DNA of 59,003 nucleotides from Pseudooceanicola sp. HF7 (GTDB lineage: Bacteria > Pseudomonadota > Alphaproteobacteria > Rhodobacterales > Rhodobacteraceae): the NCBI RefSeq assembly GCF_011806405.1, contig NZ_JAATOW010000026.1, positions 1 to 59,003 of the forward strand, given 5' to 3'. Positions 1 through 59,003 of this stretch are shown in pieces. Numbering within the stretch: position 1 is the stretch's first letter; each line of letters opens with the position of its first letter. Made by a program: the position numbers and the translations under genes. Under the pieces are notes generated by a model. The model made no database searches. It saw only the letters and a program-made list of their open reading frames with translations, and was not told the origin of the DNA.

Positions 1-2
1 AC

Positions 3-689
3 CTTTGCGAGGGCAGCTACGAGATCGACTACACCACCGAGAAGTTCGGCAAGCGCCCGACCGAGTGGCTGGAGGAGATGGGCGTGCTGTCCCACCGGCT
101 GCACTGCGCCCATTCCGTCATGCTGTCCCATAACGAGATGGATCTATACGAGAAATACCGCCTGTCCTCCTGCCATTGTTCCTTCGGCAATTACTCCATC
201 GGCGCGCATCGCCTGACGGAGATGTGGCATCGCGGCATGGACGTGGGCCTGGGCACCGATGGGCCGGGCGGCGGCGGCACGATCGATATCTTCCAGGTGG
301 CCCATGCCGCCCATGCGGGCCAGCAGGCGGTGAATGCGGCTGCCTTCCACTGGCGCGAGCCGATCTCCTTCGAGGAGCTGTTGCGCGTGGCGACGGTGGG
401 CGGGGCGCGGGCGCTTGGCATCTTCGACGCGGTGGGCAGCCTGGAGGTGGGCAAGAAGGCCGATATCATCCTGGCGGACGCCGACAGCATGGATGCCGCG
501 CCGCATTACGATCCGCTGTTCACCGCCGCCAACGTGCTGGTGGGGCGCGATGTGTCCACCGTGATCGTCGATGGCGCGCTGGTGATGAAGAACCGCGAGA
601 TGACCTGCGTGGATGTCGCGGAGATCAAGGCGAAGCTGAAAGAGCGGCTGCCGATCATCACCGAACGTTTCCACCGGCTGACCGCCTGA
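3..689 (+). CDS. Amidohydrolase (TRZ/ATZ/guanine-deaminase-like), 5' truncated by window edge
   Basis: C-terminal 228 codons of a metal-dependent amidohydrolase; the frame is open to the left edge, so the start lies outside. Visible motifs are HCAHSVMLSH (about residues 39-48 of the fragment), SSCHCSFGNY and LGTDGPGGGG, the His and Asp metal/catalytic positions of the cytosine/guanine-deaminase-like superfamily, then the usual C-terminal VGKKADIILAD strand where the beta-sandwich closes. It would hydrolyse or deaminate a ring C-N bond in the cytoplasm. An ABC importer begins 62 bp downstream and a nucleoside deoxyribosyltransferase closes the cluster, so a nucleobase-like substrate is inferred; the exact one (guanine, 8-oxoguanine, triazine) cannot be read from this fragment. 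Confidence 0.8.
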   Translation, partial: LCEGSYEIDYTTEKFGKRPTEWLEEMGVLSHRLHCAHSVMLSHNEMDLYEKYRLSSCHCSFGNYSIGAHRLTEMWHRGMDVGLGTDGPGGGGTIDIFQVAHAAHAGQQAVNAAAFHWREPISFEELLRVATVGGARALGIFDAVGSLEVGKKADIILADADSMDAAPHYDPLFTAANVLVGRDVSTVIVDGALVMKNREMTCVDVAEIKAKLKERLPIITERFHRLTA

Positions 690-751
690 CCTTTCCCGAA
701 CCGGAGACCCTTCATGCGCCCGTTTCCACGCTCTGCCCGAAAGGCCCGCAC

Positions 752-1522
752 ATGAGCCCTGAAACCGCCATCAACGTCGATCACGTCGGCATGGTCTTCA
801 CCCTGGACGACGGGACCGAGCTGACCGCCGTCCGGGACGTGGACATCAAGATCGGCAAGGGCGAGTTTGTCGCCCTGCTGGGCCCGTCCGGCTGCGGCAA
901 ATCCACCATCCTGCGCCTGGTCGCGGCGCTGGAAGAGGCCAGCTTTGGCCGCGTCACCATCGAGGGGCAGGACCCTGCGGAACTGTCGCGCGCGCATCGG
1001 CTGGGCGTGGCCTTCCAGGATCATGCGCTGCTGCCCTGGCTGACGGTGAAGGACAACGTGGCCCTGCCCTACAAGGTCGCCGGCAAGAAGGTGGATACCA
1101 CGCGCGTGAAAGAGCTGCTTGAGCTGGTCGGCCTGGGCAAGTTCGCCGGCGCGCGGCCCAGCCAGCTGTCTGGGGGCATGCGCCAGCGGGTGTCGATTGC
1201 GCGGGCACTGGTGCTGCGGCCCGATGTGCTCCTGCTGGATGAACCCTTCGGCGCGCTGGATGCCGTCACCCGCCGCCACATGAACGTGGAGCTACAACGC
1301 ATCTGGGCCGAGGACGAGGTGACGACGCTGCTGGTCACGCACTCGGTCGAAGAGGCGCTGTTCCTGGCAGACCGCGTGCTGGTGATGACGGGCCGGCCCG
1401 GCACCGTGGCGATGGAGATGAAGATCCCCTTCGCGCGGCCCCGCGATCCCTCGATCCAGCGCACGCCGGAGTTCCACGCGATGGCGGACAAGCTGACCCT
1501 GGCGCTGGAGCCGGAAGCATGA
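752..1522 (+). CDS. ABC transporter ATPase, nitrate/taurine/pyrimidine-precursor type
   Basis: 256-residue nucleotide-binding subunit. Walker A GPSGCGKST at 44-52, Q-loop FQD near 88-90, signature LSGGMRQR at 139-146, Walker B VLLLDEP at 159-165 and H-loop THS near 196-198. The LSGGMRQR signature and LLPWLTVKDNV segment are typical of the SsuB/TauB/NrtD group. The ATG at 752 was chosen because the homologous sequence begins there; the open frame further upstream only shadows the amidohydrolase. Its stop overlaps the next start (ATGA), so translation is coupled to the permease. No substrate-binding protein is inside the window; it may lie to the left. Confidence 0.93.
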   Translation: MSPETAINVDHVGMVFTLDDGTELTAVRDVDIKIGKGEFVALLGPSGCGKSTILRLVAALEEASFGRVTIEGQDPAELSRAHRLGVAFQDHALLPWLTVKDNVALPYKVAGKKVDTTRVKELLELVGLGKFAGARPSQLSGGMRQRVSIARALVLRPDVLLLDEPFGALDAVTRRHMNVELQRIWAEDEVTTLLVTHSVEEALFLADRVLVMTGRPGTVAMEMKIPFARPRDPSIQRTPEFHAMADKLTLALEPEA

Positions 1523-2277
1523 GGCTGTCCCGCCCCCAGATCCAGGACCTGGCCCTTGGCGTGCTGGGCATCCTGCTGTTCCTGCTCGGTTGGGAGCTAA
1601 TCGGCTTTTACAAGCTGGCCGGGCTGACCTGGCCGCGCTTTTCCACGGTGATGGAATACCTCTTCGATCCCTCCCGGCGCGGGCTGTTCGGGCGGGCCAT
1701 GGGGGCCAGTTTCTCAATGATCCTGGGGGGCTATCTGCTGGGGTTCCTGATCGGGCTGGGGGCCGCGATGCTCTCCTACACGCTGAAGCCCATGCAGCCC
1801 GGGATCGACCGGCTGGCCTCTACCATCAATGCCATTCCGCCCATTGCCCTGGCCCCGCTGTTCATCGTGCTCTTGTCGCGCGAGGTCACGGGGATGGCGA
1901 TTGCCACGATCAACGTCTTTTTCGTGATCTATGTCGCCGCGACCTCCGGCCTTGAGAAAAGCCGCCAGAACCACCGCGACCTGTTCAAGGTGCTGGGGGC
2001 GTCGAAATCCACCCGGATGCTGCGGCTGGACCTGCCGGCGGCTCTGCCCTCCATCGTGTCGGGGATGAAATACGCCACCCCCGCCGCCTTCATCGGCGCG
2101 ATCCTGGGCGAATGGTTCGGCGCCTCGCGCGGGCTGGGGCTGTTGATGGTCTCTGCCATGCAGAACTTCCAGATCCCGCTTCTGTGGAGCGCGGTCTTCA
2201 TCGCCTCTGCCGCCTCCCTCATCGCCTTCGGGCTGATGTCGCTTCTGGAGCGCTTCGTCCACGGGAGGTTCTCATGA
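1519..2277 (+). CDS. ABC transporter permease, SsuC/TauC type (first copy)
   Basis: 252 residues, about six hydrophobic membrane segments. The binding-protein-dependent transport (BPD) inner-membrane signature lies in the cytoplasmic loop around residues 155-175, with the EAA-like sequence LFKVLGASKSTRMLRLDLP that contacts the ATPase. It overlaps the ATPase gene by 4 bp and the second permease by 4 bp, so all three are translationally coupled. A heterodimeric permease is unusual for SsuABC but is seen in some nucleobase or hydroxymethylpyrimidine-type importers; that comparison is inference. Confidence 0.9.
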   Translation: MRLSRPQIQDLALGVLGILLFLLGWELIGFYKLAGLTWPRFSTVMEYLFDPSRRGLFGRAMGASFSMILGGYLLGFLIGLGAAMLSYTLKPMQPGIDRLASTINAIPPIALAPLFIVLLSREVTGMAIATINVFFVIYVAATSGLEKSRQNHRDLFKVLGASKSTRMLRLDLPAALPSIVSGMKYATPAAFIGAILGEWFGASRGLGLLMVSAMQNFQIPLLWSAVFIASAASLIAFGLMSLLERFVHGRFS

Positions 2278-3032
2278 CCGGTTTTGCGACCCGCGCGCGC
2301 GGGTTCCTGGCGAAATACTGGGGGGTCATCGGTGTGCTGCTGCTGTGGCAGGGCTGGGTCTGGGCAAAGGACCTGAACGCCATCGTCATGCCGCAGCCGC
2401 TGGACGTGGTGCGGGACCTTGTCACCAACCCCGGCATCTACCTGAGCAACGCGGCGCTGACCCTGACGCTGGCCGCCCTGGGGCTGGTGATGGGCATGGC
2501 GCTTGGCACGGCGATCGCGGTGCTGGCCTGGACCTCTCGGCTGCTGTCGGGGATCCTGATCCCGCTGGGGCTGATCTTTTCCTCTGTGCCGGTGGTGGCG
2601 CTGATCCCGATCCTGGCCCGCCTGCTGGGCTATGACGTCAAGACGGTGCTGGCCATCGTGGTCATCATCTCTTTCTTCCCGGCCTTCGTCTTTACCTCTG
2701 CCGGGCTGCGCGCCCTGCCGCCGGGATCGGAGGACCTGTTCCGGGTCTTCGGATCCTCGCCCTGGCAACGCTTCATCCGGCTGGTGCTGCCCTCTGCCGT
2801 GCCAAGCTGGATGATCGCCCTGCGCCTGTCCGCGCCGCCCGCCGTGCTGTCGGCCATGGTGGCCGAGTTCCTGATGGGCACCTCTGGCCTGGGCTACATG
2901 TTCCGCCAGTCCGCCGCCGATTTCCAGACGGACCGCGCCTTTGGCACCTCTGTCGTGGCCACCGCCATCTCTGTCCTGTGTTTCACCCTGGCGACGCTTG
3001 CCGAAAAGCGCGTCAATGCCCGCTGGAGCTAA
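2274..3032 (+). CDS. ABC transporter permease, SsuC/TauC type (second copy)
   Basis: 252 residues, starting ATG within the ATGA overlap with the first permease; the longer frame to the left only shadows that gene. Six or so membrane helices, with an EAA-type loop LFRVFGSSPWQRFIRLVLP around residues 160-178. It has the same length as its neighbour and the same fold family, so the pair probably forms the heterodimeric membrane pore of one importer. The cupin gene follows after 4 bp. Confidence 0.9.
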   Translation: MTGFATRARGFLAKYWGVIGVLLLWQGWVWAKDLNAIVMPQPLDVVRDLVTNPGIYLSNAALTLTLAALGLVMGMALGTAIAVLAWTSRLLSGILIPLGLIFSSVPVVALIPILARLLGYDVKTVLAIVVIISFFPAFVFTSAGLRALPPGSEDLFRVFGSSPWQRFIRLVLPSAVPSWMIALRLSAPPAVLSAMVAEFLMGTSGLGYMFRQSAADFQTDRAFGTSVVATAISVLCFTLATLAEKRVNARWS

Positions 3033-3036
3033 CCAA

Positions 3037-3330
3037 ATGACCGACACATTCATTCCTTCCCAGGTCACCGTCTACGAGGACAATGACCGGGTGAAGGTGA
3101 CCCGCTACACCTTCCCGCCCATGGGCGAGACGGGGTGGCACACCCATGCGTTTCCCTATGTCGTCACGCCGACGATCTCGGGGACGCTCACCATGATCGA
3201 CGCCGAGGGCAATCGTAATCCCTACGATATCACCGCCGGTGTGGCCTACTTCCGCGAATGCGGGGTCAGCCACAATGTCGTCAACCTCTCTGACGAAACC
3301 GTTGAGTTCGTAGAAATGGAAATCAAATGA
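3037..3330 (+). CDS. Small single-domain cupin
   Basis: 97 residues forming one cupin barrel. The metal-binding first motif is visible as GETGWHTHAFPYVVTP (about residues 29-44, His-x-His), with a GTLTM strand after it and a second motif AYFRECGVSHNVVN around 68-81. Small cupins like this are sometimes enzymes and sometimes regulators or metal-dependent helpers; nothing here decides which. It lies 4 bp after the permease and overlaps the next gene by 4 bp, so it belongs to the importer operon. Confidence 0.8.
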   Translation: MTDTFIPSQVTVYEDNDRVKVTRYTFPPMGETGWHTHAFPYVVTPTISGTLTMIDAEGNRNPYDITAGVAYFRECGVSHNVVNLSDETVEFVEMEIK

Positions 3331-3905
3331 AGATCACCCTGCCCGCCGATCCCTGGCAAAAGGTGCGCACCCATCACGACGTGCCCGCCGATGAAGTCAT
3401 CTCTGGTCTGCAGAAATGCCTGCGCCGGGGCCTCAGCGAAACCGCCCTGCTGCTGGCCTACGAGATGTTCCTGACCTCCGTCCAGATGGAGGAAATGCTC
3501 TGGTCCCGCCTGCAGGTCATCGCGGTGGAGGACGTGGGCCTGGGTCATCCCATGCTGCCTGTCCTGGTGGAGACCTGCTACCAGCAGCACCTGCGCATTC
3601 CCCGCCCGCTGCATGACCGCTTCCTGTTCGCCGCCCATGCGGTGCGCCTGATCGCGGATGCGCCCAAGGACCGGACCAGCGACGACATGGCGAACTTTGC
3701 CAAGCTGGAGCTGAGCGTGCGCGACAAGGCCCCCGAGGTGCCAGACTTCGCCATCGACATGCACACCAAGCGCGGCTGGGAAATGGGGCGCGGCTATGAG
3801 CACTTCATGACCGAAGCCAGCCAGGTCGCCAACGAGGTCACCGAGCGCGACACCTCCTTCCGCGACAAGCTGATGAATGCTATCGCCGGCGGCGAGTTGA
3901 GCTGA
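3327..3905 (+). CDS. All-helical protein resembling the RarA/MgsA C-terminal domain
   Basis: 192 residues, mostly alpha-helical and with no ATPase motifs. The stretch LWSRLQVIAVEDVGLGHP (about 51-68) closely matches the conserved R-L-x-x-x-A-x-E-D-I-G-L-x-x-P element of the C-terminal domain of RarA/MgsA-type AAA+ proteins (known family feature). The helices around it (SETALLLAYEMFLTS, ETCYQQ) fit that helical bundle. The ATPase module is absent and the 4-bp overlap with the cupin shows it is a genuine stand-alone gene, not a fragment. Why it sits in a nucleobase-type operon is unknown. The assignment is from motif memory and is moderate. Confidence 0.55.
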   Translation: MKITLPADPWQKVRTHHDVPADEVISGLQKCLRRGLSETALLLAYEMFLTSVQMEEMLWSRLQVIAVEDVGLGHPMLPVLVETCYQQHLRIPRPLHDRFLFAAHAVRLIADAPKDRTSDDMANFAKLELSVRDKAPEVPDFAIDMHTKRGWEMGRGYEHFMTEASQVANEVTERDTSFRDKLMNAIAGGELS

Positions 3906-3920
3906 GCTGAAGGACGCGCC

Positions 3921-4475
3921 ATGAAAGTCTACCTTGCCGGACCAGAGGTCTTCCTGCCGGATTTCCCCGCCCTTTCCGATCGCCGCATTGCGCTGACCCG
4001 CGCGGCGGGGCTGGTGCCCACCGGCCCCGGAACAGGCCAGGATCTGCTGGAAGGAGAGGTCACGGGCCTGTCCATCTATCGCAACAACCTGGCGATGATG
4101 CGGAGCGCGGACCTGTGCATCGTCAACCTCACCCCCTTCCGGGGGCCGGCGGCCGATCCCGGCACGGTTTGGGAAATGGGCTACATGACCGCCCTTGGAA
4201 AGCCGGTCTTTGCCTTCACCTTCGATCCGCGCGACTACCGCACCCGGATCGAGGCCTGGGCCGGTGAAACCGCCACCGAGGCCGACGACGGGCTGATGCG
4301 CCTGTCGACCGGCGTGATGGTGGAGAACCACGGCATGTCCGACAACCTGATGATGGAGGGATCGCTTGAGGATGCGGGCACGCCCTTCATCCGGGCCGAG
4401 CCGGGCGAATCCGAGGAAAGCGTGCTGAAGCGGGTGCTGGCCCTGGCCGCGGAAACCGTCGGCCAGATGGCCTGA
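3921..4475 (+). CDS. Nucleoside 2-deoxyribosyltransferase family protein
   Basis: 184 residues. The N-terminal MKVYLAGPEVFLPD matches the opening strand of the nucleoside 2-deoxyribosyltransferase family, followed by SADLCIVNLTPFRG (about 64-77) and DPGTVWEMGYMTALGKPV (about 79-96); the Glu of WEMG is the expected catalytic nucleophile in this family. The enzymes move or hydrolyse deoxyribose from nucleosides, which fits the amidohydrolase and importer upstream as a nucleobase salvage unit. The ATG follows a purine-rich GAAGGA ribosome site. It is the last gene of the operon and is followed at once by a hairpin terminator. Confidence 0.85.
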   Translation: MKVYLAGPEVFLPDFPALSDRRIALTRAAGLVPTGPGTGQDLLEGEVTGLSIYRNNLAMMRSADLCIVNLTPFRGPAADPGTVWEMGYMTALGKPVFAFTFDPRDYRTRIEAWAGETATEADDGLMRLSTGVMVENHGMSDNLMMEGSLEDAGTPFIRAEPGESEESVLKRVLALAAETVGQMA

Positions 4476-4512
4476 GGGAATGGGGGCCGGTCGCGGCCCC
4501 CTTCCCTTTTCC
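4476..4512 (+). terminator. Intrinsic terminator after the nucleobase-type operon
   Basis: GGGAA-T-GGGGGCCG pairs with CGGCCCCCTTCCC around a short GTCG-type loop, leaving one bulged T, and is followed by TTTT. It begins directly after the stop codon of the deoxyribosyltransferase gene on the plus strand. Confidence 0.75.
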
Positions 4513-4540
4513 ATCCGCCGCAAGTCACTGCGATAAAAAC

Positions 4541-4570
4541 GAAAAATGCGGGGCGCCGAACGCCCCGCAT
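4541..4570 (-). terminator. Intrinsic terminator of the TRAP operon
   Basis: A perfect 10-bp stem, ATGCGGGGCG / CGCCCCGCAT, with a 5-nt loop. On the minus strand it is followed by TTTTTC and a further T-rich stretch, the orientation expected for transcripts arriving from dctP. Together with the plus-strand hairpin at 4476 it insulates two convergent operons. Confidence 0.85.
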
Positions 4571-4603
4571 TGAAAGCCCGTCTTACGAGTCAGGCGTCCA
4601 GGA

Positions 4604-5620
4604 TCACTCGCCTTCCAGCTCGCCGATGCGCGCGCGCATGACTTCCAGCGCGGCAGAGGCATCAACCCCCTTGGCGCTGGCGCGTTCGATCCAGTCCTGT
4701 TCGATGAAGCTCAGGCGCTCTTTCATCTCTGCCAGGGCCTCGCCGGAAATCTCGTGCTTCTCGACGCCGGCCTCTGCCAGCTCCTCGGCAGCGGCCATGT
4801 CATGGGCATCCCAGACACCCGCTGCGCGCTTGACCAGAGCCAGGCCGCTGACGCTTTCGACGGCGGCCTGGTCTTCGGGCGACAGGCTGTCGAAGGTGCG
4901 CTGGTTCATCACCATGTACTGGCTGGAATGCGCGAAGCCGCCGGGCACGTCGCTTTCCGCCTTGAGGAACTTATCCATGTTGAAGGCGACCACGCTTTCC
5001 TTCTGCTGGAACAGGCCGTCAATGACGCCGCGCGACAGCATCTCGTAGGATTCGGAGACGCTGGCGCTGACCGGCACCATCGCCAGCTCCTCTGCGATCT
5101 GCTGGACGACCTTGCCGGGGATGCGGATCTTCATGCCCTTGGCGGCCTCCGGGCTGTCCAGGAAGGTATCGTCAGAGAAGAACTGCGAAGGACCGCTCGT
5201 CCAGAGGCCAAGCAGCTTCACCCCGTCATGCTCGCTCGCGCCGGCGAAGAACTCGTTGTAGGTTTCCCAGTAGGCGATGGAGTTCACGGTGGCATCATCC
5301 GCCATGAAGGGCAGCTCTGCCATCTCCGTCAGGGCAAAACGCTGCGGGGTATAGGAATGGACGCCGAAGGCCACGTCCGCGATGCCGGTCTCCACCAGGT
5401 CGAAGTGCCCCGCCGGCGCATCCAGCGCCGAGAGGAACTCGACCGTCACGCGTCCGTCCGTGGCGGCGGCGATATCGGCGGCCCAGGGTTCCAGGATCTC
5501 CGTGGTGACGTAATGGGTCGGCGGCAGCCAGTTGGAAAACCGCATGACGGTGTCGGCCTGCGCCGTGGCCGCGGACAGCCCCAGGACGCCAGCGGCGGCG
5601 GTCATCAGAATATATTTCAT
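4604..5620 (-). CDS. TRAP transporter solute-binding protein (DctP family)
   Basis: 338 residues. The N-terminal 22 residues form a Sec signal ending in AQA. The mature start TVMRFSNWLPPTHYVT and the central segment MKIRIPGKVVQQIAEELAMVPVSAS (the Arg that salt-bridges the ligand carboxylate is expected around the IRIPG element) are typical of DctP/TAXI-like binding proteins for organic acids. Start ATG is preceded by AGGAGAG on the minus strand. It is the last gene of dctQ-dctM-dctP, 22 bp after dctM. The ligand is not predictable beyond 'probably a carboxylate'. Confidence 0.92.
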   Translation of the reverse strand: MKYILMTAAAGVLGLSAATAQADTVMRFSNWLPPTHYVTTEILEPWAADIAAATDGRVTVEFLSALDAPAGHFDLVETGIADVAFGVHSYTPQRFALTEMAELPFMADDATVNSIAYWETYNEFFAGASEHDGVKLLGLWTSGPSQFFSDDTFLDSPEAAKGMKIRIPGKVVQQIAEELAMVPVSASVSESYEMLSRGVIDGLFQQKESVVAFNMDKFLKAESDVPGGFAHSSQYMVMNQRTFDSLSPEDQAAVESVSGLALVKRAAGVWDAHDMAAAEELAEAGVEKHEISGEALAEMKERLSFIEQDWIERASAKGVDASAALEVMRARIGELEGE

Positions 5621-5642
5621 GTTCTCTCCTGTTGGTCTTTTT

Positions 5643-6935
5643 TTACATGAGGTAGGGAAGCCAGGTCGAAATCTGGGGGAAGGCGATCAGGATGATCAGC
5701 CGGATCACGTCTGCCAGCACGAAGGCGGCAACCCCGGCAAAGATGCGCTGCAGCGGGACGCTGGGCAGCAGCGAGTTGATCAGGATCACGTTCATGCCGA
5801 TCGGGGGCGTGATCATGCTGACCTCGACCATGCAGACGACCAGCACGCCGAACCAGATCGGGTCGATCCCCAGGGAGGTGACAACCGGGTAGAAGACCGG
5901 CACCGTCAGCAACACCATGGAGGTGCTTTCCAGCACGCAGCCCAGCACCATGTAGATCGCCAGGATGCAGGCCAGGACCCAGAGGGGCGAGAGCTCGAAC
6001 TGGGTGATCAGGCTGGAGAGCTCGCGCGGCAGGCCGCTGACATTGATGAAGTTGCCAAAGACCAGCGCCCCGACGATCACGGTGAACAGGACCGTGGTGG
6101 TAAAGGCGGTTTCCAGCAGGGAGGCCCGCAGGACATGCCAGGGCAGCCGCCCCTTGAGGAAGGCGATCAGGATCGCGCCGCCCGCGCCGATGCCCGCGGC
6201 CTCGGTCGCGGTGAAGGCGCCCAGGTAGATGCCGCCGATCACCAGCAGGAACAGCGCCGCCACGGCAGAAACCGGTCGCAGGGAGGACAGGCGCTGCGCC
6301 CAGTTGCTTTTCTCACCGGCCGGCCCGCTGGAGGGCTTCAGCCGCACGCTGACCGCCACGGCGCCAACGTAAAGCAGCAGCCCGATGAGTCCCGGCAGGA
6401 TACCGGCGACGAACAGCATGCCGATATCGTTGCCGGTCAGGATGCCGTAGAAGACGAAGACCACAGAGGGCGGGATCAGCACGCCCAGCGTTCCCCCCGC
6501 CGCGATCGCGCCTGCGGCCAGCGAATCCGAATAACCGTGGCGCTTCATCTCCGGATAGGCGATCTGGCTCATGGAGGCCGCGGTGGCCAGGCTGGAGCCC
6601 GTCACGGCGGCGAACCCGCCGCTGGCGCCTACGGTGGCCACGGCCAGGCCGCCGCGCCAGTGCCCGACAAAGGCGTTTGCACAACGGTAAAGGTCTCCGC
6701 CGATGCCGGTGCGCCCGATCACGTCCCCCATCAGGATGAAGAGCGGCAGGACAGACATGGAATAGAGCGTCGTATTGGTCCAGGCGGTCCGCGCCAGCAA
6801 TTGCAGCGCCGGGTCCAGGCCGCCGATGATCCAGGCAAAGCCGGTGGTGCCGATCAGCAGCATGCCGATCCCGACGGGCAGACCAAGGAAGAGCAGGATG
6901 AAGAGGATGGCGAAGCCGATCAGGGCGATGGTCAT
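5643..6935 (-). CDS. TRAP transporter large permease (DctM family)
   Basis: 430 residues, 11-13 hydrophobic segments along the whole length, the usual size for DctM. Characteristic elements are GLPVGIGMLLIG near the N-terminus, ASGGFAAVTGSSLATAASMSQIAYPEM (about 128-154) and VCMVEVSMITPPIGMNVILIN (about 368-388), the last a DctM hallmark. It uses a sodium gradient to drive uptake delivered by the DctP protein. Its start overlaps the dctQ stop by 4 bp. Confidence 0.93.
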   Translation of the reverse strand: MTIALIGFAILFILLFLGLPVGIGMLLIGTTGFAWIIGGLDPALQLLARTAWTNTTLYSMSVLPLFILMGDVIGRTGIGGDLYRCANAFVGHWRGGLAVATVGASGGFAAVTGSSLATAASMSQIAYPEMKRHGYSDSLAAGAIAAGGTLGVLIPPSVVFVFYGILTGNDIGMLFVAGILPGLIGLLLYVGAVAVSVRLKPSSGPAGEKSNWAQRLSSLRPVSAVAALFLLVIGGIYLGAFTATEAAGIGAGGAILIAFLKGRLPWHVLRASLLETAFTTTVLFTVIVGALVFGNFINVSGLPRELSSLITQFELSPLWVLACILAIYMVLGCVLESTSMVLLTVPVFYPVVTSLGIDPIWFGVLVVCMVEVSMITPPIGMNVILINSLLPSVPLQRIFAGVAAFVLADVIRLIILIAFPQISTWLPYLM

Positions 6936-7468
6936 GCGAGGTCCTTGGTCTTGGGGGGCGTCGTCGGCTGGGCGCGGTTGCGGAACGGCACCACAAGCGC
7001 GCAGATCGCGGCGCAGGCCACCAGAACGGCATCGATGAAGGCGAAGGGCGCAAAGGGGATATTGGCAAAGATCGTGCCATCCCCGTGCGAGGCAAAGCGC
7101 AGCCCAAGCTCTGCCAACTTCCAGGCGAGGACCGCCAGCACCAGGGCAGAGATCACGCCGACCACGCAGTCTTGCACGAAGCGCGCCCGCGCCCCCAGAA
7201 GCGGCCTCAGGAAGTCGATCTTCACATGGGCATTGCGCGCCGTGACCATCGGCAGGCCGATGAAGATCAGCACCGTCATGTGCAGCTGCGTCAGCTCGTA
7301 GGCGCCGGAAAGCGGAGAGTTGAACAGGTAGCGGCCGATCACGTCGACGACGGTGATGGCGACCATGGACAGAAGGGCAAGCTGCACCAGCCAGCCCTGG
7401 ATGCGGGTCAGCATCCCCGGACGGTCAGGCCCTGGTCTTGCCGACGGGCTTGGGCGGTCTTCGGACAT
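6932..7468 (-). CDS. TRAP transporter small permease (DctQ family)
   Basis: 178 residues with four predicted membrane helices. The segment VVDVIGRYLFNSPLSGAYEL (about 42-61) is the DctQ signature (D-x-x-x-R-Y-x-F-x-x-P). ATG 7468 follows AGGGGGAAGAG on the minus strand. First gene of the TRAP operon; the AT-rich region upstream carries a candidate operator (7606-7630). Confidence 0.9.
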   Translation of the reverse strand: MSEDRPSPSARPGPDRPGMLTRIQGWLVQLALLSMVAITVVDVIGRYLFNSPLSGAYELTQLHMTVLIFIGLPMVTARNAHVKIDFLRPLLGARARFVQDCVVGVISALVLAVLAWKLAELGLRFASHGDGTIFANIPFAPFAFIDAVLVACAAICALVVPFRNRAQPTTPPKTKDLA

Positions 7469-7605
7469 CTCTTCCCCCTATACGATCGCACGGGCCCGGC
7501 CATCCCGGGCAAGTACCGACACAGCCGCAGGGACCCGCTTTGTGCAAGGTCCGCTGCCTGAACATCCTTGCACCGTAGAAAGGAAGCCTTCGCGCTGTCA
7601 ATCAA

Positions 7606-7630
7606 TTTCGGACTATTTTTATACTGAAAT
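7606..7630. promoter_or_regulatory. Candidate GntR-family operator (TRAP side)
   Basis: TTTCGG-N11-TACTGAAAT, matching in spacing the islands at 14632, 14775 and 18209 (CGG, ten bases, then TAC[C/T]G). It lies about 140 bp upstream of dctQ in an AT-rich stretch. Binding by one of the two GntR proteins in this block is inferred. Confidence 0.35.
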
Positions 7631-7887
7631 GCCGCTAAGCTCTGTGTCATTGATCAAATGGAGGACAGTTGTTTGACCAGAAACAGACGATTCTGCGGGG
7701 CAGGTATTGCTCTGGTGGGTCCCGGCGGCGCCCTGGCCAGGCCCGGCGCTGAAGTTTGCAGGTGCCATTTTTCTCTTTGTTTTTGGCCTATTAGATCACA
7801 TTTCGTCGAATTACAGACATCCAAGAAACCACTTTTTGTCTAATTTTAAACTAAAAGTCTTGACGCAAAGCCCCCGCATGCCGTCAG

Positions 7888-7910
7888 TATCGGACTGGTA
7901 AAAATACCAT
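7888..7910. promoter_or_regulatory. Candidate GntR-family operator (SDR/liv side)
   Basis: TATCGGAC followed by the perfect palindrome TGGTA-AAAA-TACCA (7896-7909), 26 bp before the SDR start. TGGT...ACCA half-sites are typical of FadR-subfamily GntR operators (established for the family); the actual binding protein is inferred to be one of the two GntR genes nearby. Confidence 0.5.
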
Positions 7911-7935
7911 TTTTGGTGCGGAACGGAGATTTTTG

Positions 7936-8685
7936 ATGTCTGACAGACTTTCAGGACATACGGCGCTGGTGACCGGCGCTGCGCAGGGATTGGGCGAAGC
8001 CATGGCACGGGCCCTCTGGGAGGCCGGCGCCCACGTGGTGCTCTGCGATATTTCCGAGACGCTGGAAAAGACCGCGGCAGGCATCTCTGCCGATGGCACG
8101 CGGGTGTCCTGCAAGCGCTTCGACGTGGCAGAGGAAGCCGCCTGGGAAAACGCCGTGGCCGAGGTCATGGCAGAGCAGGGCAGCCTTGAGATCCTGGTCA
8201 ACAACGCCGCCATGACCCTGTCCAAGCCGCTCTGGGACATCCCGGTAGAGGAATGGGACCGCGTGATGGCGGTGAACCTGCGCGGCCTGTTCCTGGGCTG
8301 CCGCAGCGCGGGCAGGATCATGCGCGACAAGGGCTATGGCCGGATCATCAACCTGTCCTCTCTGGCCGGCCAGCGTGGCGGCGTCGTGGCGGGCGGGCAT
8401 TACTCGGCCAGCAAGGGCGCGATCCTGTCGCTGAGCAAGTGCTTCGCCCAGGAGCTGGCGCCCAATGGCGTGACGGTGAACTGCATCGCGCCCGCGGCGA
8501 TCGAAGGCCCGATGAGCCGCGCCATGCCCAAGGAAAAGGTCGACGGCCTGGCGGCCACCATCCCGGTCCGCCGCCTTGGCCGCGATACCGAGGTCGGCGC
8601 AGCCGCCGTCTACCTGGCCGATCCGGGCAATGGCTACGTCACCGGCAGCACGCTGGACGTGAACGGCGGCGTGCTGATGCGCTAG
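7936..8685 (+). CDS. Short-chain dehydrogenase/reductase (SDR), first paralogue
   Basis: 249 residues, classical SDR. Cofactor loop TGAAQGLG at 13-20, NNAA at 89-92, catalytic Ser in NLSS (139-142) and YSASK at 156-160. Asp38 after the second strand (VVLCDIS) suggests NAD(H) preference. ATG at 7936 has GGAG six bases upstream; a TTG one codon earlier is less likely. It oxidises or reduces a hydroxyl/carbonyl group of the pathway intermediate. It is a close paralogue of the SDR at 17072-17815 (both contain INLSSLAGQRGG and GVTVNCIAP) and, like it, sits next to a 124-aa small protein. Confidence 0.92.
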   Translation: MSDRLSGHTALVTGAAQGLGEAMARALWEAGAHVVLCDISETLEKTAAGISADGTRVSCKRFDVAEEAAWENAVAEVMAEQGSLEILVNNAAMTLSKPLWDIPVEEWDRVMAVNLRGLFLGCRSAGRIMRDKGYGRIINLSSLAGQRGGVVAGGHYSASKGAILSLSKCFAQELAPNGVTVNCIAPAAIEGPMSRAMPKEKVDGLAATIPVRRLGRDTEVGAAAVYLADPGNGYVTGSTLDVNGGVLMR

Positions 8686-8730
8686 GCGCGCCCCCCCTCT
8701 CTCAACTTCAAGAAAACCAAAGGAAAGCAA

Positions 8731-9105
8731 ATGGCTGTAGAATTCCAGGCCCCGGAAATCCCCACCCCTCACCGCGTCATCTTCCTGGGCGCCTCCACCG
8801 ACGGCTGGTTCACCGCCAGCGGCGAGGAGCGCCGGGAAAAGGTGCTGCCACGCATGAAGAAGATGTTCGCGGACTGGGCCGACATGGGCGCCAAGACCCT
8901 GGCGACGCTGGATGACGACCTGTTCATGGTCGGCCAGCCCAGCACCCCGGATTTCACCTGGTACCTGATCTTTGAAGTGCCGGACCAGAAGACCATCGCG
9001 GCGATGATCCAATGCGTCCGCCAGGACATCGACGGTGTGCGACTGGACCGCTACATGCGGCTGGAAGCCCGCGTCGGCCGCCCCTTCTTCCTGCTGGAAA
9101 GCTGA
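8731..9105 (+). CDS. 124-aa small protein, paired with the SDR (first paralogue)
   Basis: 124 residues, no signal peptide or membrane segment; probably a compact alpha/beta fold. Same length as the product of 17817-18191, with identical elements at identical positions: ASGEE at 29-33 and TLDDDL at 59-64, then a shared R-Y-x-x-x-x-R-x-G-P-x-F ending pattern. From memory it recalls the small IacB-type proteins of indole-3-acetate catabolic clusters, which are also encoded with SDRs; this could not be checked. Start ATG follows AAAGGAAAG. It lies between the SDR and livG, so it belongs to a transporter-linked catabolic operon. Confidence 0.75.
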   Translation: MAVEFQAPEIPTPHRVIFLGASTDGWFTASGEERREKVLPRMKKMFADWADMGAKTLATLDDDLFMVGQPSTPDFTWYLIFEVPDQKTIAAMIQCVRQDIDGVRLDRYMRLEARVGRPFFLLES

Positions 9106-9113
9106 GGCGGATC

Positions 9114-9911
9114 ATGACCGCGACGGCATCCCCCCAAGGGTCGAGCGAGCCTATCCTGCGCGTGGAAGAGGCCTGCGTCAGCTACGGCAAGCTGCAGGTC
9201 CTCCACGCGGCCAGCTTCGAGGTGCCGCGCGGCCAGATCACCGGGCTGATCGGTCCGAACGGCGCGGGGAAATCCACGCTGTTCAACGCGATCACGGGCA
9301 ATGTCCCGCTGAGCTCGGGCAAGATCACCAGGGAGGGCAGGCTGATTTCCGGCCTGTCCCCGAACCGGATCTTCGCCTCCGGCGTGGCGCGGACCTTCCA
9401 GATCCCGCGCCCCTTCGCCCGCATGAGCGTGTTCGAGAACGTCCTGGTCTCTGCCCCCGGGCAGGCCGGGGAAACCGCCTGGCGCGCTCTGCTGCAGATG
9501 CGGCGCGTGGCACGGCAGGAACGCGCGCTGCGCGACCGGGTGCGCGACGTCGTCTCCTTCTGCGGGCTCGACCCGGTGCGGGACCTGCCGGCGGGCTCGA
9601 TTTCGGGCGGCCAGCAGAAGCTGCTGGAACTGGCCCGGGTACTGATCGCGGATCCCGAGCTTATCCTGCTGGATGAGCCCGCCGCCGGCGTGAACCCCCG
9701 CCTGCTGGACACGCTGGTGGACAAGATCGTGACCCTGAACGGACAGGGCAAATCCTTCCTGGTGATCGAGCACAACATGGACATGGTCATGTCCCTTTGC
9801 GACCCGATCGTCGTGCTGGCGCGCGGCTCCGTGATCCTGGCGGGATCGGCGGCAGAGGTGGCGGCAGATCCCCAGGTCATCGAAGCCTACCTGGGAGGGG
9901 AAGCGGCATGA
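9114..9911 (+). CDS. Branched-chain-type ABC transporter ATPase (LivG family)
   Basis: 265 residues. Walker A GPNGAGKST (about 46-54), signature ISGGQQKLLELARVL (about 163-177), Walker B LILLDEPAAGVNP (about 183-195) and the C-terminal IEHNMDMVMSLCDPIVVLARG element typical of LivG. The ATG at 9114, 8 bp after the small-protein stop, is preceded by GAGGCGG; a longer frame starting at 9012 overlaps the small gene and was not used. Four-base overlap with livF. Energises uptake of an amino-acid-like or aromatic acid substrate. Confidence 0.92.
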   Translation: MTATASPQGSSEPILRVEEACVSYGKLQVLHAASFEVPRGQITGLIGPNGAGKSTLFNAITGNVPLSSGKITREGRLISGLSPNRIFASGVARTFQIPRPFARMSVFENVLVSAPGQAGETAWRALLQMRRVARQERALRDRVRDVVSFCGLDPVRDLPAGSISGGQQKLLELARVLIADPELILLDEPAAGVNPRLLDTLVDKIVTLNGQGKSFLVIEHNMDMVMSLCDPIVVLARGSVILAGSAAEVAADPQVIEAYLGGEAA

Positions 9912-10639
9912 GTGCCCTGCTTGAACTGACAGGCGTCATCGGGGGCTATTCCCCCGAGCTACCGATCCTGCACGGGATCGACATGCAGGTCGACGCCGGC
10001 GAATTCGTGACCATCATCGGCCCGAACGGCGCCGGCAAATCCACCGCGATGAAGGCGATTGCCGGGCTGGTGCGCATCACCGAGGGGCGCGTCACGCTGG
10101 ACGGGCGCGACATCACCAACCATCCCACGGAAGAGATGGCAGAGGCCGGCATGGCCTTCGTGCCCCAGACCGCCAATATCTTCACCACGCTCACCATCGA
10201 CGAGAACCTCAAGCTGGGCGCGCATACCCTGCCGCGCAAGCAGGCCGCGCAGCGCATCGCCCAGGCCTATGAGCGTTTCCCGGACCTGGTGAAGTTCCGC
10301 GACAGCGCCGCGCGCAGCCTGTCGGGCGGGCAACGCCAGATGCTGGCCGTGGCCCGCGCGCTGCTCTGTGCGCCGCGCCTGGTCATGCTGGACGAACCAA
10401 GCGCGGGGCTGGCCCCCAACATCGTCCAGGATGTCTTCGTCATGCTGCGCCGCCTGGCAGATGACGGCGTTGCCGTGCTGATGGTCGAACAGAACGCCAA
10501 GGGCGCCATGGCCGTTTCGGACCGCACCTACGTGCTGGCCGAGGGCGAGAACCGCATCAGCGGCACCTCGCAGGAGATGCTCAACAACCCCGAGGTAAAG
10601 GCCATCTACCTTGGGAATGCCGGAAGGAAATCCGCATGA
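9908..10639 (+). CDS. Branched-chain-type ABC transporter ATPase (LivF family)
   Basis: 243 residues. Walker A GPNGAGKST (about 38-46), signature LSGGQRQMLAVARAL (about 138-152), Walker B LVMLDEPSAGLAPN (about 158-171), and the LivF-type MVEQNAKGAMAVSDR near 196-210. ATGA overlaps with livG upstream and livH downstream couple the three genes. Confidence 0.93.
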   Translation: MSALLELTGVIGGYSPELPILHGIDMQVDAGEFVTIIGPNGAGKSTAMKAIAGLVRITEGRVTLDGRDITNHPTEEMAEAGMAFVPQTANIFTTLTIDENLKLGAHTLPRKQAAQRIAQAYERFPDLVKFRDSAARSLSGGQRQMLAVARALLCAPRLVMLDEPSAGLAPNIVQDVFVMLRRLADDGVAVLMVEQNAKGAMAVSDRTYVLAEGENRISGTSQEMLNNPEVKAIYLGNAGRKSA

Positions 10640-11541
10640 TACAGGCAATCGCCGACGGGCTGTCGACCGGTGCCATCATCGCGCTTGGCGCCATGGGTGT
10701 GACACTGGTCATGGGCATCCTGCGTTTCACCAATTTCGCCCATGCCGAATACCTGACCTGGGGGGCCTACATGGCCCTGGCCGTCCTGTCGGTCACGGGC
10801 CTGGATGCGGGCCAGACCGGCCCGTTCCGCTTTGGCCTTGGCCTGGTGCTGGCCACGGTGATCGCGGTCGTGCTGACCGTCGCCCTGGCGCTGGCGATCG
10901 ATTACCTGGTCTTCCGCCGCCTGCGGGGCCGGGTGAACCACATCACGCTGGTCTTCGCCTCTTTCGGGGTGGCGCTGATCGTGCGCTATTCCATCCACCT
11001 GATCTTCGGGGGCGCGGCGCATTACTATTCCAACGACCTGCAGATCGCCTGGCTGATCGGCGATGGGCTGCGGGTGATGCCGGATCAGGCGCTGGTCTTC
11101 GCGCTGGCGCTGCTGGTCTCTGTCGTGCTGTTCCTCTTCCTCAAGTACAGCGCCCTGGGGCTGGCGATGCGCGGCGTGGCGGAAAACCCCGCCCTTGCCG
11201 CCATCAACGGCGTGCATTTCCGCAAGATCCTGTTCTGGACCTGGGCTATCGGCGGCGGCCTCGCGGCGGTGTCGGGCGTCTTTTACGGCATGACCGTGCA
11301 GATCCGCCCCGACATGGGCTTCCAGCTGCTGCTGCCGATCTTCGCCGCCGCCATCCTTGGCGGGATCGGCAATGTCGTCGGCGCCCTGTTCGGCGGTTTC
11401 ATCGTCGCCCTGATCGAGGCCATCGCCCTGCTGTGGATCCCGGCCGGTTACAAGATCGCCGTGCCCTTCGTCGTGCTGCTCCTAGTGCTCTGGCTCTGCC
11501 CCAGGGGGCTGTTCAAAGGCTCTTCCGGAGGTTCCAAATGA
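10636..11541 (+). CDS. Branched-chain-type ABC transporter permease (LivH family)
   Basis: 301 residues, eight or so membrane segments. Conserved LivH features include GLSTGAIIALGAMGVTLV at the N-terminus, GLAMRGVAENPALAAINGV (about 175-193) and AAILGGIGNVVGALFGGFI (about 238-256). Starts in an ATGA overlap with livF and ends in a 4-bp overlap with livM. Confidence 0.92.
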   Translation: MIQAIADGLSTGAIIALGAMGVTLVMGILRFTNFAHAEYLTWGAYMALAVLSVTGLDAGQTGPFRFGLGLVLATVIAVVLTVALALAIDYLVFRRLRGRVNHITLVFASFGVALIVRYSIHLIFGGAAHYYSNDLQIAWLIGDGLRVMPDQALVFALALLVSVVLFLFLKYSALGLAMRGVAENPALAAINGVHFRKILFWTWAIGGGLAAVSGVFYGMTVQIRPDMGFQLLLPIFAAAILGGIGNVVGALFGGFIVALIEAIALLWIPAGYKIAVPFVVLLLVLWLCPRGLFKGSSGGSK

Positions 11542-12479
11542 CTGGTCTTCTTGCCTATTTCGTCTTCTTCGCCACCATCGCCACGATTTACGCGATCATC
11601 GTCATGGGGCTGAACATCCAATGGGGCTTCACCGGCCTGTTCAACGCCGGGGTGGTGGGGTTCTACGCCATCGGGGCCTATGCCTGTGCCATCCTGACCG
11701 GCCCGGCGCGCGACACTCTGATCGGCGGCTTCGGGATGCCCTTCCTGGTCGGGCTTGCCGGGGCGGCGCTGGCCGCCGCGCTGGCCGGGCTGGTGGTGGC
11801 CCTGATCACCCTGCGGCTAAGCGAGGAATACCTGGCCATCGCCACCTTCGGCATCGGGCTGACCGTGCAGCTGGTGGCCCTGAACGCCGCCGGGCTGACC
11901 GGCGGGGCCAACGGACTTTATGGGCTGCCGCGCCCCTTCTGGAGCCTCTTTGACTCCGTGCAGGCCTTCAACCTGTTCTACCTTGTCTTCGTGGTCGTCA
12001 TAGGGCTGCTGGTCTGGGCGCTTCTGGCCCGGCTGGTGCGCTCGCCCTGGGGGCGCCTGCTGCGCGCCATCCGCGAAGATGACGTGGCCGCGCGGTCCCT
12101 GGGCAAGAACCCGGTCTCCGTCCGGGTGCAGAGCTTCGTCATCGGCTCGGCCATCATGGGCACGGCGGGCGCGCTTTACACCGGCTACGTCGGCTTCATC
12201 AGCCCGATCGACTTCATCCCGATCCTGACCTTCCAGATCTGGGCCATGCTCATCGTCGGCGGCTCCGGCAGCCTTCTGGGCGGGGTGATCGGATCCTTCG
12301 TGATCTGGCTGATCTGGACAGGCAGCGGCACGCTGCTCAGCCGCCTGGCGCCGCCCGACCTGCAGGCCCAGTCCAGCGCGGTGCAGGTGGTGCTGATCGG
12401 TCTGATCATCGTGCTGACCATCCTCATCCGCCCCCGCGGGCTGATCGGCGAGAAAAGCGCCGTTTCGTCAAAGAAATAA
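11538..12479 (+). CDS. Branched-chain-type ABC transporter permease (LivM family)
   Basis: 313 residues, about ten hydrophobic segments. NIQWGFTGLFNAGVVGFYAIGAY near 25-47 and GRLLRAIREDDVAARSLGKNP (about 174-194) are LivM hallmarks. The ATG at 11538 follows CCGGAGG. The longer frame running through livH is a shadow. Followed by the binding-protein gene after 25 bp. Confidence 0.92.
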   Translation: MTGLLAYFVFFATIATIYAIIVMGLNIQWGFTGLFNAGVVGFYAIGAYACAILTGPARDTLIGGFGMPFLVGLAGAALAAALAGLVVALITLRLSEEYLAIATFGIGLTVQLVALNAAGLTGGANGLYGLPRPFWSLFDSVQAFNLFYLVFVVVIGLLVWALLARLVRSPWGRLLRAIREDDVAARSLGKNPVSVRVQSFVIGSAIMGTAGALYTGYVGFISPIDFIPILTFQIWAMLIVGGSGSLLGGVIGSFVIWLIWTGSGTLLSRLAPPDLQAQSSAVQVVLIGLIIVLTILIRPRGLIGEKSAVSSKK

Positions 12480-12504
12480 TAAAACTGCAACAAGGAGTTA
12501 AGAG

Positions 12505-13779
12505 ATGAGATCCCATTTCAGGAAACTCGCCGCGGCACTGGCGCTTGCGCTGTGCTCGGCCCTGCCCGCCGCCGCGCAGGACTGCCCGATCAGGATCGGC
12601 GCGATACTGTCGCTGACCGGTTCGCTCGGCTCTGTCGGTGAGGCGATCGGCGAAGCCGGCAAGCTGGCCGTGGACGAGGTCAACGCCGCCGGCGGCGTGA
12701 ACGGCTGCCAGGTGGAATACCTGCTGCGCGACGACCAGGGCCAGCCCTCCGTCGGCCTTGATGCGGCCAAGTCGCTGGTAGAGATCGACCGCGTGTCGGT
12801 CCTGCTGGGCGCCATCCAGAGCGGCATCAGCATGCCGATCCTGACATCCGTCGCGATCCCCTCCGGCATTCCGCAGGTCAGCTGCTGCTCCACCGCGCCC
12901 AGCTTCACCACCCTGGCCGCCGAAGGCGGGACAGAAGGCCTGTGGTTCCGCACCATTCCCACCGTGCGCCCCCAGGGGATCATCATGGCCGAAAAGGCCC
13001 GCGAAATGGGCTATGAGAACCCGGCGGTGATCTACGTGAACTCCGACTACGGCAGCAGCCTGGCCCATGCCTTTGAAGAGGCCGCGACGGCCCAGGGCCT
13101 GACCGTCTCCAGCATGGTGCCCTACCAGCAGGAGCAATCCTCCTACCGGGCAGAGGTTTCGACGGCGCTGCGCGGCAAGCCGGATTCCCTGTTCCTGATC
13201 GCCTTCCCCGCCGATGGCGCCAACGCGCTGCGCGAATGGCTGTCGCTGGGCGGTCCGCAAACGCTGATGCTGTCCAACGCCCTGCGCGCCGAGGAGTTCG
13301 TCTCGGCCGTCGGGCCAAAGTACCTGTCCCAGGCCATCGGCATCGACAATTCCCAGATCGAGGGCGAGTCCGTCGACATCTTCGAACAGGCCTGGAGCAC
13401 GGCCTATGGCACCTCTCCGGACGGGCCGGCGCTGCACAACATGTACGATGCGGCCATGTCGGTGATGCTGGCGATGCAAGCCGGCGGCAGCGTGGATGGG
13501 CAGAGCATCGCGGAAAACCTGCGCGCCGTCACCGGAGAGGGCACGCCCGTACTGACCGGGACCGAGGGCTTCGCCCAAGCGAAAGAGCTGCTCGCCGCCG
13601 GTGAGAAGATCGCCTACCACGGCGCCACCGGGGCCTTCACCTTTGACGAATTCGGTGACGTGGCAGGGCCCTACGTCATCTACTCGGTCAAGGAAGACGG
13701 CAGTTTCGGTGAGGTCGATACCTGGGACACCGCGCGCGTGGACGCCGCCGTCCAGGCCTTTAACGACTCCCTCAAGTAG
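12505..13779 (+). CDS. Branched-chain-type ABC transporter substrate-binding protein (LivK/peripla_BP_6)
   Basis: 424 residues. Signal peptide of about 24 residues (hydrophobic ALALALCSALPAAA then AQD). Mature start CPIRIGAILSLTGSLGSVGE is the classical type I periplasmic fold opening for Liv-type receptors. It has an unusual Cys-Cys pair (QVSCCST, about 130-136) and a strong AAGGAG ribosome site. The gene comes last in the operon, a rarer position for the receptor. The ligand is unknown; the adjoining SDR, FAD oxidase and aldolases suggest a hydroxylated or aromatic acid. Confidence 0.92.
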   Translation: MRSHFRKLAAALALALCSALPAAAQDCPIRIGAILSLTGSLGSVGEAIGEAGKLAVDEVNAAGGVNGCQVEYLLRDDQGQPSVGLDAAKSLVEIDRVSVLLGAIQSGISMPILTSVAIPSGIPQVSCCSTAPSFTTLAAEGGTEGLWFRTIPTVRPQGIIMAEKAREMGYENPAVIYVNSDYGSSLAHAFEEAATAQGLTVSSMVPYQQEQSSYRAEVSTALRGKPDSLFLIAFPADGANALREWLSLGGPQTLMLSNALRAEEFVSAVGPKYLSQAIGIDNSQIEGESVDIFEQAWSTAYGTSPDGPALHNMYDAAMSVMLAMQAGGSVDGQSIAENLRAVTGEGTPVLTGTEGFAQAKELLAAGEKIAYHGATGAFTFDEFGDVAGPYVIYSVKEDGSFGEVDTWDTARVDAAVQAFNDSLK

Positions 13780-13806
13780 GCAACGCGCCTTTCCCGGATC
13801 GGACGC

Positions 13807-14598
13807 TCAGGCGTCCGGTCCCCCCAGGAAGGCCGGGCGGTCCCGCCGCAACCGGCGTCCACTTGCCCGCTCCCATTCCCCTTCGATCTGGGTCATCCGC
13901 CGGTCCAGCGTCTCCGCCAGGGCCTTGCGATCCCCCGCCTTCAGCGCCGTCAGCGTATCATCCAGGTAGCCAAGCGCCCGCGCCATGTCATCCGGCGAGC
14001 GCAGCGTCAGGATGCGCAGGGAATCCAGCCAGGTCAGCAGCATGGTCATCATCCGGATCAGCAGGCCGTTGCGAGTGGCCGCGGCCATCGCCAGGTCGAA
14101 CCGCATGGAGGCCACGCTGAGCACATGGCGCATGTCCTCTGTCACCACCTCCGTCGGCGCACCGCTGATCCGCTGGCGGGCAAAGTCGATGGCCTGTTCC
14201 ATCGCCTCGATATCCGCTTCGGTCAGGTTCATGGTGGCCACTTCGGCGATATGCGGCATGACCAGCCGGCGGGCATCCAGCACGTCGATCATTTCCTGTG
14301 GCGTGATCGAGAGGGATGGATAGATGAACTCCGGCGGCACCATCTCGCTGGCGATGAAGCTGCCGCCCCCTGCCCCGGCCCGGATATCCAGGAAGCCCGC
14401 CTCTGCCAGTAGGCGCAGGGCCTCGCGCACGGTCACGCGGCTGACCTCCAGCTGCTGGGCCAGGATCCGTTCAGAGGGAAGCTTGTCCCCGGTGCGGACC
14501 TGGCCGTTGCGGATGGCCAGGGCAATCTGCCGGGCGGCTTCCTCGCTTGCCTTGGGCAGGACCAGCGGCGAAAGGGTCAGGGGCGAGGTGTCGCGCAT
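13807..14598 (-). CDS. GntR-family (FadR/FCD subfamily) transcriptional regulator, first copy
   Basis: 263 residues from ATG 14598; an in-frame TTG at 14631 would add 11 residues but has no ribosome site and would run into the operator-like island. N-terminal winged helix with LPSERILAQQLEVSRVTVREA, C-terminal all-helical effector domain. It shares with the second GntR (18340-19134) the ending W-E-[RK]-x-[ST]-GRRL-x-RD-x-P-x-FL, so the two are paralogues. Convergent with the liv operon; a GC-rich hairpin GGACGC/GCGTCC (13801-13816) overlaps its 3' end. Probably represses or activates the divergent FAD-oxidase gene and the transporter operons in response to a carboxylate. Confidence 0.9.
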   Translation of the reverse strand: MRDTSPLTLSPLVLPKASEEAARQIALAIRNGQVRTGDKLPSERILAQQLEVSRVTVREALRLLAEAGFLDIRAGAGGGSFIASEMVPPEFIYPSLSITPQEMIDVLDARRLVMPHIAEVATMNLTEADIEAMEQAIDFARQRISGAPTEVVTEDMRHVLSVASMRFDLAMAAATRNGLLIRMMTMLLTWLDSLRILTLRSPDDMARALGYLDDTLTALKAGDRKALAETLDRRMTQIEGEWERASGRRLRRDRPAFLGGPDA

Positions 14599-14631
14599 CT
14601 CTGTAGCTATCCGGATAAGTGAGGAAACCAA

Positions 14632-14656
14632 TTTCGGGTTATTTGTATTCCATTTA
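14632..14656. promoter_or_regulatory. Candidate GntR operator upstream of the first GntR gene
   Basis: TTTCGG-N11-TTCCA in an AT-rich island just upstream of the chosen ATG of the regulator, the usual place for autoregulation. The right half-site deviates from the better copies at 14775 and 18209. Confidence 0.3.
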
Positions 14657-14774
14657 AACAGGGGGCGCCATAGCGAAGCCCGCGCTATGGGGCGGAAAAC
14701 TGCGGTCCGCCAGCACCGTAGAGCAGACGCAGGGGCGGAAAACCCCGGATCGGCACCATCTTCCTTGGCTATTT

Positions 14775-14799
14775 ATCGGTTTTGTTTTATACCGAAAAT
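14775..14799. promoter_or_regulatory. Candidate GntR operator upstream of the FAD-oxidase gene
   Basis: CGGT-N10-ACCG (14777-14794) flanked by TAT and AAAAT, about 45 bp upstream of the oxidase start. Exactly the same half-sites and spacing occur at 18211-18228. Confidence 0.5.
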
Positions 14800-14839
14800 A
14801 GAACTCACCCCCTCCGATCCCCTGTCCAAAGGCAAGCCC

Positions 14840-16237
14840 ATGAGCGATTTCCTGACCCTGTTGACCGACACCCTGGCAGAGGGAGTCGTGACCGCCTCTG
14901 ACGATGTGCCCGCGCGGTATCACCATGACTGGGCCGGGCTGCCCGCGGTGCGCCCCCTGGCGCTGGTCCGCCCCCGGACCACGCAAGAGGTCTCTGATAC
15001 CCTGCGGCTGTGCCATGAAAACGGGGTGCCGGTGGTCCCGCAGGGCGGGCTGACGGGGATCTCCGGCGCCGCCCATCCGGAAGCGGCCGGCATCGTCCTG
15101 TCGCTGGAACGGATGAACGCGATCCGCGCCGTGAACCCCCGCGATGCCACGATGAGCGCCGAGGCCGGCGTGATCCTTGAGGCCGCGCAGGGCGCCGCCG
15201 CTGATGCGGACCTGATGCTGGCCATCGACATCGGCGCGCGCGGCTCCTGCCAGCTGGGCGGGGTGATCGCCACCAACGCGGGCGGGCATAACGTGGTGCG
15301 CTACGGCATGACCCGGGACCAGGTGCTGGGGCTTGAGGTGGTGCTGGCCGATGGCACCATCCTTGAAGACATGAACACCCTGGTGAAGAACAACGCGGGC
15401 CTTGACCTCAAGCAGCTCTTCATCGGCTCAGAGGGGCTTCTGGGCGTGATCACCGCCTGCGTCCTGCGCCTGCACCCGGCCAGCCCGGCACGCGAAACGG
15501 CCCTGGTCGGCTGCGCGAGCACCGATGACGCGATCGAGGTGCTGAACAAGGCCCGCACCGGCCTTGGCTCCATGCTGACGGCCTTCGAGGTGATGTGGGC
15601 CAGCTTCCATGACACCATGGCCAGCCGCTGCGACGTGCCCACCCCGCTCAGCGGCAAGCACGCCGTCTACATCATCGTGGAGGCCCGCGGCCCCCAGGGC
15701 GACAGCACGCGCCAGGCGCTGGAAGGCTTCCTTGAAACCGCCTTTGAAAGCGGGTTGATCGAGGACGCGGTCCTGGCGAACTCGGTCCGTGAAGAGCACG
15801 CGATCTGGGCCGTGCGCGAAACCCCTGCCGAATATGCCACCGTCCTGGGGCCGGTCATTCCCTTCGACATCGGCATTCCCACCGACCGGATGGCAGAGAC
15901 CGTGGCAAAGGTCGAAGCGCGGATCCAGCAAGGCTGGCCGGATGCGCTCGCCCTGTTCTACGGCCATATCGGGGACAACAACCTGCACCTCGTGGTCCAT
16001 GTCCCCGCCGCCGGCGACACCCAGCCGGAGGCAGAGGTCAAGGCCGCCGTCTATGCCATTGTCCGCGACATGGGCGGCACGATTTCCGCCGAACACGGGA
16101 TCGGCGCGATCAAGCGGGACTACATGCATTATTCCCGCACGCAGACCCACCTGCGCCTGATGCAATCGGTGAAGACAGCGCTGGATCCCAAGGGGATCAT
16201 GAACCCGGGCAAGGGGTTCGATCAGCTTGCCTCCTGA
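14840..16237 (+). CDS. FAD-linked oxidase, GlcD/D-2-hydroxyacid dehydrogenase type
   Basis: 465 residues from ATG 14840; the much longer frame upstream runs antisense through the GntR gene and was cut. FAD-binding (PCMH) motifs GGLTGISGAAHPEAAGI (about 66-82) and GGVIATNAGGHNVVRYG (about 139-155); C-terminal half with FYGHIGDNNLHLVVHV (about 372-387) and SAEHGIGAIK, the usual metal/substrate elements of the glycolate oxidase GlcD, D-lactate dehydrogenase and D-2-hydroxyglutarate dehydrogenase family. Oxidises a 2-hydroxy acid to the 2-oxo acid. The aldolase genes nearby would cleave or form such 2-oxo acids. Confidence 0.9.
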   Translation: MSDFLTLLTDTLAEGVVTASDDVPARYHHDWAGLPAVRPLALVRPRTTQEVSDTLRLCHENGVPVVPQGGLTGISGAAHPEAAGIVLSLERMNAIRAVNPRDATMSAEAGVILEAAQGAAADADLMLAIDIGARGSCQLGGVIATNAGGHNVVRYGMTRDQVLGLEVVLADGTILEDMNTLVKNNAGLDLKQLFIGSEGLLGVITACVLRLHPASPARETALVGCASTDDAIEVLNKARTGLGSMLTAFEVMWASFHDTMASRCDVPTPLSGKHAVYIIVEARGPQGDSTRQALEGFLETAFESGLIEDAVLANSVREEHAIWAVRETPAEYATVLGPVIPFDIGIPTDRMAETVAKVEARIQQGWPDALALFYGHIGDNNLHLVVHVPAAGDTQPEAEVKAAVYAIVRDMGGTISAEHGIGAIKRDYMHYSRTQTHLRLMQSVKTALDPKGIMNPGKGFDQLAS

Positions 16238-16240
16238 TGC

Positions 16241-16278
16241 AAAAAGGCCCCCGAAACGGCATGCTTCGGGGGCCTTTT
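16241..16278. terminator. Bidirectional intrinsic terminator
   Basis: GGCCCCCGAA pairs with TTCGGGGGCC around a 9-nt loop (about 16246-16274). A run of A precedes it and TTTT follows, so it can stop both the FAD-oxidase transcript (plus) and the HpcH-SDR transcript (minus). Confidence 0.9.
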
Positions 16279-16294
16279 CCGTGCTGTCGCGGGG

Positions 16295-17020
16295 TCAGGC
16301 GAACTGGTCTCTTACCGCCCCGGACAGGATCATCGCGTCACTGCCCTGCACGACGAAATGCGCCCAGTCCAGGTCCGCATCCGCCGTGGCACGATCCGGA
16401 GAGAAGACACCGCAGGGCACGGCCAGCCGTTTGGCGACCTCGACGATGCGGGCGATCGCATCGGCAAGCGTCAGATCAGAACCCGAGGCCGCAAGGGCCA
16501 CGCCAAGGTCGCCCGGACCGATCATGATGTAATCGAGCCCTTCGGTGGCCAGAATCTCTTCAAGGTTCTCCAGCGCCTCCATGGTCTCGATCTGGATGCC
16601 GATCAGCGGCGCGGGGGCCTCAAGCAGGGAAGCGATGGCATAGCCGTAGCCCGCCGCGCGGCCCGGCCCCACCCCGCGCACGCCCTGCGGCGGATAGCGA
16701 GAGGCCGCGACGCAGCGGCGTGCCTCTTCCGGGGTAGACACGCGCGGCACCATGACCCCGGCGGCCCCGGCATCCAGCACCTCTGCGATCAGGTGGGGCA
16801 GCGCATCTGGAACACGCACCAGCACATGACCGCCCCGGCATTGCGCGGCGCGCAGGACGTTCAGCAGCGCCTCGCCGCGAAACTGGGAATGTTCGCCATC
16901 CGCACAGATGAAATCCACGCCCGCAAGGCACAGGGTCTCTGTCACGGCCGGATAGGGGAACCCCTGGAAAGTGCCGCGCATCTTGGCGGCGGGGTTCAGG
17001 AAAGTATCACGAAAGGTCAT
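16295..17020 (-). CDS. HpcH/HpaI-family class II aldolase (2-oxo-acid aldolase)
   Basis: 241 residues, TIM-barrel size. FICADGEHSQF (about 37-47) supplies the catalytic His-type element, VMVPRVSTPEEARRCV follows, GVRGVGPGRAAGYG (about 114-127), then IGIQIETMEALEN (about 140-152) and MIGPGDLGVAL (about 166-176) with the metal-binding Glu and Asp known for HpaI. Catalyses reversible retro-aldol cleavage of a 4-hydroxy-2-oxo acid, generally to pyruvate. ATG follows GGAGG on the minus strand. Downstream of the SDR/small-protein pair on the same strand, 51 bp after the SDR. Confidence 0.9.
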   Translation of the reverse strand: MTFRDTFLNPAAKMRGTFQGFPYPAVTETLCLAGVDFICADGEHSQFRGEALLNVLRAAQCRGGHVLVRVPDALPHLIAEVLDAGAAGVMVPRVSTPEEARRCVAASRYPPQGVRGVGPGRAAGYGYAIASLLEAPAPLIGIQIETMEALENLEEILATEGLDYIMIGPGDLGVALAASGSDLTLADAIARIVEVAKRLAVPCGVFSPDRATADADLDWAHFVVQGSDAMILSGAVRDQFA

Positions 17021-17071
17021 GGGCCTCCGAGGGTTTAAGCTGGGAAGACCGGGCGGCGTGCCGCCCGATCC

Positions 17072-17815
17072 TCAGCGCATTTGAAGCCCGCCGTTGATAT
17101 CCGTGGTCGTGCCGGTAAGGAAGCCTGCAGAGTCCGACGCAAGATACGTCGCCAGATCGCCCACTTCGCTGGCCTCGCCGATGCGGCCCACCGGCACCGC
17201 AGAGGCCACCATGGCAAGCTTGTCGGGCGGGGCAAGTGCCGTCGCCTCCGTCAGGATCGGCCCCGGCGCGATGCAGTTCACGGTCACGCCCTTGGGGGCG
17301 AACTCATGCGCCATGTAGCGCGTCAGCCCGATGATGCCGGCCTTTGAGCTGGCATAATGCGCGCCCTGCACCTGCGGCCCGCCGCGCTGACCGGCCAAGG
17401 AGGACAGGTTGATCACCCGGCCCCAGCCCGCCTCAAGCATGTCCGGCACGAAGACCTGCGATGTCAGCAGCACGCCGCGCAGGTTGACGCTCAGCACGTC
17501 GTCCCACTCCTCGGCCTCAAGCTCGAAGAAGGGGCGGGCGACGGTGCGCGCGGCATTGTTGACCAGGATCGACACCCGGCCAAAGGTATCCTCGGCCACC
17601 TTGGCGGCAGCCGCGATCGAGGTCTTGTCGCGCACGTCAAGCGCCACGCCAACGGCGGTGCGCGGCGCGGTGCGGGCGGCCTCTGCCGCCTTGTCGCCAT
17701 CGATATCGCCGTAGCAGACGCTGTGACCGGCGGCGCTCAGCGCATCTGCGATGGCCCGGCCCAGCCCCTGGCCGGCACCGGTGACGAAGGCGACCCGGGA
17801 AGCACTCTCCGTCAT
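17072..17815 (-). CDS. Short-chain dehydrogenase/reductase (SDR), second paralogue
   Basis: 247 residues. TGAGQGLG (about 12-19), NNAA (about 87-90), NLSS around 137-140 and YASSK (about 155-159) give the classical SDR set; Asp after the second strand (VCYGDID) suggests NAD(H). INLSSLAGQRGG and GVTVNCIAP are shared with the SDR at 7936-8685, so the two are close paralogues. Its ATG lies 1 bp after the stop of the 124-aa small-protein gene, so the pair is coupled. Confidence 0.92.
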   Translation of the reverse strand: MTESASRVAFVTGAGQGLGRAIADALSAAGHSVCYGDIDGDKAAEAARTAPRTAVGVALDVRDKTSIAAAAKVAEDTFGRVSILVNNAARTVARPFFELEAEEWDDVLSVNLRGVLLTSQVFVPDMLEAGWGRVINLSSLAGQRGGPQVQGAHYASSKAGIIGLTRYMAHEFAPKGVTVNCIAPGPILTEATALAPPDKLAMVASAVPVGRIGEASEVGDLATYLASDSAGFLTGTTTDINGGLQMR

Positions 17816-17816
17816 G

Positions 17817-18191
17817 TCACTTGGTCCCGAAGAAAAGCGGGTGACCGATCCGGGTCTGGATCGTCACGTAGCGCGACAGCAGCGACTCCCCGGCCTTTTC
17901 GCGGACCTGGTTGGTGACGGCGACGGCGGCCTCGAAATCCGGGATATCGGCCAGGATGTAGGAGATATAGGGATAGTCGTGCCCGACCCCGCATTGCAGC
18001 AGATCATCGTCCAGCGTGCCCAGCACCTTGACGCCGAAACGCCCTTCCAGGTCATCAAAGGCCTCTTTCAGCGCACCGCCAACGACCTTCTTCTCTTCGC
18101 CCGAGGCGCGGAAGAAATCGTCATTGATGCCGATGCAGAACAGCGCCCGCAGGCCGTTGCCCGTAAGATCCTCGAGTTTCAAGTCGTTCAC
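17817..18191 (-). CDS. 124-aa small protein, paired with the SDR (second paralogue)
   Basis: 124 residues starting with GTG at 18191. Shares ASGEE (29-33) and TLDDDL (59-64), at identical positions, with the product of 8731-9105. No signal or membrane segment. FGVKVLGTLDDDL and YILADIPDFEAAVAV resemble, from memory, IacB-like small proteins. It leads the minus-strand operon small protein-SDR-HpcH aldolase. GGA lies unusually close to the GTG, so the exact start is uncertain. Confidence 0.75.
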   Translation of the reverse strand: MNDLKLEDLTGNGLRALFCIGINDDFFRASGEEKKVVGGALKEAFDDLEGRFGVKVLGTLDDDLLQCGVGHDYPYISYILADIPDFEAAVAVTNQVREKAGESLLSRYVTIQTRIGHPLFFGTK

Positions 18192-18208
18192 TCCAATTAT
18201 ACTTCATT

Positions 18209-18230
18209 ATCGGTCTGAACTTATACCGTT
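18209..18230. promoter_or_regulatory. Candidate GntR operator in the small-protein/GntR divergent promoter
   Basis: CGGT-N10-ACCG (18211-18228), same half-sites and spacer length as at 14777-14794, flanked by TAT on the left and TTAAT on the right. It lies 20 bp upstream of the small-protein gene and 112 bp upstream of the second GntR gene, so it could control both. Confidence 0.5.
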
Positions 18231-18339
18231 AATGATTAGCGGATCAATCTGTAACTTGTAGAATTTTTACCGTACAGTCTTCCCTCCACGGGGAAATTCG
18301 GCCTTAATCGGCGCAGCAAGGGGCAACTTCAGGACGGAC

Positions 18340-19134
18340 ATGAGCAAGCGGGCCAAACTGACAACCAAGTACGTCTTCCAGCCGATCGCATCGCGGCGCA
18401 GCGCGGACTTTGTCGTGGACGCGATCGCCAAGGCGATCTTCTTCTGCCACGTGAACATCGGTGAAAAACTGCCCTCGGAGCAGACCCTGGCCCGCCAGCT
18501 GGGCACCAATCGCAGCGCCCTGCGCGAAGCCCTCAAGCGCATGGAAGAGGACGGGATCCTCGAAGTGCGCGCCGGGGCCGCGGGGGGCACCTTCGTCATC
18601 GGCCGCCCGCCAGAGAACTACATACAGATGTTCTTGCCCGCCGCTGCCGAAGTGCATGATTTCGTTGAGATCCTGATCTCCCGCCGCGCGCTGGAACCCC
18701 AGATCGTAGAGCTTGCGGCGAACCGCGCCACGGTCACCGATTTCCAAAAGCTGCGCGAGATCCTGGAACCCCTGAAGGAACTGCGCGGCAAGAAGAAGCT
18801 CACCACCTCAGAGGTTGAGCAGCTCTCGATGGCGGCCCTGCAATTCAACATCACGCTTGGCCAGGCCTCTCATATCGGATTTCTTGAAACCATCATGCAG
18901 GTGCTGGCTCAGCAGATCGAACCGATCCGCCGGATTGCCATCCTGGACAATCCGGATGCCTCGATCGAAACGCTTTTCGTCACGCTGGACGCGCTGGAGC
19001 GCAACGATGTCGCCCGCATCAAGGAGGTGCTGGAACAGCGCTTCAGCCACCTGGAAGATGCCTGGGAGAAAAGCACGGGCCGCAGGCTCTGGCGGGACAC
19101 GCCGAATTTCCTGGTGAAGACGCCCGCCTCCTGA
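18340..19134 (+). CDS. GntR-family (FadR/FCD subfamily) transcriptional regulator, second copy
   Basis: 264 residues. Winged helix with LPSEQTLARQLGTNRSALREA (about 47-66), then an all-helical ligand domain. The C-terminal W-E-K-S-T-GRRLWRD element matches the first GntR. ATG preceded by AGGA. It is divergent from the small-protein/SDR/aldolase operon and probably regulates it. Confidence 0.9.
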   Translation: MSKRAKLTTKYVFQPIASRRSADFVVDAIAKAIFFCHVNIGEKLPSEQTLARQLGTNRSALREALKRMEEDGILEVRAGAAGGTFVIGRPPENYIQMFLPAAAEVHDFVEILISRRALEPQIVELAANRATVTDFQKLREILEPLKELRGKKKLTTSEVEQLSMAALQFNITLGQASHIGFLETIMQVLAQQIEPIRRIAILDNPDASIETLFVTLDALERNDVARIKEVLEQRFSHLEDAWEKSTGRRLWRDTPNFLVKTPAS

Positions 19135-19143
19135 TCCGGCCGC

Positions 19144-19938
19144 CTACATGCGGTACTGCGGCTCTTCCCGATCCAGGGTGCGCATGATGCTGGCCAGGTG
19201 CAGCCGCGCGGAAGAGGCATCCTCTTCCCGCATCTGGCGCGCGGTGGCCTCTGCGATCTCGGTCGAAACCGGCACGATCCTGCGCCCGGTGGACAGCGCC
19301 AGGCATTGCACCTCGCAGGCGCGTTCCAGGTAGTAGAGATCATCCCAGGCTTCCGCCGCAGAGCCGCCAAGCACCATAACGCCATGGTGTTTCATGAAGA
19401 CGATATCGGCCTGCCCCACCGCGGCGGCAATCCGGTCGCCTTCCTTTTCGTCCAGCGCCAAGCCGTTGTAATCATTGTCCACCACCGTGCGGCCATAGAA
19501 CTTCAGTGCCGTCTGCCCGGCGTAGATCAGCGGATCGCCTTCGACCATGGTCATGGCCGTGGCATAGGGCATATGGGTGTGAAAGGCCGCCCGCGCATGG
19601 GGCACGTTGCGATGCACGCGGGCGTGGATGTAAAAGGCCGTCGCCTCTGGCTGGCCACTGCCGGAGACCACGTTGCCCTCAAAATCGCAGATCAGCAGGC
19701 TGGAAGCCGTGATCTCCGAAAAGGCAAGACCGTAGGGATTGACCAGGAACAGCTCGTCATGGCCTGGGACCATGACGGAGAAATGGTTGCAGATGCCCTC
19801 TTCCATCCCGCGCCGCGCGGCAAACCGGAAGCAGGCGGCCAGTTCGACCCGGGCCTGCCAGACGTCCTGACCATCCAGCGCGGGCCGGTTCGGGCGGCTG
19901 ACCTCCGGCTTTGCGGTGTCTCCGAATGCATGGGCCAT
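19144..19938 (-). CDS. Class II aldolase/adducin-family protein
   Basis: 264 residues from ATG 19938, chosen because GGAGAGGAGAT lies just upstream; the frame is open for another 67 codons but without a ribosome site. Zinc site His-x-His is visible in AAFHTHMPYATAM (about 131-143) and a third His in MKHHGVMVLGGSAAEA (about 192-207), with CNHFSVMVPG near the N-terminus (substrate loop). Family members are L-fuculose- or ribulose-phosphate aldolases/epimerases or decarboxylating enzymes. Convergent with the second GntR gene, only 9 bp apart. It probably completes the pathway with the HpcH aldolase. Confidence 0.88.
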   Translation of the reverse strand: MAHAFGDTAKPEVSRPNRPALDGQDVWQARVELAACFRFAARRGMEEGICNHFSVMVPGHDELFLVNPYGLAFSEITASSLLICDFEGNVVSGSGQPEATAFYIHARVHRNVPHARAAFHTHMPYATAMTMVEGDPLIYAGQTALKFYGRTVVDNDYNGLALDEKEGDRIAAAVGQADIVFMKHHGVMVLGGSAAEAWDDLYYLERACEVQCLALSTGRRIVPVSTEIAEATARQMREEDASSARLHLASIMRTLDREEPQYRM

Positions 19939-20149
19939 CTCGATCTCCTCTCCCCAGGTGCGATGGCAGCTGGGTGCTTGCCAAAGCCCTTTGATATCAA
20001 ACCTTTGCGCCGTTCGATCGGGCAGCCTGAAGTGCGCGCCCCGCTCCTCAACGGCCGTTCCCGTCAATCCCGACGGCGCTTGCACCCGAGACCGATCCGC
20101 AAAACCGCCCCAACCTGCCGCGCAGGATATCCGGGACAACCCCAGCCCC
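19939..20149. other. Intergenic gap between aldolase promoter and replicase 3' end
   Basis: 211 bp holding the promoter of the class II aldolase gene. Nothing else recognisable was seen. Confidence 0.4.
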
Positions 20150-20824
20150 CTACCCTTCCACGCGCACTTCCGCGATGGAGGGGTCGAGCCGCCGGGCCGC
20201 CGCCGTCAGCCGCGCCTCGAAATGGGTCGCCACGTAATTGGCATGGAAGGCCGAAGGCGCGGTCAGCACCAGCCGCCCCTGCCCCACCGTGACCTCCGCC
20301 AGACCGTGGAACCACGCGCCGTAAAGCACCTTGTCCTCTTCGAACAGCCGCGCCTGGATGCGCGCCCACAGCCCCTGGCCCTCTGGCGCTTCCGCCGGGC
20401 GCAGTGGCACGACGTTGCCGGGCTGCGGCGCGCTTGCCGTGGGGCTGAGCCGTTCGACGAAATCCTCTCCGATCAGCGGCCAGGCCGGGCGCGTGTCCTC
20501 CAGCATCCGGTCCAGGTCCACGCCGTAGACGCTGAGCCGCCCGCGCGCGCCCTTCTGCTTCTGGATCAGCCAGCCCATGGCGCGAAAGGCCGCCATCTCC
20601 CGTTTCACGGTGCGCTCGTCAACGGACCAGAGTCGCGCGATTTCGCGCTGGCCCACGCAAAGCTCATCCCGTGCCCAGTTGTAGCGGGCGGTGATCAGCG
20701 CCATGATCCGCATGACCCGGCGCTGCAGGATCCGGTCGCCCGCCAGGGCAAAAGCCATCAGCGCAGACAGGATATCGTATTTGCGTGACGCGGCCTGCCG
20801 TCCCACCGGCTTGGGAAGCTGCAT
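20150..20824 (-). CDS. DnaA-like plasmid replication initiator
   Basis: 224 residues from ATG 20824, with AGGAGAG five bases upstream; the open frame further right lacks a ribosome site. The N-terminal half carries a helix-turn-helix (REIARLWSVDERTVKREMAA, about 77-96, then FRAMGWLI), fit for binding origin repeats. The C-terminal 70 residues (LWARIQARLFEEDKVLYGAW, VTVGQGRLVLTAPSAFHANYV) match the DnaA N-terminal domain pattern W-x-x-I...F-x-x-W...L-x-L-x-x-P-x-x-F. This arrangement, without an AAA+ core, fits the DnaA-like replicase of Rhodobacterales plasmids (established type). Divergent from parA across a candidate origin, so it initiates replication of this replicon. Confidence 0.8.
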   Translation of the reverse strand: MQLPKPVGRQAASRKYDILSALMAFALAGDRILQRRVMRIMALITARYNWARDELCVGQREIARLWSVDERTVKREMAAFRAMGWLIQKQKGARGRLSVYGVDLDRMLEDTRPAWPLIGEDFVERLSPTASAPQPGNVVPLRPAEAPEGQGLWARIQARLFEEDKVLYGAWFHGLAEVTVGQGRLVLTAPSAFHANYVATHFEARLTAAARRLDPSIAEVRVEG

Positions 20825-21100
20825 GTCTCTCTCCTGTCGCCGCCCGTTCCGGGCAGATGCCTCGATCCCATTGCGGGCTGAAGGGCCCCTGCCCTGCCGC
20901 GCCGGTGACGGGGGTGCGCACCTCGGATCTTTCCGAAGCTTCCGATCCCGAGTCTTTTGACCTCTGGTGATCGGAGCGTTCCCAACGCCTTTCCTCAACT
21001 TGCCTGCATTAACGTCCGGTCGTCCGATTCTGTCAAGTCGACTCCGCCGGGCGGGGATCGGCCAACCCAATTCCAATTCGTAAGAATGGGTATCAATGGT

Positions 21101-21183
21101 ATAGGGTGACAGATCCTTGTGTCCCCTATTCAGCCCCTTTTGTCCCCCAATGCCTAGCGGTGGCAAGGCGGATGTCCCCCAAT
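21101..21183. repeat. TGTCCCC iterons
   Basis: Three direct copies: TGTCCCCTATT at 21120, TGTCCCCCAAT at 21141 and 21173, spaced 21 and 32 bp (two and three helical turns). An inverted, less perfect copy, ATAGGGTGACA, lies at 21101-21111. Phased repeats next to an initiator gene are expected binding sites for its helix-turn-helix. Confidence 0.6.
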
Positions 21184-21262
21184 CTCTGGGGAAAACCCCC
21201 GGATCTGGAAGGGATCGGGCCTATGCCACTGCCTGGGGCCGATTCGGGCCGCCCGGCTGCGG

Positions 21263-21284
21263 AATCTTCCCCGCGGGAAAGGTT
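21263..21284. repeat. 22-bp palindrome, copy 1 (candidate parS)
   Basis: AATCTTCCCCG followed by its near-complement; two differences from the consensus AACCTTCCCCG/CGGGGAAGGTT. Lies in the origin region about 94 bp before parA. Confidence 0.7.
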
Positions 21285-21315
21285 TTGCCATGGGTGCGCA
21301 TACTCTAATTCTACT

Positions 21316-21332
21316 TTTGCCTTTTTGGCAAA
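21316..21332. promoter_or_regulatory. Inverted repeat before parA
   Basis: TTTGCC-TTTTT-GGCAAA, 45 bp upstream of the parA ATG in AT-rich DNA. ParA proteins with an N-terminal DNA-binding extension often autoregulate, so this is a possible operator; the same hairpin could instead be a weak terminator. Confidence 0.35.
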
Positions 21333-21377
21333 TCCGGCGTATTTCTGAAAAAGAGCAGTTTTTACGTTGAGGCTTTC

Positions 21378-22673
21378 ATGTACGACCATACAGACCTCGC
21401 TCGGCTCCAGGCACAATCCCTGAAGATGCAGGGCTGGATCCGGCAGCAGACCTTTAGCCCGGAGAATACCAAGACCCTCCGTCGCTTCTCTTCCTGGGAG
21501 GTGTCGGAGCTGATCTTCCGCATCAACCAGTCGACCTTCCGCGGGCGGCTTGCGGCCGATCCCTCCCTGCCCGGTGGCGAGGTGGAACAGGACGGCCGGC
21601 AGCGCTGGTACTCTCTTGAAGAGATCAACGAGCTGCGGCGCCGGATGAAGATCAACCGCAAAAGCCTGATGCCCCCCCGCCCCGCCGGCAAGCGCGCCCT
21701 GCGCGCGGCGGTCGCCAACTTCAAGGGCGGCGCGGGCAAGTCGACCGTGGCGCTGCACCTGGCCCATGCCGCCGCGCTGGATGGCTACCGGGTTCTGCTG
21801 GTGGACTTCGATCCGCAGGCGACGCTGAGCCACTCCATGGGCCTGACCGACGTGGCCGAGGATTACACTGTCTGGGGCATCATGGCCCGCGACCTGATCC
21901 GAGAGACGGACCGGATGAACTCTGCCGTGACCGGGGCGGCCTCCGGTACCGCCCTGCCCCAGCGAAAGATCCCGGCCTCGATCCGGGACATGGGGCTGGA
22001 CGATCTGAGGCACGCCGACTTCATCAAGCCCACCGCCTGGTCGACGATCGACATCATCCCCTCCTGTGCCAATGCGGCCTTCGTCGAATTCGCCAGCGCC
22101 CAGTACCGGCACCTGAACCCGGAGTGGACCTTCTTTGCGGCCGTCTCCCGGTACCTCGACGGGATCGCGGACGATGATTACGACCTGATCATCTTCGACT
22201 GTCCGCCCGCCATCGGCTACCAGTCGATGAACGCGGTATTTGCGGCGGACATGCTCTATATCCCCTCCGGCCCCGGCTACTGGGAATATGACAGCACCAC
22301 CTCCTTCATCGGTCAGCTGGCCGAGGCCTTGGAGGATCTGTCCCACGGCTTCGGCGAAACCTTCCCCGCGGGGAAGATTTCCCTGCCCAAGGCCTTCGTC
22401 GATATTCGCTTCCTGATGACCCGTTACGAGCCCGGGAACGACCTGCACCGTGCGATGCTGGAAGCATTCCGAAAGGTGTTTGGGGATCATCTGACAGAGC
22501 ACCCGATCGAGATGACGCGCGCGGTGGAGCAATCCGGACGCTTCCTCGCCTCTGTCTACGAGATCGATTACCGCAACATGACCCGGGAAACCTGGCGGCG
22601 GGCCCGCACGAGTTTCGACCGGGCCTACGAAGAGTTCCGTGCCAGCGCCATCGCGGCCTGGGACAAGATCTGA
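21378..22673 (+). CDS. parA: Partition ATPase ParA (type Ia, with N-terminal DNA-binding extension)
   Basis: 431 residues. The first ~105 form a helical, MerR/HTH-like extension (RRFSSWEVSELIFRINQSTF, RWYSLEEINELRRRMKIN), as in type Ia ParA/RepA proteins that autoregulate. Deviant Walker A KGGAGKST at 116-123, Walker A' LLVDFDPQATLS (about 138-149) and Walker B LIIFDCPPAIGYQSMNA near 273-289. It forms ATP-dependent gradients on nucleoid DNA and moves ParB-bound plasmid copies. Codons 327-334 (TFPAGK) are made by a copy of the 22-bp palindrome, a site not expected in the protein family. parB follows after 13 bp. Confidence 0.93.
   Translation: MYDHTDLARLQAQSLKMQGWIRQQTFSPENTKTLRRFSSWEVSELIFRINQSTFRGRLAADPSLPGGEVEQDGRQRWYSLEEINELRRRMKINRKSLMPPRPAGKRALRAAVANFKGGAGKSTVALHLAHAAALDGYRVLLVDFDPQATLSHSMGLTDVAEDYTVWGIMARDLIRETDRMNSAVTGAASGTALPQRKIPASIRDMGLDDLRHADFIKPTAWSTIDIIPSCANAAFVEFASAQYRHLNPEWTFFAAVSRYLDGIADDDYDLIIFDCPPAIGYQSMNAVFAADMLYIPSGPGYWEYDSTTSFIGQLAEALEDLSHGFGETFPAGKISLPKAFVDIRFLMTRYEPGNDLHRAMLEAFRKVFGDHLTEHPIEMTRAVEQSGRFLASVYEIDYRNMTRETWRRARTSFDRAYEEFRASAIAAWDKI
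22358..22379. repeat. 22-bp palindrome, copy 2, inside parA
   Basis: AACCTTCCCCG/CGGGGAAGATT, one difference from consensus. It is read through in frame as part of ParA. Confidence 0.75.
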
Positions 22674-22686
22674 GGAGGGCGAGCCA

Positions 22687-23799
22687 ATGGCGAAGAAGAG
22701 ACGCGTCTTCGATATCGAGATGCCCGAGGACGGGCTTGAGAAAACCTTCCCCGCGGGGAAGGTTTCGGACCCAGAGGAGCCATCGCGCCGGCGCGGCCCC
22801 ATGGCCACGGCGATCGGCGAAACCGCGGCCAGCGGGCTGGAGCGCCGCGCCGTGGAGGAACGGATCCGGGCCGAAAACGATGCGCTGGCCCATGAGCACA
22901 TGCGGCTCAAGCGGCTGGGCCTGGTCATGGACCTGGTGCCGCTGGATGCGGTGGAAACCTCCAAGCTGATCCGGGACCGGGCCAAGGCGCCGGACTTCGA
23001 TCTGAAAAGCCTGAAGGAGTCGATCACCTCGCTGGGCCTGTCGAACCCGATCCGGGTCGAGGCCGCGGGCGAGGGGCGCTATGAGCTGGTCCAGGGGTAT
23101 CGCCGGCTTTCGGCCTACCGCGAGCTTTTGGAAGAGACCGGCGATGAAGAGCGCTACGGCGCGATCCCGGCGGTGGTGACGGACAGCGGCGATGCGCTCG
23201 AGGTGCTTTACCGGCGCATGGTGGATGAGAACCTGGTGCGCAAGGATATCTCTTTCGCGGAGATGGCGCAGCTGGCCCTGGACTACGCCGCCGATCCGGA
23301 GACGAAGATCACCGATCCCGACAAGGCGGTGAAGGAGCTGTTCAAGTCGGCCGGCTACCAGAAGCGCAGCTATATCCGGACCTTCATCAAGGTGGTGGAG
23401 CGGCTGGGCGATCACCTGCAATTCGCCCCGGATATTCCGCGGTCTCTTGGCCTGGCGCTTGCGGCGCGGCTGGAAGAGGTGGAGGGGCTGTCGCTGGAAA
23501 TCCGAAAGGATCTGGCAGAGCTCGACAACCGGTCCGTCGTGGAAGAACTGGAGGTTCTGCGCCGCCATGCGGGCGAGCCGGTGGAGGCAACGGGCGCCGC
23601 ACCGAAGGTGCGAGCGCGCACGGCGCCGGGGCAGGGCAGCCGCGCGCGGACATCCTTCCAGTTCGAGCGGCGCGAGGGGCGGGCGAAATGCACCGCCGCC
23701 AATGGCAAGCTTGAGCTGCGTCTTGATCGTGATTTCTCTACCATCGACCGGCGCAAGCTGGAGGATGCGGTGAAGCGGATGCTGGACCAGCTGGATTGA
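22687..23799 (+). CDS. parB: Partition protein ParB
   Basis: 370 residues from ATG 22687 (GAGGAGGGCGAGCC-type ribosome site just upstream). ParB/Srx-like N-terminal domain: ITSLGLSNPIRV (about 116-127), GRYELVQGYRRLSAYREL (about 133-150; the G-x-R-R CTP-binding patch), then a helix-turn-helix region containing DENLVRKDISFAEMAQLAL and KRSYIRTFIKVV, and a C-terminal dimerisation tail. Binds centromere sites and forms a sliding CTP-dependent clamp (family knowledge). Codons 19-26 (TFPAGKV) come from a perfect copy of the 22-bp palindrome, so ParB may bind within its own gene. Confidence 0.92.
   Translation: MAKKRRVFDIEMPEDGLEKTFPAGKVSDPEEPSRRRGPMATAIGETAASGLERRAVEERIRAENDALAHEHMRLKRLGLVMDLVPLDAVETSKLIRDRAKAPDFDLKSLKESITSLGLSNPIRVEAAGEGRYELVQGYRRLSAYRELLEETGDEERYGAIPAVVTDSGDALEVLYRRMVDENLVRKDISFAEMAQLALDYAADPETKITDPDKAVKELFKSAGYQKRSYIRTFIKVVERLGDHLQFAPDIPRSLGLALAARLEEVEGLSLEIRKDLAELDNRSVVEELEVLRRHAGEPVEATGAAPKVRARTAPGQGSRARTSFQFERREGRAKCTAANGKLELRLDRDFSTIDRRKLEDAVKRMLDQLD
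22743..22764. repeat. 22-bp palindrome, copy 3, inside parB
   Basis: Perfect consensus AACCTTCCCCG/CGGGGAAGGTT, extended to 24 bp by flanking A and T. Lies 56 bp into the parB reading frame. Confidence 0.8.
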
Positions 23800-23800
23800 A

Positions 23801-23822
23801 AACCTTCCCCGCGGGGAAGGTT
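23801..23822. repeat. 22-bp palindrome, copy 4
   Basis: Perfect consensus copy beginning 2 bp after the parB stop codon, flanked by AA and TT. The hairpin with following T's could also serve as a weak terminator. Confidence 0.8.
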
Positions 23823-23899
23823 TGAGGGTGAAAATGACCCCCGGATGGCCTGGCCCTCCGGGGGTCTTTCTTTGTGGCGGTGCCGGTCTGCGCGCCCCG

Positions 23900-23921
23900 G
23901 ATCTTCCCCGCGGGGAAGGTT
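23900..23921. repeat. 22-bp palindrome, copy 5
   Basis: GATCTTCCCCG/CGGGGAAGGTT; two differences at the left end. Confidence 0.75.
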
Positions 23922-23994
23922 TTCCGCCGGTTCGGGGCCTCCGGGCGGGCCGGATGTGCCGGGAGATGGGGGTGCTGGGGGCGCTGCCCCCCAC

Positions 23995-24025
23995 GCCCTG
24001 TGCCCCCTCGACGGGGGCGCAGGGC
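23995..24025. terminator. Strong GC hairpin, possible terminator after parB
   Basis: GCCCTGTGCCCCC pairs with GGGGGCGCAGGGC across a TCGAC loop: 13 pairs including one G-T. There is no T-run directly behind it, so it may be a factor-dependent terminator or a structural element of the centromere region. Confidence 0.45.
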
Positions 24026-24026
24026 G

Positions 24027-24060
24027 TTCCCCCCGGAGTTTACCGGCAAGAAGAAGGAGG
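24027..24060. repeat. Rhodobacterales-type intergenic repeat, copy 1
   Basis: CCCCCGGAGTTTACCGGCAAGAAGAAGG-like sequence; the GGAGTTT-x-CCGGCAAGAAGAAGG part recurs at 30259-30286. Similar intergenic elements are common in Rhodobacterales genomes (general knowledge, not checked here). Confidence 0.5.
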
Positions 24061-24073
24061 GAAGGGGCGCCAA

Positions 24074-24095
24074 GACCTTCCCCGCGGGGAAGGTT
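24074..24095. repeat. 22-bp palindrome, copy 6
   Basis: GACCTTCCCCG/CGGGGAAGGTT, one difference from consensus. Last copy on the right. Confidence 0.75.
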
Positions 24096-24335
24096 TTCGG
24101 GAATGTGACGCGATTCCAGTGGCTTGCCTGGGAGCAATTTCTGCCTTAAGAGGCTGGCAGATCTGACCGCTTGGTCAAACATTGCCTGAAAAGAGGGCAG
24201 GGCCGCCGGGCGAGGGGGCTTGCGCCCCGCGCGGGCTTGACAGGCGGGGCCGGGGCCGCGCCACTTGGACAATGCGCCGCAGAGGCGGCCAGACAGCCTT
24301 CGGCGCAGACCGGGGGTCCTTACAGGGAGACTACG

Positions 24336-25325
24336 ATGACCAGATTGATCATGAACCGCCGGCGCCTGCTGGCAACGGGTGCGGCCTTTGGCGCGACGCC
24401 GCTGTTTGCGCCGGCCCTGCGTGCCCAAGGGGCACCGGTGAAGGTGGCGGGTATCCATGCCTCTCCGGTGGAGAACGCCTGGAACTCTGTCCTGCATGCG
24501 GCGATGGTCGCGGCGGATGCGGAGGGGGTAATCGATTACACCTTCTCCGAAGGGGTTTCGGCCACCGATTACCCGCGTGCCATGCGGGAGTATGCCGAGG
24601 CCGGCAACGTGCTGATCGTGGGCGAGGCCTATGCGGTGGAGCGCGAGGCGCGCAGCGTGGCGGCGGATTATCCCGACACGGCCTTCCTGCTGGGCTCTTC
24701 CGGCGGGCCGGCGGGCGACAACTTCGGCATCTTCGGCACCTGGAACTGGGAAGCGGCCTATCTTGCAGGCATGCTGGCCGGCGCGATGACCGAGACCGGC
24801 ACCGTGGGTTCTGTCGGGGCGATCCCGATCCCGGAGGTCAACATGCTGATCAACGGCTTCGCGGATGGCGTGAAGGCGGTGAACCCGGAGGCCAAGCACC
24901 TGGTCAGCTTCATCGGCACCTTCTTCGATCCGCCCAAGGCGCGCGAAGCCGGGCTGGCGCAGATCGACGGCGGCGCGGACATCCTGTTCGGCGAGCGGAT
25001 CGGCACGGCGGATGCGGCGCAGGAGCGCGGCATCAAGGCCGTCGGATCGCTGATCGATTACACCCCGCGCTATCCCGAGACGGTCTTTGCCAATGCCATG
25101 TGGAGCTTCCGCCCGCTGCTGGATGCGGCCCTGGCCGATGCGGTGGCCGGCAACCCGGTGGGCAAGGATTACACGCCCTTCAGCCTGATGAAGGATGGCG
25201 GCAATGACATCTTCTTCGTCGAGAGCATGGTGCCCGACGCGGCGATCGCGCCGATGATGGAGACCCGAGAGGCGATCCTGGCCGGGACCTTCGAGGTGCC
25301 GCGCAACTTCGACGAACCGGTCTGA
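24336..25325 (+). CDS. BMP-family ABC transporter substrate-binding protein with Tat-like signal
   Basis: 329 residues. N-terminus MNRRRLLATGAAFGATPLF (from residue 6) has the twin-arginine pattern RRxLL and cleaves probably near LRAQG. Mature protein follows the BMP/PnrA fold: VKVAGIHASPVENAWN, DYTFSEGVSATDYPRAM, FLLGSSGG, EAAYLAGMLAGAMTETGTVG and GADILFGERIGTADAAQERGIKAVG. BMP receptors bind nucleosides or related compounds. ATG 24336 follows AGGGAGA. Starts the operon BMP-amidase-ATPase-permease-permease. Confidence 0.92.
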   Translation: MTRLIMNRRRLLATGAAFGATPLFAPALRAQGAPVKVAGIHASPVENAWNSVLHAAMVAADAEGVIDYTFSEGVSATDYPRAMREYAEAGNVLIVGEAYAVEREARSVAADYPDTAFLLGSSGGPAGDNFGIFGTWNWEAAYLAGMLAGAMTETGTVGSVGAIPIPEVNMLINGFADGVKAVNPEAKHLVSFIGTFFDPPKAREAGLAQIDGGADILFGERIGTADAAQERGIKAVGSLIDYTPRYPETVFANAMWSFRPLLDAALADAVAGNPVGKDYTPFSLMKDGGNDIFFVESMVPDAAIAPMMETREAILAGTFEVPRNFDEPV

Positions 25326-25340
25326 GGCCGGAGTGACGAC

Positions 25341-26708
25341 GTGACGGTGGAACGGATCGGCGATGCGCTGGACCTTGCCGCGTGCATCGCCTCTGGCGCG
25401 ATGGACGCGGGGGAGGCGATGGCGCTTGCCCGGGTGCGGGCGGCGGACTGTGCGGAGCTGGGGGCTGTCTGCTGGATGGCGCCCGAGGGCGCGCTGGCGC
25501 AGCCCGCCCCCGGGCCCTTCGCCGGGGTGCCCTTGCTGGTCAAGGACCTGGGCGGGCCGTTCCGGGGCATCCCACTGCAACTGGGATCCGCGGCGCTTGC
25601 CGGGGATGCCGGGCTGGGGGATAGCGACCTGGCGGGCCGTTTCCGGGGGGCGGGCTTCCTGCCCTTCGGAGCGACCACCGTGCCGGAGCTGGGCCTGTCC
25701 CTGGGCTGCGAACCCGCCGTTGGTCCGGTCTGTCGCAACCCGCTTGATCCCAGGCTCAGCCCTGGCGGGTCCTCGGGCGGGGCAGCGGCGGCCGTGGCGG
25801 CGGGCATCGTGCCGCTGGCCCATGCCACCGATGCGGGCGGCTCGATCCGGGTGCCGGCGGCGGCCTGCGGGCTGGTGGGGCTGAAGCCCTCGGCCGGGGC
25901 GATCCCGGGGGGGCCGGGCTTTGGCAATGCGCTTGGCGGGATCGCCAGCGAGTTTGCCGTGACGCGCAGCCTGCGGGACAGCCGGGCGCTCTGGTCCTGT
26001 GTGGCGGGGGCGGCGCGCGGGCTGGTCCCGGTGCCGGCGCAATTGCCCCTAGGGAATGCGCTACGGATCGGGCTGCTGAGCGAGACCGAGGGCGTGACGC
26101 CCGAGCGGGAAGAGGCCCTGGAAGCCGCGGCCCTGGCGCTGGAGCGCGCGGGACATACCGTGGTGACGGTCGCCGCCTCTGACCTGGGGGCCATGCGGCA
26201 GGCCTGCGACCGGGTCTTTGCGGGCTATGTCAGCGTGAACCTTGTGGCGGCAGTTGCGGCGGGGCTGGACCTTGGGCAGGTGGAGCCGCTGACGCGGGCC
26301 TTCCATGAGCGCGGTCTGGGCATCAGTGCCGCGCAGCTCTGGCAGATGCAGGCGGAGGCGGCGCAGGCGGCCCATGCGCTTTGGCAAGTGTTTGATAATA
26401 TTGATATTCTGATCGCGCCGATGCTGTCGGATGCGCCTCGTCCGCTGGGCTCTTTCCCGACGGATCACGGCGATACGGAGGGCCACCTGGCCCGGATGAG
26501 CGCCTTTGCGCCCTATGCGACCCTGGCCAATGTCACCGGCTTTCCGGCGCTCACGCTGCCCTTCGGTGCGGATGGCAATCGCCTGCCGCTGCCGGTGCAG
26601 ATGATCGCGCCGCAGGGCGGGGATCTGCGCCTGCTGGCCCTGGCAGAGGTATTGGAACGGGAGGGCCGCTGGACCCACCCGATCCCGGTTTTCGGAGGCG
26701 CGACATGA
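25341..26708 (+). CDS. Amidase (amidase signature family)
   Basis: 455 residues from GTG 25341 (GGAG about 9 bases upstream), 15 bp after the BMP gene. Catalytic Lys in GVPLLVKDLG (about 61-70), Gly/Ser-rich SPGGSSGGAAAAVAAG (about 139-154) holding the cis-Ser, and ATDAGGSIRVPAAACGLVGLK (about 161-181) with the nucleophilic Ser in GGSIR. Hydrolyses an amide. Its place between the receptor and the ATPase of the same importer suggests that the imported compound, or a ring-opened product of it, is an amide or ureide. Confidence 0.92.
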   Translation: MTVERIGDALDLAACIASGAMDAGEAMALARVRAADCAELGAVCWMAPEGALAQPAPGPFAGVPLLVKDLGGPFRGIPLQLGSAALAGDAGLGDSDLAGRFRGAGFLPFGATTVPELGLSLGCEPAVGPVCRNPLDPRLSPGGSSGGAAAAVAAGIVPLAHATDAGGSIRVPAAACGLVGLKPSAGAIPGGPGFGNALGGIASEFAVTRSLRDSRALWSCVAGAARGLVPVPAQLPLGNALRIGLLSETEGVTPEREEALEAAALALERAGHTVVTVAASDLGAMRQACDRVFAGYVSVNLVAAVAAGLDLGQVEPLTRAFHERGLGISAAQLWQMQAEAAQAAHALWQVFDNIDILIAPMLSDAPRPLGSFPTDHGDTEGHLARMSAFAPYATLANVTGFPALTLPFGADGNRLPLPVQMIAPQGGDLRLLALAEVLEREGRWTHPIPVFGGAT

Positions 26709-28237
26709 GGGTGCTTGAGCTTCAGTCGATCACCAAGCGTTTCGGCGCGGTGACCGCGAACGAGGATGTCTCTCTTCACCTCGACAAGGGAGAGATCATC
26801 GCCCTGCTGGGAGAAAACGGCGCGGGTAAGACGACGCTGATGTCGATCCTGTTCGGTCATTACACCGCCGATGCGGGCACCGTCCGGGTCGAGGGGGCAG
26901 AGCTGCCACCCGGCAAGCCGCGGGCGGCGATCCGCGCCGGGGTGGGCATGGTGCATCAGCACTTTGCCCTGGCGCCGAACCTGACGGTTCTGGAAAACGT
27001 CATGACCGGCACGGAAAGCCTGTGGAAGCTGCGCTCTGACCGGGCGGGCGCGCGGCGCAAGCTGGCGGATCTGTCGGCGAAATTCGGGCTGAAGGTGGAT
27101 CCTGATGCACGGGTGTCAGAGCTTTCGGTGGGCGAATGCCAGCGGGTGGAGATCCTGAAGGCGCTCTACAACGATGCCCGCATCCTGATCCTGGATGAAC
27201 CCACCGCCGTGCTGACCGCCCAGGAGGCAGAGGGGCTGTTTGCCACCCTGCGCGAGATGGCCGCAAAGGGGCTGTCGCTGATCTTCATCTCCCACAAGCT
27301 GCACGAGGTCATGTCGGCCTCTGACCGGGTGGTGGTGCTGCGCGGGGGGCGCGTGGTGGCCGAACGGCGCACGCCCGAGACAAGCAAGGAAGAACTGGCA
27401 GAGCTGATGGTGGGCCGCGCCGTGCAGCGCCCCGAACGGGTGCCGGGCCGTCCGGGCGCCGTGCTGCTGGAGGGCGTCGACCTGACGCTGGGCGGCAAGG
27501 GCGGGGCCAGCCTGAAGGGCGTCAACTTCCGCCTGCATGCCGGAGAGACGCTGGGGATCATCGGGGTTTCCGGAAACGGGCAGACCACGCTGGCCGGGCT
27601 GGTGTCCGGCCTTTATCCGCCCGATGGCGGCGCGCTTCTGCTGCGCGGCCATCGCCCGGCGCGCCATGACGTGCCCCATGCCATCGCCGCCGGGATCGGC
27701 CGGATCCCGGAGGATCGCAATGCCGAAGGGGCCATCGGCGACATGGCGACCTGGGAGAACGTGGTGCTGGAGCGGATCTGGGATCCGGAGTTCTCTTCCC
27801 GCGGGATCGTCCGGCGGGGGGCGGCGAAACAGGCCACGCAAGAGATCATCCGCGATCACGACGTGCGCGGGGCCAGCGTGGACGGGCGCATCCGCCTGCT
27901 GTCGGGGGGCAACATGCAGAAGCTGATCCTGGGCCGTGTGCTGCGCGCGGGGCCGGAGATCCTGGTGGCCGCCCAGCCCAGCCGTGGGCTGGACGAGGGC
28001 GCGATTGCCGGGGTGCATGAACGCCTGCTTGAGGCGCGGGGCAAGGGCGCCGGGGTGCTTCTGATCTCGGAAGACCTGGACGAGGTCATGGCGCTGTCGG
28101 ACCGGGTGCAGGCCATCGTGGGCGGAAAGCTGTCCCCCGCGATCCCGGTCGAGGCCGCCGATGCGCGGCTGTTGGGACTGATGATGGCGGGCGACTGGTC
28201 CGTCGCGAAGGAAATCGAGGGCGCAGATGCGGTTTGA
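26705..28237 (+). CDS. BMP-type ABC transporter ATPase with two nucleotide-binding domains
   Basis: 510 residues, tandem ABC domains as in nucleoside/sugar importers (NupO/YufO, RbsA). First domain intact: GENGAGKTT (about 38-46), LSVGECQRVEILKAL (about 140-154), ILILDEPTAV. Second domain degenerate: GVSGNGQTTL (about 288-297) lacks the Walker A Lys-Ser/Thr, signature LSGGNMQKLILGRVL is kept (about 399-413), and Walker B reads ILVAAQP with Gln in place of catalytic Glu. So only one composite ATP site is likely to be active, a feature seen in this family. Overlaps the amidase by 4 bp. Confidence 0.93.
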   Translation: MRVLELQSITKRFGAVTANEDVSLHLDKGEIIALLGENGAGKTTLMSILFGHYTADAGTVRVEGAELPPGKPRAAIRAGVGMVHQHFALAPNLTVLENVMTGTESLWKLRSDRAGARRKLADLSAKFGLKVDPDARVSELSVGECQRVEILKALYNDARILILDEPTAVLTAQEAEGLFATLREMAAKGLSLIFISHKLHEVMSASDRVVVLRGGRVVAERRTPETSKEELAELMVGRAVQRPERVPGRPGAVLLEGVDLTLGGKGGASLKGVNFRLHAGETLGIIGVSGNGQTTLAGLVSGLYPPDGGALLLRGHRPARHDVPHAIAAGIGRIPEDRNAEGAIGDMATWENVVLERIWDPEFSSRGIVRRGAAKQATQEIIRDHDVRGASVDGRIRLLSGGNMQKLILGRVLRAGPEILVAAQPSRGLDEGAIAGVHERLLEARGKGAGVLLISEDLDEVMALSDRVQAIVGGKLSPAIPVEAADARLLGLMMAGDWSVAKEIEGADAV

Positions 28238-29279
28238 ACGACGGGACCACCCTTCGACGGGGCTGGTGCTTTTGGCGCCGGTGGGCGCGGTGCTGGCGGC
28301 ACTGGTGGTGGCGGGCCTGCTGATCGCCATCGCCGGGGCCAATGCATTCGAGGCCTACGGGCTGATCCTGAAGGGCGCCTTTGGCTCTCGCCTTGGGTTT
28401 TCCGAGACGCTGACGCGGGCGACGCCGCTGATCCTGACCGGGCTGGCGGCTGCGGTGGCCTTTCGCGCCAAGCTCTGGAACATCGGCGGCGAGGGGCAGT
28501 TCTACATCGGCGCGCTGGCGGTGGCGGCCTTTGGCATGATCCCGGCGGTGGCCGGGCTGCCGCCGGTGCTGGCGGTGGCGCTTTGCCTGCTGGCTGGGGC
28601 CGTGGCCGGGATGCTCATGCTGCTGGGCCCACTGGCCCTGCGGCTGAAGTTCGGCGTGGACGAGGTGGTGACATCGCTGTTGCTGAACTTCGTTGCGGTG
28701 CTCTTCGTGTCGATGATGATCGAGGGAGCGATGAAGGATCCGCTGGCCTTCGGCTGGCCCAGCTCCGTCCCGGTGCCGGGCAATGCCGAGCTGCCCAAGT
28801 TGATGGAGCGCACGCGGCTGCACGCTGGCCTGCTGATCGCCGTGGGCGCGGCGGTGGCGGTCTGGCTGGTGCAGGCGCGCACGGTCTTCGGAATGCGGTC
28901 GCGCGCGGCGGGTCTGAACCCGCGGGCGGCCAGTTTCGCCGGGGTGCCTCTGGGGCGCACGCTGGTCTCTGTCGCCTGCCTGTCGGGCGGGCTGGCGGGG
29001 CTGGCCGGCGCGATCGAGGTGCTGGGGGTCAAGGGCTATGTCACCACGGACCTGTCGCCCGGCTATGGCTATTCCGGGATCATCATCGCGATGCTGGCCA
29101 ACCTGAACCCGCTGGGCGTGATCGCGGCGGCGCTGTTCAGCGCGGTGATGTTCGTGGGCGCGGATTCCATGAGCCGGGCGCTCTCGATCCCCAGTTACAT
29201 CGCGGATGTGACCGTGGCGCTGAGCCTGCTGACCATGCTGGTGGCGCTATTCCTTACCCAGTACAGGATCCGGCGATGA
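28227..29279 (+). CDS. BMP-type ABC transporter permease (NupP/YufP-like)
   Basis: 350 residues, 8-10 membrane segments. GLAAAVAFRAKLWNIGGEGQFYIGALAV (about 71-98) is the hallmark of this permease class, with GLNPRAASFAGVP near 229-241 and VKGYVTTDLSPGYGYSGIIIAML around 267-289. It overlaps the ATPase gene by 11 bp and the next permease by 4 bp. Confidence 0.92.
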   Translation: MRFERRDHPSTGLVLLAPVGAVLAALVVAGLLIAIAGANAFEAYGLILKGAFGSRLGFSETLTRATPLILTGLAAAVAFRAKLWNIGGEGQFYIGALAVAAFGMIPAVAGLPPVLAVALCLLAGAVAGMLMLLGPLALRLKFGVDEVVTSLLLNFVAVLFVSMMIEGAMKDPLAFGWPSSVPVPGNAELPKLMERTRLHAGLLIAVGAAVAVWLVQARTVFGMRSRAAGLNPRAASFAGVPLGRTLVSVACLSGGLAGLAGAIEVLGVKGYVTTDLSPGYGYSGIIIAMLANLNPLGVIAAALFSAVMFVGADSMSRALSIPSYIADVTVALSLLTMLVALFLTQYRIRR

Positions 29280-30217
29280 ACGTGATTTTAGATATCCTGT
29301 CCTCTGTCGGCATGTGGGAGGCGGTGCTGCGCATCGCCACGCCGCTGATCTTCGGCACCCTGGGCGTGCTGCTGTGCGAGCGGGTAGGGGTGCTGAACCT
29401 GGGCATCGAGGGGATCATGACCTTCGGCGCCATGCTGGGCTGGCTGACGGTCTATTCCGGCGGCGACCTCTGGATGGGGCTGGTGATGGCCGGCGTGGGG
29501 GGCGCGATGTTCGGGCTGCTGCACGCGGTGCTGACCGTACCCCTGGGGCTGAGCCAGCACGTGACGGGTCTGGGCATCACGCTCTTTGCCTCGAGCTTTG
29601 CCTATTACGTCTTCCGCCTGGCGGTGCCGACCGCGACCTCTCCGCCGACGGTGGAGCCCTTCCGGCCGCTGGCGGTGCCGGGTTTGTCTGAGATCCCTTT
29701 CGTGGGGCAGGTGCTGTTCAACCAGACCGCGCCGACCTACCTGGCGCTGGCGCTGGTGGCGGCATTGGCCTGGTGCCTCTACCGGACGCCGCTTGGCTTG
29801 GCGCTGCGGATGACGGGGGAGAACCCCCACGCGGTGGATGCCCAGGGGATCAACCCGGTCAGCCTGCGTATCGGCACGATCATGGCGGGCTCTGCGCTGA
29901 TGGGGATGGGCGGGGCCTTCCTGACGCTGGCGGCCTTCAACAGCTTCTTCCCGACCATGGTGCAGGGGCGGGGGTGGATCTGCGTCGCGCTGGTGGTTTT
30001 TGCCTCCTGGCGGCCGGGGCGGGCGCTGCTGGGCGCGCTGCTGTTCGCCTTCTTCGATGCCTTCCAGCTGCGGCTGCAGACGGTGGTGGAAGGGGTGCCC
30101 TACCAGCTGTTCCTGATGCTGCCCTATGCGCTGTCGATCCTGGCGCTGGTGCTGATGGCACGCCGCGCCCGGGTGCCGCAGGCCCTGATGCAGCCCTATC
30201 GGCGCGGCGAGCGCTGA
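29276..30217 (+). CDS. BMP-type ABC transporter permease (NupQ/YufQ-like)
   Basis: 313 residues, about eight membrane segments. TPLIFGTLGVLLCERVGVLNLGIEGIMTFGAM (about 22-53) is characteristic, then RMTGENPHAVDAQGINP (about 179-195). ATG in the 4-bp overlap with the first permease; last gene of the operon. The overlap chain shows ATPase and both permeases are made together. Confidence 0.92.
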   Translation: MNVILDILSSVGMWEAVLRIATPLIFGTLGVLLCERVGVLNLGIEGIMTFGAMLGWLTVYSGGDLWMGLVMAGVGGAMFGLLHAVLTVPLGLSQHVTGLGITLFASSFAYYVFRLAVPTATSPPTVEPFRPLAVPGLSEIPFVGQVLFNQTAPTYLALALVAALAWCLYRTPLGLALRMTGENPHAVDAQGINPVSLRIGTIMAGSALMGMGGAFLTLAAFNSFFPTMVQGRGWICVALVVFASWRPGRALLGALLFAFFDAFQLRLQTVVEGVPYQLFLMLPYALSILALVLMARRARVPQALMQPYRRGER

Positions 30218-30242
30218 AGGGCGGACAGGCGCGCTGACGGTG

Positions 30243-30286
30243 GGGGCGGGATGCCTCCGGCGGGAGTTTTTCGGCAAGAAGAAGGG
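30243..30286. repeat. Intergenic repeat, copy 2, probable terminator
   Basis: CCTCC-GGC-GGGAG hairpin followed by TTTTT, then CGGCAAGAAGAAGG. The right part repeats the element at 24027-24060. It lies between the convergent BMP and hipBA operons, where the hairpin plus T-run would end the BMP transcript. Confidence 0.55.
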
Positions 30287-30312
30287 GCTGGCGCGCGGAG
30301 GTTCGCGGGGGC

Positions 30313-31635
30313 TCAGGCGGTGAGGGTGCCGCGCTCCAGCGCGTCGGTGAAGAGCGTCATGCGCTGGCGGGCGGTTTCCAGGATCGGCGTGGCGACGCGA
30401 TCGGGGAAGGTGGCGGGCAGCCCTGCGGCGGCCTGGTCGAGGGCCTCCGGCCGGGCGAGGTCCGCGAAGGCGTCCTGCGCGAGAGCAGGGGGAATGCCGG
30501 CGCGGGCGGCGGATTGGGCGAAGTGGCGCGGGTGGACCTGGTCGATCCGGTAGTGGCGGCGCTGGCCGACGGACATGGCCAGCTGGACCTCCCGGTGGCG
30601 CAGGGCGGCGCTGGCGGCATGGGGGGCGGCCGAGAGGATGTCGTAGAGCGGTGTCATCCGGTAGCCGCCGGGGCCGAGGTGAAGCGAGAAGTTCTTGGCG
30701 TGGCCATCGGTGGCGGTGAGCATCCAGAACAGCACCTGGGCCTTCAGCAGCAGCTTCATGTCGCCGGCCCGGTCGATGGAGCCGGCCGCGAGGCTGACGC
30801 AGGCGCGGAAATCCGGGCCGCCGTGTTGCTGGTACTTTTGCCCCGATTCCAGGCCGAGAGCTTGCAGGAAATCCTCTTGCGGGAGGCGGACCATGCCACC
30901 GCGCGCCCTTGGGCCGCGGTCGAACCGGGTGATGACCAGGGCTTTCTGATCCTCGAAACGGGCGATCTCTGCCTGGTTGACGGGCAGGCCGAGGGCCCCG
31001 GCGATGCGCAGGCAGAGGTATTCGTTCTCTACACTGTCGGAGAGGTCGATCTGCCCCGCGACAAGGCCCATGGGCCGCTTGAAGATATGGGTGGTGGGGG
31101 CCACGCCAAGGGGCTGGTGCCAGGCGCCGTCGCGGCGCAGGAAGGCGGTCTTTTCCTGCGCGCCGGCCAGGGAGATCCGGAAGGGCGACTGGCCGTCTAG
31201 CCCCAGCGGGGCGCTGGCGAGGTTGCGCAGGGTGCGGGCGATCTGGGCCTCTGAGCGGGGCGTGCTGTCCAGGCGGAAGGGATCGCCGGGGTCGCTGTCC
31301 GGGGGCAGGAACTGGAGCGCGCCGATGCAGTCGCGCCCGATGGCCGCCAGCAGGTCATGGGGGCGGGGGCTGCGGGCCTCTGTCCGTTCGGCGATCAGGC
31401 GGCGCAGGTCGGGGTTGTCCGGCAGCAGGTTTTCAAACACCGCCGTGACATGGGCCCCCCGTTGCACGCCGGTATCCAGCGGCAGCTGGCGCGAGATGGC
31501 GAAGCGGTTTTCCCAGTCCAGCCACTCGCCTGCATATTGAAAAGAGGTCCCGCCGGAGGGCGAGAAGCCGTAGTGGCCGACCAGCCGTCCGTTCATGCGG
31601 ACATCCAGCATGCGTGTCAGGGGAGGGCGGCCCAT
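30313..31635 (-). CDS. hipA: HipA-type serine/threonine kinase toxin
   Basis: 440 residues, full length for HipA. N-terminal domain MLDVRMNGRLVGHYGF and RQLPLDTG; P-loop-like SLAGAQEKTAFL (about 153-164), ATP-binding Lys in THIFKRP, SVENEYLCLRIAGALGLPV, ALVITRFDR, then catalytic loop TATDGHAKNFSLHL (about 314-327) and MTPLYDILSAA. HipA phosphorylates a glutamyl-tRNA synthetase in the best studied case and halts growth. Its ATG directly follows the hipB stop (TGA-ATG), so the pair is coupled. As an accessory replicon gene it may act as a stabiliser. Confidence 0.92.
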   Translation of the reverse strand: MGRPPLTRMLDVRMNGRLVGHYGFSPSGGTSFQYAGEWLDWENRFAISRQLPLDTGVQRGAHVTAVFENLLPDNPDLRRLIAERTEARSPRPHDLLAAIGRDCIGALQFLPPDSDPGDPFRLDSTPRSEAQIARTLRNLASAPLGLDGQSPFRISLAGAQEKTAFLRRDGAWHQPLGVAPTTHIFKRPMGLVAGQIDLSDSVENEYLCLRIAGALGLPVNQAEIARFEDQKALVITRFDRGPRARGGMVRLPQEDFLQALGLESGQKYQQHGGPDFRACVSLAAGSIDRAGDMKLLLKAQVLFWMLTATDGHAKNFSLHLGPGGYRMTPLYDILSAAPHAASAALRHREVQLAMSVGQRRHYRIDQVHPRHFAQSAARAGIPPALAQDAFADLARPEALDQAAAGLPATFPDRVATPILETARQRMTLFTDALERGTLTA

Positions 31636-31884
31636 TCAGAAGATATCCCCGATCTCGCCCGGCGCGGCCTGTCCCAGGGGGGTGGCAGAAAGCTCTGACC
31701 CTAGGGCGGCGAGGACGGCGAGCATGGTGGAGACGCGCGGTTCATTGGCGCCGTTTTCCAGCCGCGAGATATGCTTGGTCGCCAAGCCGGCGCGCTGGCC
31801 AAGCTCTGCCTGGGTCCAGCCGCGCGCGCGGCGTTCGCGGCGGACGAGGTCCGAGAAATCCTTGAGGCTGCGGATCTTGTCCAT
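31636..31884 (-). CDS. hipB: HipB-type antitoxin (XRE helix-turn-helix)
   Basis: 82 residues from ATG 31884, chosen for CGGAG six bases upstream; an ATG at 31926 would add 14 residues but lacks a ribosome site. XRE helix-turn-helix WTQAELGQRAGLATKHISRL (about 24-43) followed by ENGANEPRVSTMLAVLAAL. It binds HipA and represses its own promoter through palindromes upstream (31932-31973). Short acidic tail suits rapid turnover, as is usual for HipB. Confidence 0.9.
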   Translation of the reverse strand: MDKIRSLKDFSDLVRRERRARGWTQAELGQRAGLATKHISRLENGANEPRVSTMLAVLAALGSELSATPLGQAAPGEIGDIF

Positions 31885-31931
31885 GTGCGCTCCGTCGGGG
31901 TAACGAGTTTGGGATAAATGCAACATGGTAC

Positions 31932-31973
31932 AAGTAGGTTACTTTTGCAAGAAATCCCAAAGGTGTTACCTTT
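31932..31973. promoter_or_regulatory. Two HipB operator palindromes
   Basis: AAAGGT-GTT-ACCTTT (31959-31973, perfect 6-bp arms) and AAGTA-GGT-TACTT (31932-31944, perfect 5-bp arms), centres 28 bp apart, 48-90 bp upstream of hipB. They share the xAxGTx-3-xACxTx layout. HipB of other bacteria binds paired palindromes in its promoter; the assignment is by position and symmetry. Confidence 0.55.
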
Positions 31974-32246
31974 TGGGGCGTTGTGGGGGTGTTTTCAGGC
32001 CGGGTGGGACAGGGGGTCAGGGGCCAAGTGGCGCAGCAGCGTGCCGTGGTCGGGCAGGCTGTCCAGGAGTTGGAGGGTCAGCTGCGTGGTCTTGGCCGGG
32101 GCGGGGCAGGGGTCTCCAAGGGCGCAATGTTCAAATGCGCGTCTGTCGCGCTCTTTGGATAGTCGGCGCGTTCTTGAGCCCCTAGAAAATCCAAATGTCC
32201 CGGACATCCCACTCGGACCGCCTGTTCAATTTCCGCAACGGCCAGA
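31974..32246. other. Gap between hipBA promoter and the island; composition change
   Basis: About 270 bp without a recognised gene. GC content drops from here to the right. ATGTCC-C-GGACAT (32195-32207) is a perfect 6-bp-arm palindrome 40 bp before the aldehyde dehydrogenase and a possible operator. A 70-codon minus frame (31995-32207) could be the tail of a lost gene but was not recognised. Confidence 0.4.
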
Positions 32247-33764
32247 ATGAAAGATCCTGATATGACCCAATCGAAGCATGAATTTCCGATCCCGAGCTTT
32301 CCGGCAGGGAAACTTCTGATTGATGGTCAGTGGCGGGATGCGCAGGACAATCAGACAATTGACGTCGTGAACCCGGCGACAGAGCAGGTCTATGCACAGA
32401 TCGCGGCGGGCACGAAGCAGGATGTGGATCTGGCCGTTCAGGCCGCACAGACCTGCTTCGAAAGCAAAGCCTGGCAGCGGATGCGCCCGCTTGACCGCGG
32501 GCGCCTGTTGGAGCGGCTGGCCCTTCTGGTTGAAGAACACGCCGATGAGCTGGCGACACTGGAAGCCTGGGACAACGGCAAACCCTTCGCGGTCGCGCGT
32601 CATGTCGATGTGCAATTCACGATGGATGCGTTGCGCTACCACGCCGGTTGGGCCTCCAAAATGACCGGGGAATACATCACGCTGTCGCCCTTCGCGAACG
32701 ACGGTGGCATCTATCGCGCCTATACGGAGCGTCGCCCGGTCGGAGTGGTTGCGGGCATCACGCCCTGGAACTTCCCCCTGGGCCAGGCGGTGCAGAAGAT
32801 CGCACCCGCCATCGCCTTTGGCTGTACCATCGTTTTGAAACCCTCCGAAGAAACCTCCATGACCGCGTTGCGGTTGGGAGAGCTGATCTGCGAAGCCGGT
32901 TTCCCGGATGGCGCGGTGAACATCGTTACCGGCTATGGCGACCCTGTCGGGTCCTCCCTGGTCGATCACCCGATGGTGCGGAAAATCACCTTCACCGGGT
33001 CGACCGCCACGGGTCAGCGGATCCTTGCGGCGGCCTCGGGCCAGATGAAGCGGGTGACTTTGGAACTTGGCGGGAAGTCCCCCACGGTTGTACTGGCCGA
33101 TGCGGATATGGAGCAGGCCATTCCCGGTGCGGCGATGGCGATTTTCGCCAACACCGGCCAGCTGTGCACGGCCGGCTCGCGCCTGATCGTGGAGGAGTCG
33201 GTCTTCGATGAGGTCACGACGGGCGTGGCCGAGTTTGCGAATAACCTGTCGATTGGCCATGCCTTCACCCCTGATGTGATGCTTGGGCCGCTGATTTCAC
33301 AGCGACAGCTGGACAAGGTGTCGGGCATGGTGAGCGCGGGTGTGGATGCAGGCGCGCAGGTTCTGTGTGGCGGGGGGCGGGCTGCCAATTCCGGTTATTT
33401 CTACCAGCCAACCGTGGTCACCAATGTCGCCCCTGAAGCGCAGCTGAACCGGGAAGAGATCTTCGGGCCGGTGGTGATTGCCAGCAAACTGAAGGCGCTG
33501 GACCAGCTGAAAGCCGCAGCGAACGACACTGAGTACGGTTTGGGCGCCAGCATCTGGACGAGCAATATCAACAAGGCACACTTGCTCGCAGATCAGATCG
33601 ACGCGGGCACGGTGTGGATCAACACGCACAATATTCTCGACACTGCGATGCCGTTCGGGGGCATGAAGATGTCCGGGCTTGGCCGCGAATTCGGGTCGGA
33701 AGCGATCAACGCCTTCACCGAGCCCAAGGCCGTCTGCATGCGCCTTGATCCCAATAAGATCTGA
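32247..33764 (+). CDS. NAD(P)-dependent aldehyde dehydrogenase (first in island)
   Basis: 505 residues. Substrate and cofactor motifs of the ALDH superfamily: ITPWNFPLGQAVQKIAPA (about 171-188), FTGSTATGQRIL (about 250-261), catalytic Glu in TLELGGKSPTVV (about 271-282) and nucleophilic Cys in NTGQLCTAGSRL (about 300-311). The HVDVQFTMDALRYHAGWASK segment resembles class 1/2 (betaine- or retinal-type) enzymes. Start uncertain: ATG 32247 or ATG 32262, neither with a strong ribosome site. Oxidises an aldehyde to an acid, probably the product of the GMC alcohol oxidoreductases downstream. Confidence 0.93.
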   Translation: MKDPDMTQSKHEFPIPSFPAGKLLIDGQWRDAQDNQTIDVVNPATEQVYAQIAAGTKQDVDLAVQAAQTCFESKAWQRMRPLDRGRLLERLALLVEEHADELATLEAWDNGKPFAVARHVDVQFTMDALRYHAGWASKMTGEYITLSPFANDGGIYRAYTERRPVGVVAGITPWNFPLGQAVQKIAPAIAFGCTIVLKPSEETSMTALRLGELICEAGFPDGAVNIVTGYGDPVGSSLVDHPMVRKITFTGSTATGQRILAAASGQMKRVTLELGGKSPTVVLADADMEQAIPGAAMAIFANTGQLCTAGSRLIVEESVFDEVTTGVAEFANNLSIGHAFTPDVMLGPLISQRQLDKVSGMVSAGVDAGAQVLCGGGRAANSGYFYQPTVVTNVAPEAQLNREEIFGPVVIASKLKALDQLKAAANDTEYGLGASIWTSNINKAHLLADQIDAGTVWINTHNILDTAMPFGGMKMSGLGREFGSEAINAFTEPKAVCMRLDPNKI

Positions 33765-33827
33765 GTTCAGCGCGCCAGACCGACCGACAGCGCAGTCAAC
33801 CGTTCACGAAAGCGAAAGAGACAAACC

Positions 33828-35018
33828 ATGACACACAATATCGATACTCTGATCGACGGTGTGAGCGAGCAAGTCATCGAGTGGCGCCGCCACCTTCACG
33901 CCCATCCAGAGCTTTCGTTCGAAGAATATGAAACGAGCAAGTTCATCGTTCAATCTCTTGAAGGTATTGGCGGAATTGAAATCAGCCACCCCTCCGGGAC
34001 AAGCGTTGTCGGTCGGTTGATCGGATCCAAGCCCGGACCGGTCATCGCGATCCGGGCGGACTTCGATGCCCTGCCGATCCAGGAGGACACCGGGCTGCCC
34101 TTTGCGTCCAAGACGGATAACAAGATGCATGCCTGCGGGCATGACGGGCACACGTCCATTCTTCTTGGCACTGCGGCAGTCCTCGCGGCGATGAAGGACG
34201 ACCTGGCCGGAGAGATCCGCTTCCTGTTCCAGCACGGCGAGGAAGCCCCTCCGGGCGGTGCGCGCGGCATGATCGAGGGCGGCGCGCTTGACGGTGTGGA
34301 CCGGATCATCGGCCTGCATCTCTGGTCGCCGATCGAAATCGGAACCGTGCAGATCAACCCGACCTATGTGATGGCGGCCTGCGATGTGTTCCGGATCGAG
34401 ATCAAGGGCAACGGCGGCCATATCGGTGATCCGCACACATCGATTGATACCATCGCGATCGGCGCGCAGATCGTGGACAACCTTCAGCACATCGTGGCCC
34501 GGAACGTGGACCCCATCCATTCCGCGATTGTCGGCGTGACCAACTTCAACGCGGGCGTCGCCATCGCGGTCATTCCGCCCAGTGCGGTGCTGACCGGGGG
34601 CACGAATGTCTTTGACCCCAATGTGCGCGACCTGCTGGAAAAGCGCATCGGCGAAATCGCCCATGGTATCTGCGCGACCCATGGCGCACGGTGCGAATAC
34701 GAATACACCCGCGTTTACGACACGGTTGTGAATGACCCGGATACCGCCGCAATCGTGGACGGTGTCGCGGCGAAACTGTTCGGACGGGAGAACGTCAAGG
34801 ATCTTCCCCCGATCATGCCCGGCGAGGACTTCGCATTCTTCGCCCAGCAAAAGCCGTCGTGTTTCGTGCTGCTTGGCGCGGGCAACAAGGAAAAGGGCAT
34901 CATCGCGCCCCACCATGACCCGAAGTTCGACATTGACGAAGACTCTTTGGCGATGGGGACGCGCCTGTTCGTGAACGCCGCAATTGAGCTGCTGGAACAG
35001 ACCAAGCCCGGCGGCTGA
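33828..35018 (+). CDS. M20-family amidohydrolase (hippurate hydrolase type)
   Basis: 396 residues. Metal ligands in MHACGHDGHTSILLG (about 101-115), EEAPPGGARGMIEGGAL (about 139-155), HLWSPIEIG with a His ligand, and PGEDFAFFAQQKP (about 325-337). The AmhX/HipO group removes acyl groups from N-acyl amino acids or amines. It lies 63 bp after the aldehyde dehydrogenase on the same strand and before a strong terminator, so the two form a short operon. Confidence 0.92.
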   Translation: MTHNIDTLIDGVSEQVIEWRRHLHAHPELSFEEYETSKFIVQSLEGIGGIEISHPSGTSVVGRLIGSKPGPVIAIRADFDALPIQEDTGLPFASKTDNKMHACGHDGHTSILLGTAAVLAAMKDDLAGEIRFLFQHGEEAPPGGARGMIEGGALDGVDRIIGLHLWSPIEIGTVQINPTYVMAACDVFRIEIKGNGGHIGDPHTSIDTIAIGAQIVDNLQHIVARNVDPIHSAIVGVTNFNAGVAIAVIPPSAVLTGGTNVFDPNVRDLLEKRIGEIAHGICATHGARCEYEYTRVYDTVVNDPDTAAIVDGVAAKLFGRENVKDLPPIMPGEDFAFFAQQKPSCFVLLGAGNKEKGIIAPHHDPKFDIDEDSLAMGTRLFVNAAIELLEQTKPGG

Positions 35019-35075
35019 TCGCATGAGGGCGCGCCCGCCGGTTTTTCCGGTGCCGCGCGTCCATCCCGAAAAGGT

Positions 35076-35119
35076 AATGCCCTGCGCATGGATCGGTCCT
35101 GCGCAGGGCATTCCTTTTT
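35076..35119 (+). terminator. Intrinsic terminator after the ALDH-M20 operon
   Basis: Perfect 13-bp stem AATGCCCTGCGCA/TGCGCAGGGCATT, 11-nt loop, then CCTTTTT. It overlaps the 3' end of the convergent araC-type gene. Confidence 0.9.
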
Positions 35120-36149
35120 AGGGCTGTGTTCCGTTCAGAACGTCAGAGGGGCTGGCACCGAAGGACTTTCGGAAGTCCTGGCTGAAATTGCTGAGATGGA
35201 AGAAGCCGTATTCCATGGCGACCTGGGTGACGGTGCATTCATTGGGCCGTGAGGATTTCAACCGGTCATGCGTGGCTTTCAGACGCATAAGCTTCAGATA
35301 GGACAGGGGCGTGGTGCCAAGGTATGTCCGAAATCCCGCCTGCACCGTTCGCTTTGTCATTCCGCTTGCGTTGACGATGTCACTAAGCTTGATGCCATCG
35401 GTCAGGTGGTCCTCGATGAACTTGCGCGCCCGGCGGATGTGTTCCGGCAAATGCGCCTCAAAGTCTCTGTCCGAGTTTGCCTTGTGAAACTCCGGCGACA
35501 GGTCGAGCACCGATGACGTGATCAATTGCTTGAGATGGGTCACCACCGACTCGTTGTGAAGGGCGCTGTCCGCTCGGACCAGACCATTGGCCAATCCGCT
35601 CACGACGCTCGAAAAGAGAATCCCGTGCGTATTGAGGCTGAAGACATGCGGACCAAAGCTCAGATCTTCCGGCCGCAGATGACAGGCCCGCGATAGCAGA
35701 TAGTTACTGACCCAGTCGGCCTGAATGACCAGCGTCAAATGCTGGCTGTTGCCCTCCATGTCGGTCTGCCAGGGAACGCCGGGCTGAAGAACGCAGAATT
35801 CGTTCGGGCGGATTGTCCAATCGTTGCCACCGCTGAGGATACGGGTGGTTCCTTGCAGAGGCAGTTTCACGACCAGGTCGGACCCGGGCCGTTCCAGCAG
35901 CACGCTGACCTTATTCGCGTCGGACTGGTAGTCGATGTAATGCAGGGACAATCCGTCGATCTCGACCGACTTGTGCCAGAAGGACACCTCCTTTGCGCGT
36001 CGGCCCGAGAACTGCAACTCATGTGGCATCAAGGCCTGATCGACATAGCCCTTTATGTCCTTCGCCGTCTGCATGACCGCCGCACTTCTTCGGATTCCCA
36101 GACACATGTCAGAGAGGTTCTCTTGCCCGGTCGAGAAAAGCGCGTTCAT
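35118..36149 (-). CDS. AraC-family transcriptional regulator (first)
   Basis: 343 residues from ATG 36149, chosen because AGGA lies 8 bases upstream; ATG 36182 and TTG 36206 are in frame but have no clear ribosome site. N-terminal half with a cupin-like sensing domain (KLPLQGTTRI, DWTIRPNEFCVLQPGVPW), C-terminal pair of helix-turn-helices: IKLSDIVNASGMTKRTVQAG and VTQVAMEYGFFHLSNFSQDF followed by FRKSFGASPSD. Divergent from the sugar-type ABC/GMC operon, which it probably activates when substrate is present. Confidence 0.9.
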   Translation of the reverse strand: MNALFSTGQENLSDMCLGIRRSAAVMQTAKDIKGYVDQALMPHELQFSGRRAKEVSFWHKSVEIDGLSLHYIDYQSDANKVSVLLERPGSDLVVKLPLQGTTRILSGGNDWTIRPNEFCVLQPGVPWQTDMEGNSQHLTLVIQADWVSNYLLSRACHLRPEDLSFGPHVFSLNTHGILFSSVVSGLANGLVRADSALHNESVVTHLKQLITSSVLDLSPEFHKANSDRDFEAHLPEHIRRARKFIEDHLTDGIKLSDIVNASGMTKRTVQAGFRTYLGTTPLSYLKLMRLKATHDRLKSSRPNECTVTQVAMEYGFFHLSNFSQDFRKSFGASPSDVLNGTQP

Positions 36150-36455
36150 TGCGAAAATCCTGGATCTTGTGGGATTCAGCATCCGTGAGGCCCGCTCTTC
36201 CGTCAAGTTTTTATGTTAAGCTTAAAATAAATCGCCGGAGCGTCGCACAAATTTTACATGCTGCGCCGGATGGGTAGTGACTGCGTTATTTGCCACCTAG
36301 CGTTGGGGAAACCCGGTCCGATCCGCACGTGTATCAAGCCCCGTGAAGAGGGGAGCGTGCGATTGAGAAGAGTCCACGAAGGACCGTTTGTCGGCCGGTT
36401 AAAAAAACAACGAACATGAAATGTTCACATCCAACAGACGCGAGGAAAACGTCAA
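36150..36455. promoter_or_regulatory. Divergent promoter region, araC / ABC-GMC operon
   Basis: 306 bp, AT-rich at 36200-36260. Contains TTAAGCTTAA (36216-36225) and GAACAT-GAA-ATGTTC (36412-36426, perfect 6-bp arms), the latter 30 bp before the binding-protein gene, where it could be an operator or a 5' UTR hairpin. No small gene was recognised. Confidence 0.5.
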
Positions 36456-37448
36456 ATGTTTAAATCTAAGAAGATGCTCAGCATACTCTGCCTGGGCGCC
36501 GCCAGCCTCATGCCCGCAGCCTCCCTGGCCGACGATGTCCTGATCGGGAACATCGCGCCTGTCGCGGCACAGCCCAGCCAGGCCATTCTTGCCGACGCGA
36601 TTGCAAAGTTCGCGGCCGAAGAGGGCTGGAGCTATCGCATGCTGGACGCGAACCTGTCGCCGGATCGCCAGGTGAGCCACGTCGATACCTTCGTCACGCT
36701 CGGTGCAGATGTCATTGCCTCCTGGTCCCTGGACCCGAATGCAGTGGCCGCAGCCTATACCCGCGCCCAGCAACAGGGCGTCAAGGTGATCGGTGTCAAT
36801 TCCGACGGCCAGGGTGTGGATCAGTCCGTCTGGTGGGACGTGCAGATCTGTGTTCCCGGCGGCGTCTACGAGCGCAACGCCAACTGGATCGCAGAGCGCA
36901 AGCCCGGTGCGAAGGTCATTGTCTTCGGTGGGCCGCCGGTGCCGTCGATCCAGAACAACAAGGCCTGCTTTATCGATGCCGCCGAAGCCGCAGGGCTTGA
37001 AGTGATCGCAACGCCGGACAACACCCAGGACACGACCGCGAATGCCGCCGCGATGGCCGCAGACCTGCTGGTCCGTCACCCGGATGTCGAAGCCGTCTGG
37101 GCATACAATGACAACACGGCGCTCGGCTTTTCGGCATCGCTGTTCGCATCGGGTAAAACCGTGTGGAAAGCCGGCGAAGAAGGCGGCGTCATGGTGTTTG
37201 GCACCAACGGCGACGAGATCGCAATCGATGCCGTGCGCAGCGGGCGTCTGACTGGCACCTGGGATCCCGATTACATCGCCTTCGGCGGCGCGGTCGTTCT
37301 GATGGCCAAGCAATTGCTTGAGACCCCCGATGCGGCTCCTGAGCCTCTGGTCGTGCGCTCCATGTTGGTCACGGCCGAAACGGTCGATGACTACATCGAG
37401 AATGAAGACCGCGAATACACGCTCGAGTCTCTTCCCCTGGTCAAGTGA
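36456..37448 (+). CDS. Sugar-type ABC transporter substrate-binding protein (RbsB/peripla_BP_4)
   Basis: 330 residues. Signal peptide of about 24 residues ending ASLADD. Mature region DVLIGNIAPVAAQPSQAI, VDTFVTLGADVIASWSLDPN, GVKVIGVNSDGQ and DVEAVWAYNDNTALG follow the ribose/xylitol-receptor pattern. Two Cys residues (VQICVPGG, NKACFID) could form a disulphide. Delivers a polyol- or sugar-like compound to the ATPase/permease encoded at 40765-43332. Two hairpins separate it from the GMC genes, so it can be made in excess. Confidence 0.9.
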   Translation: MFKSKKMLSILCLGAASLMPAASLADDVLIGNIAPVAAQPSQAILADAIAKFAAEEGWSYRMLDANLSPDRQVSHVDTFVTLGADVIASWSLDPNAVAAAYTRAQQQGVKVIGVNSDGQGVDQSVWWDVQICVPGGVYERNANWIAERKPGAKVIVFGGPPVPSIQNNKACFIDAAEAAGLEVIATPDNTQDTTANAAAMAADLLVRHPDVEAVWAYNDNTALGFSASLFASGKTVWKAGEEGGVMVFGTNGDEIAIDAVRSGRLTGTWDPDYIAFGGAVVLMAKQLLETPDAAPEPLVVRSMLVTAETVDDYIENEDREYTLESLPLVK

Positions 37449-37452
37449 CCCC

Positions 37453-37517
37453 GAAGAGGGTCCGGGCCCCTGCGGCTTTGACCCTCTTCACTCGGCGCGT
37501 CCGCTTGTCGGACGCGC
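37453..37517 (+). other. Tandem intercistronic hairpins after the binding-protein gene
   Basis: First hairpin GAAGAGGGTC/GACCCTCTTC (perfect 10 bp, 17-nt loop, 37453-37489), second GCGCGTCCG/CGGACGCGC (perfect 9 bp, 5-nt loop, 37495-37517). No T-run follows, so rather than ending transcription they probably stabilise the upstream message or attenuate read-through, as is common after receptor genes. Confidence 0.6.
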
Positions 37518-37552
37518 TCTCTCCCCTCGTCTAGACTGGCATTGGAATTTGC

Positions 37553-39163
37553 ATGACAACGCCCTCTGAATGGATTGAGACAGACTACCTTGTCATCGGT
37601 GCAGGGTCGGCAGGTTGTGTGATGACCGCCCGTCTGTCTGAAGATGCCCAATCAAAGGTCACGGTCCTGGAGGCCGGGCCGCGCGACAGCAATCCGTGGA
37701 TCCACGTGCCGATCGGCTACGGGAAGACGATGGTCGATCCCAGGATCAACTGGAAATTCGAAACGGACCCCGACCCGTCGATCGCCGGCCGCAAGATGTT
37801 CTGGCCGCGCGGCAAGGTGCTGGGCGGATCGTCCTCCATCAACGGATTGCTCTACGTGCGGGGTCAAAGCGCGGATTACAATCACTGGGCCCAGCTGGGG
37901 AACACTGGCTGGTCCTACGACGATGTGCTGCCGTATTTCCGCAAAGCCGAAGACCAGGAGAACGGCCCCGACGATTTCCACGGCGAAGGTGGGCCGCTGC
38001 GGGTGTCCAATCTGGTCGAGCGAAATCCGCTGTGCGAGGCGTTCATCCAAAGCGGCGTTGCAGCCGGTATCCCGCGCAACGACGACTTCAACGGCGCGCG
38101 CCAAGAGGGGATCGGATATTACCAGCTGACAACGCGCAACGCCCGCCGGTGCTCTGCTGCCGTTGGCTATCTGCGCCCTGCCGCAAAACGGCCGAATGTC
38201 AGGGTCGAAACCGACGCGGCGGTACACCGCATCCTGTTCGAGGGAAAACGCGCAACTGGTGCCGTGTTCAAGCGCAACGGGACGTTCATCGGCGTTCGGG
38301 CCTCGCGCGAAGTCATCCTCTCGGCTGGTTCGATCAAGTCGCCGCATCTGTTGCTGCTCTCGGGCATCGGCCCGGCAGAGCAATTGCAGCAGTATGGCGT
38401 GCCCGTGGTGCAGGATTCCGCTGGTGTGGGTGAAAACCTTCAGGACCACTACGGCGCGTTTCTGTCGTACAGAAGCCGGCTGCCGCTGACCATCAACGAC
38501 ATCATGATGAGCCCGTTGCGGCAGGTCAAAGCGGGCTTGCAATACGCCCTGATGCGCAAAGGTCCATTGACCATTTCCGCGGCCCAGGTCGGAGCCTTCG
38601 TCAAGTCGCATCCTGACCTCGACGCGCCTGACATCCAGTTCCTGTTCCAAACCTTCAGTCACGGCGACTTCGAAGAGGGCCTGGATAAGTTCTCCGGTTT
38701 CGCAAACGTCGTGCATCCCTCCCGCCCCGAAAGCCGGGGCACGCTGCAACTGAAGTCTGCCGATCCCGAGGACGTGCCCTCTGTTCAGGCCAATTATCTT
38801 TCGGCGGACTATGACTGCCGGGTGATCGTCGATGGCTTCCGGCTTGCCCGTGACGTGGCCAGGCAGGACGCCATGACCGATCACATTCTGGCAGAGATCG
38901 CCCCAAGCGCAGACTTGCAAAGCGATGATGAGCTTCTCGATTACGCGCGCCAGACCGGCCTTTCGATCGCTCACCAGGTTGGCACCTGCAAAATGGGTGT
39001 CGATCCGATGGCGGTGGTCGATCCGACCTTGCGGGTGCGTGGGGTCGAGGGGCTGCGGGTTGTCGATGCGTCGGTCATGCCCAAGCTCGTGTCGGGCAAC
39101 ACCAATGCGCCGACGATCATGATCGCCGAGAAAGCCGCTGACCTGATCAAGAGCGGGGCCTAG
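37553..39163 (+). CDS. GMC-family FAD oxidoreductase (first of a tandem pair)
   Basis: 536 residues. FAD-binding YLVIGAGSAGCVMTARLSE (about 13-31), GMC signature region FWPRGKVLGGSSSINGLLYV (about 83-102), and C-terminal catalytic elements SIAHQVGTCKMG (His) and VDASVMPKLVSGNTNAPTI (Asn). Choline dehydrogenase/alcohol dehydrogenase type: oxidises an alcohol to an aldehyde in the cytoplasm or at the membrane, passing electrons to the respiratory chain. Paralogue of the next gene, 6 bp downstream. Confidence 0.93.
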   Translation: MTTPSEWIETDYLVIGAGSAGCVMTARLSEDAQSKVTVLEAGPRDSNPWIHVPIGYGKTMVDPRINWKFETDPDPSIAGRKMFWPRGKVLGGSSSINGLLYVRGQSADYNHWAQLGNTGWSYDDVLPYFRKAEDQENGPDDFHGEGGPLRVSNLVERNPLCEAFIQSGVAAGIPRNDDFNGARQEGIGYYQLTTRNARRCSAAVGYLRPAAKRPNVRVETDAAVHRILFEGKRATGAVFKRNGTFIGVRASREVILSAGSIKSPHLLLLSGIGPAEQLQQYGVPVVQDSAGVGENLQDHYGAFLSYRSRLPLTINDIMMSPLRQVKAGLQYALMRKGPLTISAAQVGAFVKSHPDLDAPDIQFLFQTFSHGDFEEGLDKFSGFANVVHPSRPESRGTLQLKSADPEDVPSVQANYLSADYDCRVIVDGFRLARDVARQDAMTDHILAEIAPSADLQSDDELLDYARQTGLSIAHQVGTCKMGVDPMAVVDPTLRVRGVEGLRVVDASVMPKLVSGNTNAPTIMIAEKAADLIKSGA

Positions 39164-39169
39164 AGCGCG

Positions 39170-40768
39170 ATGCAGACGATTTTCGATTATATCATCGTCG
39201 GCGCTGGCTCTGCCGGATGCGTTCTGGCCAACAGGCTGACGGAAGACGGCAAAAGCTCCGTTCTGCTGGTCGAGGCGGGCGGCGAGGACCGGAATTTCTG
39301 GCTTCATATTCCGGTGGGCTACGGCAAGACGATCGCCGACCCCAAGGTGAACTGGAAGTTCGAGACGGAAGCGAACCCCGCGCTTGGGGGACGCAAGATC
39401 TACTGGCCGCGCGGCAAGGTTCTGGGCGGCACGTCGTCGATCAACGGTTTGATCTACATTCGCGGCCAGGCCGAGGATTATGACCTGTGGCGACAGGACG
39501 GAAACGAGGGCTGGTCCTACGAAGAGGTCCTGCCCTACTTCCGCAAGGCGGAGCAGCAGGAAAACGGGGCAGACGCCTATCACGGGGCAGACGGGCCCCT
39601 GGCCGTCAGCAACATCCGTGAACGCAATCCCCTGTGCGAGGCCTATATCGCCTCCGCCGAAGCATTGGGCATTCCGCGCAACCCCGACTTCAATGGCGCA
39701 ACCCAGGAGGGCGCGGGCTATTTCCAGGGCACGATCCGCCGGGGTCGTCGCGCCTCGGCGTCGGTTTGCTATCTGCGACCCGCTATGAAGCGCCGCAACC
39801 TGACCGTCATGACGCGCACTGCAGCCTTGCGGGTCCTGTTCGAAGGGCGGCGTGCCCGGGGCGTCATGGTGGAGCGGGAGGGCAAGCAGTTTGCCGTCAC
39901 CGCCAATCGCGAGGTGATCCTCTCTGCCGGTTCGGTGAAATCCCCCCACCTTCTGATGCTGTCCGGCGTTGGCGACAGCACGGATCTGCAAGCGCATGGC
40001 GTGCCGGTTGTGCATGAGTTGAAAGGGGTCGGACAGAACCTGCAGGATCATTACGGCGGTCAGATCACCTGGCGCTGTTCGCAGCCGATCACGATGAACG
40101 ACGTCATGCTCAGCAAGTGGCGCCAGCTGCGCGCGGGTTTGCGGTGGATCCTGCGGCGCGACGGCCCGCTGTCCGTCCCGGCGGGGCAGGCAAGTGTATT
40201 CACCAAGGTCCTGCCCGAAAGCGCGACGCCGGACCTCCAGTTCCTGTTCCAGACGTTCAGTGGCGGGTACTACGAAGACGGGCTGTTCAAGTTTTCCGGC
40301 TTTGCCAATTTCATCTGTCCTGTTCGGCCAAGATCGCGGGGCCACATCGCGCTGCGGTCCGCCGATCCAAGGGACACTCCGAAACTGTTTCCGAACTATT
40401 TTTCAGACCCTTACGACCGGAAGATCGCGGTTGAAGGGCTGAAGCTTGCGCGCCGGATGGCAGAGACGGCCCCTCTTTCCGGGTTCGTGATCGACGAGCA
40501 TTTGCCGGGCTCGCAAGCCGCCACGGACGACGACATCGAACAGTATCTGACCGAACAGGGCGGCTGTGTCTCGCATCAGGTTGGGACATGCAAAATGGGT
40601 CACGACAGCCTGTCTGTGGTCGATCCGGAATTGAAGGTGCGTGGGCTCGAAGGGCTGCGGGTGGTCGACGCCTCGATCATGCCCCGCCTCATCTCGGGCA
40701 ACACCAATGCGCCAGTGATCATGATTGCCGAAAAAGCGGCGGACCTCATTCGCGGGAGAGCAGCGTGA
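39170..40768 (+). CDS. GMC-family FAD oxidoreductase (second of a tandem pair)
   Basis: 532 residues. YIIVGAGSAGCVLANRLTE (about 7-25), YWPRGKVLGGTSSINGLIYI (about 77-96), CVSHQVGTCKMGHDS and MPRLISGNTNAPVIMIAEKA at the C-terminus. Strong overall similarity to the previous protein; the pair arose by duplication and may act on different stereoisomers or on successive alcohol groups (inference). Overlaps the ATPase start (GTGA). Confidence 0.93.
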   Translation: MQTIFDYIIVGAGSAGCVLANRLTEDGKSSVLLVEAGGEDRNFWLHIPVGYGKTIADPKVNWKFETEANPALGGRKIYWPRGKVLGGTSSINGLIYIRGQAEDYDLWRQDGNEGWSYEEVLPYFRKAEQQENGADAYHGADGPLAVSNIRERNPLCEAYIASAEALGIPRNPDFNGATQEGAGYFQGTIRRGRRASASVCYLRPAMKRRNLTVMTRTAALRVLFEGRRARGVMVEREGKQFAVTANREVILSAGSVKSPHLLMLSGVGDSTDLQAHGVPVVHELKGVGQNLQDHYGGQITWRCSQPITMNDVMLSKWRQLRAGLRWILRRDGPLSVPAGQASVFTKVLPESATPDLQFLFQTFSGGYYEDGLFKFSGFANFICPVRPRSRGHIALRSADPRDTPKLFPNYFSDPYDRKIAVEGLKLARRMAETAPLSGFVIDEHLPGSQAATDDDIEQYLTEQGGCVSHQVGTCKMGHDSLSVVDPELKVRGLEGLRVVDASIMPRLISGNTNAPVIMIAEKAADLIRGRAA

Positions 40769-42321
40769 AGCAAGAGAAAGTTCAAGCCGGCACAGTGCTG
40801 GTCGACGTCAAGGGAATCTCCAAGAGTTTTCCCGGCGTGAAGGCCCTTTCGAACGTGGATTTGACCATTCGCGCCGGCGAGGTGCACGCCCTTACGGGCG
40901 AGAACGGATCCGGCAAGTCCACCCTGTCGAAGGTCATCGCCGGGATGCACCGACCCGATACCGGGACGATCCGCATCGATGGAGAGCTCTGCGAACTGGA
41001 AAATCCCGCCGACGCCATCGAGCGCGGGATCGTGATGATTTCGCAGGAATTGACCCTCGCGCCCACTCTGACGGTGGCCGAGAACATCTTCATGGGCCGG
41101 CTGCCGAAATCCAGCTGGGGCAAGATCAACTGGTCCAAACTCAATGCGGATGCGGTGCAGGTTCTCGATCGTCTGAACGTTCACGTCAGTCCGACCGCGC
41201 TGGTGTCCGATCTCAGCATCGAGCTGCAGCAGGAAATCGAAATCGCGCGGGCCCTTTCGACAGACGCCCGCCTGCTGATCCTCGACGAAGCGACTAGCTC
41301 CTTGTCCGAAGCGGCCACCAAACGCCTGCTTGAGCTGGTCGTCCAGGAACGCGACCAAGGCATGGCCGTGTTGATGATCACGCACCGGATGCCGGAAATC
41401 TACGCCGTTTCAAGCGTGGCAACGGTGCTGCGCGATGGCAGCCTGATCTCGACCGTGCCTATTCCTCAGACCACCGAAGAGCAGCTGGTCAAGCTCATGG
41501 TTGGGCGCGAGCTGGGCGATTACTACAGCAAGCAGGAGATCGCGCAGGGCGAACTGGTGCTGGATGTCAAAGGCCTGACCGCGGAGAACGGCGCGTTTGA
41601 CCCCGCCGACCTGGTGTTGCGCCGTGGTGAAATCCTTGGCCTGGCCGGCTTGGCTGGCTCCGGAAAATCTGAGTTTGCGCAGGCGCTCGGCGGAGCAATT
41701 GCCGCCCATGGCCAGGTTCGGGTGGCCGACAAGGCGATGGCCCTGGGCGATCCCCGGGCAACGATCAAGGCGGGTGTCGGCTATGTGCCGGATGACCGCA
41801 AGGGGTCTGCCATCCTGCCGGTGCGCGACATCTCTGAAAACTTCGCAATGGCCTGGATGGATCGGCTGACCAGCAAGGGGCTGATCTCTCTTCGCCGCCA
41901 GAAAAGCGAAGTTGCCAGCGCCATTCAGGACTACGGCGTTGTGACATCCTCGGCCGATGCGTTGATTTCGACCCTCTCGGGCGGGAACCAGCAGAAGATC
42001 GTCTTGGGAAGAATTTTCAGACGAAAGCCCGATGTCCTGATTCTGAACGAACCAACCCGTGGCGTCGACGTCGGGGCAAAGACCGAAATCTACAAGATGT
42101 TGCAACAGGCCGCCAACGAGGGCGCCGGCATCATCGTCATCTCATCTGAACTGCCGGAAATCCTGGGTATTTCCGACCGGATCGCGGTGTTCTTCGAAGG
42201 CAGGATCGTCGCTGAATTCGATGGACCGACGGCAGATGAAGAAGCCATCGCACATGCGGCTGTTGCAGGAGCCAAACGGGCCAACCCGCCAGCGAAAACC
42301 GCAAACGAGACAGAGGTATAA
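40765..42321 (+). CDS. Sugar-type ABC transporter ATPase with two nucleotide-binding domains (RbsA-like)
   Basis: 518 residues from GTG 40765, inside a GTGA overlap with the GMC gene and preceded by GGGAGAG. First domain GENGSGKST (about 46-54), LSIELQQEIEIARAL, LLILDEATSSLSE; second domain GLAGSGKSEF (about 295-304), LSGGNQQKIVLGRIF (about 404-418), VLILNEPTRGVDVGAKTEIY. As in RbsA the second Walker B carries Asn-Glu. Works with the permease 3 bp downstream and the receptor at 36456. Confidence 0.93.
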   Translation: MKQEKVQAGTVLVDVKGISKSFPGVKALSNVDLTIRAGEVHALTGENGSGKSTLSKVIAGMHRPDTGTIRIDGELCELENPADAIERGIVMISQELTLAPTLTVAENIFMGRLPKSSWGKINWSKLNADAVQVLDRLNVHVSPTALVSDLSIELQQEIEIARALSTDARLLILDEATSSLSEAATKRLLELVVQERDQGMAVLMITHRMPEIYAVSSVATVLRDGSLISTVPIPQTTEEQLVKLMVGRELGDYYSKQEIAQGELVLDVKGLTAENGAFDPADLVLRRGEILGLAGLAGSGKSEFAQALGGAIAAHGQVRVADKAMALGDPRATIKAGVGYVPDDRKGSAILPVRDISENFAMAWMDRLTSKGLISLRRQKSEVASAIQDYGVVTSSADALISTLSGGNQQKIVLGRIFRRKPDVLILNEPTRGVDVGAKTEIYKMLQQAANEGAGIIVISSELPEILGISDRIAVFFEGRIVAEFDGPTADEEAIAHAAVAGAKRANPPAKTANETEV

Positions 42322-42324
42322 CAC

Positions 42325-43332
42325 ATGTCCACACAGAGCACTTCCGGCGGCTTCGGCGCCCTTGTCCGCCGCATCTTTCGAAGCCGCTACGCCGGTGCCT
42401 TGATCAGCCTGGTTCTGGTGTCGGTTTTCCTGAGTCTCTATCAGCCCGTGTTCCTGACGTGGCCGAACATCATGAACATCGTCAAATCTAACTCAGTCGG
42501 GTTCATCCTTGCGATTGGCGCGACCTTTGTCGTCATCTCTGGCACGGTCGATTTGTCATTTGGGTCGGCCACAACCGCATCGGCCATGGCCTTCGGGCTT
42601 TTGCTTGTCGCCGGAACGCCGCTGCCCCTTGCGGTTCTGGGGGCCATCTTCGCCGGTTTCGTGCTTGGGGCGATCAACGGCTACCTCGTGGCCTACGCAA
42701 AAATCTCTTTCTTCGTCGTGACACTTGGCACCTTGTCGATTTTCCAGAGTGTCGCGCTGGTCGTGAACAGCGGGACAAGTGTGTCCGTCTTTTCCGTTCC
42801 CGGGTTTTCCGCGCTGAACCAGTTCGTCAACGGCAATATCGGGCCAGTTCCCGTTCTGCTCGTTTTCAATATCGTGCTTTTCCTGATCGCGGGGGGCGTG
42901 CTGCGCTTCACGGCCTTTGGACGTTCGCTTTACGCCATTGGCTCCAACATCGAGGCCGCACGTCTGAACGGGATCAACGTCAAGCGAGTGCTTCTGATCG
43001 TCTTCATCATTTCCGGTCTGTCCGCGGGCCTGGCAAGCGTGGTCCAGGTCGGTCGTCTGACCGTCGCCTCTCCGAATGTGGACATGAACCTGCTGCTGAC
43101 CGTCCTGGCCGCGGTTCTGATCGGCGGCACCGCCATGACAGGTGGAGAGGGTGGCGTGCTTGGGACGATGATCGGGATGCTGTTCCTTGGCGTCGTTCAG
43201 AACGGGCTGACCCTGTCGAGCGTATCCTCCTTCTGGCAAGGCACGCTGAGCGGGTCGATCCTGATCCTGTCGGTCTGGCTGGGGGGCATTCGGGGCGTTC
43301 TGCGCGCCCAGAAGCAGAAGAAGACGGAATAG
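42325..43332 (+). CDS. Sugar-type ABC transporter permease (RbsC-like)
   Basis: 335 residues, eight to ten membrane segments. AIGATFVVISGTVDLSFGSAT (about 72-92) is the RbsC signature region (G-x-D-L-S-x-G), with YAIGSNIEAARLNGINVKRV (about 204-223) and LIGGTAMTGGEGGVLGTMIG (about 265-284). Followed after about 100 bp by the LLM monooxygenase; a CTGGCCGGCCAG palindrome (43346-43357) in that gap may attenuate the transcript. Confidence 0.92.
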   Translation: MSTQSTSGGFGALVRRIFRSRYAGALISLVLVSVFLSLYQPVFLTWPNIMNIVKSNSVGFILAIGATFVVISGTVDLSFGSATTASAMAFGLLLVAGTPLPLAVLGAIFAGFVLGAINGYLVAYAKISFFVVTLGTLSIFQSVALVVNSGTSVSVFSVPGFSALNQFVNGNIGPVPVLLVFNIVLFLIAGGVLRFTAFGRSLYAIGSNIEAARLNGINVKRVLLIVFIISGLSAGLASVVQVGRLTVASPNVDMNLLLTVLAAVLIGGTAMTGGEGGVLGTMIGMLFLGVVQNGLTLSSVSSFWQGTLSGSILILSVWLGGIRGVLRAQKQKKTE

Positions 43333-43438
43333 CGGGCAGAACTGCCTGGCCGGCCAGCGGCAATCGGACATCGCCTGACGCGCTTTTTCTGGCCCCTTCG
43401 AATTCGAGAAACGGAACCGCTCAAAAGGAGTAGCATCC

Positions 43439-44527
43439 ATGCCCGCCAACAAAATGTTCGTCAAAGAGGGTTTCAAGCTCGGTGCTTTTTCGTCCAACTG
43501 CTCCGCCGGGATGACCGTCAGCAGCATCCCGGAACGGTGGGTCAACAGCTGGGACAACAACCTGAAGCTGGCCCAAATGCTGGATGACGCGGGCATGGAT
43601 TTCATCCTGCCCGTCGCCCGCTGGATCGGCTGTGGGGGCGATATCAATTTCCAGGGCAACGTGCTTGAAACCATGACCTGGGCTGCGGCCTTGCTGGCCA
43701 AGACCAAGGATATCTCGGTCTTTTCGACCACCCATGCCGCTTTCAACCACCCCGTGGTTGCCGCAAAGCAGATCGCGACGATGGATCAGATCGGCAACGG
43801 CCGCGCGGGGCTGAACATCGTGGCCGGCTGGAACAAGCCCGAGTTCAAGGCGCTTGGCCTGGATCTGCCCGACGACCACGAAACGCGCTACGGCTACGCC
43901 CAGGAGTGGTTCGACATCGTGTCGAAGATCTGGGCAGATGAGGGGCCGTTCGACTACAAAGGCAAGTACTTCAATCTCGAAGGGATACAGGGCCAGCCTG
44001 CGCCGGTGAACGGCGTTGTTCCGGTTCTCAACGCCGCCGGGTCAGGCGTTGGTCGGGACTTTGCCACACGCAATGCGAATTACCTTTTCACCCCGGCCAT
44101 CGACCTTTCACGCTCGGCCACTGAAATTCAGGACCTGATCGGGCAAGCTGCCGGTCTTGGGCGTGACGTGGGGGTTCTGACCTTCAGTCACGTGACCTGC
44201 CGCCCGACGGAAAAAGAGGCCAAAGAGTACCGCCAACACGTCATCGACCACGCCGACTGGAAAGGCGTAGAGACGTTGATGGATATGCTGTTTGCGAATG
44301 CGCAATCCTTCCCCCACGACCTGTTGAAGCAAATGAAGAACTCCATGGCGCTTGGTCATGGTGCGTTTGAACTGACCGGGACGCCACGGCAGGTTGCCGA
44401 CCGCCTCATCGAGCTGCAAAAAGCCGGATTTGCCGGAACGACACTGTCCTTCGTCGATTATGTGGAGGAATTCCCGTATTTCCGGGATGAGGTTTTGCCG
44501 CTTTTGACCGAAGCCGGAATTCGCTGA
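43439..44527 (+). CDS. LLM-class flavin-dependent monooxygenase (RutA/SfnG/SsuD-like)
   Basis: 362 residues, TIM-barrel bacterial luciferase-like fold. FKLGAFSSNCSAGMTVSSIPERW at the N-terminus, TTHAAFNHPVVAAKQIATMDQIGNGR (about 101-126), LNIVAGWNKPEFKALGL (about 128-144), ETRYGYAQEWFDIVSKIW and the VLNAAGSGVGRDFA element are typical of the two-component FMNH2-dependent group that cleaves C-S, C-N or ring bonds. Such enzymes need a separate flavin reductase; the one next door appears broken. AAAGGAG ribosome site. Together with the lumazine synthase it makes this part of the island flavin-centred. Confidence 0.9.
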   Translation: MPANKMFVKEGFKLGAFSSNCSAGMTVSSIPERWVNSWDNNLKLAQMLDDAGMDFILPVARWIGCGGDINFQGNVLETMTWAAALLAKTKDISVFSTTHAAFNHPVVAAKQIATMDQIGNGRAGLNIVAGWNKPEFKALGLDLPDDHETRYGYAQEWFDIVSKIWADEGPFDYKGKYFNLEGIQGQPAPVNGVVPVLNAAGSGVGRDFATRNANYLFTPAIDLSRSATEIQDLIGQAAGLGRDVGVLTFSHVTCRPTEKEAKEYRQHVIDHADWKGVETLMDMLFANAQSFPHDLLKQMKNSMALGHGAFELTGTPRQVADRLIELQKAGFAGTTLSFVDYVEEFPYFRDEVLPLLTEAGIR

Positions 44528-44715
44528 ATGGCAACGCCAGGGATGTTTACCCATGCGGTCCGGCCACTGCCTTTGGTTGCGAGGTCGAAGAGGTGATCAA
44601 CCGCGCCAGCGTTTCCATCATTTTCGGTCGCTTCCGTCAGGTGATTGAGGGCAGCCGGGTTGGCGCATTGACCTATTGGAATCGCAGCGTCCAAAAGCGC
44701 GCAGAGGCGGCTTGA
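44528..44715 (+). pseudogene. C-terminal remnant of a flavin reductase
   Basis: A frame open from the end of the LLM gene to TGA 44713 has no start codon near its beginning and reads ...TAFGCEVEEVINRAS, then SIIFGRFRQVIEG and GALTYWNRSVQKR. This matches the last ~50 residues of FMN reductases of the HpaC/RutF type (pattern A-x-x-x-C-x-V...I-x-F-G-x-V...A-L-x-Y-x-x-R). The N-terminal ~100 residues, including the flavin-binding core, are missing. Its position right behind an LLM monooxygenase is where the partner reductase gene would be. Too short and truncated to be functional; deletion is inferred. Confidence 0.6.
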
Positions 44716-44814
44716 AAATCACAGCGAAAACACCGCACCGATACAAGCGAAAGGCCGGAAACCACGCCGGATGCTTCGACCTTTCGGGGGAACGACAGGG
44801 TAAGGAAACGACAC

Positions 44815-45522
44815 ATGCAAATCTCTTGGTTCGCGACGTTCAATGACAAAACGGCCCCAACGGCAGAAGTCACACCAGAGGAAATCGAGCGGATCACGGA
44901 TATCGTGAAATCGACTCCGGGCCTTTCAAACGGCCTTGTTTCCACGCCCTGGGACGTGCCGGGCATGCCGTTCGACGACAAGCCGCTTCCGCAGCTGGCG
45001 TTGCAGCTTTACTTTGACGACATCGAGCAGCTTGAGGCCGCCCTGGAGCCGGACGGGCATTTGCAGAAGCTGGCCGACAAGTCCAACCTTCCCACCTTCA
45101 AGGATCCGCATGTCACGGAAGAGGCCATGCTCACGCGGGTCTACCACGCACCGGACCCCGCGTTCAAAACCGCGGATGGCAAACCCCATTGCTCCTTCCT
45201 GGTGCAATATCCCGGCCCCTCGGAACAGCGCAACAAGTGGATCCGCCACTACGTTGTGCATCATACGGCGATTATGAAAACCTTCCCGGGTATCCGCCAG
45301 ATCGAGGTCTGCACCGCTTTGGATTGGTGTTCGTCCATGCCGTGGGAACGCGTCGGCCACATGCTGCGAAACAAGGTGGTTTTCGATGATGACGTTGCGC
45401 TGCAGGCCGCCCTGGGATCGCCCGTTCTTGACGACATGATGGCCGATGCCGCGCTGCTTCCGCCTTACGACGGTGGGAGCAAGCATTTCCCCATGGCGAC
45501 ATGGGGCGCCCCCAACCGTTAA
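44815..45522 (+). CDS. EthD-like dimeric alpha/beta-barrel protein
   Basis: 235 residues, cytoplasmic. Two repeats are suggested: an N-terminal half with a ferredoxin-like strand-helix layout (ISWFATFNDKTAPTAEVTPE, QLALQLYFDDIEQLEAAL) and a C-terminal half PHCSFLVQYPGPSEQRNKWIRHYVVHHTAIM (about 122-152), where the H-x-x-x-H-H pattern recalls the EthD/dimeric alpha-beta barrel family. Such proteins are lyases, isomerases or small-substrate oxygenases in ring catabolism. Lies between the LLM/reductase remnant and lumazine synthase on the same strand. Exact role unknown. Confidence 0.6.
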   Translation: MQISWFATFNDKTAPTAEVTPEEIERITDIVKSTPGLSNGLVSTPWDVPGMPFDDKPLPQLALQLYFDDIEQLEAALEPDGHLQKLADKSNLPTFKDPHVTEEAMLTRVYHAPDPAFKTADGKPHCSFLVQYPGPSEQRNKWIRHYVVHHTAIMKTFPGIRQIEVCTALDWCSSMPWERVGHMLRNKVVFDDDVALQAALGSPVLDDMMADAALLPPYDGGSKHFPMATWGAPNR

Positions 45523-45580
45523 TGTCCGTCTTCGCCCGCTCACGGCGGGCCAGCAACGCTTACTCTTAGGATCCCCGACC

Positions 45581-46039
45581 ATGGCAAGCTCCCACAAGAT
45601 CGCGTTTATCAAGGCCAGCTGGCATTCAGAGATTGTTGACCAATCGCTAGTCGGATTTCGTTCGGCGCTGGATCTCGACGCATTTCACGTCGAGGTTTTC
45701 GATGTCCCAGGGGCGTTCGAGCTCCCCCTTCTTGCAAAAACTCTTTCCAAGACGGCGGAGTACGACGCGATTGTCTGTGCTGCCCTGGTGGTTGATGGCG
45801 GGATTTATCGCCATGATTTTGTATCTGCTACAGTCGTTGAAGGCCTGATGCAGGTGCAGCTTGAAACCGGAGTCCCGGTGCTGTCCGTTTCGCTCACGCC
45901 TCACAACTTTCAGCCAACGCCAGAGCACATTGCGTTCTTCAGCGGCCATTTCGTGACCAAGGGCGAAGAGGCCGCACAGGCGGTGACATCGCTTCTTCAA
46001 CTCGGCATCTACAAACGCGGTGAACCGGCGGGCCACTGA
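45581..46039 (+). CDS. ribH: 6,7-dimethyl-8-ribityllumazine synthase, type II (RibH2-like)
   Basis: 152 residues. KIAFIKASWHSEIVDQSL, FDVPGAFELPLLAKTL (about 46-61) with the substrate-binding F-x-V-P-G-A-x-E element, and AALVVDGGIYRHDFVSATV (about 73-91), the RibH2-type variant of the catalytic-His loop. It condenses a butanone phosphate with the pyrimidine precursor in riboflavin synthesis. A lone copy in a catabolic island, away from ribA/ribE, points to a local demand for flavin by the LLM, GMC and DAO enzymes; RibH2 in Brucella is decameric and low-affinity (known). Convergent with the next araC gene. Confidence 0.9.
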   Translation: MASSHKIAFIKASWHSEIVDQSLVGFRSALDLDAFHVEVFDVPGAFELPLLAKTLSKTAEYDAIVCAALVVDGGIYRHDFVSATVVEGLMQVQLETGVPVLSVSLTPHNFQPTPEHIAFFSGHFVTKGEEAAQAVTSLLQLGIYKRGEPAGH

Positions 46040-46047
46040 CACACGGC

Positions 46048-47121
46048 TTACTTTGGTTGAGTCTCTCCGCGGGAAAACCGACGGGGAGAGACGCCCTTCC
46101 AGTCCTTGAAGGCGCGCCCGAAGGATGCGGCGTCCGCATACCCAAGCTGCTCTGCGATGTGTTCAAGCGGGATCTGAGCGCCGCTTTCCAGAAGCTGGCA
46201 GGCGCGCCGCATGCGCTGAGTCCGCAGCAATTCGCGAAAACTCACATTGTTCTGGGCTAGATAGCGGCGAAGCGTGCGCTCTGGCGCGCCAAGGTCCGTG
46301 GAGACTGCGAAAAAGGTGATGTTGTTGCTCGCCAATCTTTTCGAAATGGCCAGCTTCATTTTTTCGATGATGTCCTCATCCTGATCATTCTCAACCCGCA
46401 TCAAATCCATCAGGTGGGTTTCAAGCACAGGTTTCAAATGATCCAGGCGCGACCGCGCGGTGTTGGTCGTCGACATCTCCATCAGGCGGGAGGGGATGAC
46501 AATTCCGGTGTAGGCCGCATCCCCCCGGACCGGGCAATTGAAGTTTGCTTTCAGGGCGTCGCGATGTGTTGAGACATCGTGCTGAAAGCGCACCTCAAGG
46601 GGCCGCCACTGCGCGCCGAGAGCCTGGCGCATGCACATGTCAATCGATGCAATCGAAAACTCGGCATCCTGTCTGCGGGGCCAGATGTCATCGTTGCCCG
46701 CGATATAGCGCAGCTCGGTTCGATCTTCATCCACCTCGTGAATGCCCAGGCTGGAATGGGTCTGCCAGTGTTTCTGGAACTTTATGAAGGCGCGCAGCAC
46801 TTCGAGAGGCGAATTCAGCGTCATTGTCAGAACATGGAACGGCCCAAGTTCGGCAGGGCTGAAGGCTGCCCCCAATTCCAGACCAATCAGCGGGTTTCCG
46901 GTGTGCTCTGCAACCAGTTCAGTAAATGCCAGATACTGTGAAAATTTGATCCACGCATAGGGCGACTCGACGATGTCGCGGGTCAGGCCGACCTCGCGCA
47001 AAAGCTGCGTCGTATTGCATCCGGATTCGCGCGCTGCCTTGATGAAAAAGTCCAGAAAGAGGACCCGAATTCTAGCAGGGTTCATCTTCGGGGAGAGGTC
47101 AGCTGCGGTGATCGGTTCCAT
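46048..47121 (-). CDS. AraC-family regulator with arabinose-binding-like N-terminal domain (second)
   Basis: 357 residues from ATG 47121; a TTG six codons earlier is possible but no ribosome site supports either. N-terminal ~210 residues resemble the OruR/ArgR-type sensing domain (GNPLIGLELGAAFSPAELGP, HVLTMTLNSPLEVLRAF). C-terminal helix-turn-helix pair: TDLGAPERTLRRYLAQN and IPLEHIAEQLGYADAASFGRAF, ending WKGVSPRRF. Divergent from the cyclodeaminase-RidA-DAO-ALDH operon, which it probably regulates in response to an amino acid or amine. Confidence 0.9.
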   Translation of the reverse strand: MEPITAADLSPKMNPARIRVLFLDFFIKAARESGCNTTQLLREVGLTRDIVESPYAWIKFSQYLAFTELVAEHTGNPLIGLELGAAFSPAELGPFHVLTMTLNSPLEVLRAFIKFQKHWQTHSSLGIHEVDEDRTELRYIAGNDDIWPRRQDAEFSIASIDMCMRQALGAQWRPLEVRFQHDVSTHRDALKANFNCPVRGDAAYTGIVIPSRLMEMSTTNTARSRLDHLKPVLETHLMDLMRVENDQDEDIIEKMKLAISKRLASNNITFFAVSTDLGAPERTLRRYLAQNNVSFRELLRTQRMRRACQLLESGAQIPLEHIAEQLGYADAASFGRAFKDWKGVSPRRFSRGETQPK

Positions 47122-47295
47122 GTCATGAACAGTATGCAAATTGGCCGGAATTGCAATTTTTTTGTCCGTCGATGACCTCTAATTTCTGACAGATCGTTGG
47201 CCTTCAAAGCGCCAGTAGAACCTACCCAGTTCGCCAAGACGGAAAGGCACGCTGCGGCCGGCCGTTTGTATGTTGCCCCCACTGATGAGAGCCCC

Positions 47296-48435
47296 ATGAC
47301 AAAAGACACCAAAATCGATTTCATCTATCTGTCAGAGCCCGACATGGTCGAAGCAGGGGTCACCGACATGCCCTCTTGCGTTGACACGATGGAAGAGATG
47401 TTCGCGCTGCTTCATGTGGGCGATTACCGGATGGCGGGTGAGAACAATAACTCCCATGGCTCCCTGATCCTGTTCCCTGAAGACTCTCCGCACGACACCA
47501 TGCCCAAGAACACGCCGGATCGCCGCCTGATGGCGATGCCTGCCTATCTGGGCGGCTCCTTCGGGACATCGGGTGTCAAATGGTACGGATCGAACATCGC
47601 CAATCGGGAGCGTGGTCTGCCCCGCTCCATCCTGATGTTTATCCTCACGGACACCGAAACCAGCGCGCCGCTTGCCCTAATGTCCGCGAACCTCCTGTCA
47701 GCCTATCGCACGGGCGCCATTCCAGGCGTGGGCGCGCGTCACCTGGCGCGCAAGGACTCCCGCGTGGCCGGGATTCTCGGGCCGGGCGTTATGGGTAAGA
47801 CCAGCCTGAGCGCCTTTATCGCTGCCTGCCCGCAGATCGACACCGTCAAGGTCAAGGGACGCGGCCAGAAGAACCTGGACCTGTTCATCGACTGGGTGAA
47901 AGAGACCTACCCGCAGATCTCCAAGGTCTATGCCGTCGACACGGCCGAGGAACTGGTGCGCGGATCCGACGTGGTGGCCTATTGCAGCTCCGGTGCCACC
48001 GGCGACCCCTCGACATACCCCATTGTCGAACGGGACTGGATCAGCCCCGGCACCTTCCTTGCCATGCCGGCCCTGGGCAACTTTGACCAAGGGGTTGCGG
48101 CTCCGGATGTCCGCAAGGTGCTGGATTACACGGGTCTTTACGAAGCCTGGGTATCCGAGGTCCCGCACCCCACCCATGACCATATCCCGCTTGTCGGCAT
48201 GAAATGGATGGACATGGTTACCGACGGCGCATTGCAGCGCGATGCGCTGGAAGACCTGAGTGCCATCGTTGCGGGCACAACGCCCGGCCGTCAGAACGAC
48301 GACGAGATCATCATGCTTTCCGTTGGCGGCATGCCGGTGGAGGATGTGGCCTGGGGCACGATTGTCTACCGGAACGCCATCAAGAATGGCCTCGGGACGA
48401 AGCTGAACCTTTGGGATGAACCCATCCTGCACTGA
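47296..48435 (+). CDS. Ornithine cyclodeaminase / mu-crystallin family enzyme
   Basis: 379 residues from ATG 47296 (GAGAG five bases upstream); an earlier in-frame ATG at 47197 gives an unrelated extension. NAD-binding loop GILGPGVMGKTSLSAF (about 156-171), substrate region RLMAMPAYLGGSFGTSGVKWYGSN (about 77-100) with the Lys expected to contact the substrate carboxylate, and LLSAYRTGAIPGVGARHLA. Family members deaminate ornithine, reduce imino acids or dehydrogenate amino acids. RidA and a DAO-type oxidase follow, so imine chemistry of an amino acid is likely. Longer than the ~330 residue norm. Confidence 0.88.
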   Translation: MTKDTKIDFIYLSEPDMVEAGVTDMPSCVDTMEEMFALLHVGDYRMAGENNNSHGSLILFPEDSPHDTMPKNTPDRRLMAMPAYLGGSFGTSGVKWYGSNIANRERGLPRSILMFILTDTETSAPLALMSANLLSAYRTGAIPGVGARHLARKDSRVAGILGPGVMGKTSLSAFIAACPQIDTVKVKGRGQKNLDLFIDWVKETYPQISKVYAVDTAEELVRGSDVVAYCSSGATGDPSTYPIVERDWISPGTFLAMPALGNFDQGVAAPDVRKVLDYTGLYEAWVSEVPHPTHDHIPLVGMKWMDMVTDGALQRDALEDLSAIVAGTTPGRQNDDEIIMLSVGGMPVEDVAWGTIVYRNAIKNGLGTKLNLWDEPILH

Positions 48436-48495
48436 CGGCGCGCGGTCCGGACGGACTGCGCCCCCCACACCCATTCTCCAGCTGAAAGCATTCTC

Positions 48496-48912
48496 ATGAC
48501 CCAAGTCACCCGGGTGAAAACCGGAACCAAATACGAAGACATCGCCTGTTATTCCCGGCTGGTCTGCGTCGGTGACCAGATCTTCGTGTCCAACACCGCG
48601 GGGCGTGACCCCGAGACCAAGGAAATGCCCGAAGGCGTGACCGAGCAAGCCCGGACCGCGATTTCAAACCTTGAACGCGCGCTCATGGCTGTAGAGTCCT
48701 GCTTGGGGGACGTTGTTGCCATTCGTGTCTATGTTCCGAACCCGGAGGACGCGGATGCCGTTGGGCGCGTTCTGGGCGAAAGGTTCCGTGGGATCGATCC
48801 GGCCCTGACGCTGACCTGCCCAACGCTTGGCTCGACCATCTACAAGGTGGAACTGGATGCGACCGCCATTCGCGGCGCCTCCAAGGCCGAAGCTGTCTAC
48901 ATCACCCTTTAG
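48496..48912 (+). CDS. RidA/YjgF-family imine deaminase
   Basis: 138 residues, the usual RidA size. IFVSNTAGRDPETKEMPEGV (about 31-50), EQARTAISNLERALMAVESC, VVAIRVYVPNPEDAD (about 75-89; catalytic Arg expected in this strand) and a C-terminal VELDATAIRG. Hydrolyses reactive enamine/imine intermediates to 2-oxo acids. Between a cyclodeaminase-like enzyme and an amine oxidase, both of which make imines. Confidence 0.9.
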   Translation: MTQVTRVKTGTKYEDIACYSRLVCVGDQIFVSNTAGRDPETKEMPEGVTEQARTAISNLERALMAVESCLGDVVAIRVYVPNPEDADAVGRVLGERFRGIDPALTLTCPTLGSTIYKVELDATAIRGASKAEAVYITL

Positions 48913-48974
48913 GACCATGGATGGGGTTTGCCCGACCGGGCAGACCCCTTGTCCGCCAGAGACCAGGATCCCTT

Positions 48975-50270
48975 ATGGCCCCCATCGTTACACCCGTTCA
49001 AACACACGCCGACGTGCCGTCAAAGACAACCGTTGCCATTATCGGCGGCGGCATCGTCGGCTTGTCGGCTGCATTGACTCTTGCCGAACGCGGGGTGCCG
49101 GTCGTTGTGTTCGAAAAGGGCCGTGTTGTCGGCGAGCAGTCGTCGCGCAACCTGGGCTGGATCAGAAAGACCAACCGGTCTCCGCAGGATGCGCCCCTGG
49201 CCATCGAAGCGGACAAGCTCTGGACGGGCATGGCGCAGCGCACCGGATCAAACGTTGGCTATCAGCAGCCTGGCATCATGTTCCTGTCGCAGACCGAAGA
49301 AGAGCTGGCTGCGAACCGCAAGTGGCTGGATGCGGTCAAGGATCTCAACATCGACTCGCGGCTTCTTAGCCCAGAGGACGTGGACCGCATGGTTCCGGGC
49401 GGCAGCCGCAGATGGCGCGGCGGGCTTTACACCGCCTCGGACGGCTACGCAGAGCCCACCCTTGCGGCAAGTGCGATCGCCAGTGCCGCGATCGACAAGG
49501 GGGCCATCATCGTCGAGAACTGCGCGGTGCGCACCCTGTCGACCTTCGGCGGCAAGGTTCGCGGTGTCATCACCGAGCGCGGCGAAATCGCCTGTGAGCA
49601 GGTGATCCTTGCGGGCGGCCTGTGGTCCAGGAAGTTCCTGGGAAATCTCAAAATCTCCCTGCCGACCCTGCCCATCATCGGTTCGGTTCTGCGGACGGCG
49701 CCGATGGAAGGTCCGACCGATATCGCGGTGGCCGGACCCGATTTCTCCTTCAGGAAACGCAAGGACGGCGGGTTCACGATCACCCAGCGGGCCGCGATGA
49801 GCGCGCCCTTGGTCCTGGATCACGCGCGGATCGGGTTGAAGTACCTGCCCACCTTGCGGGCGAACTGGCACAACCTGCGACTGTCCCTTGGGCGGGATGT
49901 CCTCAGTGACTACTCGCTGGCGCGCAAATGGAAGGGCTCGGACATCTCACCGTTCGAACGCACCCGCACCATGGATCCCGTGGCCAATCCGCGCCTGATC
50001 GAAGAGGCGATGGACAATCTCACCGCGGCCTGGCCCGCCTTCAAGAGCGCCGAGATCACGGAAACCTGGGCTGGCACCATCGACGTCACGCCGGACTCGC
50101 TGCCGGTCATGGGCGCTGTCCCCAATTGGGATGGGCTCACGCTCGCGACCGGGTACTCGGGCCATGGTTTCGGAACGGGTCCTGCGGCAGGACAGCTGGC
50201 GGCTGATCTTGCGACCGGTGCGAAACCTCTGGTCGACCCCGCACCCTATGACATTCGGCGTTTCGACTAA
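48975..50270 (+). CDS. FAD-dependent amine/D-amino-acid oxidase (DAO family)
   Basis: 431 residues from ATG 48975 (AGGA eight bases upstream). FAD-binding TVAIIGGGIVGLSAALTLAE (about 17-36), SSRNLGWIRKTNR near 56-68 where a DadA-type enzyme contacts substrate, DGYAEPTLAASAIASAA (about 155-171), and C-terminal TWAGTIDVTPDSLPVMGAV plus GYSGHGFGTGPAAGQLAADL, the usual second flavin contact. Oxidises a secondary amine or D-amino acid to an imine, which RidA can hydrolyse. Followed by an aldehyde dehydrogenase. Confidence 0.92.
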   Translation: MAPIVTPVQTHADVPSKTTVAIIGGGIVGLSAALTLAERGVPVVVFEKGRVVGEQSSRNLGWIRKTNRSPQDAPLAIEADKLWTGMAQRTGSNVGYQQPGIMFLSQTEEELAANRKWLDAVKDLNIDSRLLSPEDVDRMVPGGSRRWRGGLYTASDGYAEPTLAASAIASAAIDKGAIIVENCAVRTLSTFGGKVRGVITERGEIACEQVILAGGLWSRKFLGNLKISLPTLPIIGSVLRTAPMEGPTDIAVAGPDFSFRKRKDGGFTITQRAAMSAPLVLDHARIGLKYLPTLRANWHNLRLSLGRDVLSDYSLARKWKGSDISPFERTRTMDPVANPRLIEEAMDNLTAAWPAFKSAEITETWAGTIDVTPDSLPVMGAVPNWDGLTLATGYSGHGFGTGPAAGQLAADLATGAKPLVDPAPYDIRRFD

Positions 50271-50346
50271 GGACTGCCAAGGCGCGACCGGCCGCTGCCT
50301 TTCAAAACACCCTCGGGCCAGATCACGATCACATCGGAGAGATAGA

Positions 50347-51762
50347 ATGAAGTCAGACCCCGCATATCATATGATCATCGGCGGCAAGAAAGTGTCGGCA
50401 CCCTCAGTCTTCGAGGTCACGAATCCCGCGACGGGGGCCGTGATCGGACAGGCGCCCAATGGCCAGAAAAGCGACCTCGATGCGGCTGTCGAAAGCGCGC
50501 AAACGGCCTTCAAAACCTGGTCCCTGGTGACGGATGACGACCGGGCCGAGGCGATCCTGAAGGTCTCTGCCAAGCTGACGGAACACGCCGAAGAGCTGGC
50601 GCAACTCCTGACCGCCGAGCAGGGCAAGCCCTTGAACGGTATAGGATCTCGCTTTGAAGTCAGCCTGTTAAAGGACTGGGCCGAACACACGGCCAACACC
50701 AAGCTGCCGGTCAAGGTCATCCAGGATGACGAGACCGGCAAGGTGGAGCTTCATCGCAAACCGCTGGGCGTTGTCGGGTCGATCACGCCCTGGAACTTTC
50801 CCCTAGCAATCGCGATCTGGCATGTGCTGCCGGCCATCCGGACGGGCAACACCGTCGTCATCAAGCCGTCGCCCCACACGCCGCTTGCCACGCTGCGCAT
50901 GGTCGAACTGATGAACGAGGTTCTGCCCGCTGGCGTGATCAACATCGTGACCTGCGATGACACGTCCTCGAACCTTGGGGCCGAGATGTCGTCCCACAAG
51001 GGCATTCGCAAGATCATCCTGACCGGATCGAACCGGACAGGCGCCAAGGTGATGTCGAGCGCCGCTGACACGATGAAGCGCCTGACGCTCGAACTTGGCG
51101 GCAACGATGCGGCGATTGTCCTGCCGGACGTGGACCCGAAGGCGATTGCGGAAGGCTTGTTCTTCGGGGCGTTCTTCAACAACGGTCAGGCCTGCGCGGG
51201 TATTAAGCGCCTGTATGTCCACGAAAAAGTCTATGATGAGGTTTGCACCGAGCTCGCGGCCTTCGCGGGCACGATCAAGACAGGCCCCGGCACCGAGGAG
51301 GATTCCATCCTTGGCCCGCTGGCCAACCAGATGCAGTTCGACATCGTCGCACGCCTGGTCGAAGAGGGGGCAAAGGAGGGGCGCGTTCTGACCGGTGGCG
51401 CGCCGGGTGAGGGGCTGTTCTATCCCGTGACGCTGATCGCGGATATCGGCGATGACAACCCGCTGGTGCAGTCGGAACAATTTGGCCCGGTCCTGCCGAT
51501 CATCAAGTACTCCGACATCGACGAAGCCATTGAAATGGCGAACAGAAACGAAAACGGGCTGGGCGGATCAATCTGGTCTTCCGACGTGGAAAAAGCGCGC
51601 AAGCTGGTGCAACGGCTGGAGTCCGGCATGGGTTGGGTCAACCAGCACGGCATGCTGCGGCCCGACATTCCGTTTGGTGGTCGAAAGAAGTCCGGCCTGG
51701 GCGTGGAGTTCGGCGAAGAGGGTCTTGCCTCTTACACCGACATTCAGGCCGTGGTCTCCTGA
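50347..51762 (+). CDS. NAD(P)-dependent aldehyde dehydrogenase (second in island)
   Basis: 471 residues from ATG 50347 (CGGAGAG upstream); the longer frame overlaps the oxidase gene. ITPWNFPLAIAIWHVLPAI (about 144-162), LTGSNRTGAKVM, TLELGGNDAAIVL (catalytic Glu, about 246-258) and FNNGQACAGIKRLYV (catalytic Cys, about 278-292). LGVEFGEEGLASYTDIQAV at the end is typical of the succinate-semialdehyde/aminobutyraldehyde-like branch. Last gene of the second AraC-controlled operon. Confidence 0.93.
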   Translation: MKSDPAYHMIIGGKKVSAPSVFEVTNPATGAVIGQAPNGQKSDLDAAVESAQTAFKTWSLVTDDDRAEAILKVSAKLTEHAEELAQLLTAEQGKPLNGIGSRFEVSLLKDWAEHTANTKLPVKVIQDDETGKVELHRKPLGVVGSITPWNFPLAIAIWHVLPAIRTGNTVVIKPSPHTPLATLRMVELMNEVLPAGVINIVTCDDTSSNLGAEMSSHKGIRKIILTGSNRTGAKVMSSAADTMKRLTLELGGNDAAIVLPDVDPKAIAEGLFFGAFFNNGQACAGIKRLYVHEKVYDEVCTELAAFAGTIKTGPGTEEDSILGPLANQMQFDIVARLVEEGAKEGRVLTGGAPGEGLFYPVTLIADIGDDNPLVQSEQFGPVLPIIKYSDIDEAIEMANRNENGLGGSIWSSDVEKARKLVQRLESGMGWVNQHGMLRPDIPFGGRKKSGLGVEFGEEGLASYTDIQAVVS

Positions 51763-51776
51763 CCTGAGAAAACGAC

Positions 51777-51815
51777 GGCCCGCGCGACGCTCCTGTCCCG
51801 CGGGCCCCATTTTAC
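51777..51815 (+). terminator. Terminator at the right end of the island
   Basis: GGCCCGCG/CGCGGGCC, 8 perfect pairs with a 14-nt loop, then CCATTTTA. Lies 15 bp after the aldehyde dehydrogenase stop. Confidence 0.65.
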
Positions 51816-51858
51816 ATAATTAGGATTATTGGGCCATCTGAATGCCCCCAAAATCGGC

Positions 51859-51913
51859 GTCGGTACGGCATCTGTATCGTGTCGGTATCGCGTCGGTATC
51901 ACGTCGGTGCGCA
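51859..51913. repeat. Five tandem 11-bp units
   Basis: GTCGGTACGGC, ATCTGTATCGT, GTCGGTATCGC, GTCGGTATCAC, GTCGGTGCGCA: head-to-tail units of exactly 11 bp, one helical turn apart, at the point where composition returns to high GC. No gene covers it convincingly. Either protein-binding sites on one face of the helix or a short minisatellite. Confidence 0.7.
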
Positions 51914-52053
51914 GCGCACGTGGGTTTAGGGGGCTGGCAAGCTTTGGCCCGGGCGGTTTTTGCCGCCCGGGGCCGGTCATTTTGGCCTCTCCGCCTGCCC
52001 CGAAAGCGCGCCGGGCAAGCGGCGCACCTTCGGGATGGGGGACGCCCTGGCGC

Positions 52054-52614
52054 TTAAAGCCCGCGCGGGGCGCGCCGCCAGATCAGGCTGCCGGGGCGGG
52101 CACGGGCGAGCGAGGCGGTCAGCAGACCCGCGATACCGGCCTTGGCCAGGTCACCGGGAATGAAGGCCAGCACCAGCATCGTGGCCTCGAGCAGGGTCTT
52201 CTTCAGCACCAGCGCCATGCCGACGATCCCGAAACCATAGAGCACCAGGATGCCGCCCACGACAGAGGCCAGGATCGCCATGGGCAGGACCGGCTGGGCG
52301 GGGAAACGCTCCATGATCCAGCCGGTGACGAAGGCCGCCGCGACCCAGCCCCAGAGGAAGCCCGCCGTGGGGCCGACAAAGACGCCAAGGCCACCGCGCC
52401 CGCCGGCCAGAAGCGGCAGGCCCAGGGCGACGATCAGCAGCAGCAGCAGAACGGCAAGCGCGCCGCGTTTCGCGCCCAGCACCGTGCCGGCCAGCATGAT
52501 GCCAAGGCTTTGCGCGGTGATCGGCACGCCGAAGCCAAGCTGAAGATTGGGCAAGAGGCCCAGCACCGCGATGATCGCGGCAAAGAGGGCCACGTGGCTT
52601 ACTGACTTTTCCAT
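52054..52614 (-). CDS. bioY: Biotin transporter substrate-specific component BioY
   Basis: 186 residues, six hydrophobic segments. VALFAAIIAVLGLLPNLQL, GVPITAQSLGIMLAGTVLGAKRG (about 30-52) and GVFVGPTAGFLWGWVAAAFV (about 77-96) are the BioY hallmark segments. High-affinity biotin binding in the membrane; with the BioM ATPase and BioN coupling protein it forms an ECF transporter. Its start overlaps the bioN end by 16 bp, giving the order bioM-bioN-bioY. Confidence 0.93.
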   Translation of the reverse strand: MEKSVSHVALFAAIIAVLGLLPNLQLGFGVPITAQSLGIMLAGTVLGAKRGALAVLLLLLIVALGLPLLAGGRGGLGVFVGPTAGFLWGWVAAAFVTGWIMERFPAQPVLPMAILASVVGGILVLYGFGIVGMALVLKKTLLEATMLVLAFIPGDLAKAGIAGLLTASLARARPGSLIWRRAPRGL

Positions 52615-53297
52615 GGGCGTTTCCTTTCGTGTGATGTTCGGGAGTCCGCCGTTTGCGGGGCGGTGTTCGGGGATGTCTTGGGGGGTGATGCGGGCGGGGG
52701 CTGGATGCCCCCGCGCGCCTTCAGCGCCTCTGCCACGTGATCGGCATCGTCGAGCGTCGCCAGGGTCAGCGGCATGACGATGCGCCAGCGCGGTTTCTTC
52801 GGGGATCGGGCGGCCCAGCTTTGCCCCAGCTGGTGGCCGGTGTCCGACAGCACAGGGATCATGCGGATAACCAGCGCGATGGCGATATCCATCGCCCGCA
52901 CGTTCAGCCCCAGCCGCGCCAGCGGCCGGCAGAGGGTGCGCACAACGGCCATCATGTCGCTGAGCCGGGTGGTCATTGTGACAAGGTTGGCAAGGCCCAC
53001 CGCCGTCAGCAGGCGCAGGGAGATCGCCATCCCCGTGCGGGCATCCTGCACCACGACATGCCAGATCAGCACGACGGCAACGATGGGCAGAAGCATCCGC
53101 AGGCGGCGCGCGCCGTGCAAAAGGAAGATGCGACCGGGCAAGGCGTAAAGCCCCACCATGCCTGCAAAGGCCAGGGCCAGGAGTGGCAGCGCATCGGTGG
53201 CCGCCAGCCCGATCGTGACCAGAAGCAGCGCGCCCAGCTTGGCCCCGGCGGGCCAGTCATGGGCGCGGGTTCTAACGGGTGAGGTCAGAGAGATCAT
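52599..53297 (-). CDS. bioN: Energy-coupling factor transmembrane protein BioN
   Basis: 232 residues from ATG 53297, the start of homology; the frame is open further upstream but only shadows bioM. SPVRTRAHDWPAGAKLGALLL begins the T-component, with the coupling motif region SWAARSPKKPRWRIVMP (about 158-174) and VAEALKARGG near the end corresponding to the two A-R-G-type motifs that dock the ATPase. It has an extra Pro/Thr-rich C-terminal tail of about 35 residues overlapping the bioY start. Overlaps bioM by 26 bp. Confidence 0.85.
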   Translation of the reverse strand: MISLTSPVRTRAHDWPAGAKLGALLLVTIGLAATDALPLLALAFAGMVGLYALPGRIFLLHGARRLRMLLPIVAVVLIWHVVVQDARTGMAISLRLLTAVGLANLVTMTTRLSDMMAVVRTLCRPLARLGLNVRAMDIAIALVIRMIPVLSDTGHQLGQSWAARSPKKPRWRIVMPLTLATLDDADHVAEALKARGGIQPPPASPPKTSPNTAPQTADSRTSHERKRPWKSQ

Positions 53298-54075
53298 CGC
53301 CCGCCCCCCTCTCTTCCATGGCCGCAAGGTAGGCCGCCGTGACCTCGGGCCCCGGGCCGGCGCGCAGAAGGGTGCCTTCGTCCAGCCAGAGGCAGGTGTC
53401 GCAATCCGCGATATCCTCCGGATCGTGGGAGATATGGATGCTGGCCCCGGGGAACTGGCGCAAGGCGCGGCGCAGCTGCATCCGGGTGGGAATGTCGAGC
53501 CCGGCAAAGGGTTCATCCAGCACGATGACCCGGGGCTGCATGGCGACCACGGCCATCAGGCAGACCAGGTGCTTCTGGCCGTGCGACAGGGTCGACACCG
53601 CCGCCTCTGCCCAGTGGGACTTGCCGAAGCGCGCCAGGATCGCGCGCGCATTTTCCTGCGCCTGCCGCTTGCCCTGCCCCTGCTGGGTCAGGCCGAAGGC
53701 CAGTTCCTCTTGCACGGTGGGAAAGATGATCTGGTGATCGGGGTTCTGGAACAGGATGCCGACCTCAAGGATCGCGGCGCGGCGGTCGCGGGCCATGTCC
53801 TTGCCGTTCAGGGTGATCTGACCGTCGTCCGGAGCGATCAGCCCGGCAATCACCCGCGCGAGGGTCGATTTGCCCGATCCGTTGCGCCCCAGCACGCCAA
53901 GCCGGGTAAAGTCGATGGCCGCGTCCAGCCCCGACAGGATGCGGCGGCCGTCGATCGCCAGCGAAAGCTGCGACATCTCCAGCCGTGCCGGGCGGCCCTG
54001 GCTGGCGTCGCGACCGGCGGCCTGGCCGGAGGCGGGTTGGGGGCGCAGGTCGGACATCGGGCGTTCGCGATCCAT
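53272..54075 (-). CDS. bioM: Biotin ECF transporter ATPase BioM
   Basis: 267 residues from ATG 54075, preceded by AGGAAG on the minus strand. Walker A GRNGSGKST (about 73-81), Q-loop LFQNPDHQIIFPTVQEELAFG (about 114-134), signature-equivalent LSHGQKHLVCLMAVV (about 169-183) and Walker B VIVLDEPFAGLD (about 188-199). The LSHGQK signature is the ECF/Cbi-type variant. First gene of bioMNY. A regulator such as BioR is common in this class, but no clear site was found. Confidence 0.92.
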   Translation of the reverse strand: MDRERPMSDLRPQPASGQAAGRDASQGRPARLEMSQLSLAIDGRRILSGLDAAIDFTRLGVLGRNGSGKSTLARVIAGLIAPDDGQITLNGKDMARDRRAAILEVGILFQNPDHQIIFPTVQEELAFGLTQQGQGKRQAQENARAILARFGKSHWAEAAVSTLSHGQKHLVCLMAVVAMQPRVIVLDEPFAGLDIPTRMQLRRALRQFPGASIHISHDPEDIADCDTCLWLDEGTLLRAGPGPEVTAAYLAAMEERGAGDDLSDLTR

Positions 54076-54294
54076 CTTCCTGTTTCATCTGGCGCCCGGG
54101 GGGGGCGCAACCGGGGCGTGCCATAAAGGCGCCACGCTGCCGTGCAGCACAGTTACGATAAAGACCCCCCGAAGCACAACGCCATCAAAGCGGGCCATCG
54201 AACCCGGGCCATGCCGGTCTGTTCCCGTGCCGGGCGAGCGGTGCCCTGAAAACGAAGGCGCGCCTTTGCCGGAACAGGGCCCTCGCGCGGGGCG

Positions 54295-55548
54295 ATGCGG
54301 GTTGAACCCGGCGGCAAAGCGGCGGAGACTTGGGCAAAGCCCTTCAGCACCGGATTTCCCTTGAAACGCAGCCTGCTCTCCCCCGATTCCGCCCTGTCCC
54401 GCGTCCGTGGCAATCTGACTGACCTCGAGACAGAGAACATCGCCTCTCTTGCGGCGCGCGCCCATGGCGTGCCGGACATGATCCCGCTGTGGTACGGCGA
54501 AGGCGATATCGTCACGCCGGCCTTCATCCGCGATGCGGCCAAGGCGGCGCTGGACGATGGCGAGACCTTCTACGTGCCCCAGATGGAGGGCCGCCCGGAT
54601 CTGCACGCGGCGCTGACCACCTACCAGGCGGACCTGCACGGGATCGAGCTGGGCCCGGAGCGCACCACGATCACCCCCAGCGGCATGCAGGCGGTGCATA
54701 TCGCGCTGACCATGGTGCTGCAGGCGGGCGACAATGCCGTCTACGTGGAGCCGCAGTGGCCCAACATCCGCCACGCGATCTGTGTCGCCGGGGCCGAACC
54801 GCGCGGCGTGCCGCTGGACCTGGTGGAGGGCAAGTGGGTGCTGGACACCGACAAGCTGTTCGATGCCTGCGATGCGCGCACGCGGGCGATCATCCTGTCC
54901 TCTCCCTCCAACCCGAATGCCTTCATGGCCGATGCCCAGCTGTACCGTGACCTGCTGGAATTCTCGCGCCGGCATGGCATCTGGATCATCAGCGACGAGG
55001 TCTACGCGCGGCTGGTGCACGAGGGGCGCGCGGCGCCCTCCATGCTGCAACAGGCCGATCCGGAGGACCTGGTGATGTGCATCAACGGCTTCTCCAAGGC
55101 CTGGGCCATGACCGGCTGGCGGATCGGCTGGCTGAACCACCCCGCCTCGGTCGCGCCGACGGTGCGGGCGATGACGCAATACCTGAACTCCGGCACGGCC
55201 TCCTTCATCCAGGCGGGGGCGCTGGCCGCGCTGGTGCAGGGCGAACCGACGGTGGAGATGATCCGCACGCGGGTGCGCGACGGGGTCGATGCGGTCTACG
55301 AGGTGCTGGGGCGGTCCAACCGGGTCGTCCTGCCAGAAAAGCCCCAGGGCGGCATGTATGTCTTTTTCCGCTTCGATGGCGAAGAGGATGCGGACCCGGT
55401 CTGCCGCCGTCTGGTGACGGATGCGGGCGTGGGCCTGGCGCCGGGCGCGCTGTTCGGGGAAAGCTTCCGACCCTACGTGCGCCTTTGCGTGGCGCGGCCC
55501 GCAGAGCAGATCGCGGCGGCCTGCGAAAGGATCGTGGCGGCGCTGTGA
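54295..55548 (+). CDS. Class I/II pyridoxal-phosphate aminotransferase
   Basis: 417 residues from ATG 54295; a TTG at 54361 would begin nearer the usual N-terminus and cannot be ruled out. PLWYGEGDIVTPAFIRDAA (about 63-81), ITPSGMQAVHIALTMVLQAGD (about 124-144), SSPSNPNAFM (about 202-211; Asn contacting PLP), IISDEVYARL (Asp/Tyr) and PLP-lysine motif INGFSKAWAMTGWRIGWL (about 263-280). Transfers an amino group between an amino acid and a 2-oxo acid; substrate unknown. Divergent from bioMNY, so a link to biotin or amino-acid metabolism is possible. Confidence 0.9.
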   Translation: MRVEPGGKAAETWAKPFSTGFPLKRSLLSPDSALSRVRGNLTDLETENIASLAARAHGVPDMIPLWYGEGDIVTPAFIRDAAKAALDDGETFYVPQMEGRPDLHAALTTYQADLHGIELGPERTTITPSGMQAVHIALTMVLQAGDNAVYVEPQWPNIRHAICVAGAEPRGVPLDLVEGKWVLDTDKLFDACDARTRAIILSSPSNPNAFMADAQLYRDLLEFSRRHGIWIISDEVYARLVHEGRAAPSMLQQADPEDLVMCINGFSKAWAMTGWRIGWLNHPASVAPTVRAMTQYLNSGTASFIQAGALAALVQGEPTVEMIRTRVRDGVDAVYEVLGRSNRVVLPEKPQGGMYVFFRFDGEEDADPVCRRLVTDAGVGLAPGALFGESFRPYVRLCVARPAEQIAAACERIVAAL

Positions 55549-55655
55549 GACGGCCCTGAAAGGGGTTTGGCGGTTTCCTTGATCTTCAACTTCTCCTAGC
55601 ATCCTTTGGGAATGCTGGCCGGATTTTCGGCCGGAGTGCCGGAAGGAAAACCGCG

Positions 55656-55676
55656 ATGAAGAGCCTGGGATGGTGA
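55656..55676 (+). CDS. Six-codon leader ORF before the EamA exporter
   Basis: ATG-AAG-AGC-CTG-GGA-TGG-TGA encodes MKSLGW. It has a good GGAAGGA ribosome site 6 bases upstream and its stop overlaps the start region of the exporter (ATG 55670), which has no ribosome site of its own. Translation of the exporter is therefore probably coupled to the leader. It could also be chance. Confidence 0.4.
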   Translation: MKSLGW

Positions 55677-56686
55677 ACCTGGCGCTGTTGTTCCTGGCCT
55701 CGGTCTGCTGGGCCGGGGGGTATCTGTTCATCTCATGGGCCGACAAGGCGCTGAGCCCCTTGCAGGTGACCGCCGGGCAGACCCTGCTGGGCGCGCTGGC
55801 GGTGGGGCTTTACGTGCTGCTGGCCCGCCGCCCGGTGATGGGCACGCTGCGGGCCAAGCCCTGGCTGCCGGTGGTCACCGCGCTGACTGCGGTGGCGCTG
55901 CCAAACCTGTCGACCTCTGTCGCAGAGGAGGACGTGCCGGCGGCCCTGGCATCGCTGGTCGGAACCACGGTGCCGATCCTGACCCTGCTGCTGGCGGTCT
56001 TCGTCACCCGGACGGAGCGCTATTCCAACCGCAAGGTCGCGGGCATCGCCGTGGCGCTGACCGGGCTGCTGGTCTTCGTCGGACTGGCCGGGCTGGAAAC
56101 CGGCGGGGCGGAGCTGAGCCATGTCGGCATCATGATGGCGGGCGGCGCGGTCTTTGCGGTCAACGGCATCCTCATGTCCGTCGCCGGCAAGGGGCTGGAC
56201 ATGCCCACGCTGACCTTCTGGCTGCTGCTCTTCGCCGCCATCCTGCTGGGTGCGCTGGCGCTGGTGGTCGAGGGCTGGCCCGGATGGCCGGGGCACCGCG
56301 CGCTGCTGTCGCTGCTGGCCTCCGGCCTTGTCAGCACCGGGCTGGCCTTCCTGGCCTGTTTCGTGCTGATCGAGCGCGCGGGGCCCAGTTTTGCCGCCAG
56401 CTATGCCTTTCTGGTCCCGCCGCTTGGCTTTGGGCTGGGCGTCGCCTTTGAAGGCGAGACCGTCACCGCCACCCATATCGCCGGGATCGTGCTGGTGCTG
56501 GCCGGGCTCTGGCTGATGTCATCTCGCGATGCAAAGGGCGCCGCCGCGGCGGCCCCGGCCGATGCTGCCCCCCTGCCCCGCGATCCGGCGGAAGCCGTGC
56601 CTGGGCTGGATCCGGTGACGGGCCAAATCACTCAGCCCATCACCGATCCCACCACGGACCCTATTTCTGGGCCGAAGGCACGCTGA
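55670..56686 (+). CDS. EamA/DMT-family exporter
   Basis: 338 residues, about ten membrane segments in two EamA repeats (roughly 1-135 and 145-285). ALLFLASVCWAGGYLFISWADKALSPLQVTA opens the first repeat; LVPPLGFGLGVAFEGETVTA and HIAGIVLVLAGLWLM close the second. The last ~55 residues are a hydrophilic Ala/Pro/Asp-Pro-rich tail, unusual for the family. Exports metabolites or amino acids down the proton gradient. Its 3' end overlaps the convergent cytochrome gene by 26 bp. Confidence 0.88.
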   Translation: MVNLALLFLASVCWAGGYLFISWADKALSPLQVTAGQTLLGALAVGLYVLLARRPVMGTLRAKPWLPVVTALTAVALPNLSTSVAEEDVPAALASLVGTTVPILTLLLAVFVTRTERYSNRKVAGIAVALTGLLVFVGLAGLETGGAELSHVGIMMAGGAVFAVNGILMSVAGKGLDMPTLTFWLLLFAAILLGALALVVEGWPGWPGHRALLSLLASGLVSTGLAFLACFVLIERAGPSFAASYAFLVPPLGFGLGVAFEGETVTATHIAGIVLVLAGLWLMSSRDAKGAAAAAPADAAPLPRDPAEAVPGLDPVTGQITQPITDPTTDPISGPKAR

Positions 56687-59003
56687 CCATCTGGGTGCCG
56701 GCGATCTGAAGCTTCCAGTCCTGCGCCGCGGTGCCGTCCAGGTTCATCCGGCTGACGATGAAGGACAAGCGGTCCTTGTCGGTGCCCTTCGCCGTGCAGA
56801 AACGATCCTGCAGGTAGAAGGGCGGCGTGGCCTGGTAGAACAGCTGGAAGCGGATCTGCGCCGGGGTGCCCTTCAGCTCTGCCAGCGGGATCGCATAGGT
56901 CAGGCTGTCTGCCCCCGAGGCCGTGGCGCCCTCGGCGATCTGGTAATCCGGGTCATCCCCGGTGGCGGTGAAGCCCGCGTCCTGGGCCATGTCCGCCCCC
57001 GCGCCAAGCGCCTGGGCGATCTCTATCCGCTGGCTTTCCGGCAGGTAGCCCTGGGGCGGCAGGCGATTGTCCTTCACCTCTGCGCAGATCGACAGGAAGG
57101 AGGTGGTCAGCTGCCCCGCCGGGTCCGCGTCATGCCCGCAGACCGGGTTTTCCGCCGGCGGGGTCGAGACGAGCTCCTGGTAGATCTGGGCGGAATCCTG
57201 GCTGGTGATGGTCTGGTAATGGGGCTGGTGGATGCGCTTCAGCGGGTCGATGCGGGCAGAGCAATCAGGGGTCCACCATTCCTCTCCCGGCAGGGGGGTG
57301 CCATCGGCGCCAAGGATTCGCCCCAGGCTGTCCGTCGCGCCCGAGGCCCAGAGGGTATCGCCGATGGGATCCAGCACCTCGACGTTCAGGAACATGCGGC
57401 GGAAGCCGACGCCGGAGGGCAGCTTGTGCCCGGCCAGGTTCTGTACGGTGACCTTCGCGCTCAGCGTGCTGTCATCGCGGGTGACATCGGACACTGTGAT
57501 CTTGGCCGTGGCGTCCTGGGCCTGGTTCAGCATGGCCTGCTCGGTGGCAACCAGCGGGTCCACCCCCTTTGAGACCATCATTGGATCCTGGGTGCGGATG
57601 CCCAGCACATCGGGGAACTGCTGGGCCATCTTCACCAGGAAGACATTGAGCCCCACCAGCACGTGCCTAGAGAAGCCTTCGCGTTCGGGCAGGTCGATTT
57701 CATCGGCGCTGCGGGCGAAATCGGCCTGCGGGAAGTTGCTGCGTTCCTGGATCGAGGCTATCTTGGAGACGGTCGGCGTGCCATCGGCATTGGTTCCGGG
57801 CATGTGGCAGCCCTGGCAGGAGGTCCATTGCTTGCCCTGTCCTAAGGGCAGCGTGGCACCATCCGCCGTCACCCCGGTGCGGAAGTCCGAGAACGCCCAT
57901 TCGGGATAGGTCAGCTGTTCGTAGATCCGCGCCAGGGTCTTGCCCTCTTGCAGAACCGGCAGGTGGACGGTGTGGCAGGCGCCGCACATCTCAGAGGTGG
58001 AGATGGTGGAATTATGCTGCGGGACCAGGCCCAGCCCGGCCTCCATCGGGGTGGTCTTCACGTCCTTGAAGGGGCCGAAGACCGCATCGGGCGCGCCCAC
58101 CGGGTAGGAGCCGGTGAAGGTGCGGCCAAAGCCGGTGTTGTCCGGGTTGAGGAAATTCTGCCGTTCGGCCACGCAGGCATTGGCGGGATCGTCGGGGCTG
58201 GCCTCGATCGTCAGGTCCATGCGGTGGCAGGCCATGCAGGAGATCCCGTCGCGGGCCAGCGCGCCGAAGCCCGCGCCCGACGGATCCGAGAGCGGCGTGG
58301 CATCGACCTGGGCGCGGGTGAACTTGCCGCAGGCCTCGCCCGCAAGCTGGTTGTCGATCCCCGCCTGGCGCTGGCCCATGATGCCGTGACAGCCAAGGCA
58401 GGTGTCCTCGACCACGTCGGGGATATCGGAATGGAAGCTCTGGGTTTCAGAGGCAAGCTGCGCAAAGAAGATCGGATCGCGCCCGGCCAGCCCCATGGGA
58501 GAGGTCCGCCAGGTGCCATAGGGGCTGTCGTTCCACAGCAGCCCGGCGTGCTCGCCCATGGCGGGGCGGGTCATGTCGAACTGCAGCCCGGTGCTGCCCG
58601 CGTCATGGCAGCCCACGCATTGATCAGAGGTCAGGAACATGCCGTGATCGTCCGGCGCGCCAGCGGGCATGAAGGCGTTGTCATAGGTCTGGGAGGGCAT
58701 CTGGATCGCGGCATCGCCCCACTCCGGCACCGTCTGGCCCTGCAGCCAGGCCTGGGTGGCCGATTGCAGCGCGGCGAAATGCGGCTGGCCCAGGCGGGCG
58801 GTATCGTCGCCGGGCATCACCACCAGCTGGTGATGGGGCACCGGCGGGGTTTCCCCCGCGAAGGTCTGGCTGACGAAGGACAGCGGCGTGCCCGGCTCCC
58901 CGGTCATGTTGGCCGCATCGGCAAAGGTCATGTTGGCGCGGGCCGAGGCATGGCAGTTCAGGCAATATTGCCCGAAGCCCTGGGAGGGCAGCCGGGTGGT
59001 CTG
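56661..59003 (-). CDS. Multihaem cytochrome c, 5' end outside the window
   Basis: 781 codons to the window edge with no stop; the signal peptide is missing. Six CXXCH haem-binding motifs are visible, in order CLNCH, CVGCH, CLGCH, CMACH, CGACH and CQGCH, in the first ~430 residues. The C-terminal ~350 residues are beta-rich (TLSAKVTVQNLAGHKLPSGV, RFQLFYQATPPFYLQDRF) without haem sites. This layout recalls large periplasmic decahaem/octahaem-type cytochromes and the NapC/NrfB-partner group; the family could not be fixed. It carries electrons in the periplasm, perhaps to an external acceptor or a reductase encoded to the right. Confidence 0.85.
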   Translation of the reverse strand, partial: QTTRLPSQGFGQYCLNCHASARANMTFADAANMTGEPGTPLSFVSQTFAGETPPVPHHQLVVMPGDDTARLGQPHFAALQSATQAWLQGQTVPEWGDAAIQMPSQTYDNAFMPAGAPDDHGMFLTSDQCVGCHDAGSTGLQFDMTRPAMGEHAGLLWNDSPYGTWRTSPMGLAGRDPIFFAQLASETQSFHSDIPDVVEDTCLGCHGIMGQRQAGIDNQLAGEACGKFTRAQVDATPLSDPSGAGFGALARDGISCMACHRMDLTIEASPDDPANACVAERQNFLNPDNTGFGRTFTGSYPVGAPDAVFGPFKDVKTTPMEAGLGLVPQHNSTISTSEMCGACHTVHLPVLQEGKTLARIYEQLTYPEWAFSDFRTGVTADGATLPLGQGKQWTSCQGCHMPGTNADGTPTVSKIASIQERSNFPQADFARSADEIDLPEREGFSRHVLVGLNVFLVKMAQQFPDVLGIRTQDPMMVSKGVDPLVATEQAMLNQAQDATAKITVSDVTRDDSTLSAKVTVQNLAGHKLPSGVGFRRMFLNVEVLDPIGDTLWASGATDSLGRILGADGTPLPGEEWWTPDCSARIDPLKRIHQPHYQTITSQDSAQIYQELVSTPPAENPVCGHDADPAGQLTTSFLSICAEVKDNRLPPQGYLPESQRIEIAQALGAGADMAQDAGFTATGDDPDYQIAEGATASGADSLTYAIPLAELKGTPAQIRFQLFYQATPPFYLQDRFCTAKGTDKDRLSFIVSRMNLDGTAAQDWKLQIAGTQMVSVPSAQK

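Follow-up and report, generated by a model that had tools for sequence, protein, structure and literature searches.

Palindromes inside and around parAB as a probable multi-site parS centromere on a Rhodobacterales plasmid with a DnaA-like replicon (type I)

INTRODUCTION

The DnaA-like type I replicons of Rhodobacterales carry a DnaA-like replicase and parAB, the same gene set as the 59,003-base stretch of DNA analysed here (the window). We take the window replicon to be of this type, a type name taken from papers rather than assigned by a classifier. According to their abstract, Petersen et al. 2011 reportedly regard the conserved palindromes of the replication module as probable centromeric anchors.

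In repABC plasmids of Rhodobacterales, short diagnostic palindromes specific to each class are read by RepB/ParB, and a single reciprocal exchange divides two compatibility groups, as described in the available parts of two studies (PMC5613091, PMC9040568). Some repABC parS sites are located in coding sequences, and those of Rhizobiales include examples at the 5′ end of repB (PMC9040568, available part). Both the repABC palindromes (TTAACAG/CTGTTAA and the like) and the repABC operon differ from those of the window, whose family, in contrast to the systems covered in these parts, keeps a mid-parA site in 112/116 loci (PMC5613091, PMC9040568). In the parT-parS system of SCP2 from Streptomyces coelicolor, an 18-bp inverted-repeat parS lies inside the parB-like gene, as judged by ChIP-seq and binding; this system differs in its CTP-independent ParT and in its one intragenic site, in the parB-like gene (PMC12260392, available part). 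The IncC parABS system includes 14 inverted repeats over the plasmid, four of them in ORFs, and the three tested sites bind ParB. The genomic element SGI1 bears copies of the site and exploits the ParAB of the plasmid (PMC10954446, available part). IncC differs from the window in replicon and host, and its parasitism is demonstrated, whereas for the scattered copies described below parasitism is a possibility. For ParB and Noc, a few residues around the helix-turn-helix (HTH) decide the DNA site, and the parS contacts of Caulobacter ParB include G170, K171, S172 and R173 (PMC7383237, available part). That comparison concerned two families with 4 differing residues, while here several classes within one plasmid family track ParB residues 240 and 241.

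Intragenic parS sites and diagnostic plasmid palindromes are thus already known. The original prediction started from the premise that centromeres normally do not overlap the partition genes, which holds only in part, since intragenic parS sites have been published for SCP2 (PMC12260392) and repABC (PMC9040568). No description of palindromes within the parA or parB gene of a DnaA-like replicon was found in the portions of the literature searched, to which Petersen et al. 2011 does not belong.

RESULTS

The replication and partition genes

The DnaA-like replicase gene (20150..20824, minus strand) is divergent from parAB. Its start is placed at about 20824, at a Met inside the longer, mechanically called ORF P0003 (20150-21166). 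The match to Pfam DnaA_N (E 5.2e-05, 23.3 bits) falls just under the curated cut-off of 24.6, and relatives of this replicase adjoin most type I parAB loci. The parA gene (21378..22673, plus strand; P0001) encodes a 431-aa protein with a Pfam AAA_31 match (E 1.7e-26) and the deviant Walker A motif KGGAGKST. Its PDB relatives are Soj/ParA. The AlphaFold model of ParA is of low confidence, with a mean pLDDT of 61.0 and values <50 for segment 328-369.

With its ATG at 22687, the parB gene (22687..23799, plus strand) encodes a 370-aa protein that matches Pfam ParB_N just under the cut-off (E 1e-05, 25.9 bits against 26.3). Pseudooceanicola nanhaiensis DSM 18065 has a relative with 73% identity. 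Among known structures, the predicted ParB model matches those of Noc, KorB and ParB, with a best E of 3.3e-07, and it shows a helix pair, 211-218 and 224-243 (model numbering). In a PDB sequence search with the ParB profile, matches were confined to the N-terminal part, and the HTH assignment therefore rests on the model. As in ParABS (type I) systems, the locus combines a ParA carrying a deviant Walker A motif, a ParB with the ParB_N fold and a predicted HTH, and palindromic cis sites near parAB that are conserved in relatives.

Palindromes in the window and in its genome

When the window was searched with AACCTTCCCCGCGGGGAAGGTT, allowing up to 3 mismatches, 6 matches were obtained. These are the six 22-bp palindromes of the original prediction, at the same coordinates, and no further copy was found in the window at this threshold. 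Copy 1 (21263..21284, 2 mismatches) is located upstream of parA and is a candidate ParB or autoregulation site. Copy 2 (22358..22379, 1 mismatch) lies within parA codons 327-334 and reads TFPAGKI in frame, and copy 3 (22743..22764, perfect) lies within the 5′ part of parB, where it reads TFPAGKV. Copy 4 (23801..23822, perfect) directly follows parB, and copies 5 (23900..23921, 2 mismatches) and 6 (24074..24095, 1 mismatch) are also located downstream of this gene. A chance origin of the six palindromes was ruled out, as 100 dinucleotide-preserving shuffles of the window gave 0 matches.

We further searched the genome to which the window belongs, 4.27 Mb in 74 contigs, for the 16-bp palindrome core. 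Eight exact copies were found, 5 at the par locus and single ones on three other contigs (C37, C48 and C69). One mismatch added the 21263 site and single places on three more (C15, C24 and C32).

Palindromes at fixed places in related loci

A de novo search for palindrome families was carried out in 164 loci without any motif given. In 116 related parAB loci, palindromes return at fixed places. The palindrome at about parA codon 330 is present in all but four of them (L060, L090, L102 and L104), so that this copy is dispensable. In the window clade, the de novo families place the CTTCCCC class at about parA codons 66 and 330, at about parB codon 40 and downstream of parB, and in other, more distant clades different palindromes occupy the same places. 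Beside CTTCCCC, the palindrome classes include TGTCCCC, CTTACCC, CTTATCC and TTTCCCC. The site at parA codons 64-69 (~66) is kept in 67/77 window-clade loci. In the window, alignment reveals its decayed counterpart at 21567..21582 (CTG CCC GGT GGC GAG G vs CTT CCC GGC GGG GAA G). Other places are occupied to varying degrees: the site upstream of parA in 22/77 window-clade and 32/38 other loci, the site at the parB N-terminus or parA-parB junction in 74/77 and 14/38, and the site downstream of parB in 66/77 and 29/38, respectively. ParB relatives encoded in the own genome are accompanied by other words, GTTTCGCGCGCGAAAC at locus L098 and CTTAACAGCTGTTAAG at L099. For locus L097, the de novo search yielded no palindrome family.

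Synonymous constraint and concerted change of the parA site

Excess synonymous identity was calculated along parA in five-codon windows. In the 77 window-clade loci, codons 328-332 ranked top among 412 windows, scoring 0.417 against a mean of 0.090 (sd 0.081). They also ranked top in the 38 other loci, where their score was 0.461 and the 364 windows had a mean of 0.064 (sd 0.073). In the latter loci, a second peak at codons 190-195 reaches 0.449 over codons 191-195 and carries no palindrome. Since codons 191-195 are nearly equal and non-palindromic, synonymous excess alone is no proof of a ParB site.

The parA copy also resembles the palindromes of its own locus. Compared with palindromes outside parA in 95 loci, it differs by a mean of 0.82 mismatches/16, against 2.36 after shuffling, and in 31 distant loci the mismatches add up to 29, compared with 118 after shuffling and a lowest value of 76 among 5000 shuffles. 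These shuffles do not preserve the relatedness of the loci. Class agreement between inside and outside parA was observed in 90 of the 91 loci assigned on both sides. On a ParA tree built with the palindrome-site columns removed, a minimum of 5 class changes was required outside parA and of 4 inside it. The peptide at the intragenic site varies accordingly: FPAGK in the window class, where it is the clade consensus in both ParA and ParB, and VPAGT, LSADK or LPTGK in others. In two loci, L138 and L139, the parA copy trails a class change, as natural intermediates would.

Covariation with the predicted ParB recognition helix

ParB residue 240 tracks palindrome bases 1-2 in 115/115 labelled loci. 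For 18 of these, the class label derives solely from the parA copy or was set manually, as for L122. The pairings are Y with CT (92 loci), R with TG or GT (19) and P with TT (4). Among 358 ParB columns, residue 240 ranks first, with a normalised mutual information of 0.88 (runner-up 0.50). Because the classes are mostly distributed by clade, this covariation amounts to about 4-5 independent changes and not to 116. Residues 240 and 241 in P0002 numbering, which correspond to 224 and 225 in the model, are Y and Q in the window, encoded at 23356..23361 on the plus strand. In the model, residue 240 opens the helix 224-243 that follows helix 211-218 and is predicted to be the recognition helix of the HTH. 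Aligned by eye, residues 240/241 presumably correspond to Caulobacter K171/S172.

Residue 241 mostly tracks palindrome base 4, the exceptions being 3/104 loci with S and base 4 C (L017, L032 and L081). For this base, ParB column 272 outscores column 241 (0.85 vs 0.68). In genome G237, outside the 116 loci, a ParB with K at residue 240 is found with GTTCCCC palindromes. The word depends on more than residue 240, since R pairs with both TG and GT and G237 has K.

Copies scattered over other genomes

Some of the 292 genomes searched hold many copies, par-locus copies included: 58 CTTCCCC palindromes in G237, and 97, 82, 28 and 26 TGTCCCC palindromes in G259, G174, G181 and G285, respectively. The scattered copies include doublets at fixed spacing. 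A ParB relative (E <= 1e-12) was found in 32/32 genomes with at least two TGTCCCCNNGGGGACA and in 27/28 with at least two CTTCCCCNNGGGGAAG, par-locus copies counted, compared to 174/292 genomes overall.

DISCUSSION

In our interpretation, the palindromes are parS sites that together make up the centromere of a Rhodobacterales plasmid with a DnaA-like (type I) replicon; they would be selected within coding sequence and co-evolve with ParB. We estimate the probability of this reading at about 0.88. One of the two options raised by the original prediction, that ParB targets sites within its own operon, is indirectly supported by their conservation, synonymous constraint, concerted classes and helix covariation. 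The HTH of a ParB dimer would read 7+7 bp half-sites, CTTCCCC-NN-GGGGAAG, and the residues at the start of the recognition helix (Y240, Q241) would specify the outer bases as well as base 4. By binding and clamp loading, ParB would then load at the sites within its operon and next to it, and ParA, a Walker-type ATPase, would move the ParB-site complex and thereby segregate the plasmid. The site preceding parA may also allow repression of the operon by ParB or ParA-ParB. At a class switch in a lineage, the intragenic site would change jointly with its non-coding counterparts and with the residues by which ParB recognises them. Since the sites in parA and parB would be kept as parts of the centromere, a short protein segment would be dictated by DNA.

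The other option raised was a REP- or MITE-like mobile palindromic element, repeatedly inserted at the locus and kept as coding sequence. Bare palindromes are indeed dispersed in some genomes, and in the parts examined 9/12 intergenic copies lie 10-55 bp past a predicted plus-strand gene end. Comparison with homologues nevertheless speaks against insertion of the TFPAGK segment: in the nearest palindrome-free ParAs, a GLAEDAGITLPK-type sequence replaces ETFPAGKISLPK without a gap, no clean gap being seen at this segment in their alignment, and the codon-66 site coincides with an LPxG motif which is found as well in nearly all of the listed palindrome-free ParAs. The intragenic sites therefore look like substitutions. 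In addition, different palindromes stand at the same places in different clades, the dispersed copies inspected by eye show no evident common flanks, and each word is missing from 257/292 genomes, most carriers having only a handful. An element of this kind is a very unlikely source of the sites at this locus, and stays a live explanation for other genomes with scattered bare copies.

Three further readings were considered. Another DNA-binding protein of the module, such as the DnaA-like replicase or ParA as a repressor, might use them instead of ParB, as they encircle the putative origin and a replicase is present with most of these parAB loci. This is unlikely, because it is a ParB residue opening the predicted recognition helix that covaries with the outer bases in every labelled locus, and because sites in and after parB suit ParB loading. 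RNA hairpins of the parAB transcript (attenuators, terminators or stability elements) could form from a perfect inverted repeat, and one minus-strand terminator-like prediction overlaps a copy (22748-22760). However, G.U deviations are not in excess over A.C (29 vs 36 in 508 sites), as expected for a DNA site, and sites within a locus change sequence jointly, which hairpins need not do. The covariation with ParB and the location of sites upstream and downstream of genes as well as inside them also make hairpins extremely unlikely. Finally, a pure protein constraint, with codons of a conserved FPAGK-type segment being palindromic by chance, would explain the shared consensus in ParA and ParB of the window clade. 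It is hardly credible, given that synonymous positions are held beyond codon bias, that non-coding copies carry the same words and that the peptide shifts together with the non-coding palindrome of its own locus.

Beyond the parS reading of the par locus itself, bare palindromes of the resident class, seeded over the genome of some hosts, might act as extra ParB loading sites, through which the plasmid ParB would organise, segregate with or regulate the chromosome, or be titrated. We consider this conceivable but doubtful. Against it, G286 has 10 copies and no ParB match, and the par loci of G237, with its 58 CTTCCCC copies, carry other words (GTTCCCC, TTGTCC).

If the palindromes are parS sites, the locus would be a clear natural case of a centromere that encodes a segment of the very protein by which it is moved, with DNA site, coding sequence and ParB recognition helix switched jointly about 4-5 times. 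These joint switches suggest a readable two-residue code for ParB-parS specificity, which may allow compatibility groups to be predicted from sequence in a plasmid type that is common among Rhodobacterales. The intermediates L138 and L139 would provide material on how centromere specificity evolves.

Palindromes of the par module and its relatives

The palindromes accompany a module in which a DnaA-like replicase gene is divergent to parA (21378-22673) and parB (22687-23799). All six positions of the original prediction (21263, 22358, 22743, 23801, 23900 and 24074) were recovered with at most two mismatches each, shuffled sequence yielding none, and the two copies said to be translated in frame do read TFPAGKI at 22358 and TFPAGKV at 22743. 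The early parA site found in relatives (codons 64-69) is lost in the window, as judged by parA alignment, and three sites lie downstream. The suggested search of the whole genome placed most copies at this locus, not all: the exact 16-bp core occurs eight times, five in the window and three as singles on other contigs. Core singles away from par were noted at C37:141706, C48:126273, C69:128851 and C32:14001 (contig numbers of this genome), the C32 copy with GT at its centre. A search of the same genome for another close ParB found none, the remaining relatives being 31-37% identical. Between replicase and parA, iteron-like direct repeats with TGTCCCC occur at 21110, 21131, 21141 and 21173 (window 21110-21183) and are possibly origin sites; TGTCCCC is also a half-site of a sister palindrome class.

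Recurring palindromes were searched de novo, with no motif supplied, in 164 loci: the window, three relatives from its own genome, 80 loci taken by ParB from named genome contigs (the best 80 of 186 stretches encoding a relative) and 80 from a collection of 292 genomes spanning the order, 174 of them with a ParB relative at E <= 1e-12. The latter 80 were hand-picked among listed places and spread over identity bands. In the window clade, CTTCCCCGCGGGGAAG occurs within parA around codons 66 and 330, within parB around codon 40, and also downstream of the latter gene; other clades carry, at the same places, different arms (TGTCCCC, CTTACCC, CTTATCC, TTTCCCC, GTTCCCC). Most of the farther relatives with a replicase match (ParA 61-63% identical) have, downstream of parB, palindromes whose arms are GTTACCC or GTAACCC; GTTTCGCGCGCGAAAC is often present in relatives without a replicase match. 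Several loci of both these sets gave no palindrome family in this search.

Site counts were restricted to 116 type I loci (ParA >= 70% identical over > 350 residues; the remaining 48 of the 164 are outside the counts), using each locus's own class word with up to 2 deviations and excluding L090, which has no class. In the window clade (n=77) a late parA site was found in 76 loci, an early one in 67, a parB N-terminal/junction site in 74, a downstream site in 66 and an upstream site in 22; the corresponding numbers for the other loci (n=38) are 34, 6, 14, 29 and 32. When only arm pairing was required, with no more than 2 bad pairs, the late parA palindrome is present in 112/116 loci and absent from L060, L090, L102 and L104. 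L090, on a Donghicola mangrovi contig, belongs to the window clade by its parAB and carries Y240, but has neither a DnaA-like replicase match nor class palindromes; nearby are TTGACAGCTGTCAA palindromes and a second ParA that is only distantly related.

Constraint on the intragenic sites

The original prediction had considered that the TFPAGK segments might be insertions. This was not borne out: the closest palindrome-free ParAs align without gap at the late site (GLAEDAGITLPK versus ETFPAGKISLPK), and the codon-66 site coincides with an LPxG motif common to nearly all listed palindrome-free ParAs (L099 is without it and L135 has no sequence at that place). Because of the gap-free alignment and the shared motif, the palindrome sites in parA look like substitutions.

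Excess synonymous identity peaked at codons 328-332 both in the window clade (0.417; mean 0.090, sd 0.081; 412 windows, 77 loci) and in the other loci (0.461; mean 0.064, sd 0.073; 364 windows, 38 loci). A second peak, at codons 62-69, is confined to the window clade. In the 38 other loci, codons 191-195 reach 0.449, close to the 328-332 value, in a sequence that is not palindromic; a constrained non-palindromic stretch at codons 190-195 (window 21945-21962, around ACC GCC CTG CCC) is seen in both subsets. The peptide at the late site varies with class: FPAGK or FPTGK, VPAGT, LPTGK, LSADK.

Pairing was scored at 508 sites, of which 299 are intragenic and 209 lie outside; the 7+7 arms match perfectly in 396. 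Pairing in RNA was considered as another reading of the palindromes and rejected: a hairpin would favour G.U deviations, and 29 were of G.U type against 36 of A.C type and 66 others.

Concerted change and ParB residues

Concerted change was assessed in the 95 loci that have a copy in parA and, outside it, two or more sites forming a family; the other 21 of the 116 miss one or the other and were uncounted. The parA copy differs from its outside family by a mean of 0.82 of 16 positions, compared with 2.36 on shuffling (minimum 1.88 in 2000 shuffles). For the 31 distant loci the mismatch sum is 29 versus 118 (minimum 76 in 5000). Classes agree inside and outside parA in 90 of the 91 loci assigned on both sides. 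The sole disagreement is L138, whose parA copy is still TGTCCCC-like with GTTCCCC sites outside; its neighbour L139 also has GTTCCCC outside and a parA copy not assignable to a class. In both, the parA copy lags after a class change. On a ParA tree made by a quick method with the site columns removed (70 rows: 65 of the 116 plus 5 outgroup; 31 of 67 inner branches open), classes changed at least 5 times outside and at least 4 times inside parA. Palindrome classes follow clades, and the effective sample is therefore these few change events.

Two ParB residues track the class word. With 115 loci labelled (18 from the parA copy alone, among them L122 by hand), residue 240 follows the outer bases 1-2: Y in 92/92 loci with CT, R in 19/19 with TG or GT and P in 4/4 with TT. 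Residue 241 mostly follows base 4, being Q or N in 101/104 loci with C (the exceptions, L017, L032 and L081, have S) and S or T in 11/11 with A. In a set thinned to the 38 distant loci and 12 of the window clade, residue 240 ranked top of 358 ParB columns (0.59 for class, 0.88 for bases 1-2); for base 4, column 272 (0.85) ranked above 241 (0.68). In an AlphaFold model of ParB (32 sequences, mean pLDDT 75.3, ten-residue means of 88-94 over 211 to 250), residues 240/241 are model residues 224/225 and open a predicted helix (224-243) that comes after helix 211-218. The structures that Foldseek matched to this model are those of Noc, KorB, ParB and Spo0J, at a best E of 3.3e-07 and with poor whole-chain superposition (TM 0.20-0.32 by query for chains with E <= 0.001).

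Copies scattered over genomes

CTTCCCCNNGGGGAAG (CTTCCCC class) and TGTCCCCNNGGGGACA (TGTCCCC class) each occur in 35 of the 292 genomes, G162 alone being common to both lists; two control palindromes of like composition were found in 0/11 genomes. CTTCCCCNNGGGGAAG is present at least twice in 28 genomes and TGTCCCCNNGGGGACA in 32; a ParB relative is encoded by 27 of the former and all 32 of the latter (overall 174/292); single-copy genomes number 7 and 3, respectively. G286 has 10 CTTCCCC palindromes and no ParB relative at E <= 1e-12. The par locus of its congener G222 (L104) bears the CTTCCCC word.

Copy numbers, par copies included, reach 58 for CTTCCCCNNGGGGAAG in G237 and 97, 82, 28 and 26 for TGTCCCCNNGGGGACA in G259, G174, G181 and G285. 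No shared flanks were evident around the bare copies in the places read in these five genomes (L192-L206, L207-L224, L227-L244 and L184-L188). By crude gene calls, predicted genes contain 1 of 5 copies in G237 C3 and 5 of 13 in G259 C1 1-360000, and 9 of the 12 intergenic copies lie 10-55 bp past the end of a plus-strand gene. G272 has three doublets of the 16-mer core (L181, L182, L183; contigs C2, C14), spaced 53, 53 and 52 bp start to start with unlike intervening sequence.

In G259 and G174 the scattered word is that of the par locus, and the G174 ParB has the predicted R at 240. G237 does not fit this pattern, as its resident par words differ from its scattered CTTCCCC. Its two ParB-like frames are at L225 and L226 (contigs C24 and C12): the more intact has K at 240 and adjoins two GTTCCCCGCGGGGAAC (GTTCCCC) palindromes; the second, with Y240 and Q241, is stop-interrupted and adjoins two ATTGTCCGCGGACAAT (TTGTCC) palindromes.

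Relation to known partition systems

Palindromes of the replication module had reportedly already been proposed as centromeric anchors by Petersen in 2011 for DnaA-like replicons. Published studies establish diagnostic palindromes of repABC plasmids as RepB anchors and compatibility markers (PMC5613091), describe repABC parS inside coding sequence (PMC9040568), show parS within a parB-like gene of SCP2 (PMC12260392) and multi-site parS, some in ORFs, with hijacking, for IncC and SGI1 (PMC10954446), and map ParB specificity residues (PMC7383237). Given these precedents, the proposed function of the palindromes is not new. Priority in print is not claimed; what is added here is their conserved intragenic placement, their concerted switches and the ParB residue code.
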